A stretch of DNA of 49,405 bases from an uncultured Lachnospiraceae bacterium (GTDB lineage Bacteria > Bacillota > Clostridia > Lachnospirales > Lachnospiraceae), in assembly GCA_947165275.1 (NCBI GenBank), contig CAMUZQ010000009.1:1-49405 (forward strand). Reading direction: 5' to 3'. Shown here piece after piece: positions 1-49,405 of this stretch; within the stretch, counting starts at the first letter, position 1, and each line of letters starts with the position of its first letter. Below the pieces are notes generated by a model. It was not told the origin of the DNA, did not search any database, and saw nothing but the letters and a program-made list of their open reading frames with translations. The position numbers were made by a program, and so were the translations under genes.

Positions 1-11
1 ATCAAAGATGC

Positions 12-58
12 AAAATGAGCCCTTTGGCTCATTTTGAGCCCCGTTTAGGAGCGCCATG
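12..58. repeat. 47-bp hairpin repeat, copy 1
   Basis: First of two 47-bp direct copies that differ at a single base (46/47 identical). Each copy contains a perfect inverted repeat, AAAATGAGCC (12-21) and GGCTCATTTT (26-35), around a CTTT loop, then a GAGCCCC stretch and a common end reading GGAGCGCCATG. The copies are 63 bp apart start to start. No open reading frame of note covers them. They look like an intergenic palindromic repeat family. The 3' end has no T-run, so this is not an ordinary terminator. Confidence 0.8.
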
Positions 59-74
59 CGCGACTGGGGCCGGG

Positions 75-121
75 AAAATGAGCCCTTTGGCTCATTTTGA
101 GCCCCGCTTAGGAGCGCCATG
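75..121. repeat. 47-bp hairpin repeat, copy 2
   Basis: Second copy of the 47-bp repeat, with its inverted arms at 75-84 and 89-98. The 16 bases between the copies are GC-rich (CGCGACTGGGGCCGGG). The core GGCTCAT/ATGAGCC pairing recurs a third time, with a different loop, in the hairpin at 142-174 just downstream. Confidence 0.8.
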
Positions 122-140
122 ATCAAAATATTTTATATAA

Positions 141-181
141 AGGCTCATTGTGTGGTATCATACCAGCATGAGCCTTTTTTT
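141..181 (+). terminator. Terminator-like hairpin overlapping a gene start
   Basis: GGCTCAT (142-148) pairs with ATGAGCC (168-174). An inner stem TGGTA (153-157)/TACCA (161-165) stacks above it, and seven T follow (175-181). This has the form of a rho-independent terminator for a gene left of the window. It also contains the possible GTG (150) and ATG (168) starts of the next gene and an extended -10 box, so it may be a composite element instead. Structure is certain; role is not. Confidence 0.5.
151..161 (+). promoter_or_regulatory. Extended -10 promoter element (TGTGGTATCAT)
   Basis: TGTGGTATCAT contains the TGn extension plus a 5/6 match to TATAAT (156-161). Transcription would start near position 168, which is the ATG of the downstream gene. 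No recognisable -35 box lies 17 bases upstream (TTATAT at 133-138). The same 11-mer occurs upstream of rplS and, as TGTGGTATAAT, upstream of addB. Confidence 0.45.
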
Positions 182-2063
182 ATTTGCAGTCGCGATCATC
201 CTGATCATTGCCGGGCATATGGTGAAATCACTCAGACAGAAGCAGTTTGCAGACTTTTATGAGGATGTGAAGCTTTCTGTCTTTAATGAAGCGCTTGCTG
301 CCGGATATATAGTCAATCTCGCGGTTCCCTTCAGGCTCGGAGATCTTTTGAGAGCCTTTGTCCTGGGACGGAAAATGAAGAACGGTTTTTCCTTCGCTTT
401 TGCGACTGTCATCGTGGACAGGATCCTTGATGTCATAGTTGTCGGCTTCATATATCTCATTCTTTTTCTGATCAGTCCGGAAAGCTCCGATGATGCGGGA
501 AGATCCGCGATCTTTTACGTGATCCTGTCACTGGCCGCCATTATCATGCTTGCAGTGGTGACATTTGCCAGGAGGAGCGTTAAGAAGATAATAAGAACCT
601 TCACGGGCATATTTAATGAAAAGATAGAGCTTACGCTCATGTTCTTCTTCTGGTCCATCATCACGGCCTTCAGGGATATAGTGATCAGGATAAACAAGAA
701 AAAGCTGCTCCTGCTCACCCTTATAATGTGGGGGCTCTATACTGCCTCGTATTACATGATCTCGCTGGTGATAACCCTGATGGGAGGAGAGGCGACCCTC
801 ATGTATGTATTCTCCTACCTTTTTTCCAGCTCGAGCATAGATAAGGGAAATCTGACAAACGCCTACACAGACGGAGTCATGGTCGTATATCTGGCCCTGT
901 CGGCGGCTGTCCTTTTCGTCATAGGGCTCATATCCTCACGCATGAATGAAAATGCCGAGGAGGATACAGCCGAAAAGACCATGATGCTGCTGCCCCAGGT
1001 GCACGAATCAGACAGGAGGAGCTTCCTTGAGAATTATTTCGAGGGCGACAGGCATGCCTATGTAAGAGGCTATCTGGAGGCGAACAGCGACATACAGATA
1101 ATAAGCGATCATTCCGCAGGTTCAAATGCCACCACCCTTCTTGCGATCAAGGACAACAGGACAATATTCAGGAAATATGTGGTAGGCGCGGATGCAGGCA
1201 AGCTTCACGACCAGGTTGAATGGATAGAGCGGCAAAAGGAAAAGCTTCCGCTTCCGGAGATCCTTTTTGAAAAAAGGGGGGAGGGCATGACTCTGTACGA
1301 CATGCCTGCAGTTACCGGGGCTACGGGGTTCTTTGAATATATCCATACAAATCCGCTGGATAATTCGGTGGAGATAATAAGTAAGGCTTTTGACCGGCTT
1401 GAGGAGGGACTGTATTCCGAAAAAGGCGGTACGGCTGCTCCGGAGTTGATAGAGGAGTATATAGAGAAGAAGATAAATAAGAATATAAGGCTGATAGAGT
1501 CCAATCACAGATGGGCAGAGCTCCTCAGATATGAAGAGGTGGTCATAAACGGGAAAAGGGTCAGGGGCTTTCCTTATCTGAAGGAGGCGCTGTCTAAGGA
1601 GAATCTGAAGAGGATATTTGCTTCGGATACGGTATCGGACATACATGGGGATATGACCGTGGAGAATATCATAACGGTTCCCCCGTCGGAGAAATACAGC
1701 GACGGGTACTACCTCATCGATCCGAATACAGGAAACATCCTGAACAGCAGGTTTATCGATTATTCAAAGCTTCTTCAGTCTCTGCATGGCGGATATGAAT
1801 TCCTTATGCGCACGGAAAGATGCAGTATAGAAGGGAATGAGATACGGTTTATGTCGGGGATATCCAGAGCCTACAGAGATCTCTACAGAGAGTACAGAAG
1901 ATACCTTGATGACAGGTTTAATGAGGCAGAGATAAAGAGTATTTATTATCATGAGATCGCAGACTGGCTGCGGCTTATGCCCTATAAGCTTGAGCATGAC
2001 GAATCAAGGGCAGCGATCTTCCTGGCAGGGATGCTGCTTTCTGCAGATGATATTTTTATTTGA
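168..2063 (+). CDS. Flippase-like (LPG synthase TM/UPF0104) and kinase-like fusion protein
   Basis: The 631-residue protein has about six hydrophobic segments in residues 1-260, with the family signature around NLAVPFRLGDLLRA typical of lysylphosphatidylglycerol-synthase TM/UPF0104 flippase-like proteins. A cytosolic domain follows (about 280-631) with phosphotransferase-like motifs: HGDMTVENI (His493 of the catalytic loop) and LIDPN (Asp518, metal site). Such kinases occur in capsule and wall-polymer loci; the substrate is unknown. The membrane part begins at what is usually the second helix of the family, so it may be shortened. GTG 150 is an alternative start with a weak AAAGG upstream; an in-frame stop at 138-140 prevents extension. 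ATG 168 is preferred because the -10 box places the mRNA start there. A separate promoter for the next operon overlaps its stop codon. Confidence 0.7.
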   Translation: MSLFLFAVAIILIIAGHMVKSLRQKQFADFYEDVKLSVFNEALAAGYIVNLAVPFRLGDLLRAFVLGRKMKNGFSFAFATVIVDRILDVIVVGFIYLILFLISPESSDDAGRSAIFYVILSLAAIIMLAVVTFARRSVKKIIRTFTGIFNEKIELTLMFFFWSIITAFRDIVIRINKKKLLLLTLIMWGLYTASYYMISLVITLMGGEATLMYVFSYLFSSSSIDKGNLTNAYTDGVMVVYLALSAAVLFVIGLISSRMNENAEEDTAEKTMMLLPQVHESDRRSFLENYFEGDRHAYVRGYLEANSDIQIISDHSAGSNATTLLAIKDNRTIFRKYVVGADAGKLHDQVEWIERQKEKLPLPEILFEKRGEGMTLYDMPAVTGATGFFEYIHTNPLDNSVEIISKAFDRLEEGLYSEKGGTAAPELIEEYIEKKINKNIRLIESNHRWAELLRYEEVVINGKRVRGFPYLKEALSKENLKRIFASDTVSDIHGDMTVENIITVPPSEKYSDGYYLIDPNTGNILNSRFIDYSKLLQSLHGGYEFLMRTERCSIEGNEIRFMSGISRAYRDLYREYRRYLDDRFNEAEIKSIYYHEIADWLRLMPYKLEHDESRAAIFLAGMLLSADDIFI

Positions 2064-2088
2064 CAAAACCTGCTTGTTTTAGTATAGT
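2060..2088 (+). promoter_or_regulatory. Sigma-70 type promoter of the MFP-RND operon
   Basis: TTGACA (2060-2065), a 17-base spacer, then TATAGT (2083-2088). The -35 box overlaps the TGA stop of the preceding gene. The predicted transcript has a leader of about 95 bases before the adaptor gene. Confidence 0.75.
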
Positions 2089-2143
2089 CCAAATGTTATA
2101 AATTATGTCAACATAGCATAGTCTTTATCCGGAGGTGCATATA

Positions 2144-2191
2144 TTGCATGGCCGGAGGTTTTGGATAAAAAAGAGGAGCAGCATAAATTGA
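2144..2191 (+). other. Possible short upstream ORF (15 codons)
   Basis: A strong ribosome binding site, TCCGGAGG, lies 8 bases before TTG 2144. That frame runs 15 sense codons and stops at TGA 2189-2191, overlapping the TTG start (2188) of the lipoprotein gene by two bases. A second reading from ATG 2148 gives only six codons. This may be a translational-coupling leader peptide. Nothing in the peptide is recognisable. Confidence 0.3.
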
Positions 2192-3822
2192 GAAAAAACA
2201 TTATCAAAAAGAGTGGAGCAGTCTGCATGAGTATGGTTCTTGCGACTGCTTTTTTATTTGGATGCACGGCGCCATGGAGCAGTGCAAAGGAAGGTGAGGC
2301 GACGGTGTCCGAGGATGAGGGAAAGATCCAGGTAATGGTCAGTACACCGGAGATAAAGGATCTGTCCATAAGCTCAAATTTCGCCGGAAAAATAACTGCG
2401 GAAAGCGAAGTCAAGGTAATGCCTCTGGTGGGAGGAGAGGTGATCGAGAAGAACTTCGAGGTTGGAGACCATGTAAATGAGGGAGACCTTTTGTTCAAGA
2501 TAGATGATGAGGCACTGCAGATCGCTGTAACCCAGGCGGAAGCATCGCTTACATCAGCAAAGGCCGGACTCTCCACAACCCAGGCGAATGCCGAGGCAAC
2601 CATGGCGCAGTCCAATGCAACAAGGGCGAGCGCAACAAAGTCGGTAGGAGAGATACCCTATAATGCGCAGTCGATGAATGTTTCGGTCGACACTCAATAT
2701 GTCAATAAGAGAGCTGCAAATAATTCGCTGAAGAATGCTGAGGATAAGGTTGAGATAGATGAACGCAGCCTGAGGGATTATAAGGACGCCAGGGACGCTG
2801 CAAAATCCGCAAGAGATACTGCGGAGGCTGAAATGAAGGCTACAGATCCTGAGTCTCCTGAATATGAGGCAAAAAAGGAGGCCTACGAGTCTGCCAAGAC
2901 GCTGTATGAAACGGCCAAATCCAGGGTCGAGTCCGCTGAATATACACTGGACAGCTCGAAGAGATCCGCAGATAATGCCGAGATGCAGTATGAGCTCAGC
3001 AAGGAAAACTATAATCTCTCTCAGATGCAGAGAGATAATTATAACACATACACTGTCCCCACGACTCTTTACGGCGCCTACGCCTCTGCTGTGGGAGCAA
3101 ACGCTTCGGATGTGAGCGCGGCCAATTCCATAACGACCTCTACGGCCACCGTGAAGCAGGCACAGGCCAGTCTGGCCTCAGCAAAGCTTAATCTGGAGCA
3201 TGCTACGGTTACATCCCCTGTCAGTGGCACCATCGTCGCCATAGATGTTTCACTGCACAATATGGCGAGCACACAGAACTCTGCATATACGATACTCAGC
3301 GATGATCCGTGCAAGGTCGTTTTCTATGTAGCGGAGGAAACGGTGCACAATGTGGTTCCGGGCAATGCAGCAACGATAAACAAAAACGGCAAGGATTATC
3401 CGTCAAGGATATTGAATGTTTATGATACCATCGATCCCACAACAGGTCTTTTCAAGGTAGAGGCTGTAGTCAATAACGGAATAAATGCATCGGATCTGAT
3501 CGCAGGCTCCAGTGTTACACTAAAGACTGTTACAAGAAGAAGCGAGAATGCGATGACGGTTCCGATAAATGCAGTTTATTATGACGGAGATCAGGCCTTC
3601 GTCTATATAAATGACGGAGGAAAGGGAAAGAGACTGGATGTGGTCACGGGTCTGTCTGATGATGAGAGCGTGGAGATCACGGAGGGGCTTGAGCCTGATA
3701 TGCAGGTAGTGACTACCTGGTCGGGGAGCTTAAGAGATGATGCGCCCCTTGAGATCCTTGAGGATCAGTCGGTTGAGAAGAAGGAGGCAAGAACCTCTGC
3801 AGGAGCCGGAGTAGAAGAATGA
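2188..3822 (+). CDS. RND efflux periplasmic-adaptor (MFP/HlyD-like) lipoprotein
   Basis: Membrane fusion protein that would link the RND permease to the extracytoplasmic side. Starting at TTG 2188 (AGAGGAG 9 bases upstream) it begins with a basic region and hydrophobic core ending in a lipobox, LFGC, with Cys26 as lipidation site. A barrel/lipoyl half follows (about 60-130), then an unusually long Ala/Lys/Glu-rich coiled-coil hairpin (about 130-345), the returning lipoyl half (near TSPVSGTIVAIDV), and beta-barrel and membrane-proximal domains to residue 544. TTG 2161 is a longer alternative, but GGAGG is only two bases from it. The stop overlaps the start of the RND gene (ATGA), so the two are translationally coupled. 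Such pairs occur in Gram-positive Clostridia despite the lack of an outer membrane. Confidence 0.85.
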   Translation: MRKNIIKKSGAVCMSMVLATAFLFGCTAPWSSAKEGEATVSEDEGKIQVMVSTPEIKDLSISSNFAGKITAESEVKVMPLVGGEVIEKNFEVGDHVNEGDLLFKIDDEALQIAVTQAEASLTSAKAGLSTTQANAEATMAQSNATRASATKSVGEIPYNAQSMNVSVDTQYVNKRAANNSLKNAEDKVEIDERSLRDYKDARDAAKSARDTAEAEMKATDPESPEYEAKKEAYESAKTLYETAKSRVESAEYTLDSSKRSADNAEMQYELSKENYNLSQMQRDNYNTYTVPTTLYGAYASAVGANASDVSAANSITTSTATVKQAQASLASAKLNLEHATVTSPVSGTIVAIDVSLHNMASTQNSAYTILSDDPCKVVFYVAEETVHNVVPGNAATINKNGKDYPSRILNVYDTIDPTTGLFKVEAVVNNGINASDLIAGSSVTLKTVTRRSENAMTVPINAVYYDGDQAFVYINDGGKGKRLDVVTGLSDDESVEITEGLEPDMQVVTTWSGSLRDDAPLEILEDQSVEKKEARTSAGAGVEE

Positions 3823-6800
3823 AGACAATAATAAAAGGAGTACTTGACAGACCGGTTTCAGTAATAGTCACCATATTGGCTCTTGCGGTATTTTTTGTTA
3901 CTTCCCTGACCAGCATCTCACTCAAGCTGATGCCGAATATGTCAATTCCCGTAATGGTTATCTCGGCCATATATCCCGGAGCATCTCCGGAGGAAGCGGA
4001 TGAGCTTGTGGGTGATAAACTTGCAGAAGCCTGTGAAACACTCTCGGGAATAAAGACGATCCACACCCGCTGTACTGAGGGTAATGCAGCTGTAATGCTG
4101 CAGTATGAATACGGCACCGACATGGACAAGGCCTATAATGATCTACGGGCGGCTGTCGATGCGAAGAAGCCTTCACTGCCCAAAGAGGTCAAGGATCCCA
4201 CTATACTTGAGATCGATACCAATGCCTCAGATGATATAACCCTCTCAATAACGGGGAACTCCGACGACGTGGATGTTCTTGAAATGGTAAATGATAAGAT
4301 AGTGCCTGAACTTAAAAAGATAAGTTCACTGGCTCAGACTACCGTAAAGGGAGGAGATGAAAAATATATCAGGGTTCAGGTCAAACCGGAGTATATGATG
4401 CAGTACGGCCTGGATCTGAGCGGTGTGGCGACTGCCATCTCTAATACCAACTTTTCGACGCCTACAGGAACGGCAGACTATGGAGATCAGACAATAAACA
4501 TGTCTTCACAGGTGAAATACAATGACCTCCCTCTTCTGGAGCAGGTTCCCATAACCACTTCAAAGGGCCAGATCATTCACCTGAACGACATAGCAAGTGT
4601 AAAATATGCAGTGTCTGATAAAACCTCACTCTCCAGATACAAAGGAAAAGAGGATGTAAGCGTAGGTCTCAAGAGAAAACAGTCAGGCTCCTCCGTGACG
4701 CTTTCGAGGAATGTTATGCCTGTGCTCGATGATCTGAGAGCAAAATATCCCGAGCTGAAGATAGAGGTGGTGGATGATGCTGCCGATACCATCCTGAGTA
4801 CACTTAAGGGCGTGGCAAAGACCATGGTGGAAGCTATCTTCCTTGCCATGTTCATCATATTCGTGTTTTTCGGAGATATAAAGGGTTCACTGATAGTCGG
4901 TTCCACCATGCCTATTTCCATCATGGCTACGATCATATGTATGAACCTTGCCGGCTTCGCTTTAGATGTAGTTACCATGGCGGCTCTGATAATAGCAATA
5001 GGAATGATGACTGATAATGCGGTTGTTGTAATAGAGATGTGTTTCAGGCGCCACCAGGCAGGTCTTTCATTTAAGGAGGCCGCATATGAGGGAACCCGTA
5101 TAGTGGTCAATGCCGTAATCGGCTCCACCATAACAACGGTGGTCGTGTATGTCCCCCTTGCCACTATGGAGGGACTGTCGGGACAGATGTTCAAGCCTCT
5201 GGGATTCACCATCATCTTTGCTCTGCTTGCCTCCCTTATATCGGCAATAACTCTGATACCTCTCTGCTTTTCGGCATATAAGCCTGTTGAGCACAGAGAG
5301 ATCATTACCAACAGGATACTGAAGTGGCTTTCAAAACGCTACAGGAGGATTCTGAGATTTGCTCTCAAATGGAAGAAAAGCGTATTTTTGGGAGCTGTCC
5401 TGCTGCTGGCATTGACCGGATATCTTGCCACGATGCTTAAGACGGAGCTGTATTCCGGAACAGATGAAGGAGTAGTGGATGTCAGCATCACTTTCAGGCC
5501 GAATCTTGATATAGCTGCAATGGATGATACCGTAAAGGGGGTAGAGGCCTTTATAGATTCAACAGGGGTAATCAAGAATTATTCCACGAGGATCGAAAGA
5601 GACGAGGCTGCTGCCAGTATAAGCGCGTATAAAAATGATGAGACCAAGCTTACCACACAGGAAATAGTAGATGACTGGAATCTCGAACTTAGAAATTTTT
5701 CTCCAATATGTGAGGTAGAGGTTTCCCAAGGCTCCTCCACGGGAATGGGATCCATGTCACAATCCAGTACCCAGACCTATGACGTTACGGCAGATAATCT
5801 TGATAAGCTGAAAAAGAGCTCCGCAGAACTCCAGAAGAAAATGGAGGAGGTCGAAGGCGTACTGTATGTGACCTCAGAATTTGCAAACTCCGGAGCCAAG
5901 GCGGATGTGGTGATTGACCCGGTGCTTGCACAGGCGAAGGGCTTCTCGGCCAAACAGCTTGCAGGACTTGTCTATAACAATATGTCCGGAGTCAAGGCAA
6001 CGGATATAAAGATAGATAATAAAAAATATGAGGTTTCGGTGAGATATCCAAAGGGATACTACGAGACAATAAGCGACGTAGAGGAAATGACCTTCACAAA
6101 TTCAAACGGGGTGTCTGTGCCATTAAGCGAGGTGGGAAGCGTCAGATTCGAATCGGCGCCCCAGATGGTTTACAGGCAGGACGGACTGTATTCGGATGAG
6201 CTTATAGCTACCATGACGGCTGAAACCAGGGATGATGTGGTTGAAGTACTGGATGAGGTAGTAGACAAGGCCATAGAGGAAGATCCGGATCTTAATTATC
6301 TTCAGGATTCCATGAGCAGAATGATGAATGAAGAGTTTACCGCCATAGCAAAAGCCATATTCATTGCAGTATTCATGGTGTTCTTCGTGATGGCGGTGCA
6401 GTTCGAATCCATAGCGAATGCACTGCTCATAATGCTTTGTGTACCCTTTGCAGGGATCGGTTCGATCCTTTTCATGCTGGTAATGGGGATCAAGGTATCC
6501 ATGGTATCCCTTATGGGAGTATTGATGCTGGCCGGTATCGTCGTTAATAATGGTATCATTCTCCTTGATATGACAATACAGAATCAGGATTCGGGAATGG
6601 ATACCGTAGAGGCTCTGGTGGATGCAGGAAGCGGAAGACTCAGGCCAATCCTTATGACTACCCTGACAACTGTGATAGCGATGATACCTGTCGCTCTGGG
6701 GCTTTCAAAGGATGCAATGGCCATGCAGGGAATGGCAGCTGTAATAGTCGGTGGCCTGACGGCTTCCACAATGCTCACTCTGGTGCTGCTTCCTACATTC

Positions 6801-7916
6801 TATCTGCTGATGGACAGATTTAAGGTGAAGAGCGCGAGGTGGCGGGAGAAAAGAAGGGTGGCTCTGGAGGCAAAGGTTGCAGAGCAGGAGAAGATCCTTA
6901 AGGATCAGGAAGTAGAGGATGCCAGGGTCAATCTTGTATTTCCCATGGCAGGGGCAGGCACGAGATTTCTGGATAACGGCTTTGACTGTCCCAAGCCTCT
7001 TATAGACCTTAATGGAGAGCCTTTCTTCAAGAGAGCGGCGGATTCTCTCCTCGGTCATGTGAACTGTGAGAGGATGGTCTTTGTGGTCCTTAAGGAGCAT
7101 ATCGAGAAATTCGGCATAGATGCAAAGATACGTGAATACTATCCTGATGCAAAGATAGTAAGCCTGAAAAAGGTGCTTCCCGGCGCGCTTATGACGGCAA
7201 TGGAGGGAGCAAAAGCCATACATAACGAGTATCCTGTCATTTTCACGGACTGTGATCTGGTATTCAGCTCAGAGTCTCTGTATGGGTTTTATAATAAAGA
7301 CGATTATGACTGCGCCGGCACACTCCTGACCTTTAAGTCCGACCTTGACAGATACAGCTATGTGGAGACTGAGGAGTGGACAGACAAGAACGGCAATACC
7401 GTAAATATTGCAAAGACCACTGCGGAGAAGAAGGTGATAAGCGAGAGGGCCATCACAGGCGCCTACGGCTTCATCAACACCTCGGTATTCCTCAGATCAG
7501 CCGAGAAGTATATCAGGAACTGTCCTTATGATGAGTGCTTCATGAGCGGCGTATATAACGAAATGATAGCTCAGGGCATGAGAATAAGGGTATTTGATTC
7601 GGATATGCATATTTCCTTCGGTACGCCGGACGAGTATGAGGCAGCGAAAAAGCTGCTGGCAGAAGCGTCTGAGGAGAAGAGGGATACGACTGATGAGGCA
7701 GAGCCGGAGGAAAAAAACGGAACAGAGCCTGATAAACTGAACGCAGATAATAACGAAGAGCAGAAGACAGAGCAGAAGACAGAAAAGAAGACAGAGCAGA
7801 AGACAGAAAAGAAGGCAGAGCAGAAGACAGAAAAGAAGACAGAACAGAAGGCAGAAAAGAAGACAGAAAAGAAGGCGGATAAGAAGGCAGAAAAGAAAGC
7901 AGAGAAGAATGAGTAG
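3819..7916 (+). CDS. RND permease fused to a sugar-phosphate nucleotidyltransferase domain and repeat tail
   Basis: Residues 1 to about 1010 form a complete RND permease: first TM helix, two large extracytoplasmic loops, and TM4 motif IGMMTDNAVVVIEM, in which the first of the AcrB Asp pair is kept and the second is Asn, as in many Gram-positive RND pumps; the TM10 motif is GIVVNNGIILLD. After the last TM helix a charged helical linker (about 1010-1035) leads without a stop into a nucleotidyltransferase domain (about 1036-1280). Its signature FPMAGAGTRF is at 1041-1050, followed by CPKPLIDLNGEPF with Lys1059. No in-frame ATG/GTG/TTG with a ribosome site separates the parts. The fused domain would be cytosolic. 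Residues 1314-1365 are 13 tetrapeptide repeats. Each domain is recognisable; the joint function and substrate are unknown. Confidence 0.85.
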   Translation: MKTIIKGVLDRPVSVIVTILALAVFFVTSLTSISLKLMPNMSIPVMVISAIYPGASPEEADELVGDKLAEACETLSGIKTIHTRCTEGNAAVMLQYEYGTDMDKAYNDLRAAVDAKKPSLPKEVKDPTILEIDTNASDDITLSITGNSDDVDVLEMVNDKIVPELKKISSLAQTTVKGGDEKYIRVQVKPEYMMQYGLDLSGVATAISNTNFSTPTGTADYGDQTINMSSQVKYNDLPLLEQVPITTSKGQIIHLNDIASVKYAVSDKTSLSRYKGKEDVSVGLKRKQSGSSVTLSRNVMPVLDDLRAKYPELKIEVVDDAADTILSTLKGVAKTMVEAIFLAMFIIFVFFGDIKGSLIVGSTMPISIMATIICMNLAGFALDVVTMAALIIAIGMMTDNAVVVIEMCFRRHQAGLSFKEAAYEGTRIVVNAVIGSTITTVVVYVPLATMEGLSGQMFKPLGFTIIFALLASLISAITLIPLCFSAYKPVEHREIITNRILKWLSKRYRRILRFALKWKKSVFLGAVLLLALTGYLATMLKTELYSGTDEGVVDVSITFRPNLDIAAMDDTVKGVEAFIDSTGVIKNYSTRIERDEAAASISAYKNDETKLTTQEIVDDWNLELRNFSPICEVEVSQGSSTGMGSMSQSSTQTYDVTADNLDKLKKSSAELQKKMEEVEGVLYVTSEFANSGAKADVVIDPVLAQAKGFSAKQLAGLVYNNMSGVKATDIKIDNKKYEVSVRYPKGYYETISDVEEMTFTNSNGVSVPLSEVGSVRFESAPQMVYRQDGLYSDELIATMTAETRDDVVEVLDEVVDKAIEEDPDLNYLQDSMSRMMNEEFTAIAKAIFIAVFMVFFVMAVQFESIANALLIMLCVPFAGIGSILFMLVMGIKVSMVSLMGVLMLAGIVVNNGIILLDMTIQNQDSGMDTVEALVDAGSGRLRPILMTTLTTVIAMIPVALGLSKDAMAMQGMAAVIVGGLTASTMLTLVLLPTFYLLMDRFKVKSARWREKRRVALEAKVAEQEKILKDQEVEDARVNLVFPMAGAGTRFLDNGFDCPKPLIDLNGEPFFKRAADSLLGHVNCERMVFVVLKEHIEKFGIDAKIREYYPDAKIVSLKKVLPGALMTAMEGAKAIHNEYPVIFTDCDLVFSSESLYGFYNKDDYDCAGTLLTFKSDLDRYSYVETEEWTDKNGNTVNIAKTTAEKKVISERAITGAYGFINTSVFLRSAEKYIRNCPYDECFMSGVYNEMIAQGMRIRVFDSDMHISFGTPDEYEAAKKLLAEASEEKRDTTDEAEPEEKNGTEPDKLNADNNEEQKTEQKTEKKTEQKTEKKAEQKTEKKTEQKAEKKTEKKADKKAEKKAEKNE
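7758..7913 (+). repeat. Coding tandem repeat, 13 units of 12 bp
   Basis: Thirteen consecutive 12-bp units encode tetrapeptides of the form E-(Q/K)-K-(T/A), with one starting in Asp and the last reading EKNE. They end directly at the TAG stop. The unit is a multiple of three, so copy-number change would lengthen or shorten the tail without a frameshift. Glu and Lys placed i to i+4 favour a single charged helix. Confidence 0.9.
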
Positions 7917-7924
7917 GGGCTCTT

Positions 7925-9544
7925 ATGAATAGCAGGAATTCAGGCAGGGCAATGATAATAAATAAAAACGGACTGATCTATAAGCTGGGCCTGAATTTTG
8001 CTGTCTTTCTTGTCGTCACTCTGATCATTTCCGGGGTTATGACATATTTAAGCCAGATGGCCATCTATAAAGACCAGTGCGGAAGGAATATAAAAAGTGT
8101 CGTGAATTATCTTTCTGCGCTTATCAAGGCTTCAGACAAGGAATTCCTCCAGTATAAAAGGTATTATGATGAGCATTATACCGAGGTTGATATTCCATAT
8201 GATGCAAACGAATACATAAGCTACAGGGATGAATATGAGGAACTTTTTGCAAAGCATCATCCGGGGAAGACACTTGGGAAGGATATAAGCTTTGAAGAGC
8301 TTGATGAGGAGGTCAGGCGTGCATGGTTTATTTACATGCATCTGTACTGGCTTCTGACCTTTGAGCAGGCCAGGGCCAGCTTCAATATACCTTATACCTA
8401 TGTGATCATTCCGGATGAGACTGAATATACTGTTGTATATATGCTCGATGCGGTGAGACAGAACCGGGAGGAGCATAATCAATTCATCAGAGAGCATCCC
8501 GAGTATAAGGCGCTGGATCATTATCAGGGTGATGAGAAGGAATATATGTATCTCGGGGATGAATTTGTAAATCCCTATGAGGACGGACCGGTCCTTTGGG
8601 AGACATGGGAGAAGGGAGAGGCCCAGGAGGGTTATAAGATCTGGCATAATCAATGGGGTGATACCTATGCTTATTATGCTCCCATTTGGGCAGACGGGGA
8701 AAAGGTGGGCCTTGCCGGAGCGGAGATCGATATCGCCGATGTCAATGAGGAGATCATCAGGAATACACTCAGACAGCTGGCTGTCATAGCCATTGTTCTC
8801 ACGGCCTGTCTTGCAGTGGCCATATTGTTCATAAACAGGAAATATATATCCAAGCTCATACGGCTGGAAAACAGCGTAAAGGAATATACAGCCTCAAAGG
8901 ATGCGTCCGTCGTGAGGGATATTGACAGATATGCGAAGGGAAAGGATGAGATAGCTTCCCTGTCCGGAGAGATATCCTCAATGATCCTCGAAATGGAGAA
9001 TTATCTTAAATCCATCACAAAGATGGATGCGGCATTGACTGATGAAAAGCTTAATTCGGCCAGAATGACCGAGCTCGCCCAGCGGGATTCCCTGACAGGG
9101 ATCAGAAATGCAAAGGCGTATGAGCTGGAGATAATGAGGCTTGAGCAGGAAATGAAGGACGGACTGAAGGACTTCGGTATTGCCATGGTCGACCTTGTCT
9201 ATCTGAAGGGTATAAATGATACCTATGGCCATGAGCAGGGAAACCGGGCGCTGCAGAAGCTTTCCTATATCGTATGCCATGTATTCCAGCATTCGCCTGT
9301 TTTTCGGATAGGCGGAGATGAGTTTGCAGTGATACTTAAAGAGCATGATCTCGAGCACAGGGAGGAGCTTACGGACAGCTTCAGGAAATGGCTTGAGCAG
9401 CTGAATTCGGATAAAAGCCTTGAGCCATGGGAGATGATCTCGGCGGCGATAGGAGTTGCCATATATGATGAGACAGGCGATACTGATGTGGATAGTGTGA
9501 AAAAGAGAGCGGAAAAGCTCATGTATGAAGACAGAAGGCATTAA
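7925..9544 (+). CDS. Membrane diguanylate cyclase with extracellular Cache-like sensor (GGDEF)
   Basis: Makes cyclic di-GMP from two GTP. The 539-residue protein has TM helix 1 (about 25-45), an extracytoplasmic sensor of about 240 residues ending in a Cache-like strand pattern (YAYYAPIWADGEKVGLAGAE), TM helix 2 (about 286-305), a HAMP-like linker and a GGDEF domain (about 395-539). The active-site motif GGDEF is intact at 463-467, and INDTYGH, typical of the family, precedes it. It begins eight bases after the RND fusion stop, so it is probably in the same operon and may sense the substrate or effect of that transporter. An alternative start is ATG 7952. No RxxD inhibitory site was identified with certainty. 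Confidence 0.85.
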   Translation: MNSRNSGRAMIINKNGLIYKLGLNFAVFLVVTLIISGVMTYLSQMAIYKDQCGRNIKSVVNYLSALIKASDKEFLQYKRYYDEHYTEVDIPYDANEYISYRDEYEELFAKHHPGKTLGKDISFEELDEEVRRAWFIYMHLYWLLTFEQARASFNIPYTYVIIPDETEYTVVYMLDAVRQNREEHNQFIREHPEYKALDHYQGDEKEYMYLGDEFVNPYEDGPVLWETWEKGEAQEGYKIWHNQWGDTYAYYAPIWADGEKVGLAGAEIDIADVNEEIIRNTLRQLAVIAIVLTACLAVAILFINRKYISKLIRLENSVKEYTASKDASVVRDIDRYAKGKDEIASLSGEISSMILEMENYLKSITKMDAALTDEKLNSARMTELAQRDSLTGIRNAKAYELEIMRLEQEMKDGLKDFGIAMVDLVYLKGINDTYGHEQGNRALQKLSYIVCHVFQHSPVFRIGGDEFAVILKEHDLEHREELTDSFRKWLEQLNSDKSLEPWEMISAAIGVAIYDETGDTDVDSVKKRAEKLMYEDRRH

Positions 9545-9597
9545 TTTACTCTGAAAGTGTTTTCAATGGCCGCCGAAAACCGGGTTTGCTCGAGTTT

Positions 9598-9626
9598 TTG
9601 AGAGCGGAGAAGTCGCTTTTTATATG
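9598..9626 (+). promoter_or_regulatory. Possible promoter of the fructokinase gene
   Basis: TTGAGA (9598-9603), a 17-base spacer and TATATG (9621-9626); TATGAT two bases further on is an alternative -10 box. It lies in the 135-base gap between the diguanylate cyclase and the sugar kinase. No convincing terminator was seen in this gap. Confidence 0.4.
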
Positions 9627-9679
9627 ATGGTTGTGACAGGCAAACTGTAATGGGAGTTTAATTAAAGGAGGAGATCAAG

Positions 9680-10666
9680 ATGGACAAGGCTTATGATGTA
9701 GTGGCATTGGGGGAACTGCTCATTGATATGACGAATAACGGAAAATCGGAGCAGGGCAATGCTTTGTATGAGGCAAATCCCGGGGGCGCGCCCTGTAATG
9801 TGCTCGCGATGCTGAAAAAAATGGGGCACAGGGTAGGCTTCATAGGAAAGGTAGGAGATGACATCTTCGGGCATGAGCTTAAGGCTGTGCTGGAGGAGAC
9901 GGGGATAGACACCACAGGACTTGTGACAGATAAGGATACAAGGACGACTCTGGCATTTGTGAAGACCTTCGAGGATGGTGACAGGGATTTTTCATTCTAC
10001 CGCAATCCCGGCGCGGATATGATGCTCAAAAAGAACGAGATCAGTGAAGAGCTTCTGAAGAGCACGAGGATATTTCATTTCGGCACTCTCTCCATGACCC
10101 ATGAGGAAGTGAGGGAGGCTACGATATATGCAGTAGAGACTGCAAAGCAGGCCGGAGCTTTGATATCCTTCGATCCTAACCTGAGGGAGCCGCTGTGGAG
10201 GAGTCTGGATGATGCCAGAGAGCAGGTGCTTAAGGGACTGGAATACTGTGATTACCTGAAGATTTCCGATAATGAGATACAGTGGCTTACAGGTGAGGAG
10301 GATTACACAGGCGGGGTCAGGTGGATCCATGAAAGATATGACATACCTCTCATCACGGTATCCATGGGGAAGGACGGAAGCCGGGCTTATTATAAAAAAG
10401 ACGGGACGGCTGACGGCTTTATCATGACAGAGGCTGCGCCTTTTATCCAGGAAAATACGATAGAGACAACCGGAGCCGGAGATACCTTCGGCGGATGCAT
10501 GCTCCATTTCATTCTGGAAAAGGGGCTTGAGGGCCTGACAGAGGCAGATCTTCTGGAAATGCTGACCTTTGCCAACGGGGCGGCATCCCTTATCACTACA
10601 AGACGGGGAGCATTAAGGGTGATGCCTGAGAGGGAAGAGATAGAGGCACTGATAAAAGAAAGGTAA
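9680..10666 (+). CDS. scrK: Fructokinase-like PfkB-family carbohydrate kinase
   Basis: ATP-dependent phosphorylation of a sugar, probably fructose to fructose 6-phosphate. The 328-residue length fits the family. The N-terminal signature is present (NPGGAPCNV followed by GHRVGFIGKVGDDIFG) and the C-terminal PfkB signature ETTGAGDTFGG has the catalytic base Asp268. An excellent ribosome site, AAAGGAGGAG, precedes ATG 9680. It stands alone: a terminator-like hairpin follows and the next genes are on the other strand. Closest resemblance is to plant/bacterial fructokinases, but other ketose or ribose kinases of the family cannot be excluded from sequence alone. Confidence 0.85.
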   Translation: MDKAYDVVALGELLIDMTNNGKSEQGNALYEANPGGAPCNVLAMLKKMGHRVGFIGKVGDDIFGHELKAVLEETGIDTTGLVTDKDTRTTLAFVKTFEDGDRDFSFYRNPGADMMLKKNEISEELLKSTRIFHFGTLSMTHEEVREATIYAVETAKQAGALISFDPNLREPLWRSLDDAREQVLKGLEYCDYLKISDNEIQWLTGEEDYTGGVRWIHERYDIPLITVSMGKDGSRAYYKKDGTADGFIMTEAAPFIQENTIETTGAGDTFGGCMLHFILEKGLEGLTEADLLEMLTFANGAASLITTRRGALRVMPEREEIEALIKER

Positions 10667-10697
10667 AAAGATGGCGTAGCCCCAGGGGCTACGCCAT
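10664..10697 (-). terminator. Terminator overlapping the stop codon of the patatin-like gene
   Basis: Perfect 12-bp stem, ATGGCGTAGCCC (10671-10682) and GGGCTACGCCAT (10686-10697), with a three-base loop. Read leftwards it is followed by CTTTTTACC, a rho-independent form for the minus-strand genes. The TAG stop of the patatin-like gene lies inside the stem. Read rightwards the 3' side is AAATTCTTT, a poorer terminator, though it may also serve the fructokinase gene. Confidence 0.75.
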
Positions 10698-11534
10698 AAA
10701 TTCTTTAAGCTCATCAAGCTTTTGTTCCATGGTCCTGCGTCCTGTGTCGTAGACCCGCTGGAGCTCATCCGGATCGTGCTCGGTATGATCGATATTCAGG
10801 GATGCGGGCGGCTGTATCACAAAGACATTTCCGTCTGCAGCGCACCTTCTTACATATGCCAGCTCTTTATTATACATGATATGACGTCTTGCCATTGCGC
10901 GTACTACTGCGGGATATTTCCTCAGGATGGCGCCTATGATATGCATGTTTCCTGCAGGAGACTTCCTGTAGTCTGAAGGCTGCGTCAGTATGACCACATT
11001 CTTTTCATATCCTTTTTGCTGCATGAACTTCAGCGGGATGGAATCCGTCATGCCTCCGTCCAGATATCTGTGCCCGAGTACCTCGACAGGCTTTGAAACT
11101 ATGGGCATGGAAGCCGATCCTCTGAAATAGAGCATATCTATCCCTGAACCTTCCGGGAGCTCCTTGTATACCGGCTTGCCGGTATCCACATCAGTCATTA
11201 CGGCGTATAGCGGCATGGGGTTTTTGCGATAGGTCTCAAGGTCGAAGGGATCATAATAAAAAGGGATCTTTTCATAACACATTTCCGTGCCGAAGAGGTT
11301 TCCGGTGAATATAAAGGACCATATGGAGCAATAGCGCCAGTCCCTGCAGAAGCGCTTATTGTATCTTAAGGCCCGTCCGATCTGCTTTGATTTCAGATTG
11401 CATCCGAATACCACACCGGCAGATACGCCTGCCGCCCCGTCAAATCCTATTCCGTTTTCCATAAGAACATCGAGGACACCTGCGGTAAACATCCCGCGCA
11501 TCGCCCCGCCTTCCATCACTATACCTGTGCTCAT
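10689..11534 (-). CDS. Patatin-like phospholipase family protein
   Basis: Predicted serine lipase/acyl hydrolase of the patatin (RssA/YjjU-like) family, probably cytosolic because no signal peptide is visible. The 281-residue protein shows the glycine-rich oxyanion loop GGAMRG (9-14), the nucleophile elbow GVSAG with Ser38, and the catalytic Asp159 in YLDGG. Start ATG at 11534 is set by GGAGGA (11538-11543); longer upstream reading would run into non-conserved sequence. It lies 79 bases downstream of the activase gene on the same strand and probably shares its transcript, ending at the hairpin that contains its stop. The natural lipid substrate cannot be told. Confidence 0.85.
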   Translation of the reverse strand: MSTGIVMEGGAMRGMFTAGVLDVLMENGIGFDGAAGVSAGVVFGCNLKSKQIGRALRYNKRFCRDWRYCSIWSFIFTGNLFGTEMCYEKIPFYYDPFDLETYRKNPMPLYAVMTDVDTGKPVYKELPEGSGIDMLYFRGSASMPIVSKPVEVLGHRYLDGGMTDSIPLKFMQQKGYEKNVVILTQPSDYRKSPAGNMHIIGAILRKYPAVVRAMARRHIMYNKELAYVRRCAADGNVFVIQPPASLNIDHTEHDPDELQRVYDTGRRTMEQKLDELKEFMA

Positions 11535-11613
11535 TCTTCCTCCTCTATAAAGCGTAGTTGTATATCTGATCTGCTTTTTCCACGTTTCGCATCCGCCTGA
11601 CAGTACTGCTCCT

Positions 11614-14600
11614 CTATGCAGCTCTTTTTTCTGACTTAAGCTTCCGTACCGCGCTTGCGAGCATGAGCTTGATACGGTTGAGCTGGTTGACCTCAGAGGC
11701 TCCGGGATCATAGTCTATGGCGACTATATTTGACTCCGGATGGAGCTCCCGTACTCTCTTTATCACTCCCTTGCCTACTACATGATTGGGCAGGCAGGCG
11801 AAGGGCTGTACACAGACGATATTGCTGACCCCGAGATGGATGAGCTCCATTATCTCTCCTGTAAGGAACCAGCCTTCTCCGGTCTGATTGCCTATATCGA
11901 CTATAGGACGGGCAAGGGCTGCTATATCCGTTATCCTTGTGTGCGGCGTGAAATGCGCCGAACGTCTTAAAAGCCTTGTGGGATAGCTCCTCAGCCTGTT
12001 GATAGTCCATATAAGGAATTTATTAAGTCTCTCGGCCTTCTTTGACTGTCCGAGATAATCGCCCTTATATACCTGATTATAGAAGCTGTACCCGAAGAAA
12101 TCTATGAAGTCCGGGACGACCGCCTCGGCACCCTCAGCCTCCAGAAGCTCCACCAGGTGGTTGTTGGCTGCGGGCATGTATTTTACGAGTATCTCTCCGA
12201 CTATGCCTACTCTGGGCTTTTTCAGCTTTTCCTTTATGGGAATAGCATCAAATTCGGTGATTATCTTTTTGCACAGACGCTTGTATTTCCGATATGAAAG
12301 GCTCCCGGAGGCGAGAAAATCCTGAGTCTCTTTCAGGAGCTTCCGGTGAAGACTGTCAGCCGAACCCTTCTTCATCTCGTAAGGACGCATCCTGTAGAGG
12401 CACTTCATAAAAAGATCTCCGAACTCGGCTCCGTAAACCATCCTTACAGCAAGGGAGGCGCTTATATGGAAGCCGGGATTTGGCTCAAGTCCTACTGCAT
12501 TCAGTGATATCACGGGGATCTGTTCCATGCCTGCTTTTTTGAGGGCCCGCCTGATAAATGCAACATAATTTGTGGCTCTGCAGCCGCCGCCGGTCTGGCT
12601 CATCATGACTGCAGTCCGGTTCAGGTCATATTTGCCTGAGAGCAGCGCCTGCATGATCTGCCCCACAACCATGAGGGAGGGATAGCAGGCGTCATTATTC
12701 ACATATTTAAGGCCGACATTTACGGCCTCGTGACCGTCATTATCAAGGAATACCAGATTATAACCCTCAGCCTTCATGGCAGGCTCCAGGACATCGAAAT
12801 GAATAGGCGACATCTGGGGGGCTATTATCGTGTAGCCGGCATCCTTCATCTCTTCGGTAAAGATCACCCTGCTCTGGTCGAGGGGGGTGATATTGCGCTT
12901 CGCAGCCTTCATATCCCGCACGCGGAGAGCGGCAAGAAGAGAGCGGACTCTTATGCGCGCGGCTCCGAGATTATTTACCTCGTCTATCTTCAGACAGGTA
13001 TAGATCTTTTCGCCTGACTCAAGGATCTCTGCCACCTGATCAGTGGTAACGGCATCGAGACCGCAGCCGAAGGAATTGAGCTGGATGAGGTCTATATCAT
13101 CCCTCTGCTTGACAAACTCCGCAGCAGCATACAGCCTTGAATGATACATCCACTGGTCTATCACCCTTAAGGGCCGCTCTACCTTTCCGAGGTGAGAGAC
13201 CGAATCCTCCGTGAGCACGGCTACCCTGTGTGAGGTGATAAGCTCCGGTATGCCGTGATTGATCTCAGGATCTATATGATACGGCCGTCCGGCAAGGACT
13301 ATGCCTCTGGCGTTGTTTTCTTTGATCCAGGCCAGGGTTTCCTCGCCCTTCTTCTGCACATCCTCCCTGAAGTGCGCCTGCTCCTCCCAGGCATCATATA
13401 CTGCCCTTACCACCTCATCCGGCGGAACCTCCGGGAGGGCCTCTATCAGTCTCGGATATATATCCTCAGGACGATCAAAGGCCATGAAGGGATTGCGGAA
13501 ATCAATATTATGGATCTTTATGTCTTCGACGTTATTCTTTATATTTTCGGAATACGAGGTCACTATAGGGCAGTTGAAATGATTGCCTGCCTCCTTGAAT
13601 TCATTTCTTTCATAGAACAGGGAGGGATAGAAGATGAATCTGATCCCCTTGTTGATGAGCCATTGTATCTGTCCGTGAGCCAGCTTTGCCGGATAGCATT
13701 CCGACTCTGAGGGGATGGATTCGATCCCGAGCTCATAGATCTTATGGCTGGCCTGGGGCGAGAGGATGACTCTGTAGCCAAGCCTTGTAAAGAAGGTGAA
13801 CCAGAAGGGGTAGTTCTCATACATATTGAGCGCTCTGGGAATGCCTACAGTGCCTCTGGGCGCATCATAGCCCTCCAGCGGTTCGTAGCCGAAGATACGC
13901 TTCATCTTCCATTCATAGAGATTCGGAACGTCGGTATTTGTCTTTGATCTTCCGAGTCCCTTTTCACACCGGTTTCCCGAGATGAAGGTACGTCCGCCCG
14001 TAAAACGGTTTATCGTCAGACGGCAGTTGTTTGTGCAGCCCTGGCATTTGGTCATGGAGGTGGTGAATTCAAGACTTGCGATCTCTGCTATGGAAAGCAT
14101 GGAAGAGGGTACGCCCTCTGCATGACGCTCCTTTGCTATGAGGGCTGCTCCGAAGGCTCCCATGATGCCGGCTATATCAGGACGCACCACCTCGACTCCT
14201 GCTATATATTCAAGGGAGCGGAGAACGGCATCATTATAAAAGGTGCCGCCCTGCGCCACTATGACTTTTCCGAGCTCTTCTGCATCAGATACCTTGATTA
14301 CCTTGAACAGAGCGTTTTTTATCACGGAATAAGCAAGACCTGCAGAGATGTCGTCTACTCCGGCACCCTCCTTCTGAGCCTGCTTGACCTTTGAATTCAT
14401 GAAAACCGTGCATCTGGTGCCGAGGTCGATAGGATGGGCTGCGAAAAGTGCTGCCTGTGCGAAATCCTCGACAGACATATTGAGCGATCTGGCGAAGGTC
14501 TCAAGGAAGGAGCCGCAGCCGGAGGAGCAGGCTTCGTTGAGCATGACAGAATCAACGGTATTATTCTTTATCCGTATGCACTTCATGTCCTGGCCGCCTA

Positions 14601-15861
14601 TATCCAGTATGCAGTCCACATCGGGGCGGAAATGAGCCGCTGCATAATAATGCGCCACAGTCTCCACCTCGCCCTCGTCAAGCTGCAGGGCGGACTTGAT
14701 CAGAGCCTCGCCGTAGCCTGTGGAGCAGGCTCCTGCTATCGTCACTCCGGAGGGTTTTTTATTATAGATATCCTTTATCGCATTTATCGCTGTCATGAGC
14801 GGCGAGCCGTTGTTATTTGAGTAGAAGGAATAGAGCAGGTCGCCGTCCTCGGAAATAAGGGCGCACTTTGTGGTGGTGGAGCCTGCGTCTATCCCGAGAT
14901 AGGCCGGACCCTTATAGGAGGACAGAGAGGCCTTTTGAACCTTTGCCTGTCCGTGTCTTTCGGTGAATTTTTTATATTCCTCCTCATCGGCAAAGAGAGG
15001 GTTCATCCTTGCAACCTCGAATTCCAGATGAATAGGGGAATTCAGCGCTTCGACCATGGATGAAAGAGGCCTGGTATGCTTATCATCATGATTCATGGCG
15101 GAGCCTATGGCTGCAAAAAGATGTGAGTTTTCAGGTATTATCGTATGCAGTCCGTCAAGCCTCAGAGTCCTTATAAAGGCATTTCTGAGCTCCGGAAGGA
15201 AATGCAGAGGGCCTCCCAGAAAGGCTACATGTCCTCTTATGGGCTTGCCGCAGGCAAGTCCGGATATAGTCTGATTGACCACTGCCTGGAAAATGGAGGC
15301 TGCAAGATCCTCCTTCCTGGCTCCTTCGTTTATGAGCGGCTGTATGTCGGATTTTGCGAAAACACCGCAGCGGGCAGCTATGGTGTACAGTGAACTGTAA
15401 TCACTTGCCAGTTCGTTCAGGCCGGTGGCGTCTGTCTGCAGAAGAGAAGCCATCTGGTCAATGAAGGATCCTGTGCCGCCGGCGCAGATGCCGTTCATGC
15501 GCTGCTCCACATTTCCGTCCTCAAAATATATGATCTTTGCGTCCTCACCGCCCAGCTCTATGGCTACGTCAGTCTGCGGAGCGCATTGCTTTAAGGCTGT
15601 CGCGACGGCAACCACCTCCTGAGTGAAGGGAACATCTATCGCATTGGCAAGCGTCAGTCCTCCTGAGCCGGTTATCATCGGGGCAACCTGTATGTCGCCT
15701 GTTATGTTGAAAGCATCGGAAATAAGCTCGGCAAGAGTTTCCCTGATGTTGGCGAAATGCCTGCGGTAATCAGAGAAAATGAGGTTCAGATCCTCATCCA
15801 TCAAAGCAACCTTTACCGTAGTAGAGCCGATATCTATACCAAGCTGATAAATACTGTCCAT
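11614..15861 (-). CDS. Acyl-CoA dehydratase activase/dehydratase-like multidomain protein
   Basis: Large clostridial protein (1415 residues) related to 2-hydroxyacyl-CoA dehydratase systems, in which an ATP-driven [4Fe-4S] activase injects an electron into a dehydratase. Order of parts: a BadF/BcrA-type ASKHA ATPase (1-270; [13 protein letters not shown], and [11 protein letters not shown] with the likely cluster Cys); a second such ATPase (about 315-590; [24 protein letters not shown]); a Cys-rich segment CQGCTNNC (about 605); a DUF2229 region (from about 670); and a dehydratase-like C-terminal half. Start ATG follows AGAGGT. The family is common in anaerobes but its own reaction is not established as far as I know. 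It heads a minus-strand unit with the patatin-like gene, divergent from the SRP operon. Confidence 0.85.
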
Positions 15862-15905
15862 AATTACCTCTTATATATAATCTCTTTGAATCAAATCAAA
15901 TCTAA

Positions 15906-15933
15906 ATGATACCATAAAACAGATTTTTTTCAA
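15906..15933 (-). promoter_or_regulatory. Promoter of the activase gene
   Basis: On the minus strand: TTGAAA (15933-15928), 16-base spacer, TATCAT (15911-15906), with the TGG extension just before the -10 box (TATGGTATCAT). Transcription would begin about 40 bases before the ATG at 15861. Confidence 0.65.
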
Positions 15934-16002
15934 AACGGACAGTTGGCAGGGAGTGTCGCCTGTGGAAAAAAGGACGACGGTCGATCCTGTCAAGAAAAAA
16001 AC

Positions 16003-16031
16003 TTGACAGCCGAAAAAAGGTCTGTTATCCT
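16003..16031 (+). promoter_or_regulatory. Promoter of the ylxM-ffh operon
   Basis: TTGACA (16003-16008), exactly 17 bases, TATCCT (16026-16031). The expected start of transcription, near 16038, leaves only about 14 bases before ATG 16052, or 8 before GTG 16046, so the leader is very short. Confidence 0.7.
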
Positions 16032-16051
16032 ATTAAACCGGTGCAGTGATC

Positions 16052-16381
16052 ATGGAAAAGCTTATCGAGAGGGGGCTGCTGTATGATTATTACGGCGGGC
16101 TTCTTAGTGAAAAAAACAGACGGATATACGAGGCTGCGGCGATAGACGATATGTCGCTTGCGGAGATCTCGGACGAGATGGGGATATCAAGACAGGCGGT
16201 CTCGGAGACGCTTAAAAGGACAGACGATAAGCTTAGGGGATATGAAAAGGAGCTGCAGCTGATCCTTAAGGCCGGGAGGCTTGAGGAGGAGCTCGCAGAG
16301 CTCAGGGGAGCAGCCTTCGAGGATCCCATAGACAGAAAGAAACTAATCGAGATCATAAATAGGATAGAAGAGGCTATATAG
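16052..16381 (+). CDS. ylxM: YlxM family SRP-associated DNA-binding protein
   Basis: Small helix-turn-helix protein (109 residues from ATG 16052) of the YlxM/p13 (UPF0122) family, usually encoded directly before ffh and implicated in signal recognition particle function. The sequence MSLAEISDEMGISRQAVSE is a sigma-region-4-like HTH (about residues 34-52). A longer form from GTG 16046 is possible. No good Shine-Dalgarno sequence precedes either start. Its TAG shares a base with the GTG start of ffh (TAGTG), so the two are coupled. Identification rests on the family pattern and position. Confidence 0.9.
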   Translation: MEKLIERGLLYDYYGGLLSEKNRRIYEAAAIDDMSLAEISDEMGISRQAVSETLKRTDDKLRGYEKELQLILKAGRLEEELAELRGAAFEDPIDRKKLIEIINRIEEAI

Positions 16382-17736
16382 TGGCATTTGAAAGTCTTAG
16401 TGATAAACTTCAGAATGTATTCAAAAAGCTCAGGAGCAAGGGAACTCTTACGGAGGATGACGTAAAGACCGCCCTTAAAGAGGTCCGTATGGCTCTACTT
16501 GAAGCCGATGTCAATTTTAAGGTAGTAAAGCAGTTTGTAAAATCCATTGAAGAAAAGGCCATAGGCACGGATATCATGAACGGGCTCAATCCCGGACAGC
16601 AGGTCGTCAAGCTTGTGGACGAGGAGATGACGGAGCTCATGGGGGCGGAGGCCGCGGCTCTTACCTTTGCGCATGCGCCTGAGCCTACAGTCATAATGAT
16701 GGTGGGACTGAACGGAGCCGGTAAGACCACAACCTGCGGAAAGCTGGCGCTGCATCTGAAGAATAAGAGCAAAAAGACAATGCTTGCGGCACTAGACGTT
16801 TACCGTCCCGCAGCCATAGAGCAGCTGAAGGTGAACGGAGATAAGGTCGGTACGCCTGTTTTTGAGATGGGAACCGACAAAAGTCCTGTTGATATAGCCT
16901 GCGCGGCTGTTGAGGAGGCAAGGAAGACCCGTTTTGAGGTGGTCATACTGGATACCGCAGGCCGTCAGCAGATAGACGAGGCCCTGATGCAGGAGCTTCA
17001 TGATATCAAGGAAAAGATACATGTGGACAACACCCTGCTCGTCGTGGATGCAGGAACAGGCCAGGTGGCAGTGGATGTAGCGACAGGCTTCGATGAAAGG
17101 GTCGGTATAGACGGTGTGATCCTTACGAAGCTGGACGGTGATACAAGGGGCGGCGCCGCGCTTTCCATAAAGGCAGTTACGGGAAAGCCCATAATGTTTG
17201 CGGCAAGCGGTGAGAAGCCTCAGGATTTCGATATTTTCTATCCTGACAGGATGGCAGGCCGTATACTCGGGATGGGCGATGTGCTCTCTCTTATTGAAAA
17301 AGCCGGAGAGGCCATAGACGAGGAGGATGCGAAAAAGGCTGCTGAAAGCCTTAAAAAGGGAAGATTCACCTTCAATGATTATCTGGACTCCATGAAACAG
17401 GTGAATAAGCTCGGAGGAATGGGCTCGGTCATCTCGATGCTGGGACTTGGAGGGAAGGGACTCCCTGAGGTTGACGAGACGATGCTCAAAAGAAATGAAG
17501 CCATAATAATGAGCATGACGCCTGCCGAGAGAGATGATCCGAAGCTTCTGAATCCAAAAAGAAAGAACAGGATAGCAAAGGGCTCCGGAGTGGATATCAT
17601 GTATGTGAACCGTCTGGTAAAGCAGTTTGAGCAGATGCAGAAGCTCATGAAGCAGATGACGGGAGGCGGAAAGAAGAGAGGACGATTCGGGCAGATGGCG
17701 CAGATGCAGAATCTGATGCGTCAGATGAAGCTTTGA
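16381..17736 (+). CDS. ffh: Signal recognition particle protein Ffh (SRP54)
   Basis: GTPase that binds signal sequences and the SRP RNA and delivers ribosomes to FtsY at the membrane. The 451-residue length is typical. The N domain (1-85) precedes the G domain with P-loop GLNGAGKTTTCGKLA (about 109-123), the DVYRPAA and DTAGRQQ motifs and TKLDGD. The Met-rich M domain (about 320-451) ends in GGGKKRGRFGQMAQMQ and a tail of QNLMRQMKL. Start GTG 16381 overlaps the ylxM stop. Confidence 0.97.
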   Translation: MAFESLSDKLQNVFKKLRSKGTLTEDDVKTALKEVRMALLEADVNFKVVKQFVKSIEEKAIGTDIMNGLNPGQQVVKLVDEEMTELMGAEAAALTFAHAPEPTVIMMVGLNGAGKTTTCGKLALHLKNKSKKTMLAALDVYRPAAIEQLKVNGDKVGTPVFEMGTDKSPVDIACAAVEEARKTRFEVVILDTAGRQQIDEALMQELHDIKEKIHVDNTLLVVDAGTGQVAVDVATGFDERVGIDGVILTKLDGDTRGGAALSIKAVTGKPIMFAASGEKPQDFDIFYPDRMAGRILGMGDVLSLIEKAGEAIDEEDAKKAAESLKKGRFTFNDYLDSMKQVNKLGGMGSVISMLGLGGKGLPEVDETMLKRNEAIIMSMTPAERDDPKLLNPKRKNRIAKGSGVDIMYVNRLVKQFEQMQKLMKQMTGGGKKRGRFGQMAQMQNLMRQMKL

Positions 17737-17762
17737 ATATAATCAAAAAGTCAGATTATAAC
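17733..17762 (+). promoter_or_regulatory. Possible internal promoter before rpsP
   Basis: TTGAAT (17733-17738, overlapping the ffh stop), 18 bases, TATAAC (17757-17762). The same gap holds an inverted pair TATAATC/GATTATA followed by T-rich sequence, so a weak attenuator-like hairpin is an alternative reading. Confidence 0.35.
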
Positions 17763-17787
17763 TTTATTTAATCAGGAGGAAAAGAAA

Positions 17788-18030
17788 ATGGTAAAGATCA
17801 GACTTAAGAGAATCGGAAAGAAGAAGGCTCCTTTTTACAGGATAATAGTTTCTGATGCAAGGAGGACTACACACAGCACCTCACTTGCCGAGATCGGAAC
17901 ATATGATCCCTTAAAAGAGCCTGCCGAGGTCAAGATCAATGAAGAGGAAGCAAAGAAGTGGCTTGCAAACGGAGCACAGCCTACGGAAACAGTTGCGCGT
18001 CTCTTCAGGAATGCCGGCATCACAAAGTAA
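17788..18030 (+). CDS. rpsP: 30S ribosomal protein S16
   Basis: Small-subunit protein S16, 80 residues, the usual length. The N-terminus [19 protein letters not shown] and the segment [10 protein letters not shown] are diagnostic. AGGAGG stands 8 bases before ATG. The place between ffh and the KH-domain gene is the standard Firmicute order. Confidence 0.97.
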
Positions 18031-18091
18031 TACCTTCATTCGGAAGCATATCATAAATCAACATCAAGCGGATGAATATGGAGGTGGATCA

Positions 18092-18337
18092 ATGATGAAG
18101 GAACTGGTAGAGACCATTGCCAGAGCTCTCGTTGATAATCCCGACAAGGTAGTTGTCACTGAGGAGGAGAATGACAGAGAGATAAATGTGACCCTTCGCG
18201 TTGCAAAGGAAGACATGGGCAAGGTCATCGGCAGATCGGGACGTATAGCCAAGGCTATGAGATCCGTGGTGAAGGCTGCCGCAACTAAAACAGATAAGCA
18301 TGTAAATGTGGATATAGCGGATGAGGAAGAGAGCTGA
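18092..18337 (+). CDS. khpA: KH-domain RNA-binding protein KhpA (YlqC)
   Basis: Single KH-domain protein (81 residues) that, in other Firmicutes, pairs with KhpB/Jag and binds RNA. The GxxG loop lies in GKVIGRSGRIAKAMR. Start ATG 18092 (ATGATG; 18095 is equally possible) follows GGAGGTG. Its 3' end overlaps the rimM start by 17 bases, which suggests coupled translation. Confidence 0.92.
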   Translation: MMKELVETIARALVDNPDKVVVTEEENDREINVTLRVAKEDMGKVIGRSGRIAKAMRSVVKAAATKTDKHVNVDIADEEES

Positions 18338-18845
18338 GCTGCTGTCTGTGGGACAGATAACATCCACCCACGGACTTAAGGGGGAGGTAAAGGTCTTTCC
18401 CACAACAAACGATCCCACAGCCAGATTCAGGGAGCTTAAAGAGGTGATCCTGAAAACGGCAAGGGAGGAGATACATGTAACCATTAAATCGGTCAGGTTC
18501 AATAAGAACCTGGCCCTTTTGAAATTCGAAGAGCTTGACGGGATAGAGGCTGTTGAAAAATATAAGGGCGCCTATGTATGCGTACCCAGGGATGAGGCCC
18601 AGATGCTTGGCCCGGACGAGTACTATGAGGCGGATCTTATCGGCATGGAGGTAAGATCCGATGAAGGAGAAAGGCTCGGAGCGCTGTCAAGAGTCCTTCA
18701 TACCGGGGCCAATGACGTATATGAAGTCGAGACAGACCAGACAGAGCACAAGTCCTTTCTTATACCCGCGATAAAGGACTGTATAAAAAACGTGGACGTG
18801 GAAAACGGGATAATGATCATACACCTGATGGAAGGACTTTTGTGA
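18321..18845 (+). CDS. rimM: Ribosome maturation factor RimM
   Basis: 16S rRNA processing factor that binds S19 during assembly of the 30S head. The 174-residue protein has the RimM N-terminal barrel (VGQITSTHGLKGEVKVFP) and the C-terminal PRC-barrel with YYEADLIGMEV and LIPAIKDCIKNVDVENG. Start ATG 18321 lies inside khpA. Its TGA overlaps the trmD ATG. Confidence 0.95.
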   Translation: MRKRAELLSVGQITSTHGLKGEVKVFPTTNDPTARFRELKEVILKTAREEIHVTIKSVRFNKNLALLKFEELDGIEAVEKYKGAYVCVPRDEAQMLGPDEYYEADLIGMEVRSDEGERLGALSRVLHTGANDVYEVETDQTEHKSFLIPAIKDCIKNVDVENGIMIIHLMEGLL

Positions 18846-19606
18846 TGAGATATGAGGTGCTCACCATTTTTCCGGATATGGTTGATTCGGCCTTCCGCAC
18901 GGGGGTCACGGGACGTGCATCGGGCGAGGGCATCATAGAGCTTGATACAGTCAATATAAGAGAATACAGCACTAATTCCTACGGCTCCATAGACGGATAT
19001 ACCTACGGAGGAGGAGCAGGTATGCTGATGCAGTGCGAGCCGGTATATCAGGCCTACAGGGAAGCCCTCCGCAGGACAGGTGCTCTTTGTGACAGCGGCT
19101 CTTCCGGAGCGGAGTCCGGGGAGGAGGCGCCGGCAAGGCCTGTAAGGGTGATATATATGACTCCTGTGGGAGAGGTCTTCGATCAGGCAAAGGCCCGGGA
19201 GCTTGCAAAGGAAAGAGAGCTCATCTTCCTCTGCGGACACTATGAGGGCATAGACGAGAGGGTGATCGATGAGATCGTCACCGACAGGATATCCATAGGG
19301 GATTATGTGCTTACAGGAGGGGAGCTTTCGGCTCTTGTGGTGATGGATGCTGTAGCAAGGCTTATCCCCGGGGTCTTGAAAAATAATGAATCTGCAGAGA
19401 CGGAATCCTTCAATACCGGAGGCCTGCTTGAATATCCTCAGTATACAAGACCCGCTGAGTGGCACGGAAGGAAGGTCCCCGAGATCCTGCTCTCAGGAGA
19501 TCACGGGCGGGTCGATGATTACAGGATGCACGAGATGAGGCGCGTCACAAAGAAATACAGACCGGATCTGTACAGGAAATATATGGAGGAAAGAGGGATT
19601 TACTGA
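18845..19606 (+). CDS. trmD: tRNA (guanine-N1)-methyltransferase TrmD
   Basis: Methylates G37 of tRNAs using SAM. 253 residues. The trefoil-knot motifs are present: YGSIDGYTYGGGAGMLM, LCGHYEGIDERVID and DYVLTGGELSALV. Start ATG 18845 overlaps the rimM stop (TGATG); GTG 18842 would add one residue. Compared with the usual linker after the GAGMLM motif there is an extra Gly/Ser/Glu-rich stretch of roughly a dozen residues (around residue 80), probably a surface loop. Confidence 0.96.
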   Translation: MRYEVLTIFPDMVDSAFRTGVTGRASGEGIIELDTVNIREYSTNSYGSIDGYTYGGGAGMLMQCEPVYQAYREALRRTGALCDSGSSGAESGEEAPARPVRVIYMTPVGEVFDQAKARELAKERELIFLCGHYEGIDERVIDEIVTDRISIGDYVLTGGELSALVVMDAVARLIPGVLKNNESAETESFNTGGLLEYPQYTRPAEWHGRKVPEILLSGDHGRVDDYRMHEMRRVTKKYRPDLYRKYMEERGIY

Positions 19607-19614
19607 TTTTCTGC

Positions 19615-19644
19615 TTGATATGCGTACAGGGTTTGTGGTATCAT
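19615..19644 (+). promoter_or_regulatory. Promoter of rplS with extended -10
   Basis: TTGATA (19615-19620), 18 bases, TATCAT (19639-19644), preceded by TGG; the -10 region is TGTGGTATCAT, the same 11-mer found at 151-161. Transcription would give a leader of about 135 bases before rplS, allowing L19 to be expressed apart from the SRP operon. Confidence 0.65.
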
Positions 19645-19692
19645 CATACGGTTGCGAGACTTTGATGGTCCTCTGCCTGAGTATGCTTAAAG

Positions 19693-19708
19693 ATACCGGT
19701 CCCGGTAT
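19693..19708 (+). other. Hairpin in the rplS leader
   Basis: ATACCG and CGGTAT pair around a GTCC loop within the long leader of rplS. Ribosomal protein leaders often bind their own product, but no known L19-leader consensus could be matched by eye. Structure seen, role inferred. Confidence 0.35.
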
Positions 19709-19786
19709 AAGGGATATCAAAAGACAGGAAAAGCATGCGCTAAAAGGGTATGAACGTCGGATTTTTACATACAGGAGGGAATCAAA

Positions 19787-20137
19787 ATGAATGCTGAGAT
19801 CATTAAGGAGATCGAGGAAGAGCAGAAAAAGAAGGAAGTACCGGAGTTTAACGTAGGTGATACCGTAAAGGTTCACAATAAGATCCGCGAGGGAAACCGC
19901 GAGAGAGTACAGATCTTTGAGGGAACAGTACTCAAGAAGCAGGGCGGCAATACATCAAGAGCCACCTTCACCGTAAGAAAGATTTCAAACGGCGTCGGTG
20001 TGGAGAAGACCTGGCCCATGCATTCACCCAACATTGAAAAGGTTGAGGTCACCCGTCGTGGTAAGGTCAGAAGAAATAAGCTTTTCTATTTAAGAAAGCT
20101 TACCGGCAAGAAGGCCAAGGTAAAGGCTGCAGAATGA
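19787..20137 (+). CDS. rplS: 50S ribosomal protein L19
   Basis: Large-subunit protein L19 at the 30S-50S interface. 116 residues, normal length. Family features are [20 protein letters not shown], the [13 protein letters not shown] region and the basic C-terminal [21 protein letters not shown] lies 8 bases before ATG 19787. A strong terminator follows. Confidence 0.97.
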
Positions 20138-20143
20138 AATACC

Positions 20144-20180
20144 AAAGCTCATGCGCTCAGGTGCATGAGCTTTTGTTTTA
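20144..20180 (+). terminator. Rho-independent terminator of rplS
   Basis: Eleven-base-pair stem AAAGCTCATGC (20144-20154)/GCATGAGCTTT (20163-20173) with an 8-base loop, followed by TGTTTTA. It lies directly before the -10 box of the next gene. Confidence 0.85.
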
Positions 20181-20183
20181 TAG

Positions 20184-20189
20184 TATAAT
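20184..20189 (+). promoter_or_regulatory. -10 box directly before lepB (leaderless candidate)
   Basis: Perfect TATAAT ending 7 bases before ATG 20197, so transcription would begin at or within a base of the start codon. There is no Shine-Dalgarno sequence. No good -35 box was seen: the position is occupied by the terminator stem of rplS. Confidence 0.5.
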
Positions 20190-20196
20190 CTAAGCC

Positions 20197-20781
20197 ATGG
20201 CAAGAAAGAACAGTAACGGACTTGTATTTTATGAAAAGAAGAAGCTGATCTCTGCAAAGCAGATAGCAGCTGTTGTTTCATGGATCGCCATAATAGTCGG
20301 AGCGGTCCTGTTTGCATACGTGAGTGTCTATGCTCTCGGGGTCAGGACTACTGTCATAGGTGATTCCATGGAGCCGACACTGGTGAACGGTCAGGAGATA
20401 ATGATAAACCGTCTGATCTATAATATTTTTGAACCGGGACAGGGAGATGTCATCGTGTTCAAACCAAATGGAAATGAGAACGCGCATACCTACGTGAAGC
20501 GTGTCGTGGCAGTACCCGGTGATACGGTCCGCATCATGAACGGGGTGCTGTATGTTAACGGGGAACCTACCGATCTTTTTTCGGATAATATAGTCAATCC
20601 CGGAGTGGCGGCGCTGGATCTTATAGTCGGTGAGGATGAGTATTTCGTTATGGGCGACAATCCGAATTCCTCCGATGATTCGCGTAATGCCAATATAGGA
20701 AATGTGAAGAGCAGCGCCATTATCGGCAAGGCATGGTTCCATATGGCAGGCGGACGGGAAGGTCTTGGGAGGATACATTAA
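20197..20781 (+). CDS. lepB: Signal peptidase I (first copy)
   Basis: Membrane serine protease that removes signal peptides. 194 residues: a basic N-terminus, one TM helix (about 28-48), then the catalytic box with Ser in IGDSMEPTL and Lys in YVKRVVAVPGDTV, and the C-terminal box MGDNPNSSDDSR. ATG 20197 is the only reasonable start. It lacks a ribosome site and lies at the predicted transcription start. Its TAA shares a base with the rbgA ATG. A second signal peptidase gene follows rbgA. Confidence 0.95.
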   Translation: MARKNSNGLVFYEKKKLISAKQIAAVVSWIAIIVGAVLFAYVSVYALGVRTTVIGDSMEPTLVNGQEIMINRLIYNIFEPGQGDVIVFKPNGNENAHTYVKRVVAVPGDTVRIMNGVLYVNGEPTDLFSDNIVNPGVAALDLIVGEDEYFVMGDNPNSSDDSRNANIGNVKSSAIIGKAWFHMAGGREGLGRIH

Positions 20782-21620
20782 TGTCATTTAACTGGTATCC
20801 CGGACATATGGCAAAGGCAAAGCGTGCCATGATCGAGGATATAAAGCTTATAGATATCATAGTCGAGCTTGTGGATGCACGGGCGCCTTTATCGACAAGA
20901 AATCCTGATATAGAGGGACTGGGCAGGGGAAAAGAGAGGATAATGGTCCTTAACAAGGCAGACCTTGCCGATGAGAATATCACCTCCGAATGGATAGGGC
21001 ATTTCAGAGAGGACGGATTAAGACCGGTACCCCTGGACAGCAGGGAGAAAAAAGGCTTTCAGGCAGTGATGAAGGTTATAGATGAGGCTGCTGCAAATAA
21101 AAAAGAAAGGGACCTGAAGCGGGGAATAAAAAACAGACCCGTAAGACTTATGGTTGCAGGAATACCGAATGTGGGAAAGTCGACCTTCATCAATTCACTT
21201 TGCAAAAAAAACATCGCCAAAACAGGAAACAGACCCGGAGTGACAAAGGGCAAGCAGTGGATATCGGTAAGGAAGGGAATAGATCTGATGGATACCCCGG
21301 GGATCTTGTGGCCCAGGATAGATGATGCCGTATCCCGCAGGAATCTCGCGCTCACAGGTTCCATGAATGATGAAGCGATAAATAAGGATGAGCTTATCGC
21401 AGAGCTTATCTCCATGCTTAAGGAAGAGATACCAGATGTTATGAATGAACGCTTCGGTATAGATCAAGAGGATGATACGATGGGAGTGCTTTACAAAACA
21501 GCAGAAAGGATGTCCATGCTCCGCGCACACGGGGAGCCGGACACAATAAGGGCTCAGGAGTATCTTTTAGGGGCATACAGGAGCGGGGAGCTGGGGAGGA
21601 TATCTCTTGAGCGGCCGTAG
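20781..21620 (+). CDS. ylqF: Ribosome biogenesis GTPase RbgA (YlqF)
   Basis: Circularly permuted GTPase needed for late 50S assembly. 279 residues from ATG 20781, which follows GGGAGGA. The G motifs come in permuted order: NKADL (G4), then GIPNVGKSTFIN (G1), RPGVTKG (G2) and DTPGILWP (G3). The N-terminus NWYPGHMAKAKR is typical. Its end overlaps the start of the second signal peptidase gene by 14 bases. Confidence 0.96.
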   Translation: MSFNWYPGHMAKAKRAMIEDIKLIDIIVELVDARAPLSTRNPDIEGLGRGKERIMVLNKADLADENITSEWIGHFREDGLRPVPLDSREKKGFQAVMKVIDEAAANKKERDLKRGIKNRPVRLMVAGIPNVGKSTFINSLCKKNIAKTGNRPGVTKGKQWISVRKGIDLMDTPGILWPRIDDAVSRRNLALTGSMNDEAINKDELIAELISMLKEEIPDVMNERFGIDQEDDTMGVLYKTAERMSMLRAHGEPDTIRAQEYLLGAYRSGELGRISLERP

Positions 21621-22146
21621 GAGCAAAAAGGGAGGAGGAGCTTTGAGCTTCAGCCTCTATATACTCCTCATCCTTATCCTGGCTGTATGCTTAAGGGCCT
21701 TTGTGGCAGAGCGGGTCGTCGTTGTCGGGGAATCAATGGAGCCTACACTTGATAACGGCGACAATGTGCTGATAGAAAAAATAACCTGCAGACTCGGGAA
21801 GACAGACAGATATGACATAGTTGTCTTTCCGGTCGGCGATACGCTTCTGATAAAAAGGGTATACGGGCTTCCGGGAGAGACTGTGCGCATAGATGATGCG
21901 GGAGTGATCTATATCGATGACAAGCCCATTGAAGACAGATACGGCTACGAGCCCATGAGGGAGGCCGGCCGCGCAGGCGGCTACGGGGTCACACTGGCCG
22001 GTGATGAATATTTCGTGCTTGGAGACAACCGCAATAATTCGATAGACAGCAGGATGCTGGATGTAGGAAGCGTCAGGAACAAGAATATAAGAGGAAGGGT
22101 AGTTTTACGGCTTACGCCGTTTAATAAAATGGGTAAGACAGATTGA
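21607..22146 (+). CDS. lepB: Signal peptidase I (second copy)
   Basis: A second type I signal peptidase, 179 residues, clearly distinct from the copy at 20197. It has one TM helix (about 15-33), the Ser box VGESMEPTLDNGD, the Lys box LIKRVYGLPGETV and LGDNRNNSIDSR. The start is TTG 21607, inside the rbgA end, with GGGGAGGA 7 bases upstream. Its TGA overlaps the rnhB start. Two such enzymes flanking RbgA suggest divided substrate sets. Confidence 0.94.
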   Translation: MSGRRSKKGGGALSFSLYILLILILAVCLRAFVAERVVVVGESMEPTLDNGDNVLIEKITCRLGKTDRYDIVVFPVGDTLLIKRVYGLPGETVRIDDAGVIYIDDKPIEDRYGYEPMREAGRAGGYGVTLAGDEYFVLGDNRNNSIDSRMLDVGSVRNKNIRGRVVLRLTPFNKMGKTD

Positions 22147-22802
22147 CAGCCGAAGAGAAGGAAGCAAAGGCAAGGGCGAAGCTCCAAAAGGAGCTGGAGA
22201 GGCTTTCTGCCATGAAGGAATATGAAAGAAAGTATAAAAACGCCGGTTATATATGCGGCGTCGACGAGGTAGGCAGAGGTCCCTTTGCAGGACCTGTGAT
22301 GGCCGGGGCGGTGATACTTCCCGGAGATTGCGAGATCCTGTACCTGAATGATTCCAAAAAGCTTTCACCCAAAAAGAGAGAGCTTCTGTATGAAGAGATA
22401 TGTGAAAAGGCTTTGGCTTTTTCGGTAGCTTCAGTGGGACCTGAGAGGATAGATGAGATAAATATACTTCAGGCGACCTTTGAGGCCATGAGGGAGGCAG
22501 TAGCCGGATTGAAGGTAAGACCCGATATAATACTTGTGGACGCGGTGCATATACCGGATCTGGACATACCTCAGGAGTCAATAATCAAAGGGGATGCGAA
22601 GTCTGTTTCCATAGCCGCCGCATCTATTGTCGCCAAGGTGACGCGTGACCGGGCGATGCAGGAGTATGCTGCCCTTTATCCCGGCTACGGGTTTGAGAGA
22701 AATATGGGATACGGCACGGCCGAACACAGGGAGGCACTGAAGACCCTGGGAGCCACGCCTATACACAGGAAGAGTTTTATCCACGGTTATATCACGGAAT
22801 GA
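22143..22802 (+). CDS. rnhB: Ribonuclease HII
   Basis: Cleaves RNA in RNA-DNA hybrids and single ribonucleotides in DNA. 219 residues. Active-site residues are seen in GVDEVGRGPFAGP (Asp, Glu), in ILVDAVH (Asp) and in SIVAKVTRDR (Asp). A charged N-terminal helix of about 30 residues precedes the domain, as in related Clostridia. Start TTG 22143 overlaps the preceding stop; ATG 22212 is a shorter alternative. The TGA overlaps the next ATG. Confidence 0.94.
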   Translation: MTAEEKEAKARAKLQKELERLSAMKEYERKYKNAGYICGVDEVGRGPFAGPVMAGAVILPGDCEILYLNDSKKLSPKKRELLYEEICEKALAFSVASVGPERIDEINILQATFEAMREAVAGLKVRPDIILVDAVHIPDLDIPQESIIKGDAKSVSIAAASIVAKVTRDRAMQEYAALYPGYGFERNMGYGTAEHREALKTLGATPIHRKSFIHGYITE

Positions 22803-24613
22803 ATATAAGAGTCGCTTCAAATCTTTTAAATAACAATCAGGTGGCCGACACCTCACAGGCACAGCAGACACCGGCTGTAAGAGAAGGAAGCAGTCTTGCC
22901 CGGCAGATAGCCGACATGAATGTTGGGGATGTCTTTACAGGAAAGATCACCGATATAGCGGGACAGTCGATCCGTCTGTTATTATCCGATAAAAGCCAGA
23001 TCTCGGCAAAGCTGTCGGCCATGATGAGACTTCAGGCAGGACAGACGATGTCCTTTGAGGTAACATCAAATGCAGCCGGGAAGGTGCAGCTGACACCCCT
23101 CTATGCCAATCTGGCCGGGGAGAATCAGGTCGCGAAGGCCCTGGGAGAAGCAGGGCTTCCATATGATGCAAGAACCTCTGAAATGGTAAAATCAATGATG
23201 GAGCAGGGGATGAAGATCGATGCGGACAGCCTGCTGGATATGGCAAGGACTGTCAGCAGCTATCCCGATGCGGCGCCGTCCTCCATAGTAAACATGAAGG
23301 CGCTTGATATACCGCTGAATCCGGAAAACGTACAGCAGTTTGAGATCTACAGGAATAATGCCCATCAGATCGCAGAGCACGTGGGAGGGATCGCAGGCGG
23401 TTTTGCAGAGGTAGCCGGAGAGTCCGTGGCTGTGAACAACATGCTGCTGGATATCTTCGTGGGGGATGCTGATCCTGCCATGGGTGAGCTTTTGAAGGAA
23501 GCGAAGATCATTGCGGCTTCCCCTGAGGCTCAGGAGGATGGGACAGAGACCCCGGTACCGGGAGAGAGCGGAAATCCTGCGGAGAATGCAGACGGTAAGG
23601 TCGCTCAGCCGGAAATGCCCGGAGCGCAGACAGAGCAGGTGAAGCAGGGAGAGGCTGCAGCTCCGGGGGAGAGCCCTTTGCCCGGCGCGGAAAACACTGC
23701 CCAGCCTGAGGTGACCATAAGGGATAATAGTGTAAAACAGAATTTCTACGGAGAGAATACCGTGACCGATACTCCTGAGGAGCTGTATGCCCCGGCGGAG
23801 AAGGAAAAGCTGGCTCAGGAGCTGAATAAGCTTGGGGTGCCCAAAAATCTCACCGACAGGATCGTAAATAATGAACTGAGTACCAGGGATACCTTGAATC
23901 TTATAAGGAATGCTGTTTCGCAGGGGAGCGAGGGACTTACCGGTGAGAAGCTTCAGGAATTTACCGAAAATGTGAAGCACCTGCTTAAAACACCTGAGTA
24001 TTCCAAACTTGTAAAAAACGAGATAATGAACGAGCTTTTAATGAAGCCCGAGGAGGTGGCTGACAAGGAGAAGGTCCAGGAGTATTTCCAGAAGGTGGTA
24101 AGGGATACTGCCAGGGCACAGGAGATACTTCAGGCAACTGGACGGGGGGATACGACTCTTGCCTCGGCAAATCAGAACCTGCATGACAATATAGATTTCA
24201 TGAATCAGATGAATCAGGTCTTCACATATATGCAGATGCCTCTGAAGATGGCATCGGAGGCGCAGCACGGGGATCTATATATCTATACAAACAAAAAGAA
24301 GCTGCAGTCCGGAGACGGAAATGTGTCTGCCCTGCTGCACCTGGATATGACCCATCTCGGCACAATGGATGTGCATGTGTCCATGAATCCGGAGGGAGTG
24401 GTAAATACTCATTTTATCCTGCAGGATGAAAGCATGATAGATTTCATAGCCGGGCATCTGCCGGAGCTTGATGAGAGGATAAACCGCAGGGGCTACCATA
24501 TGCACAGTGATGTGTCGCTCAACTCCGAAAAGAAGACGGTCCCGGAGATAATGTTTGATAAAGGGAAGAATACGAGACTGATACAGTATACTGCATTCGA
24601 TGCTAAGGCATAA
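22799..24613 (+). CDS. FliK-like (flagellar hook-length control domain) protein
   Basis: 604 residues. The N-terminal third is an alpha/beta region (GDVFTGKITDIAGQSIRLLL), the middle (about 240-310) is Pro/Glu/Gly-rich and low in complexity, and the C-terminal part (about 490-590) resembles the FliK C-terminal domain (LLHLDMTHLGTMDVHVSM, then GHLPELDERINRRGY). FliK measures hook length and switches export specificity through FlhB. It lies between rnhB and a stand-alone FlhB-C-like gene, as I recall for ylqG-ylqH of Bacillus, away from any flagellar cluster here. Whether it acts in flagella or in another export process is open. Confidence 0.75.
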   Translation: MNIRVASNLLNNNQVADTSQAQQTPAVREGSSLARQIADMNVGDVFTGKITDIAGQSIRLLLSDKSQISAKLSAMMRLQAGQTMSFEVTSNAAGKVQLTPLYANLAGENQVAKALGEAGLPYDARTSEMVKSMMEQGMKIDADSLLDMARTVSSYPDAAPSSIVNMKALDIPLNPENVQQFEIYRNNAHQIAEHVGGIAGGFAEVAGESVAVNNMLLDIFVGDADPAMGELLKEAKIIAASPEAQEDGTETPVPGESGNPAENADGKVAQPEMPGAQTEQVKQGEAAAPGESPLPGAENTAQPEVTIRDNSVKQNFYGENTVTDTPEELYAPAEKEKLAQELNKLGVPKNLTDRIVNNELSTRDTLNLIRNAVSQGSEGLTGEKLQEFTENVKHLLKTPEYSKLVKNEIMNELLMKPEEVADKEKVQEYFQKVVRDTARAQEILQATGRGDTTLASANQNLHDNIDFMNQMNQVFTYMQMPLKMASEAQHGDLYIYTNKKKLQSGDGNVSALLHLDMTHLGTMDVHVSMNPEGVVNTHFILQDESMIDFIAGHLPELDERINRRGYHMHSDVSLNSEKKTVPEIMFDKGKNTRLIQYTAFDAKA

Positions 24614-24624
24614 AGCGAAAGAAG

Positions 24625-24921
24625 ATGGCTGGAAGGAAAGAGAAGGATCTTAGAAATCTGACTGCGGTTGCCCTGTCCTATGAAAAGGGCGATATGGCGC
24701 CCACTGTTGTGGCCAGCGGCAAGGGCAGAGTGGCTCAGAAGATCATAGAGAAGGCACAGGAGAATTCAGTGCCGCTGCATGAGGACAGCAAGCTGGCGGA
24801 AACGCTTTCAAACCTTGAGATAGGAGAGATGATACCGCCTGAATTGTACGAGGTAGTGGCGGAAGTGCTCGTATTTGTCAATGATATGGAGAGGATACGC
24901 AGCAAGCTCGATGCCAGATAG
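24625..24921 (+). CDS. FlhB C-terminal-domain-like protein (YlqH type)
   Basis: 98 residues matching the cytosolic C-terminal domain of FlhB/YscU (VALSYEKGDMAPTVVASGKG, then IPPELYEVVAEVLVFV) without the membrane part. The autocleavage motif NPTH is absent: the corresponding position reads NLTA, so the protein resembles the already-cleaved fragment. It starts 11 bases after the FliK-like gene. The two probably bind each other, as FliK and FlhB do. Confidence 0.85.
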   Translation: MAGRKEKDLRNLTAVALSYEKGDMAPTVVASGKGRVAQKIIEKAQENSVPLHEDSKLAETLSNLEIGEMIPPELYEVVAEVLVFVNDMERIRSKLDAR

Positions 24922-24954
24922 GAGCACTTTCACGGGCTGTGCCGGACAATTAAG

Positions 24955-25311
24955 ATGAACAGGAGAAAGCTTGGCGGAGAAAAGGAAAACAGGGCAGCGG
25001 CGTTTATTGAGGGCCAGGGCGGCAGGATAATCGAGAGAAATTTCCGCTCACGTATGGGAGAGATAGACCTCATCGCAAGAGATGAGGGAGCGGTCTGCTT
25101 TATCGAGGTAAAGTACAGGAGCAGCTTCTCCCGGGGGTATCCGGGGGAAGCTGTAGGAAAAAAGAAGCAGTTTACGATATGCAGGGTTTCCGATTATTAT
25201 CGTATGAAGCATCATATGCCGGAGGACATCCCTTACAGATTTGATGTGGTGAGCATTACAAAGGATGAGATAATATGGCATAAGAATGCATTCGAATATT
25301 TATTGTGGTAA
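24955..25311 (+). CDS. YraN family (UPF0102) endonuclease-like protein
   Basis: 118 residues of the UPF0102 family, a restriction-endonuclease-like fold whose role is poorly defined. Motifs: GGRIIERNFRSRMGEIDLIARDEG and the FIEVKYRSS stretch carrying the Glu-x-Lys of the active site. This gene commonly follows rnhB. The start codon ATG 24955 has only a weak ribosome site. Confidence 0.9.
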   Translation: MNRRKLGGEKENRAAAFIEGQGGRIIERNFRSRMGEIDLIARDEGAVCFIEVKYRSSFSRGYPGEAVGKKKQFTICRVSDYYRMKHHMPEDIPYRFDVVSITKDEIIWHKNAFEYLLW

Positions 25312-25361
25312 ATGAAGCTGGATACAGGAGCTTTTCATCCGGTAATGTTTTGGAAGCGTTT

Positions 25362-27146
25362 ATGAGAAGTATTCTATTTAAGGTAGGGATAATTGTTTTT
25401 ATTACGATCAGTATTGCTTTTTTGTTCGGGATTTTTGATTCCTACAACATTGCCAGAAGGGAAGAGGAGGAAAAAGCGCTGGAGGTTGCGGAGAATGCCG
25501 CTCTTTTGATGAGCTCCGGATCAAACGAGGAGCTGACAGAATATCTGTATGATTATTGCATGATACATGCCGAAGAGATGGATGTCCCGACAGGAGCTGA
25601 CAGGTCAGGTACGGAAAGATATGAGGAATGGCTTGACCGCCACGGGGATGTAATACGAACGTATATGCCCCGTGTAATTACCCTTGAGGATTTTAAAGAG
25701 CTGGATGATGAGACTCAGAAAAAGTACGCAGAGTGCTGGTACAATATCATGCTTTCAGGGATCGACCTGGTGGCTGACCATGCTTCCCTGGAAAACGGGG
25801 ACAGTGTCAATATCCTGATCTATGATTACATTGATGGGAAAGCCATCGCGTTCATATTCACCTCATACAGCAGTTTAGGAGCGAAGGCTCTGGGAGTGAC
25901 CGTGCCCTTTACTCTGGAGAAGCATCCCCGTGTGTCTGAGATACTTAATACACATGAGCCTGTTTCCAGCGCAGAAAGGATAAAATATACTACTGACGGG
26001 ACCGTTCATTTATACGCGCCCACTCCTCTTATCATAAACGGGCATTTTAAAGGGATAGTCGCTGCAGACTGGCTGTGGGAATCCTCGCATAAAAGACTTA
26101 TATCCCGGAGTCTTGAGATCGCTTCGAGGACTCTTGTCTATACGCTTCTTGCTGACATCTTTCTTATGATACTCGTGGGCATAAGGATCATTGCTCCCAT
26201 CAAAAAGCTTCAGACTCAGATGATGGATTATATTGAGAATAAGGACAGCGGCTCCGTTTCCAAGGCGCTTGAAAAGCTCAAAGCAAGAGGTGATGAGATT
26301 GCGGAGCTGTCGAATGATTTCATCCTGCTTTCGGACGAGATCGACCGTTATGTGGAGGAGAGGGCAGAGAACGCGAAGGAAAGAGCGGCTTTGGATACGG
26401 AGCTCGGGATCGCCTCGATGATACAGGAAAGTGCGCTTCCCAGCGAGTTTCCAGCCTTTCCCGAAAGAAAGGAATTTGATATATATGCATCGATGACACC
26501 GACCCTTGCTGTGGGCGGAGATTTCTATGATTTCTTCCTTCTGGATGATGATCATCTGGCTCTGGTGATCGCGGATGTATCAGATAAGGGGATACCGGCG
26601 GCTCTTTTCATGATGCAGGTGAAGACCATGATAAATACTCTGGCGCTCCTCGAAGGAAGCAAGGTGCATCCCACGGAGATTTTTGAGGCGATCAATAACA
26701 GCCTGAACGAACAGATCGAATCAATGATGTTTGTGACCGTTTGGATGGGGATCCTGACCATCTCCACGGGGGAGATGGCGTGCGCGAATGCGGGACATAA
26801 AAGTCCTGTCATATGCAGGTCGGAGGACAGGGAAAGAGACGGATTCAGGCTGTATATCAAGACACATTCTCCTCCGCTGGCAGCATTTAATGGGGTGTCC
26901 TACAACTCTGAGGATCTTTCCCTGCATCACGGAGATGTTTTATTTGTTTATACAGACGGTGTGACCGAGGCTGCATCAGCTGATGATGAGTTTTTTGGAG
27001 AAGACAGGCTGATAGCTGCCTTAAATGAGGTAAGGGACGGATCACCTGAGATGATCGTCGGTCATGTAAAAAAACGTGTGGATGATTTCTCCAGCGGGTG
27101 CGAGCAGTTTGATGATATAACGATGTTGTGTTTTAAATATCTTTAA
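25362..27146 (+). CDS. Membrane sensor with SpoIIE-type PP2C serine phosphatase domain
   Basis: 594 residues from ATG 25362 (MRSILFK); an earlier GTG at 25305 adds sequence that does not look conserved. TM helix 1 (about 5-25) is followed by a Cache-like extracytoplasmic sensor (to about 250; YAPTPLIINGHFKGIVAAD), TM helix 2 (about 262-282), a HAMP-like coil, and a SpoIIE phosphatase domain with metal-site motifs VGGDFYDFF, ADVSDKGIPAALFM, NAGHKSP and YTDGVTEA. Proteins of this kind usually dephosphorylate anti-anti-sigma factors; no such partner gene is in the window. Its sensor-HAMP layout resembles that of the diguanylate cyclase at 7925. Confidence 0.88.
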   Translation: MRSILFKVGIIVFITISIAFLFGIFDSYNIARREEEEKALEVAENAALLMSSGSNEELTEYLYDYCMIHAEEMDVPTGADRSGTERYEEWLDRHGDVIRTYMPRVITLEDFKELDDETQKKYAECWYNIMLSGIDLVADHASLENGDSVNILIYDYIDGKAIAFIFTSYSSLGAKALGVTVPFTLEKHPRVSEILNTHEPVSSAERIKYTTDGTVHLYAPTPLIINGHFKGIVAADWLWESSHKRLISRSLEIASRTLVYTLLADIFLMILVGIRIIAPIKKLQTQMMDYIENKDSGSVSKALEKLKARGDEIAELSNDFILLSDEIDRYVEERAENAKERAALDTELGIASMIQESALPSEFPAFPERKEFDIYASMTPTLAVGGDFYDFFLLDDDHLALVIADVSDKGIPAALFMMQVKTMINTLALLEGSKVHPTEIFEAINNSLNEQIESMMFVTVWMGILTISTGEMACANAGHKSPVICRSEDRERDGFRLYIKTHSPPLAAFNGVSYNSEDLSLHHGDVLFVYTDGVTEAASADDEFFGEDRLIAALNEVRDGSPEMIVGHVKKRVDDFSSGCEQFDDITMLCFKYL

Positions 27147-27185
27147 CCTGTATATTTGACTTCTTTCATAAATGGAGGTAATGAA

Positions 27186-28730
27186 ATGAAAAAGATACTG
27201 GGACGTATACTTGTCGTAGTGCCGGCAGTCGCACTTCAGATCATCTGGTGCTATGTCATATTAGGCGGTCTGGATAAGGTGATGAACGGTCATCTGATCG
27301 ATGCCATAAGCGGGATATTTACCCTGCTTGCCGTGATATTTGTCCTACGTCTTGTCTCAAAACGTGATGAAAGCACATATAAGATACTCTGGATCATGGT
27401 GATACTTGTCATGCCTGTACTCGGAGCATTGCTCTATCTTTTCCTCGGAAACAAGCATACGGGGAGGAATCTCAAAAAGAAGCTTTCAGAATCCGCGGAC
27501 CGGTTTGTGGTAAGAGAACATATAAAGGACAAGGATCAGTCTGAGGAGATCAAGAAGGAGGATCTGAGGATGGGGCAGTCCTTCCAGCATATTTTCAAAA
27601 CTACGGGCTTTCCTGTGCTGAAAAATGGTACCTCCCGTTATTATCCCTTCGGACAGGATATGTTTGCCGATATGTGCGAGGATCTTAAAACCGCGGAAAA
27701 ATTTATCTTTGTTGAATATTTTATCATCCAGAGGGGCAGGTTCTGGGATACCCTGACGGATATCCTTGCGGAGAGGGTTGCCGCGGGTGTGGATGTAAGA
27801 GTCATGTATGATGACCTCGGGAGCATAGGGACATATTCCGTAAGGGACATACGCGATCTGGAAAAGAAAGGGATCAAATGCATTGCCTTCAATCCTCTGC
27901 TTTTTGTGACTACGCAGCTCAATAACCGGGATCACAGAAAGATAATGGTGATAGACGGCAGGGTGGCATACAGCGGCGGTGTCAATCTGGCTGACGAGTA
28001 TATCAATGCAAGAGAGGTCTACGGAAAATGGAAGGATATAGGCTTCAGGATCACGGGAGACGGTGTCGGAAGCTATACTTATATGTTTTCGGAGTTCTGG
28101 AATGCCTTTTCCAAGGATAAGATAGGACAGGAGCAGCTCGCCACCATGGTCACCGGGGATCACATTGTAAAAGAGCCTGCGGATAACGGATATATCCTTC
28201 CTTATTATGATTCGCCCACGAGAGATGAACATACCAGCAATGTGATGTATACAGAGCTGCTGTCTCTTGCCACGGATCATGTATGGTTCTATACACCTTA
28301 TCTGATGCTGGGAGATGCGCTTTTTGATGCATTTATAAGAGCTGCGCAGAGAGGTGTCGATGTAAGGATAATCATGCCCGGCATTCCGGACAAAAAGATA
28401 GTATATATGCTGTCAAGGAGCTATTATCCTGATCTGCTCCTGGCCGGTGTTAAAATATATGAGTATATTCCGGGCTTTGTTCATGCAAAGGCTGTCATGG
28501 TCGATGACAAGATGGCCGGCATAGGAACAGTCAACCTGGATTACAGGAGCCTTTTTCTTCATTATGAGTGCAATTCCTTATTCTTCAAGGCAGATATCAT
28601 AGAGTCACTGCAGAAGGATTATCTGGAGACCCTGAAGGACTGCAGGGAGGTCACGATGGCGGATATGAATAAGAGGGGCATCAAACGGTTCATAAACAGC
28701 TTCCTCAGGGTTATCGCTCCGCTGATGTAG
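27186..28730 (+). CDS. cls: Cardiolipin synthase (phospholipase D family)
   Basis: Joins two phosphatidylglycerols to cardiolipin and glycerol. 514 residues from ATG 27186, preceded by GGAGGT. Two N-terminal TM helices (about 5-60) include VMPVLGALLYLFLG. Both HKD motifs are complete: HRKIMVIDG (His250) and HAKAVMVDD (His433). The upstream gap is 39 bases and the DedA-type gene follows after 10 bases, so one membrane-lipid operon is likely. Confidence 0.93.
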   Translation: MKKILGRILVVVPAVALQIIWCYVILGGLDKVMNGHLIDAISGIFTLLAVIFVLRLVSKRDESTYKILWIMVILVMPVLGALLYLFLGNKHTGRNLKKKLSESADRFVVREHIKDKDQSEEIKKEDLRMGQSFQHIFKTTGFPVLKNGTSRYYPFGQDMFADMCEDLKTAEKFIFVEYFIIQRGRFWDTLTDILAERVAAGVDVRVMYDDLGSIGTYSVRDIRDLEKKGIKCIAFNPLLFVTTQLNNRDHRKIMVIDGRVAYSGGVNLADEYINAREVYGKWKDIGFRITGDGVGSYTYMFSEFWNAFSKDKIGQEQLATMVTGDHIVKEPADNGYILPYYDSPTRDEHTSNVMYTELLSLATDHVWFYTPYLMLGDALFDAFIRAAQRGVDVRIIMPGIPDKKIVYMLSRSYYPDLLLAGVKIYEYIPGFVHAKAVMVDDKMAGIGTVNLDYRSLFLHYECNSLFFKADIIESLQKDYLETLKDCREVTMADMNKRGIKRFINSFLRVIAPLM

Positions 28731-28740
28731 GCGAACCTGA

Positions 28741-29430
28741 ATGGATGAAAGGATAAAAAAAAGAATAACGGCGGTCATCCTGCTGATGCTTTTCATCGCG
28801 GTGGTATCCGTGACAGCATACACAGTCTGCGCTCCCGTATTGAGGATGGCGGATGATCCCGATCAGCTTCGGACATATATCGGAAATATGGGAATATGGG
28901 GATACGGTTTTTTTGTTCTGGTGATAGCCGTACAGGTAGTGGCCGCTTTCATCCCCGCAGGACCGATCGAGATAGCCGCAGGCTATTGCTTCGGGGCGCT
29001 TCAGGGAGCTGTGATATGTGATATAGGCATGACGATAGGAAGTCTGATCGTATTTCTGCTTGTCAGACGCTTCGGCATGGCCTTCATAGAGATCTTTATT
29101 CCAAGGAAAAAAATAGAATCATTAGAATTTCTCAAGACTAACGGGCAGTCCAGGGTTGTGATCTTTCTACTGTTTCTTATCCCTGGCGCGCCCAAGGATG
29201 TGCTGGCCTATGCCGTGGGGCTTACGGATCTGGGGCTTGTCTCATGGCTTTTCATCACAGCCGTGGGCAGGTTTCCCTCCATCCTTCTTACGACCATGAG
29301 CGGAGATGCCCTGGGAGACCAAAGATATGATCAGTTCATAACAGTGATGATCGTGATAGCCGCTGTCGCCGGAGCAGGCTCGGTATTATACCGTATCTGG
29401 AGCCGCAGAAGAGGTTTCCCAGAGGATTAG
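28741..29430 (+). CDS. TVP38/TMEM64 (DedA-superfamily) membrane protein
   Basis: 229 residues with about six hydrophobic segments. The family core is seen in FIPAGPIEIAAGYCFGALQG and IPGAPKDVLAYAVGLT, the two re-entrant loops. DedA-superfamily members act in lipid scrambling or undecaprenyl-phosphate recycling; the exact substrate here is unknown. It directly follows the cardiolipin synthase gene. Confidence 0.9.
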   Translation: MDERIKKRITAVILLMLFIAVVSVTAYTVCAPVLRMADDPDQLRTYIGNMGIWGYGFFVLVIAVQVVAAFIPAGPIEIAAGYCFGALQGAVICDIGMTIGSLIVFLLVRRFGMAFIEIFIPRKKIESLEFLKTNGQSRVVIFLLFLIPGAPKDVLAYAVGLTDLGLVSWLFITAVGRFPSILLTTMSGDALGDQRYDQFITVMIVIAAVAGAGSVLYRIWSRRRGFPED

Positions 29431-29435
29431 AAATA

Positions 29436-29444
29436 TGTTATAAT
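29436..29444 (+). promoter_or_regulatory. Extended -10 promoter before the PRPP synthetase gene
   Basis: TGTTATAAT: a perfect -10 box (29439-29444) with the TGn extension. The -35 position is poor. The leader to ATG 29519 is about 67 bases, with a normal GGAGGAG ribosome site, unlike the leaderless candidates elsewhere. Confidence 0.55.
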
Positions 29445-29518
29445 CCACTCGTGCGTCATGGTTTTGAAAGTGTCAAAAGCAGAGCAGAGGACAAACTGGA
29501 TTTACCGGAGGAGAAGCC

Positions 29519-30715
29519 ATGTCTGATATTATAGACGAAAAAAACGATCTTTTTACCAGGAAGCTTGCGGTCGCCCCGCTTAAGCTTCTTGTCATGCCGA
29601 ATATAAAAGAGCTGGGAGACAAGATAGACAGATATCTTGTGGACTTCAGGAAAAACCGGTTCCCTGACGGAATAAACGATCCGGAGCATCAGGGATATGT
29701 TGCCGATTCCTATGAGACGGCTTTTTCCCTTCCCAGGTTCGGTTCCGGCGAGGGCAAGGCGGTCCTTGAGGAGAGCATCAGAGGCAAGGATCTGTATATT
29801 CTGACCGATGTAATAAATTACAGCATGAAATATAAAATGAACGGTTTCTTAAACCGTTACTCGCCTGATGATCATTATCAGGATCTGAAGAGGGTCATAG
29901 CTGCCGTGGCAGGGAAGGCGCACAGGATATCCGTGGTAATGCCCTTCATGTACGAATCCAGACAGCATAAGAGATCGGCAAGGGAGTCCCTTGACTGCGC
30001 GATGATGATAGAGGAGCTCGCGGATATGGGGGTTTCGGATCTTATGACCTTTGATGCCCACGACCCCTCGGTCCAGGCGGCTGCTCCGCTGTGCGGCTTT
30101 GATAATTTTACCCCCTTCTATCAGTTTTTGAGAGCGCTGCTCCAGAGTGAGGATGATCTCATGATCGATGCCGATCATGTGGTCGTGATTTCCCCCGATG
30201 AGGGCGCGCTGAACAGGGCCATATATTTCGCGACGGTCCTGGGAGTCGATACCGGGATGTTTTACAAGAGGCGGGATTATGCCCATATAATCGACGGCAA
30301 GAATCCGATAGTCGCTCATGAATTCCTGGGTGATTCCGTAGAGGGCAAGGATGTGATAATTGTTGATGACATGATCTCCACAGGAGGATCCATGCTCGAT
30401 ACGGCAAGGCAGCTCAAGAATATGAAAGCGAACCGCGTCTTTATCTGCTGTACCTTCGGTCTCTTTACAGACGGTCTGGAGCTTTTTGATGAGGCCTTCG
30501 CAAACAGGGCCTTTGACAGGATAATAACAACAAATCTCCACTACAGGAGACCTGAGCTTATGACAAGAGAGTGGTATATCGAGGCCGATATGAGCAAGCT
30601 CATAGCCCAGATCATAGATTACTCCAACCATGACATATCCATGGATAAGGTCGTCACTCCTACGGAGAAGATAAGGGAGATCCTCGCAAGCTACAACGAG
30701 AGAATCGATATCTGA
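29519..30715 (+). CDS. prs: Ribose-phosphate pyrophosphokinase (divergent, long form)
   Basis: Makes PRPP from ribose 5-phosphate and ATP. 398 residues, about 80 more than the classic enzyme. The PRPP-binding loop VDDMISTGGSM (Asp283-Asp284) is standard. The ATP-loop region reads MPFMYESRQHKRSARE rather than the usual YARQDRK form, and FDAHDPSVQ replaces the usual DLH region. The N-terminal extension of about 50 residues has no recognisable motif. This looks like the long clostridial class of the enzyme. Confidence 0.85.
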   Translation: MSDIIDEKNDLFTRKLAVAPLKLLVMPNIKELGDKIDRYLVDFRKNRFPDGINDPEHQGYVADSYETAFSLPRFGSGEGKAVLEESIRGKDLYILTDVINYSMKYKMNGFLNRYSPDDHYQDLKRVIAAVAGKAHRISVVMPFMYESRQHKRSARESLDCAMMIEELADMGVSDLMTFDAHDPSVQAAAPLCGFDNFTPFYQFLRALLQSEDDLMIDADHVVVISPDEGALNRAIYFATVLGVDTGMFYKRRDYAHIIDGKNPIVAHEFLGDSVEGKDVIIVDDMISTGGSMLDTARQLKNMKANRVFICCTFGLFTDGLELFDEAFANRAFDRIITTNLHYRRPELMTREWYIEADMSKLIAQIIDYSNHDISMDKVVTPTEKIREILASYNERIDI

Positions 30716-30716
30716 T

Positions 30717-32036
30717 ATGTCCCGTATGCAGCACGGACAGATCATAAGGGAGGTCATCGGGAATTCTGCGGCATCCGAGGCGGGAATATGCGCCGGAGAT
30801 GAATTACTGGCTGTCAACGGCAATCCGGTAAAGGATATCTTTGATTATCAGTATGAATGCGCGGATACTGAGATAGAGGTGACCGTACGCCATAAGGATG
30901 GGGAAAAGGATACATTCCTGCTTGAAAAAACAGAAGACGAGGATCCGGGTCTTGTCTTTGATGACGGGATAATGGATGAGTACAGAAGATGCCGCAATAA
31001 GTGCATCTTTTGTTTTATAGACCAGATGCCCCGCGGCATGAGGGATACACTGTATTTCAAGGATGATGACAGCAGGCTGTCCTTCCTTCAGGGAAATTAC
31101 GTGACGCTTACCAACATGTCGGATGACGATATCGAAAGGATAATAAGATACAATCTGGAGCCTATCAATATCTCCTTTCAGACCACCAATCCAAAGCTCA
31201 GGAACATGATGATGGGAAACCGGAATGCGGGGGCAGCCCTTGAGAAGGCGGACAGGCTTTTTGAGGCGGGAGTGCGCATGAACGGCCAGATAGTGCTCTG
31301 CAGGGGGATAAATGACGGGGAGGAGCTGGACAGATCGATAAAGGACCTTTCGGGATATATCCCATGCCTTGAGAGTGTGTCTGTGGTCCCGGTGGGACTT
31401 TCCAGATTCAGGGAAGGGCTTTATCCTCTTGAGCCTTTTACAAGGGAGGATTCGGTAAAGCTCATACGGCAGATCGAAGGGTGGCAGGACAGGCTGTATA
31501 AGGAGTACGGCAGCCATTTCATCCATGCTTCGGATGAGTGGTATCTGAATGCGGGCATACCCATACCTGCTGCAGACAGATATGATGATTACCTGCAGCT
31601 TGAAAACGGAGTCGGGATGGTACGGATGCTGCTCGACGAGGTCGCAGAGGAGCTTAAGGGCAGGAGAGTGAACCGGAAAAAGGGAAGCTTCAGCGCAGCC
31701 ACGGGACAGCTGATCTATCCTGTGATCGCCGAGCTGATGGAAAGATCAAAAAAATATTATCCTGATATCTTGGCGCATCTCTATCCCATACGCAATGATT
31801 TCTTCGGAGAAAGGATAACGGTCTCCGGACTTTTGACGGGAAGGGATATAATTGAGCAGCTGAAAGGCAGAGAGCTGGGCGACAGACTGTACCTGCCTGA
31901 GAGTCTCCTGCGCTACGGTACGGAGACTTTGCTGGATGATATGACTGTCAGCGGGCTGTCGGATGCTTTACAGGTTCCGGTTGGTATTGTAAAATCAGAC
32001 GGTGCGTCATTTATGGATATGTACGAGGAGTGCTAG
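30717..32036 (+). CDS. PDZ and radical-SAM DUF512 protein
   Basis: 439 residues. A PDZ-like domain (about 1-65; SEAGICAGDELLAVNG) precedes a radical-SAM-like region with Cys92-x3-Cys96-x2-Cys99 (CRNKCIFC) and a DUF512 C-terminal half (about 220-430). The same protein directly precedes der in many Clostridia and cyanobacteria. The reaction is unknown to me. It starts two bases after the prs stop and ends three bases before der. Confidence 0.88.
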   Translation: MSRMQHGQIIREVIGNSAASEAGICAGDELLAVNGNPVKDIFDYQYECADTEIEVTVRHKDGEKDTFLLEKTEDEDPGLVFDDGIMDEYRRCRNKCIFCFIDQMPRGMRDTLYFKDDDSRLSFLQGNYVTLTNMSDDDIERIIRYNLEPINISFQTTNPKLRNMMMGNRNAGAALEKADRLFEAGVRMNGQIVLCRGINDGEELDRSIKDLSGYIPCLESVSVVPVGLSRFREGLYPLEPFTREDSVKLIRQIEGWQDRLYKEYGSHFIHASDEWYLNAGIPIPAADRYDDYLQLENGVGMVRMLLDEVAEELKGRRVNRKKGSFSAATGQLIYPVIAELMERSKKYYPDILAHLYPIRNDFFGERITVSGLLTGRDIIEQLKGRELGDRLYLPESLLRYGTETLLDDMTVSGLSDALQVPVGIVKSDGASFMDMYEEC

Positions 32037-32039
32037 GAA

Positions 32040-33362
32040 ATGAAACCCGTTGTTGCCATAGTAGGCAGACCCAATGTAGGAAAATCATCTCTCTTTAATT
32101 ATCTTGCAGGAGAGAAGATAGCCATAGTAAAGGATGAGCCCGGTATCACCAGGGACAGGATATATGCTGACGTTGAATGGAACGGAAGACAGTTTACCAT
32201 CATAGATACAGGAGGCATAGAGCCTGAGTCAAAGGATCTGATACTCTCCAAAATGAGGGAGCAGGCTCAGATAGCGATAGATACCGCCAATGTCATAGTT
32301 TTCATGACGGATGTCCAGATGGGGCTTGTGGATTCGGACGATAAGGTTGCCGATATGCTCAGAAAATCCCGCAAGAGTGTGGTGCTGTGTGTAAATAAGG
32401 TGGATTCCTTCAGGAAATATGAGGCGGATGTTTATGAATTCTACAACCTGGGCCTGGGGGATCCGATACCTGTATCCGCTGACCAGAGGACGGGAGTGGG
32501 AGATCTTCTGGATGAGATCGTGAAGCTTCTGCCCGATAAGAATGCGGATGAGGAGGAGGACGAGAGACCCAGGATAGCCGTAGTCGGAAGGCCGAATGTC
32601 GGAAAGTCCTCACTGATCAATAAATACCTCGGCAATGAAAGACTGATAGTATCAGATATAGCGGGAACCACAAGAGATGCTGTGGATACGGTCGTCAGGC
32701 GGAACGGAAAGGAATATATCTTTGTGGATACCGCCGGTCTGAGGAGAAAAAACAGGATCAAGGAAGAGCTGGAGACCTATATGATAGCCCGCACTGTATC
32801 GGCAGTGGACAGATCAGATATCGTTGTCCTTGTCATAGACGGTACTGAGGGGGTTGCCGAGCAGGATGCCAAGATAGCCGGCATAGCCCATGACAGGGGC
32901 AAGGGCATAATAATCGCAGTCAATAAATGGGATGCCGTGGAGAAGGACGATAAGACCATATACAGGATGAGCCGGGATATCATGCAGACCCTGTCCTTCA
33001 TGCCCTATGCAGAGATACTTTTTATTTCCGCATTGACCGGACAGAGGACGGAGAAGCTGTTTGAGTCCATAGATACGGTGATCGCCAATCAGAATCTCAG
33101 GATACAGACGGGTGTGCTCAATGAGATAGTAAGCGAGGCCGTGACAATGCAGCAGCCGCCTTCGGACAAGGGAAGGAGATTAAAGGTCCTGTATGCAACC
33201 CAGGTCTCTGTAAAGCCTCCGACTATAGTGATATTTGTGAACAGTGTGAAGCTTATGCATTATTCATATACCAGATATCTGGAAAACAGGATAAGAGAAG
33301 CCTTCGGATTTCAGGGAACTCCGATTCGCTTTGTGATAAAGGAAAGGAAGACTGAAAAATGA
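32040..33362 (+). CDS. der: Ribosome biogenesis GTPase Der (EngA)
   Basis: Double GTPase needed for 50S assembly. 440 residues. GTPase 1 has GRPNVGKSSLFN (8-19) and DTGGIE; GTPase 2 has GRPNVGKSSLIN (about 183-194), DTAGLRRK and NKWD. The KH-like C-terminal domain is complete. Its TGA overlaps the plsY ATG (ATGA). Confidence 0.97.
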   Translation: MKPVVAIVGRPNVGKSSLFNYLAGEKIAIVKDEPGITRDRIYADVEWNGRQFTIIDTGGIEPESKDLILSKMREQAQIAIDTANVIVFMTDVQMGLVDSDDKVADMLRKSRKSVVLCVNKVDSFRKYEADVYEFYNLGLGDPIPVSADQRTGVGDLLDEIVKLLPDKNADEEEDERPRIAVVGRPNVGKSSLINKYLGNERLIVSDIAGTTRDAVDTVVRRNGKEYIFVDTAGLRRKNRIKEELETYMIARTVSAVDRSDIVVLVIDGTEGVAEQDAKIAGIAHDRGKGIIIAVNKWDAVEKDDKTIYRMSRDIMQTLSFMPYAEILFISALTGQRTEKLFESIDTVIANQNLRIQTGVLNEIVSEAVTMQQPPSDKGRRLKVLYATQVSVKPPTIVIFVNSVKLMHYSYTRYLENRIREAFGFQGTPIRFVIKERKTEK

Positions 33363-34027
33363 CGATGCGCATAGTATGCCTTGTTATAGGTTATATCTTC
33401 GGATTGTTCCAGACCAGCTATATACTGGGAAGGATGCATGGGATCGATATAAGGGATTATGGTTCGGGTAATGCGGGCACCACGAACATGCTCCGCACTA
33501 TGGGAACAAAAGCCGGACTTATCACCTTTTTCTGTGATGTTCTGAAGACAATAGCGGCCGTTATCGTCTGCCTTGCCATATTCTACAGAAGGGATGTAAA
33601 TCCTGAGATGCTCCAGATCATTAAGATATACGCTTCCGCCGGTACGATCCTGGGACACAATTTTCCCTTCTATCTCGGCTTCAGGGGCGGTAAGGGGATA
33701 GCCTGTACGGCAGGCTGGATCATTACAATGGATCCCTATATGGTGCTGATCGGCCTGATAGTGTTTTTCGGCATATTTTTTACGACACATTATGTATCTC
33801 TCGGATCCTTGACCCTGTATATCACCTTTCTCATAGAGGTCATAGTGATGGGAGCATTGAGGCTGGGGTATTTCAGGAATATCACTGCAGCCGGCGCCAT
33901 AGAATGTGATATAGTTACCGCGATCTTCTGCGGGATGGCCCTGTACAGGCACAGAGCGAATATAGTAAGACTCATACAGCATACAGAAAAAAAGACTTAT
34001 CTTTCCAAAAAGAACAGGACTGCATAA
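33359..34027 (+). CDS. plsY: Acyl-phosphate:glycerol-3-phosphate acyltransferase PlsY
   Basis: First acylation step of phospholipid synthesis, at the membrane. 222 residues, about five TM helices. Signatures: DYGSGNAGTTNMLRTMG (about 32-48) and GHNFPFYLGFRGGKGIA. Overlaps der and precedes gpsA by 14 bases, so enzyme and substrate-supplier are coexpressed. Confidence 0.95.
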   Translation: MTMRIVCLVIGYIFGLFQTSYILGRMHGIDIRDYGSGNAGTTNMLRTMGTKAGLITFFCDVLKTIAAVIVCLAIFYRRDVNPEMLQIIKIYASAGTILGHNFPFYLGFRGGKGIACTAGWIITMDPYMVLIGLIVFFGIFFTTHYVSLGSLTLYITFLIEVIVMGALRLGYFRNITAAGAIECDIVTAIFCGMALYRHRANIVRLIQHTEKKTYLSKKNRTA

Positions 34028-34041
34028 GAGGGGGGGTCAAA

Positions 34042-35037
34042 ATGAAAAAAACAGGAGTCGTAGGGGCCGGGAGCTGGGGAACAGCTCTGGCAAAGCTTTT
34101 AAGCAATAACGGACACAGCGTTACCGTGTATTCGGCCATAGCTTCGGAGATAGAAATGCTCAATACCTTCCATGAGCAGAAGGAGAAGCTCCCCGGAGTG
34201 GTGCTTCCTGAGGATATGATATTTACATCAGATATCGGGGAAGCAGTAAAGGACAAGGATCTGGTCGTGCTTGCCGTCCCTTCGCCTTTTTCCAGGAGTA
34301 CGGCAAAATCCATGAAAAATGTGGTCTCCGAAGGCCAGATCATTGTATCTGCCGCCAAGGGACTTGAGGACGGGAGCTTTGATACCATTTCCGGGATGAT
34401 CAGGGAGGAGATCCCCCAGTGCAGGGTAGTGGTCTTGTGCGGGCCGACTCATGCAGAGGAGGTCGGAATGGGGGTGCCCACTGCAATAGTTGCAGGCTCT
34501 GAAAATGAAGAGGACGCCCGGTTTGTACAGGATGTATTCATGAATGATGTATTCAGGGTATATACCTCGGATGATCCCTATGGAATGGAGCTGGGGGGCG
34601 CTCTCAAGAATGTTATCGCTCTCGCTGCGGGTATAGCCGACGGATTAGGCTACGGGGATAATACCAAGGCCGCGCTGATCACGAGAGGGATCCATGAGAT
34701 ATCGAGACTCGGGGTTGCTGCAGGCGGCAGGAGAGAGACATTTGAGGGACTTACCGGCATAGGGGATCTGATAGTCACCTGTGCCTCCATGCATTCGAGA
34801 AACAGAAGGGCTGGTATCCTCATAGGCAAGGGCAAAAGCCCGGATGAAGCCATGGCTGAGGTAAAACAGGTCGTGGAGGGTGTATATTCGGCAAAGGCCG
34901 CAATGCATCTTGCGGCGAAGCACAATGTGGACATGCCCATAGTAGCTGAGGTGAATAAGATCCTTTTTGAAAACAAAAAGCCCGCAGATGCGCTGGTCGA
35001 CCTTATGACAAGGGATAAGAAGGCGGAGGCTATCTGA
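34042..35037 (+). CDS. gpsA: NAD(P)-dependent glycerol-3-phosphate dehydrogenase
   Basis: Reduces dihydroxyacetone phosphate to sn-glycerol 3-phosphate, the PlsY substrate. 331 residues. The Rossmann motif VVGAGSWGTALAKLL is at the N-terminus, the catalytic Lys is in GGALKNVIALAAG, and GDLIVTC with SRNRRAG follows. Purine-rich GAGGGGGG precedes ATG. Its stop overlaps the convergent metF end by 8 bases. Confidence 0.97.
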   Translation: MKKTGVVGAGSWGTALAKLLSNNGHSVTVYSAIASEIEMLNTFHEQKEKLPGVVLPEDMIFTSDIGEAVKDKDLVVLAVPSPFSRSTAKSMKNVVSEGQIIVSAAKGLEDGSFDTISGMIREEIPQCRVVVLCGPTHAEEVGMGVPTAIVAGSENEEDARFVQDVFMNDVFRVYTSDDPYGMELGGALKNVIALAAGIADGLGYGDNTKAALITRGIHEISRLGVAAGGRRETFEGLTGIGDLIVTCASMHSRNRRAGILIGKGKSPDEAMAEVKQVVEGVYSAKAAMHLAAKHNVDMPIVAEVNKILFENKKPADALVDLMTRDKKAEAI

Positions 35038-35896
35038 CTGCGCCGAATATGGTTTCCGCCACCTCGGGCTTATTCATGACATAAAGGTGTATACCGTCCA
35101 CACCGTGGGAAAGCAGGTCGCGTATCTGGTTTACAGCATATTCGATACCTGCTTTTTTCATATCATCATCATTATCGCCATAGTGGGCTATGACATCTGA
35201 CAGGCTCTTGGGCACGGAGGTGCCGGAGAGGGTGACTGTGGTTCCCAGCATCCGGGCATTTGTTATTGGCATGATACCGGCGGAAACCGGGGCTTCTATG
35301 CCTTTTTTCCTCATGAGCTCCTGCATCAGATAGAATTTCTCGTTATTGAAGAAAAGCTGCGAGATCAGAAAAGAACACCCGTTATCGACCTTTTTCCTGA
35401 GGTTTTCTATGTCCTCAAAATAATCCCTTGCCTCGAAGTGCTTATCGGGATAGCAGGCTCCGGCTATTGTAAAGCCGGGATACCGATCCTTGATGAATTC
35501 AGCCATGTCGGAGGCATGGAAGAAGTCACGGCTGTTGTACTCCTCATCTGTCATGGCCTTCGGTCTGTCCCCTCTGAGGGCAAGCACGTTTTCTATCCCG
35601 TTTTCCCTGAAGACCTTGAGGCCCTCATCAAGCTTTGATCTTGAAAAGCCTACGCTTGTGATATGAGAGAGAACCTCTACACCCACGTCGCGTTTGATAA
35701 AGGAGGCTATCTCCACAGCGTGTCCCGCATTGCCTCCCCCGGCTCCGTAGGTCACGGACAGAAAGTCCGGTGCGATATCCCTGAAATCCTTTATCTTTTC
35801 CATCGCAGGCTCTATAGGCTGATCCTTTTTGGGCGGAAAAACCTCACATGAAAAAACGGTCCTGCCTGTATTGTATTTATCCCTGATACTGCTCAT
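35030..35896 (-). CDS. metF: Methylenetetrahydrofolate reductase (MetF)
   Basis: Reduces 5,10-methylene- to 5-methyl-tetrahydrofolate with FAD, for methionine synthesis or one-carbon flow. 288 residues, normal length. FSCEVFPPKK carries the catalytic Glu; SVTYGAGGG, ALRGDRP and the QLFFNN region are typical. ATG 35896 follows GGAGG. Convergent with gpsA, with overlapping 3' ends. Confidence 0.94.
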   Translation of the reverse strand: MSSIRDKYNTGRTVFSCEVFPPKKDQPIEPAMEKIKDFRDIAPDFLSVTYGAGGGNAGHAVEIASFIKRDVGVEVLSHITSVGFSRSKLDEGLKVFRENGIENVLALRGDRPKAMTDEEYNSRDFFHASDMAEFIKDRYPGFTIAGACYPDKHFEARDYFEDIENLRKKVDNGCSFLISQLFFNNEKFYLMQELMRKKGIEAPVSAGIMPITNARMLGTTVTLSGTSVPKSLSDVIAHYGDNDDDMKKAGIEYAVNQIRDLLSHGVDGIHLYVMNKPEVAETIFGAVR

Positions 35897-35972
35897 ATAT
35901 GCCTCCGGGATCCTGCAGCCCGCCCGGGTAAAGGTGTGTGCGCAGGATGATCATTCTACTGTTTTTTTTGAC

Positions 35973-36006
35973 ACACGCAAGTATATACCAGCGTGTCCTT
36001 TTTTTG
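35973..36006. other. Hairpin with T-run in the metF/receiver divergent gap
   Basis: ACACGC (35973-35978) and GCGTGT (35991-35996) pair around a 12-base loop that contains the metF -10 box, and CCTTTTTTTG follows on the plus strand. No plus-strand gene ends here, so it is either an operator over the metF promoter or a block to transcription running rightwards out of metF antisense. Confidence 0.4.
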
Positions 36007-36009
36007 CAA
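35982..36009 (-). promoter_or_regulatory. Promoter of metF
   Basis: Minus strand: TTGCAA (36009-36004), 16 bases, TATATA (35987-35982) with a TGG extension. The -10 box lies inside the loop of the hairpin at 35973-35996, a position suited to repression. No S-box or other SAM riboswitch is apparent in the leader of about 80 bases. Confidence 0.5.
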
Positions 36010-36026
36010 GCCGCACGTAATGCCAA

Positions 36027-36055
36027 TTGAATGAAAAGCCCTGATGTGATAAAGT
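36027..36055 (+). promoter_or_regulatory. Promoter of the receiver-kinase operon
   Basis: TTGAAT (36027-36032), 17 bases, TAAAGT (36050-36055), with TGA directly before the -10 box. Predicted leader about 80 bases to ATG 36143. Confidence 0.6.
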
Positions 36056-36142
36056 AATAAGAGGTTCGTCGCAGCTGTTTATCCTATGATCAAAGCAGGA
36101 GTCAGATGTAAAACTGAGCGCTTTATATAGAGGAGATAGTCA

Positions 36143-36532
36143 ATGAAAAAGATACTTGTGGCAGATGATATGCCTACGGTTTTTGAACAGATCAGGGAGA
36201 TAATCGGTGACCGGTATGAGGTGATCACGGCGGAGACGGGGGCAGAGGTTCAGTCTGAGGCAAAGAGCCGGAAGCCGGATGTGATCCTGCTTGATATGTT
36301 CATGGATGATGATATGTCAGAGGATATACTGAAGAATCTGAAAAGTGATGCCGAGACCAGGAATATCCCTGTTATTCTTATGGCTTCCGATGCGACGATC
36401 ATGGCCATAAGCAGATATTATACACTGGGAGCGGCGGATTTCCTGAAAAAACCCTTCGTAGAGAATGTTCTTTTCAGAAGGATAGATGTGGTCTGCGCTT
36501 TGAAGGATGACGGACATTACGATCTGATATAA
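36143..36532 (+). CDS. Stand-alone response regulator receiver (CheY-like)
   Basis: 129 residues, a single REC domain with no output domain. The acidic pair is in LVADDMP, the phosphoacceptor is Asp51 in DVILLDMF, and the Lys is in FLKKPF. Good ribosome site GAGGAGATAG. It is followed 13 bases later by two hybrid kinases and is presumably their phosphotransfer partner. Confidence 0.93.
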   Translation: MKKILVADDMPTVFEQIREIIGDRYEVITAETGAEVQSEAKSRKPDVILLDMFMDDDMSEDILKNLKSDAETRNIPVILMASDATIMAISRYYTLGAADFLKKPFVENVLFRRIDVVCALKDDGHYDLI

Positions 36533-36545
36533 GGCGGATTATACT

Positions 36546-38648
36546 GTGCAGGCAAGCTTAAGGAAGTGGTTCGGCTCTGACAATCCGATCGACGTTATAA
36601 ATTTCAATATAGGGATGGTCTTTATATACATCTCCTGTCTGACAGCATTTGCAAGCTCAATATACCTGCATATGAACAGAGAGTTCTATTATGTTCTGGG
36701 GATCGGCATAGTTTTGATCTCGTTTTTTATCGGCTATGCCGGCCAAAGCGGCAGATATCAGGTGGCCTGCTTTGCTGTTGTTATTCTGCTGGATTTTATC
36801 ATTTTCCCGGGAGCCTATGCTTCAGACGGCCGGTTCATGTCCTTCATTCTGATATATTATTTTCTTGGATTTCTTCTGACAGTCTTTGTTCAGGACGGCA
36901 TATACCGGCGGATCTCCTATGCCATATTCCTGCTGTCGTGGATACTGTCAGTCACACTGGCATATTTTCATGCAGTAAAAACGGGCGTTTCTTTATTCTC
37001 CGGGATGAATATCCTGATCGACGTGATAATACCCATGATCATATGCGGATCGTTTTCGTTATGTTCGATACTTGCTTCATTAAGGTACTACAAGGTGGAG
37101 AGCGCAAAGGCGGAGAAAAGCCGGAGAGCCGCGGATGAAACGGAAAAGTCCAAGGATATGTTCCTGATGAACATGTCTCATGAGATCAGGACTCCCATGA
37201 ATGCCATCATGAGTGCCGGAGAGATCCTGCTCTCGAAGGATATCTCATTCGATACCAGACAGAATGTACATCATATCACAAATGCCTGCAGGGCCCTTAT
37301 ATCCACGCTTGATGATCTGCTTGTCTTTTCGAAGACAGATGACAGGAATATAGTGATGCAGGAGTCTGAATACGATCTTACGAATTTGCTGGATGATGTG
37401 ATCAATATGATCTCGGTAAGGCTCATGGGAAGCGATGTCAGGCTTTATGTTTATATCGATCCCTATATTCCCAGGCGTCTTTACGGTGATATGGTGAGGG
37501 TGAGGCAGGTATTCATCAACATCCTGAATAATGCCGTAAAGTACACCAAAAAAGGTCATATCATCCTCCGTGTCGTAATGAGTGATGTGATGAAGGACAG
37601 TATCATGATGCATGCGGATGTCATAGACACCGGCATCGGTATAAAGAAAGAGATGCTGCCGAATCTGTTTGATGATTTCCAGAGGGTTGAGGACAATATG
37701 AATGAGAGCCTCAAGATAGAGGGCTCCGGACTCGGCCTTTCGATCACAAAGAGCATAGTCGAATCCTGCGGTGGAAGTATAAGTGTTGAAAGTGAATACA
37801 ATAAGGGCTCTGTTTTTTCCTTTGACATTCCCCAGAAGATATCCGATGCCGGCCCGGTTGCCCGGGTTGAGACATTTAAGGAGCTCGGTGTGATAGTCTG
37901 CGATGATGATGCCCAGATGAAGGAGATATTAATGGATACGCTGAAGGCCATGAAGATCCGCTGCACGATAGTCTCAAACAGCGGGGAGATGAGCCGTGCG
38001 ATCGGAGAAGGTGTTTATACCCATCTTTTCATCACCCCTGAATGCCTGGAGGGTTCGTGTGATCTTCCCGCATTGATGGGGGCAAACATAACTATCGTTG
38101 TGATGAGAAATGTCGATGACCCCGAGGATGATCTCGGAGACGGAAAGATCGTTAAACCCTTAAGCTGTCTTAATATAGCCCGGTATTTTGAAAATGAAAC
38201 GAATGAGACAGGGACGGTTTCTGAGCCTGAAGCCGAAAAAAGCGGAGAAGGCCTGATAGTGAAGGGTGCCAGAGCCCTGGTGGTTGAGGATAATATGACA
38301 AACCTTATGGTAGCGGAGCGGCTGCTGACCAGGATGGGGTTTGAGGTTTCCACGGCAAACAGCGGAAACAGTGCATTGAGCCTTACGAAGGTCATGCGCT
38401 TCGATATCGTTTTCATAGATTATATGATGACAGGAATGAACGGCGTGGATACCCTCAGACAGCTCAGAAAGCTGCCGTTTGAGTGGACCGGGACGGTTCC
38501 CTGCATAGTTCTTACTGCGGATGCCCATGAGGGCGCGAAGCAGATGCTGATAAACGCCGGATTTGATGATTATCTTGCAAAGCCTATAGACATGGAGGAG
38601 CTGGACTATATGGTCAGGCGATATTTAACGGAGGATAAACTGATCTGA
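36546..38648 (+). CDS. Hybrid histidine kinase with membrane sensor and two receivers
   Basis: 700 residues: about six TM helices (20-185), a short coil, HisKA with phospho-His212 (MSHEIRTPMNA), a complete HATPase (N box NILNNAVKYT about 322-331; DTGIGI; GSGLGLSI about 394), then two receivers. The first (about 443-545) keeps the acidic DDD pocket and IVKPL, but has no Asp at the phosphoacceptor position (HLFITPECL). The second (about 577-695) is complete with Asp625 and AKPID. Start GTG 36546 has AAGGCGG upstream. Its TGA overlaps the next ATG. Confidence 0.92.
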   Translation: MQASLRKWFGSDNPIDVINFNIGMVFIYISCLTAFASSIYLHMNREFYYVLGIGIVLISFFIGYAGQSGRYQVACFAVVILLDFIIFPGAYASDGRFMSFILIYYFLGFLLTVFVQDGIYRRISYAIFLLSWILSVTLAYFHAVKTGVSLFSGMNILIDVIIPMIICGSFSLCSILASLRYYKVESAKAEKSRRAADETEKSKDMFLMNMSHEIRTPMNAIMSAGEILLSKDISFDTRQNVHHITNACRALISTLDDLLVFSKTDDRNIVMQESEYDLTNLLDDVINMISVRLMGSDVRLYVYIDPYIPRRLYGDMVRVRQVFINILNNAVKYTKKGHIILRVVMSDVMKDSIMMHADVIDTGIGIKKEMLPNLFDDFQRVEDNMNESLKIEGSGLGLSITKSIVESCGGSISVESEYNKGSVFSFDIPQKISDAGPVARVETFKELGVIVCDDDAQMKEILMDTLKAMKIRCTIVSNSGEMSRAIGEGVYTHLFITPECLEGSCDLPALMGANITIVVMRNVDDPEDDLGDGKIVKPLSCLNIARYFENETNETGTVSEPEAEKSGEGLIVKGARALVVEDNMTNLMVAERLLTRMGFEVSTANSGNSALSLTKVMRFDIVFIDYMMTGMNGVDTLRQLRKLPFEWTGTVPCIVLTADAHEGAKQMLINAGFDDYLAKPIDMEELDYMVRRYLTEDKLI

Positions 38649-40771
38649 TGCAGAAGCTGAAGCTTAAGATCCTGAATGAGGTCTTCTATAATGAAAGCAT
38701 AAAGCTTGAGGTAAGGCTTCTGCGGCTTGTTGCCTTATATTCCGTAGCTGCTGTGATACTGGCAGTACCCTGCTTTATGACAGCGGGGTATGATATATCT
38801 GTCTATATCGCGGCGGGTATATCCCTGCTGCTTCTGGCAGGCGTGTTTGGCATATATATTTATACAAAAGATGTAAGGCTTGTTTCTTTATTATTCTGCT
38901 ATGTGATCAATCTCATCATCCTGCCGCTCCTGTTTCTCTATACCGGCGGTGTCTACGGCGGGATAGAGTTTCTCTTCCTTTGCGGACTTGTAGACGGGCT
39001 TTTCCTGCTTCACGGTCCGGCAAAGCTTGTTTCAGAGGCGCTTTTTTCCGTCTGGTACACAGTCATAGTGATCTATACCGGATACAGACCTGAAATGATA
39101 AGAAACGTGCCTGAGGGCGGAGTTGTCGTTTTCAGTATGGCGGTGTGCATCACCTTCAGTACATTCATTTTCCTGATCATCATGGATTATGAGAGGTATC
39201 TGCTTAATGCCAAGCGGGCAAATGTGGAGGAAGCGGTACGGCTCAGTACAAAAAGCGCGGAAACGAAGAGCCGGTTTCTCTCAAATGTGTCCCATGAGCT
39301 GCGCACACCGATGAATGCCGTTATCGGCATGAGCGGCATAATACAGAATTCCGATATCAATGGTGATCTTACCGAGGAGATATCGATAATAACCCATAAT
39401 GCAAGGGATCTGCTTTCCACGATAAACAGCATACTGGATTATTCGAGACTGGAATCCGATAAGCTCACACTGTCCTATGACCAGTTTGAGCTTGATACCA
39501 TGCTGCGCGAGATAGTGAGCGAGGCTGCTATCGGGACTGAGGAGAAGGGCGTGGACCTTTTTATAGACATCGATCCGGACAGTCCGAATGTTCTCTACGG
39601 AGATCATATACAGATCGGGATGATACTGCAGGATCTTATTCATGATGCGATCGATTCGGTGACTGACGGAAGGGTTTATTTCAAGATACGCGGACATTAT
39701 TCAAAGGATAAGAGCAGGGCCTTTTTCAGGGCTGAGATCTCTGATACCGGGGAGGGTATCTCGGAGGCGGATCTGGCTACGATATATTCAAGCTTTGAAA
39801 CATATGATTCCAGACAGGACAGCAGGATCAAGAGGCTGGGACTCAAATATTCCGTATTCAGGGGAATACTGAAGCTTATGAACGGAGATTTTGAGATAAG
39901 GAGCTTAAAGAACGTCGGAACGACAATATCGGTTTCCTTTGAGGTATTTACAGTCGAGAGGATCGTGCTGGCTGACAGTATGTTTACGGTGGGAAAGCGT
40001 GTGCTGCTCTATGCTTACGGGGAAAAGGGAGCATCCTACATGGAAGAGGCCTTCATACCCTTTGGAGTGCTGCTTGATGTGGCTTACAGTCCCGATGTTT
40101 TTGCCAAGATGTATAAGGCAGGCGGATACAGATATATATTCATATCGGAAGAGGGCTTCGAGGATGTGGCGGATATGATAAAGGAGCAGGACAGACCCCT
40201 GGTTTACGTGATCACGGACAGGATGGGCACGCCTGCGGACTTTGACAATCTGAGGATCATCAGAAGACCTGTATCCTCTCTTAATCTTTCGGATGTTTTC
40301 TTTGAAAGATGGGAGGATATGGATTATTCCGGAAGCAGGACGGCAGACGGGTTCATTGCGCCTGATGCCAGAGTTCTTGTTGTGGATGACAATATGGTCA
40401 ATCTTAAGGTGGCAGAGTCGCTGCTGGCAAAATACAAGGTCGGGATACGTATCTGTGAGAGCGGCTTCAGCGCGATAGAAATGCTTAAAAATGATAACTT
40501 TGATATTGTCCTCATGGATCAGGTAATGCCCGGAATGGACGGATTTGAGGCAATGAAGCTGATAAGGAGCAGTCTGGTCATCCGGGGCGCGAGACGTATG
40601 CCCATAGTCTGTATGACGGCTGATTCCGGAGGCGATATCAGGGACAAGGTATTGAATGCCGGGTTTAATGATTATCTTTCCAAGCCTGTCAAGGAGACTG
40701 AGCTTGAACGTGTTCTCCTTACCTATCTCCCGGATGACAAGATAAGGATGCCTGTAGCCGATGCAGTATGA
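38648..40771 (+). CDS. Hybrid histidine kinase paralogue with degenerate ATPase site
   Basis: 707 residues, same layout as the preceding gene: TM region (20-185), HisKA with His216 (VSHELRTPMNA), HATPase, receiver 1 (about 435-545), receiver 2 (about 575-695; Asp624, SKPV). The HATPase is degenerate: both N-box Asn positions are Asp (Asp329, Asp333; DLIHDAID), and the G2 box is RLGLKY (396-401) instead of GxGLGL, while DTGEGI remains. Receiver 1 has no acidic pair and Ser at the phosphoacceptor position. It may be a pseudokinase that accepts phosphate or pairs with its neighbour. Confidence 0.9.
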   Translation: MQKLKLKILNEVFYNESIKLEVRLLRLVALYSVAAVILAVPCFMTAGYDISVYIAAGISLLLLAGVFGIYIYTKDVRLVSLLFCYVINLIILPLLFLYTGGVYGGIEFLFLCGLVDGLFLLHGPAKLVSEALFSVWYTVIVIYTGYRPEMIRNVPEGGVVVFSMAVCITFSTFIFLIIMDYERYLLNAKRANVEEAVRLSTKSAETKSRFLSNVSHELRTPMNAVIGMSGIIQNSDINGDLTEEISIITHNARDLLSTINSILDYSRLESDKLTLSYDQFELDTMLREIVSEAAIGTEEKGVDLFIDIDPDSPNVLYGDHIQIGMILQDLIHDAIDSVTDGRVYFKIRGHYSKDKSRAFFRAEISDTGEGISEADLATIYSSFETYDSRQDSRIKRLGLKYSVFRGILKLMNGDFEIRSLKNVGTTISVSFEVFTVERIVLADSMFTVGKRVLLYAYGEKGASYMEEAFIPFGVLLDVAYSPDVFAKMYKAGGYRYIFISEEGFEDVADMIKEQDRPLVYVITDRMGTPADFDNLRIIRRPVSSLNLSDVFFERWEDMDYSGSRTADGFIAPDARVLVVDDNMVNLKVAESLLAKYKVGIRICESGFSAIEMLKNDNFDIVLMDQVMPGMDGFEAMKLIRSSLVIRGARRMPIVCMTADSGGDIRDKVLNAGFNDYLSKPVKETELERVLLTYLPDDKIRMPVADAV

Positions 40772-41555
40772 TGACCGTTCATATAAAAGCAGCCCTGCCG
40801 GAGGGGATAAGGGACAGGTGTCAGCTGAGGGCCTTAACTGTATCAGGCTGAATAAGTATCTCGCAAGATATGCAGGAGTTTCAAGACGTGAGGCTGACAG
40901 GCTCATAGAGGCAGGACAGGTGAGCGTGGACGGAGTGACTGCGTCCCTGGGTGAAATGGTCGACCTAAAGAGGGCTGAGGTCTTTATCGGTGGTCGGAGA
41001 GTGCTCCCGGAGGAGGCCAGGCATTATTATGCGGTTTATAAACCGGAGGGATATATCTCATCCACGGTAAAGCAGAGCCCTGCGGACAGGCTTGTGACCG
41101 GGCTCGTACCGGATAAGGACGGGATGAGGCTTTTTCCCGTGGGAAGGCTGGATAAGGATTCCGAGGGACTGATCCTGCTTACCGACGACGGAGAGCTTAT
41201 GGACAGTGTCTTAAGATCTTCCAACGGACATGAAAAGGAATACCGCGTGAAGCTTTCTTCTGAGGTATCAGATGTTATCATAAGGAAGATATCAGAAGGA
41301 GGCCTTGATATAGGCGGGGACAGACCTACAAAGCCCTGCAGGGTGATCCGTCTGTCCGGGGATGAGCTTACGGTGATACTGACAGAGGGTATGAACCGTC
41401 AGATCAGAAGGATGTTTGAGCTGTTCGGGCTGACCGTGGTCAGGCTTTGCAGAGTCAGATTTATGAACATAACCTCAGACGGATTACGTCCGGGGGATTA
41501 CAGGGAGCTTACCGGTAAGGAACTGAAGAAAATGAAAGAGATGGCGGGTAAATGA
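40761..41555 (+). CDS. rluB: RluB/RsuA-family pseudouridine synthase
   Basis: Isomerises a uridine of rRNA. 264 residues: S4 RNA-binding domain (about 28-75; IRLNKYLARYAGVSRREAD) and a catalytic domain with GRLDKDSEGLILLTDDGEL, where the Asp after Leu is the catalytic residue. The EGMNRQIRRM motif is typical. RluB and RluF types cannot be separated reliably by eye. The start ATG 40761 overlaps the kinase gene by 11 bases, and the stop overlaps ligA. Confidence 0.9.
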   Translation: MQYDDRSYKSSPAGGDKGQVSAEGLNCIRLNKYLARYAGVSRREADRLIEAGQVSVDGVTASLGEMVDLKRAEVFIGGRRVLPEEARHYYAVYKPEGYISSTVKQSPADRLVTGLVPDKDGMRLFPVGRLDKDSEGLILLTDDGELMDSVLRSSNGHEKEYRVKLSSEVSDVIIRKISEGGLDIGGDRPTKPCRVIRLSGDELTVILTEGMNRQIRRMFELFGLTVVRLCRVRFMNITSDGLRPGDYRELTGKELKKMKEMAGK

Positions 41556-43564
41556 CGGAAACTGAGATAAGAGCTGAATATAAGAGGCTGGCGGATACTA
41601 TCCGGTATCATATGGACAGGTATTATAATGACGACAGGCCTGAGATAGAGGATTCGGAATATGATGCGCTCATGCTCAGACTTAAGGATATGGAGAAGGA
41701 ATATCCTTACCTTGTTACGAAGGATTCTCCGTCGCAGATCATCGGAGGCAGGACAAAGCGTGAGGCAGGAGTAAATGTAGAGCATGACGTGCCCATGCTT
41801 TCCATAGAGGATGTATTTTCCAGGGAGGAGGTACTCTCATGGGTGCATGAGGTAAAAGAGATGCATAAGGATGCTCATTTTTGCGTAGAGCATAAGATAG
41901 ACGGGCTTTCCATGAGCATAAGATATACAGGGGGGAGACTTACCCTTGCAGAGACAAGGGGAGACGGGCATATCGGTGAGGATGTGACTGCAAATGCCCT
42001 CGTCATACCCGATGTGGCGGTGTCTCTGAACGGGATAGATTCGGATATAGAGCTCAGGGGTGAGGTTTATATGTCCCATGAGGCTTTTGACAGGGTCAAT
42101 GAAAGGATGGAGCTGTCCGGAAAGCGGCCCTTTGCAAATCCCAGAAACTGCGCTGCAGGGACACTGAGACAGCTTGATCCCTCGGTGGTAAGGGAAAGAG
42201 GTCTCTCCATGTTCATATTTAATGTGCAGAGGGCGTCGGATCCTGCCTACATGACTTCCCATCATGAGGCCCTTAAAGAGCTTGAGAAGGCCGGGGTAAG
42301 AGTGGTCCCGTCATATCTGTGCTCCACAGATGAAGAGATATTGCAGGCGATCGATACCATAGGCGGAAAAAGGGGAGATTATCCTTATGATATCGACGGA
42401 GCAGTGATAAAGATAGATGAGATAGCCTACAGGGAGGATTTTCCTGCGGGAAGCAAATACAGTGCGGGTCATATAGCCTATAAGTATCCGCCGGAGGAGA
42501 AGGAGTCCGTGATCAGGGATATAGAGCTGTCCGTAGGGATGACGGGAAGAATAAACCCAACTGCGGTATTCGATCCGATCAGGCTTTGCGGAACCATGGT
42601 ATCAAGGGCAACACTTCATAACCAGGACTTCATATCAGAGCTCGGAATAGGCATAGGCAGGACCGTCGTCGTATATAAATCCGGGGAGATAATCCCGAAG
42701 ATAAAGAGCGTCGTAGCGGAAAAGAATCCTCCGGGCTCCGGGGTATACCAGATACCGGCTGTCTGCCCCGTATGCGGACATGCGGCAGTCAGGGAGGAGG
42801 ATACGGCAGATATCAGGTGTGTCAATCCTTCCTGCAAGGCGAAGCTTACGAGAAGGCTGATCAATTTTGTCAGCCGCGACGCCTATGACATAAAAGGCTT
42901 TGGAGAGGAATACATCAAGGCGCTTATCGACAGAAAATATATTTCGGATATTGCGGATATCTTCAGGCTTAAGGAGCGCAGAGACGAGCTTGTTTCGGAC
43001 GGCATCATAGGCAAGGAAAAGAATACAGACAAGCTTCTCGGGATGATAGATGAGTCCAGAAAGAATCCTCCGGAGAGACTTCTATGCGGACTGTCTGTAG
43101 AGAATGTGGGCCGGACATCCGCCAGGACGATAATGCGGCATTTCGGATCCTTTGAAAAGCTTATGGCGGCACCGGTATCCGAGCTTACGCAGGTGCCCGA
43201 TGTCGGAGAAATAACAGCTGTTTCCCTGTATGAATTCTTCCATGATGAGGGAGTCATAAGACTCATGGAGGATCTCAGATCGCTGGGGGTCAATATGGAG
43301 ACCGGGGATACAGAAAGCGCAGGAGACGCTTTTGCCGGAAGGACTTATGCAGTGACAGGAGAACTGGTCAGCTTTGCAAACAGGAACGAGCTGGTGGACT
43401 TTGTCGAGAAAAGAGGAGGCAGGGTGGCAGGATCCGTATCAAAAAAGACCTATGCTCTTATAAATAATGATGTGAATTCCACATCAGGGAAGAATAAAAA
43501 GGCAAGGGAGCTTGGGATCCCGATAATAACCGAGGCGGATCTCTTAAGTGAGGCAAAAGAGTGA
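41552..43564 (+). CDS. ligA: NAD-dependent DNA ligase LigA
   Basis: Seals nicks with NAD. 670 residues, full length. Adenylation Lys115 in EHKIDGLSMS; OB fold; four-Cys zinc finger (CPVCGH and CVNPSCKAKL); helix-hairpin-helix region with VENVGRTSART; C-terminal BRCT domain (about 590-670). Overlaps the pseudouridine synthase gene at its start, and its TGA overlaps the next GTG. Confidence 0.97.
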   Translation: MTETEIRAEYKRLADTIRYHMDRYYNDDRPEIEDSEYDALMLRLKDMEKEYPYLVTKDSPSQIIGGRTKREAGVNVEHDVPMLSIEDVFSREEVLSWVHEVKEMHKDAHFCVEHKIDGLSMSIRYTGGRLTLAETRGDGHIGEDVTANALVIPDVAVSLNGIDSDIELRGEVYMSHEAFDRVNERMELSGKRPFANPRNCAAGTLRQLDPSVVRERGLSMFIFNVQRASDPAYMTSHHEALKELEKAGVRVVPSYLCSTDEEILQAIDTIGGKRGDYPYDIDGAVIKIDEIAYREDFPAGSKYSAGHIAYKYPPEEKESVIRDIELSVGMTGRINPTAVFDPIRLCGTMVSRATLHNQDFISELGIGIGRTVVVYKSGEIIPKIKSVVAEKNPPGSGVYQIPAVCPVCGHAAVREEDTADIRCVNPSCKAKLTRRLINFVSRDAYDIKGFGEEYIKALIDRKYISDIADIFRLKERRDELVSDGIIGKEKNTDKLLGMIDESRKNPPERLLCGLSVENVGRTSARTIMRHFGSFEKLMAAPVSELTQVPDVGEITAVSLYEFFHDEGVIRLMEDLRSLGVNMETGDTESAGDAFAGRTYAVTGELVSFANRNELVDFVEKRGGRVAGSVSKKTYALINNDVNSTSGKNKKARELGIPIITEADLLSEAKE

Positions 43565-44214
43565 GGAGCATAATAGGATCCCTGAATATGTTCCTTCTGG
43601 ATTACCTGATAGTTCCCATATGGGCTGTCTTTTCGATCATGGGAAATGTCAATTCAGCCAGGATAATGATACCGGTAACGATAATATTCGTTATTATAAA
43701 TTATTTTAATACAAGGAACAGCACCCGGCTTTTTCTGCTTGATATAAACCTGGCCGGGGCTTCCATCGCGGGCATCATATTAAATACCTTCCTGTATATC
43801 AGGTTTGTCTATGCGGACCCGCAGATAATAACCAATATGGTCACCATCATCTTTTTATACACCATGGGGGTCATATTTGCCTGCATCATAAGCCTTGTGG
43901 TAAAGGTGATCGTGCACTGGAGAAATATGCGGATAATAAGCCGCATGACCTCAGGGGATTATTATGCCGATGATGCCGATGACGACGATGATTACGAAGA
44001 AGATGAAGATGAAGACGATGAAGATGATGAGGAGGATGAGGACAGCAGAAGCTTTCTTTCATCGGTTTCCGGTTTTCTCAGGAGAAATGACGATGGGGAC
44101 GGGAACGATGATGAGGACGATGAGGACGACGGCGATGATGGGAACGATGGGGATGACAGTGGTAAAGGATATGAAAAACCTGACGGGCCGAAATTCAGGG
44201 TTATAAAAAAATAA
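43561..44214 (+). CDS. Membrane protein with long Asp/Glu-rich tail, unknown function
   Basis: 217 residues, start GTG 43561 overlapping the ligA stop. About four hydrophobic segments (10-30, 33-50, 63-82, 90-122), then a cytosolic tail of about 80 residues made largely of Asp and Glu (two acidic runs, roughly 137-160 and 176-200), separated by a short hydrophobic patch and ending in a basic KFRVIKK. I do not recognise a family. The tail could bind cations or basic proteins. It is followed after 17 bases by another small membrane protein. Confidence 0.75.
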   Translation: MRSIIGSLNMFLLDYLIVPIWAVFSIMGNVNSARIMIPVTIIFVIINYFNTRNSTRLFLLDINLAGASIAGIILNTFLYIRFVYADPQIITNMVTIIFLYTMGVIFACIISLVVKVIVHWRNMRIISRMTSGDYYADDADDDDDYEEDEDEDDEDDEEDEDSRSFLSSVSGFLRRNDDGDGNDDEDDEDDGDDGNDGDDSGKGYEKPDGPKFRVIKK

Positions 44215-44231
44215 AACAGGAGGAGGAAAAC

Positions 44232-44672
44232 ATGGACGGAAATCAGGAAGTAAAGAACAGTGAGAGCGTAGAGGAGCTGTTAAAGCAGATACTTGAAGCG
44301 GACAAAAAAGAGGTGAAGTATGCAAAAAGAGCCGCCTTTTTTATGATGGGAGTCTTTGTGGTATTTCTTGTGGCAGCGGTCATAGTCATACCTAAGGTCG
44401 TAGAAACTCTGTCATATGTGAATAATACGGTGATAGCGGCGGGGGAGACTCTCAAAGGCGCAGATGAAGCGATAGAGAATATAAACCAGATGAGCACCTC
44501 GATAACCAAGACATCTGATAATATGAACAGCATGCTTACAGATAATTCACAGGCACTGACAGATGCAGTGGAGAAGATGAACAGCATAGATTTTGACGGT
44601 CTTAACAGTGCCATAAAGGATCTTCAGGATGCGGTGGGACCCTTTGCCGGTTTTATGAATAAATTCAAGTGA
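44232..44672 (+). CDS. Small single-pass membrane protein with coiled-coil, unknown function
   Basis: 146 residues; AGGAGGAGG before ATG 44232. A charged N-terminal helix (1-30), one TM helix (about 34-55), then a helical region rich in Asn, Ser, Thr and Met (about 60-135) resembling methyl-accepting or DUF948-like coiled coils, ending in FAGFMNKFK. No catalytic motif. Last gene of the receiver-kinase operon, ending six bases from the convergent DUF3990 gene. Confidence 0.75.
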   Translation: MDGNQEVKNSESVEELLKQILEADKKEVKYAKRAAFFMMGVFVVFLVAAVIVIPKVVETLSYVNNTVIAAGETLKGADEAIENINQMSTSITKTSDNMNSMLTDNSQALTDAVEKMNSIDFDGLNSAIKDLQDAVGPFAGFMNKFK

Positions 44673-44678
44673 TATTAT

Positions 44679-45929
44679 TCAGTGCAGCATAGCTTCCGGA
44701 CGGCAATGGAATATATGTGACAGGGAAATGATCTTTTCAGCCGCGGCCCGGTTGATATTCTTACTGCCTGTTTCGTATTGCTGCAGGGTTCTTAAATTTA
44801 TGCCTGACGCTTCGGCGAGCTCTCTTTGAGAGAGGCCGAAGCGTTTTCTGTATGTCTGGAGACTGGTGGAGTCGGATATTCTGCTTTTAAGCCTGCTGTC
44901 GACGGCATCTGAGGCCTCTTTGAAGGTCAGGGTATGTAATTCGGGGTAAAGGGCAAAAAGACGGCTGTATGACAGCGAGGACAGTATATTCGCAAAGGAG
45001 GAGCCCTTGTACCACTGATGGCAGACAAGCATTGCTCCGCACCAATAGGCAACCGCAGAATCCGGGCCTTCTTCATATCCTGGGTCTTCGTCAGGCTCTA
45101 TACCGCAGGAGAGGAGTATCCTCTGACATAGCTCATGATATTCGGTCCCGAGCAGTATGGAAGGATCCCCGTTTTCGAAACGGCCGGCATAGCCGCTTAC
45201 AATGAAGCATTTCAGGAAGAGCTCCGGGGTAAGATACGGGAGGGACGACCTGAGTCCTGAAATATAACGGACAGACCTGCCCAGGAGGGCAGAGGCATAT
45301 TTAAGATAGGTCTTCGGATAAGGGGCCATGGGATCAGAGGCAGAAGAGGGGAGCAGAAGCCCGGCAGCCTGCTTCTCCTTCATCAGTCTCGCGGAATAAT
45401 AAAACATGCCGTCGACCGCCTCGGAGGAGATATATTCCAGACTGTTTAAGGCCTTTTCGGTACGCAGTACAAGCTGTTCTCCAAGTCCTGCTCTTTCTAT
45501 CAGCCGGGACAGCTCATCCTTTTCGATCTTTTCCTCTATGAAGGCTTTGCAGTATATGAGATTGGCATCATCTGCCCTGCTGCCTTTTATGATATCTGCA
45601 TCAGAGATTTCGGGCAGGTATCTTCTGATAATGCTTTCGGCATTGCTCCTGCAGACTGCAGAATCAAAAACGAACCCGCGTTCCTTAAGTATAAGTGCAA
45701 GCCAGTTCAGGACGGAATATTCCCCGCTGCTCAGATCGATGATATTCAGATCCTCTGTTTCGAGCTCATATATATTTACGAAACCGCCGTTTATGTCCAT
45801 GGCGGCCCAGTCTCTGACAAGCTCTTCGTTTTCTGTGGCATAGAAGCCGTCTCCAAAGTCCCTTATCACGTTTTTATGACCTGAAAACGGCATTGTGACG
45901 ATTTTTTTTGACCCGTGGTATACTCTCAT
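44679..45929 (-). CDS. DUF3990 (ADP-ribosyltransferase-like) protein with C-terminal HTH
   Basis: 416 residues from ATG 45929, where GAGGA precedes; the longer reading frame to 46004 would run through the promoter. The N-terminal part (1-105) matches DUF3990 with VYHGSKKIV and DFGDGFYATENEELVRDWA, then VNIYELE; this family is thought to have an ADP-ribosyltransferase-like fold. Residues about 110-350 are helical and unrecognised. The last 60 form a Cro/C1-type HTH (LSQRELAEASGINLRTLQQYE). The combination suggests a self-regulating toxin-like or signalling protein. Its promoter carries a matching inverted repeat. No separate antitoxin gene is seen. Confidence 0.75.
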   Translation of the reverse strand: MRVYHGSKKIVTMPFSGHKNVIRDFGDGFYATENEELVRDWAAMDINGGFVNIYELETEDLNIIDLSSGEYSVLNWLALILKERGFVFDSAVCRSNAESIIRRYLPEISDADIIKGSRADDANLIYCKAFIEEKIEKDELSRLIERAGLGEQLVLRTEKALNSLEYISSEAVDGMFYYSARLMKEKQAAGLLLPSSASDPMAPYPKTYLKYASALLGRSVRYISGLRSSLPYLTPELFLKCFIVSGYAGRFENGDPSILLGTEYHELCQRILLSCGIEPDEDPGYEEGPDSAVAYWCGAMLVCHQWYKGSSFANILSSLSYSRLFALYPELHTLTFKEASDAVDSRLKSRISDSTSLQTYRKRFGLSQRELAEASGINLRTLQQYETGSKNINRAAAEKIISLSHIFHCRPEAMLH

Positions 45930-45948
45930 AAGTCCTCGCTGATAAAAA

Positions 45949-45959
45949 TATACTTCTTT
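45949..45959. promoter_or_regulatory. Third operator half-site
   Basis: TATACTTCTTT, identical (in inverted orientation) to the AAAGAAGTATA arm at 45987-45997. It lies in the leader of the DUF3990-HTH gene, between the predicted transcription start and the ATG. Probably an accessory binding site for the same regulator. Confidence 0.5.
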
Positions 45960-45975
45960 AGACGTACTTTTGAGC

Positions 45976-46004
45976 ATTATACTTCCAAAGAAGTATAATG
46001 TCAA
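45976..46004 (-). promoter_or_regulatory. Consensus promoter with palindromic operator in the spacer
   Basis: On the minus strand a perfect TTGACA (46004-45999), 17 bases, and a perfect TATAAT (45981-45976). The spacer and -10 box form an inverted repeat: ATTATACTTC (45976-45985), CAAA, GAAGTATAAT (45990-45999). A repressor bound here would block RNA polymerase fully. The HTH of the adjacent gene is the natural candidate. Confidence 0.85.
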
Positions 46005-46048
46005 TAAGATGTCAGGTTGGGCAGGGGTGGTGTGTCAGGGCCGGCGCA

Positions 46049-46059
46049 TGTGGTATAAT
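46049..46059 (+). promoter_or_regulatory. Extended -10 promoter directly before addB
   Basis: TGTGGTATAAT, a perfect -10 box (46054-46059) with TGn extension, ends 7 bases before ATG 46067. There is no Shine-Dalgarno sequence, so the mRNA may start at the AUG. The -35 position (TGTGTC) is weak. Confidence 0.6.
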
Positions 46060-46066
46060 TATCATC

Positions 46067-49000
46067 ATGCTGCATGTAATAGAAGGGGCTGCCGGGAGCG
46101 GCAAGACCACAAAAGCATATGAACTTCTCATAAGAGAGGCAGGGGAGCACAGGGACAGGAATTACATCCTTGTGATACCTGAGCAGGCCTCTATTTCCGC
46201 ACAGAAGGACATCATAGACATGAGCCCGTCAAACGGGATACTGAATATAGATATCCTCAGCTTTAACCGTCTGGCCCACAGGATATTCGAGGCCACAGGC
46301 GGCGAGGCATCGGAGCTGATAGATGATTCGGGGAAAAATCTCATAATCCGGCATATAGCAGACACAGTGGACGATGAATTGACGGTGCTTCGCGGAGAGC
46401 TCAGAAAAAGCGGTTATGTAGCCGAAATACGTTCCGTTATCTCTGAATTCATGCAGTATGGCATATCTTATGAGGATATACCGGCGATAGCTGAGAGCGC
46501 TGAGTCCGTATCACCGTATCTTTCCCGCAAGCTCCGGGATGTGGCGCTGCTTTATAAGCATTTCAAGGACTATATGGGCAGCGGGTTCATGACAAGGGAG
46601 GAGCTGCTCATAAAGGCCTCCGCGGAGGCGCATAATGCTTCATTTCTGAGGGATTCCACACTGATCTTTGATTCCTTCACAGGCTTTACCCCGGTTCAGT
46701 ACACATTTATCGAAGCCCTGCTGACACAGTGCAGGGATATTTACATATGCATCACCAGGTCAAAAGGGGAAAGAGGGAATCTTTTTTCCCTTGGCGACAG
46801 CACCTGTGAGCGCCTTGAATCCATGGCGGAGCATCATGGGGGGCTTGAAACCACGGAATGCGGAAAAGACAGGGTTCATAAAAAAACATCCGATATAGCA
46901 AAGCTCGGGGCCGGGATATTCGAACCGAAGCCGGCAGAGGATGTGCAGGGTGACGGAACGGTCAGCTTTTTCAGGACTGATGATGCTTATGCCGAGATAC
47001 ATGAGGTCCTGAGGCGTATAGCATATCTTGTACGTGAGAAGGGATATCATTACAGGGAATGCGGGATACTTATGGGCGATACAGCCTTATATGCAGATAT
47101 TGTGAGAAGCGGGGCAGCAGGTCTCGGGATTCCCGTTTATGTGGATCAGACCAGACATATCAGGCTGAATCCCTTTACCGAGCTTATCCGCGCCGCCCTG
47201 CTGGTGATCAGGGAGAATTACTCTTATAGTGCAGTCTTTCATCTGCTGAGATCCGGACTTACCGATATAAAAACAGACGATATCGATATGGCCGAGAATT
47301 ATATCCTTGCCACAGGGATAAGGGGGAAAAGCGCCTACGGCAGGGAGTTTTCCACCGTGTTCCGGGGGATATCCGATGATGACAGGAGGACGGCGGAGGA
47401 GGTCCGCAAGGGGATAGATCATATCCTGGATCCGATAAACCGCCTGACGGACGGAAAGGACAGGGTCAGGGTAAGCGGGCTTATAAAGGCTGTCAGAGAG
47501 ATCTGCGATTCTCTTAAGGCAAAGGAAAAGCTTGAGGAGTATGTGGAGCATTTCGAGGCTGCAGGGGACCCGGAAAGGGCTATGGAGTACTCTCAGATCT
47601 ATGATATCCTGAACAGTCAGTTTGACAATATGGATTCGCTCATCGGTGATCAGGAGGTGAGCATAGCGGAGTTTGCTAAATTATACGAGGATGCGCTTTC
47701 GGAGATAAGAGTCGGTATAATACCTCCCAAATCTGACGTGGTCATGGCGGGGGATCTTACAAGGAGCCGTTTCAGTCATATACGGGCCCTGTTCTTTGTG
47801 GGCATGACGGAGGGAGCCATACCTGCCTCAGGGAGCCGGGGCGGGCTTATCTCTGACAATGACAGGCAGATATTAAAGAAGCTTGGCATAGAGGTTGCTC
47901 CTGCTGCTGCGGAGAAGGCTGAAAAAGAAAAGTTCTATTTTTACATGAATATCATGAAGCCGGGAGAGCTTGTATGCTTTTCCTACCCTGAGGAGACGCT
48001 TGACGGCGCAGTGAACCGTGAATCGTATTTTGTAAAAGAAGCCAGGAGGTGCCTTGGTGTCAGGGAGACAGAGAAGATCCCTGACAGCAGGAAGACTGTT
48101 TATTCTGCGGATGAGCTGCTTTCTTCCTTTGCGGAGAGTCTGGAGAAGGATGAGGAGTGGGCGGCAGTCCTTTATCATGCTCTGGAGAGCCGCAAAGAAA
48201 ATACAGATGTTATCAAAAGACTCACCGGCTCTCTGATCAGCAGGGAGGAGACGGAGGAAAGGCTTGAGGAGAAGGCCGGAGAGCTGCTTTTCGGCAGCTA
48301 CCATATCGAGAGTCCCACGGAGCTTGAGAGATTCGCCTCATGTCCCTATGAGCATTTTCTGGGATACGGTCTCAGACTTCATGAGAGAAGGGGCTTTGAA
48401 TTTGAAATGAGGGATATAGGGACCCTTCTGCACAGGGTCCTTGAGCTTTTTTCAAGAAGACTTGCCGAAAACCGGCTTACCTTCAGATCGGTATCCGATG
48501 ATGCAGCCGGAATGATCCTTGAGGCTTCCTTAAAAGATGCGGCAGAGGATACCGCCTCCGGAAGGATAGCGTCCCTTATATCTTCCGGGGCAAGATACAG
48601 ATATGCATATGAGAGGCTGAAAAAATACGCTGAAAGAAGTATTGATACCTTAAGATTCCAGGCCGGCAGGGGAGCTTTTGACAGTATTTATTTCGAGAAA
48701 CGGTTCCGGTACGGAGGACTTACGGGGACTATAGACAGAAGTGACGAAGCGGTTACGCAATCGGGTGTTTTTATTGATGTTATCGATTATAAAACCGGTA
48801 ATAAAAGCTTTGATCCGGACAGGATATACCACGGCCTTGATATACAGCTTCCGGTATATCTGAATGCCGCGCTCGAGATGCGGAGGGAGACAGGAGGAGG
48901 GACAGTCCGTCCCGCGGGACTTTTTTATTATCATGTGGATGATCCTGTAGTGGAAGGCAGCAGAGAGACAGGAGATGAAGAGCTTAAGGCTGCCATAAGA

Positions 49001-49363
49001 AAGGAGCTGAAGCTCAGGGGAGTGGTCAATGCGGATATGGATGCGGTCAGGGCCTTTGACAGGGATCTGGCAGAGGGCGGCAGATCAATGATCATCCCTG
49101 TGGGATTTAAGAAGGACGGGACGCCCGGTGCAGGCGCCGGATTATATACGGAAGAAGAGCTTAACGGACTTATGCGGCATACCATGGAGCTTGCCGGAAG
49201 GCTGAGAGAGGATATAATCGGAGGAGATGTATCAAGACATCCCTACTCGCTGGACGGAAGGACCGGCTGTGATTACTGCGCTTATAAGGAAATATGTGAC
49301 GGCGGACGAAAAAGGATGCTCAAAAAGCATGATTTTCCGGAAGCCTGGGCAAATCTAGTATAG
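46067..49363 (+). CDS. addB: ATP-dependent helicase/nuclease subunit AddB
   Basis: AddB of the AddAB helicase-nuclease, which resects double-strand breaks up to Chi-like sites. 1098 residues from ATG 46067. Walker A EGAAGSGKTT is at the N-terminus; a UvrD-like inactive helicase core follows. The C-terminal RecB-type nuclease has TGTIDR and VIDYKTG. Four iron-sulfur cysteines are visible: Cys759 (FASCPYEHF) and Cys1068, Cys1071, Cys1077 (CDYCAYKEIC), the expected spacing. addA should lie just to the right; the last 42 bases of the window show no gene start. Confidence 0.94.
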   Translation: MLHVIEGAAGSGKTTKAYELLIREAGEHRDRNYILVIPEQASISAQKDIIDMSPSNGILNIDILSFNRLAHRIFEATGGEASELIDDSGKNLIIRHIADTVDDELTVLRGELRKSGYVAEIRSVISEFMQYGISYEDIPAIAESAESVSPYLSRKLRDVALLYKHFKDYMGSGFMTREELLIKASAEAHNASFLRDSTLIFDSFTGFTPVQYTFIEALLTQCRDIYICITRSKGERGNLFSLGDSTCERLESMAEHHGGLETTECGKDRVHKKTSDIAKLGAGIFEPKPAEDVQGDGTVSFFRTDDAYAEIHEVLRRIAYLVREKGYHYRECGILMGDTALYADIVRSGAAGLGIPVYVDQTRHIRLNPFTELIRAALLVIRENYSYSAVFHLLRSGLTDIKTDDIDMAENYILATGIRGKSAYGREFSTVFRGISDDDRRTAEEVRKGIDHILDPINRLTDGKDRVRVSGLIKAVREICDSLKAKEKLEEYVEHFEAAGDPERAMEYSQIYDILNSQFDNMDSLIGDQEVSIAEFAKLYEDALSEIRVGIIPPKSDVVMAGDLTRSRFSHIRALFFVGMTEGAIPASGSRGGLISDNDRQILKKLGIEVAPAAAEKAEKEKFYFYMNIMKPGELVCFSYPEETLDGAVNRESYFVKEARRCLGVRETEKIPDSRKTVYSADELLSSFAESLEKDEEWAAVLYHALESRKENTDVIKRLTGSLISREETEERLEEKAGELLFGSYHIESPTELERFASCPYEHFLGYGLRLHERRGFEFEMRDIGTLLHRVLELFSRRLAENRLTFRSVSDDAAGMILEASLKDAAEDTASGRIASLISSGARYRYAYERLKKYAERSIDTLRFQAGRGAFDSIYFEKRFRYGGLTGTIDRSDEAVTQSGVFIDVIDYKTGNKSFDPDRIYHGLDIQLPVYLNAALEMRRETGGGTVRPAGLFYYHVDDPVVEGSRETGDEELKAAIRKELKLRGVVNADMDAVRAFDRDLAEGGRSMIIPVGFKKDGTPGAGAGLYTEEELNGLMRHTMELAGRLREDIIGGDVSRHPYSLDGRTGCDYCAYKEICDGGRKRMLKKHDFPEAWANLV

Positions 49364-49405
49364 CGTTCGAAAAATAACTGGACTAATGCGCAGAATGCTT
49401 GCCTG

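What the first reader, a model, noticed from the sequence alone, without database searches (positions are those of the whole stretch)
3819..7916. RND permease fused in frame to a sugar-phosphate nucleotidyltransferase
One uninterrupted frame encodes a whole RND pump, a charged helical linker, a nucleotidyltransferase with an intact signature (FPMAGAGTRF, then CPKPLIDLNGEPF) and a repeat tail. The RND C-terminus is cytosolic, so topology fits. I know of no described RND transporter carrying a nucleotide-sugar-type synthetase. It could couple activation of a small molecule to export of the product.
Basis: partly seen in the sequence, partly recalled or inferred. Interest (0 to 1): 0.87.

Follow-up and report, generated by a model that had tools for sequence, protein, structure and literature searches.

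The report
RND pump fused to nucleotidyltransferase
In one clade of gut bacteria of ruminants a membrane export pump carries, as a lasting tail on its inner side, an enzyme of a kind that activates small molecules such as sugars; the fusion is real and old, but what the joining is for has not been shown.

Summary
ORF 3819-7916 (+) encodes one 1365-residue protein: a full ACR_tran RND permease (residues 5-998), a charged 39-residue linker, a nucleotidyltransferase (NTase, 1037-1279) and a Lys/Glu repeat tail. It is not a sequencing error: 11 of 48 held genomes of the genus have it in one open frame, the linker is 39 residues in all 11, and the fused permeases form one clade (100/100). In 24 genomes of the genus the parts lie on different contigs. 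No match spanning both parts was listed for 297 genomes of other genera of the family. Ten of 11 NTase domains keep 31-32 of 33 family residues; G365 keeps 18 but stays in frame.

Of 56 unfused NTase loci, 28 have a kinase gene nearby, 18 of these fused to an LPG_synthase_TM domain (motif count). That membrane-kinase gene stands before the adaptor (MFP) and RND-NTase genes in all 8 fusion loci that reach it. So MFP-RND apparently entered a kinase-NTase operon. Tethering of the NTase at the membrane is my preferred reading; coupling to export is untested.

The parts
168..2063 (+). Membrane-kinase gene: LPG_synthase_TM (flippase-like) N-terminal domain fused to an APH-like small-molecule kinase domain (about 972-2060). 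ORF listed from GTG 150; the in-frame ATG at 168 matches the first residues of the G139 orthologue.
   Evidence: PF03706 E 1.8e-16; kinase motifs HGD-x-T-x-ENI and DPN invariant in 23 of 23 rows (kinase label from these motifs, no Pfam kinase match for the window's domain); upstream of MFP-RND-NTase in 8 of 8 fusion loci that reach it
2161..3822 (+). Membrane fusion (adaptor) protein, HlyD family, 553 aa; reads as a lipoprotein (LFGC)
   Evidence: PF13437 E 1.4e-13; overlaps the RND start by 4 bases
3819..7916 (+). RND-NTase fusion protein, 1365 aa
3819..6809 (+). RND (AcrB/AcrD/AcrF-type) permease domain, residues 1-997
   Evidence: PF00873 E 9e-177; PDB MdtB 9lyq E 2.2e-79
6810..6926 (+). 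Charged linker, 39 residues, same length in 11 of 11 fusions
6927..7655 (+). Nucleotidyltransferase domain, residues 1037-1279
7656..7913 (+). Low-complexity Lys/Glu tail, 86 residues; 9-113 residues and not conserved in the other fusions
7925..9544 (+). GGDEF-domain protein, 8 bases downstream; next gene after the fusion in 6 of the 10 fusion loci whose downstream side is held
   Evidence: PF00990 E 2e-25

Best explanation
The gene encodes one bifunctional membrane protein: an RND exporter working with the adaptor encoded just upstream, and, on its cytosolic C-terminus, an NTase with an intact signature. SHOWN by sequence: the fusion arose once as far as the trees tell, has no ordinary way to make the NTase separately in 6 of 11 genes, and is conserved; the NTase family is otherwise encoded beside small-molecule kinases in about half of the loci seen, often with an HAD phosphatase, and here a kinase fused to a membrane (flippase-like) domain stands in the same gene row. 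INFERRED: the kinase phosphorylates a small molecule X (sugar or polyol), the HAD enzyme trims a phosphate, and the NTase makes NDP-X for a surface glycan or glycolipid. The MFP-RND pair entered this operon between kinase and NTase, and the NTase became joined to the RND tail. Its present use is most likely tethering: it keeps the NTase at the membrane, beside the membrane-bound kinase and in fixed ratio to the pump. Whether the pump moves a product of this pathway is open.
For: One open frame in 11 of 48 genomes of the genus. Fused RNDs form one 100/100 clade with two contig-cut members (32 rows), fused NTases one 100/99 clade with one contig-cut member (34 rows). Linker 39 residues in 11 of 11; mean pN/pS 0.27-0.38 for the NTase in 10 of 11 (G365 0.41) and 0.28-0.36 for the RND. 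No start codon remains at the old NTase start in 11 of 11, and 6 of 11 have no in-frame ATG/GTG/TTG anywhere in the linker. Ten of 11 keep 31-32 of 33 residues invariant in 46 stand-alone relatives. Of 56 unfused loci, 28 have a kinase within 4 genes (18 of the LPG_TM type) and 17 an HAD gene. LPG_TM-kinase stands upstream of MFP in 8 of 8 fusion loci that reach it and in 0 of 11 wide unfused RND loci. HAD follows the fusion directly in G005.
Against: No biochemical evidence for substrate, nucleotide or activity; no structure. G365 has lost catalytic residues while its RND is ordinary, so catalysis by the tail is not needed for the pump there. The HAD gene is next to the fusion in 1 of 10 loci with a known downstream side; the window genome's closest HAD homologue (45%) is on another contig. 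The other half of the unfused NTase loci (28 of 56) showed no kinase by my motifs, and 11 stand directly before a radical SAM gene instead. RND and NTase trees place G000 and G365 differently within the clade, with modest support. Insertion without any gain in function would leave much the same trace. Synonymous sites are near saturation, so pN/pS is rough.
Confidence: 0.5

Rival explanations
1. Neutral by-product: MFP-RND inserted into a kinase-NTase operon, the RND stop codon was lost, and two independent functions now travel on one chain with no benefit from the joining.
For: Wide loci of unfused RND genes do not hold the kinase gene (0 of 11); the nearest unfused RND in the tree (G034) already has a charged tail like the linker; G365 lost NTase motifs with an ordinary RND.
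Against: No unfused member in the clade of 13 RND rows (11 fused, 2 cut by contig ends; the tree held 32 RNDs, not one from each of the 48 genomes), although mean pairwise identity is down to 60-68% in the RND and 47-67% in the NTase. Constant 39-residue linker. G365 keeps the frame where a neutral simulation left no stop in 0.3% or 5.5% of 1000 runs.
Confidence: 0.33
2. The fused domain is a sensor: it binds a nucleotide or phosphosugar in the cytosol and gates the pump, and catalysis is secondary or lost.
For: G365 candidate pseudo-enzyme domain kept in frame with the RND; a GGDEF-domain protein is the next gene in 6 of 10 fusion loci.
Against: Ten of 11 keep the signature; the kinase with its catalytic motifs stays in the gene row.
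Confidence: 0.12
3. Synthetase-exporter coupling: the NTase makes or activates the very substrate that the RND exports.
For: The fusion itself, its cytosolic side by homology, and the kinase in the same gene row.
Against: Nothing found links the pump's cargo to NDP-sugars; NDP-sugars are not typical RND substrates (recalled); the NTase family elsewhere is encoded away from RND genes of this kind (56 unfused loci of the scan).
Confidence: 0.1
4. Assembly or sequencing artefact.
For: Most of the assemblies are metagenome bins (titles).
Against: The same open fusion in 11 assemblies of different species.
Confidence: 0.01

Closest known systems
AcrB/MdtB-type RND permeases (Pfam ACR_tran)
   Same: Full-length match, 12 hydrophobic segments, adaptor gene directly upstream
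   Different: Carries a C-terminal enzyme domain; TM4 reads T-D-N and TM10 V-N-N-G where AcrB has Asp-Asp and Lys (AcrB residues recalled); where my motifs caught them, unfused relatives read the same or V-D-N in TM4
NDP-sugar pyrophosphorylase of the 4evw type (Pfam NTP_transferase / NTP_transf_3)
   Same: Signature stretch, G-x-P-x-E near the end; profile E 4.7e-27 to 4evw
   Different: Fused to a pump; 4evw itself lacks the D-C-D at the aligned place (alignment); I know of no assigned substrate for 4evw or for this family
Kinase / HAD phosphatase / nucleotidyltransferase sets such as HddA-GmhB-HddC for GDP-heptose
   Same: The same three enzyme types encoded together; hddA, gmhA and hddC are named for a capsule locus in PMC10918830 (passages); GmhB recalled
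   Different: Kinase with APH-like motifs and an LPG_synthase_TM domain; the NTase scores only 20.3 bits against the HddC model (cut-off 300)
CDP-6-D-glucitol pathway cytidylyltransferase HS5.18 of Campylobacter (PMC10918830, passages)
   Same: Nucleotidyltransferase of a surface-polysaccharide pathway
   Different: Given there a PF01128 identifier and a reductase partner; no kinase partner or pump in the passages seen

Membership tests
RND permease (ACR_tran) | Full-length ACR_tran domain | tested here: met
   PF00873 residues 5-998, profile 2-1020 of 1021, 590 bits
RND permease (ACR_tran) | Twelve TM helices, N- and C-terminus in the cytosol | tested here: inconclusive
   Hydropathy scan gives 14 peaks, two of them overlapping pairs, hence 12 segments; sides by homology and the net positive linker; no structure obtained
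RND permease (ACR_tran) | Membrane fusion partner | tested here: met
   HlyD-family ORF 2161-3822 directly upstream
RND permease (ACR_tran) | Outer-membrane factor of the TolC type | tested here: inconclusive
   PF02321 has one match in the genome, 23.2 bits, just over the cut-off of 22, over 75 of 187 positions in a 690-residue frame; not followed up
AcrB-like proton antiporter (narrow sense) | Asp-Asp in TM4 and Lys in TM10 | tested here: not met
   T-D-N and V-N-N-G by motif reading; AcrB reference residues recalled. I file it as an RND permease, not as an AcrB-type drug/proton antiporter
Sugar-phosphate-type nucleotidyltransferase | Fold-family signature and D-x-D | tested here: met
   32 of 33 residues invariant in 46 stand-alone relatives kept in the window protein; the window protein itself is under the Pfam cut-offs, stand-alone L035 passes PF00483
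Sugar-phosphate-type nucleotidyltransferase | NTP-dependent transfer to a phosphorylated sugar or polyol | not testable with these tools
   needs an enzyme assay
Kinase-NTase-HAD activation module | Kinase gene in the same gene row | tested here: met
   window 168-2063; 8 of 8 fusion loci that reach it
Kinase-NTase-HAD activation module | HAD phosphatase in the same gene row | tested here: not met
   not beside the window fusion; nearest homologue G000:C21:32733-33281; directly after the fusion in G005

The most novel reading that the evidence does not exclude
A membrane synthesis-and-export machine: membrane-bound kinase and pump-borne NTase form one assembly with the adaptor, so that activation of a small molecule is coupled physically to the work of an RND exporter, with a degenerate NTase in one lineage turned into a regulatory domain of the pump.
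Probability: 0.12. Interest if true: 0.85.

Novelty: new variant of a known kind. Interest (0 to 1): 0.56.

Why it matters
A clade in which an AcrB-type permease lastingly carries an NTP-using enzyme domain, beside a kinase bound to a membrane domain, gives a testable case of biosynthesis anchored to an exporter, and a handle on what RND-MFP pairs do in Lachnospiraceae. Even if the joining is only tethering, the fusion and its neighbours draw attention to a widespread and, to my knowledge, uncharacterised kinase-NTase-HAD set.

Tried and rejected
Sequencing error or lost stop: rejected, 11 of 48 genomes. Remnant of an RND upstream of the stand-alone NTase of G034, suggested by the match starting at query residue 943: rejected, I saw no RND frame in that stretch. 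CDP-alcohol phosphatidyltransferase as the third gene: a guess from its size, wrong; two examples tested by Pfam are HAD phosphatases. Internal start that would also release a free NTase: not conserved. TolC-type partner: one PF02321 match just over the cut-off (23.2 bits), left open. PDB search with the kinase profile: nothing up to E 0.1.

Literature: nine searches of open-access PubMed Central listed no paper whose title or abstract start tells of an RND-nucleotidyltransferase fusion. I saw listings only, plus three passages of PMC8277102 (only its first 300,000 characters are held) and twelve of PMC10918830. Most subscription journals are missing, so this is weak evidence of novelty.

Limits of my counts: the invariant list came from an alignment that held nine fused rows and the cut L074 besides the window's, so I use, where 46 stand-alone rows define it; G365 was aligned to it automatically. 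rests on simple motifs, drops 3 of 68 loci without a recognised NTase ORF (L122, L131, L134), counts the contig-cut L074 as unfused, and misses cases (the APH kinase of L118). The nine fused named loci (L071-L073, L075-L078, L080, L088) appear to be the same assemblies as nine of the G genomes (equal contig lengths), so they are not further cases.
Full report
The observation. ORF 3819-7916 on the + strand is a single frame of 1365 codons from ATG. Pfam finds a full ACR_tran domain at residues 5-998 (E 9e-177) and, in the C-terminal part, NTP_transf_3 at 1044-1154 (24.7 bits) and IspD at 1038-1098 (21.3 bits), both under the cut-off of 27. A profile of the C-terminal family matches the solved nucleotidyltransferase 4evw nearly end to end (E 4.7e-27). 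The anatomy is RND 3819-6809, linker 6810-6926, NTase 6927-7655, tail 7656-7913; the tail holds a 12-bp tandem repeat.

Not an artefact. A search of all 48 held genomes of the genus with the junction region gave one open frame across RND and NTase in 11: G000 (this genome), G022, G139, G002, G023, G018, G024, G020, G005, G033 and G365. In the last two the RND start is cut off by the contig end. In 24 further genomes the RND and NTase matches lie on different contigs; in one of these, G008, only half of the NTase is held. The other 13 have no close NTase match; in three of them (G021, G035, G366) the RND match runs into a contig end. The named-contig scan shows the fused hosts to be Lachnospiraceae, several from goat, reindeer and other ruminant samples; one is AC3007 (L071). 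In 299 genomes of the family, about one per genus, the only spanning matches listed are those of this genus, G000 and G139. In the order, 28 of 392 genomes have an NTase match at E 1e-15 and only G000 and G139 show a frame over 1000 codons.

Age and constraint. In a tree of 32 RND domains the 11 fused and two cut ones form a clade with 100/100 support; the nearest unfused one is G034 (92/90). The tree did not hold an RND from each of the 48 genomes. The fused NTases, with the cut one of G033:C143, form a 100/99 clade whose sister group is five stand-alone NTases of the genus. Inside the clade the two trees place G000 and G365 differently, with modest support. The linker is exactly 39 residues in all 11, though only 38-59% identical on average; the tail is not conserved (9-113 residues). 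pN/pS averages 0.27-0.38 in the NTase of 10 genomes, 0.41 in G365, and 0.28-0.36 in the RND; synonymous sites are near saturation, so these are rough. No start codon remains at the old NTase start in any of the 11, and 6 of 11 have no in-frame ATG, GTG or TTG in the linker. The only start codon shared by all 11 near the junction is the Met at codon +6 of the NTase, in the signature stretch.

One exception. In G365 the fused NTase keeps 18 of 33 family-invariant residues and has lost the glycine-rich signature, while its RND is ordinary. The frame is still open through the 235 codons of this domain. A simple neutral simulation left no stop in 0.3% or 5.5% of 1000 runs, depending on how much divergence is taken as neutral. 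This hints at a kept fold and is the main evidence for a non-catalytic role. It rests on one 3.8-kb contig of an assembly of about 440 contigs.

What the NTase does elsewhere. Of 68 loci of the scan, 65 hold a recognised NTase ORF: 9 fused, 56 not. Of the 56, 18 have the LPG_synthase_TM-kinase gene within four genes, 10 another gene with APH-type kinase motifs, 17 a small HAD gene (motif count). The other 28 showed no kinase by these motifs; 11 of them stand directly before a gene that fits the radical SAM/SPASM protein identified in L035. In many Bacilli and Clostridia bins the order is NTase, LPG_TM-kinase, HAD; in L110 a family-2 glycosyltransferase precedes them (Pfam). In a Bacteriovoracaceae bin the order is HAD, LPG_TM-kinase, NTase (L132), and in one Prochlorococcus record a 684-residue ORF matches both NTase and kinase weakly (L136). 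The kinase domain keeps HGD-x-T-x-ENI and DPN in 23 of 23 rows, the window's included, though the window's kinase domain gets no Pfam kinase match.

What the fusion locus looks like. In the 8 fusion loci whose sequence reaches that far, the LPG_TM-kinase gene stands directly before MFP and RND-NTase (window, G020, G022, G005, G024, G023, G018, G139; in G018 only its kinase end is on the contig); it also does in the cut locus of G035. None of 11 wide loci of unfused RNDs, 12.6-18.5 kb each, has it. In G012 the same kind of kinase gene lies directly before the stand-alone NTase, and in G007 the order is kinase, HAD, NTase. The simplest history is that the MFP-RND pair entered a kinase-NTase operon and the NTase was joined to the RND tail. 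The linker resembles the C-terminal tail of the nearest unfused RND. The kinases of the fusion loci form one 100/100 clade, but its relation to the kinases of G007 and G012 is not resolved. Downstream, 6 of 10 fusion loci have the GGDEF gene next, 2 a gene of 827-831 residues, 1 the HAD gene, 1 other genes; in G024 the contig ends.

Mechanism. Shown: one polypeptide, full-length pump, NTase signature intact in 10 of 11, a membrane-kinase gene in the same row. Inferred from family knowledge: kinase makes X-phosphate, NTase makes NDP-X, HAD removes a phosphate, and NDP-X feeds a surface glycan or glycolipid, in the manner of the heptose pathway whose kinase and NTase are named in PMC10918830 (passages). 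The best use I can propose for the fusion is tethering of the NTase beside the membrane-bound kinase. Direct coupling to export has no evidence beyond the fusion and the gene row. The TM4 and TM10 residues differ from those recalled for AcrB, so I do not assume a proton-driven drug pump.

Limits. No structure could be predicted because the queue stayed full. Substrate, nucleotide and pump cargo are unknown. Most of the named fused genomes are metagenome bins. Literature coverage is open access only.

Noticed in passing
L144:3-3362 (G365:C261): Fused NTase with lost glycine-rich signature (18 of 33 family residues kept) yet open frame: a candidate pseudo-enzyme domain on an RND pump.
   Followed up: partly
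window 12-35 and 75-98: Perfect hairpin AAAATGAGCC-CTTT-GGCTCATTTT repeated twice at the contig's start; with one mismatch allowed, these are its only two places in the held genome.
   Followed up: partly
window 7925-9544: GGDEF-domain gene as next gene after the fusion in 6 of 10 fusion loci; a possible c-di-GMP link to this operon.
   Followed up: no
window 44679-46004 (-): DUF3990 domain fused to a helix-turn-helix domain.
   Followed up: no
window 36546-40771: Two adjacent hybrid histidine kinases, each with a receiver domain, overlapping by one base.
   Followed up: no
L035:4386-5375 (-) and similar loci: Stand-alone NTases of other members of the genus sit directly before a 329-residue radical SAM/SPASM protein (Pfam on L035; 11 loci by a crude length and motif criterion).
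   Followed up: no
L136 (Prochlorococcus record): One 684-residue ORF matches NTase and the kinase domain weakly (25% and 19%), a possible direct fusion of the two enzymes.
   Followed up: no
L049/L074 (G033:C143:1-4105): G033 holds a second NTase of the fused clade at a contig edge, followed by HAD and GGDEF genes; whether it is fused cannot be seen.
   Followed up: partly
L054:6938-8628 (-) (G002:C58): The MFP gene beside the G002 fusion is split into two overlapping ORFs: frameshift or assembly error.
   Followed up: no
L142:8222-8779 (-) (G000:C21): The window genome's HAD homologue overlaps by 4 bases a 541-residue gene without Pfam match and lies next to ORFs that read like sugar-catabolism genes (labels from reading).
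   Followed up: no
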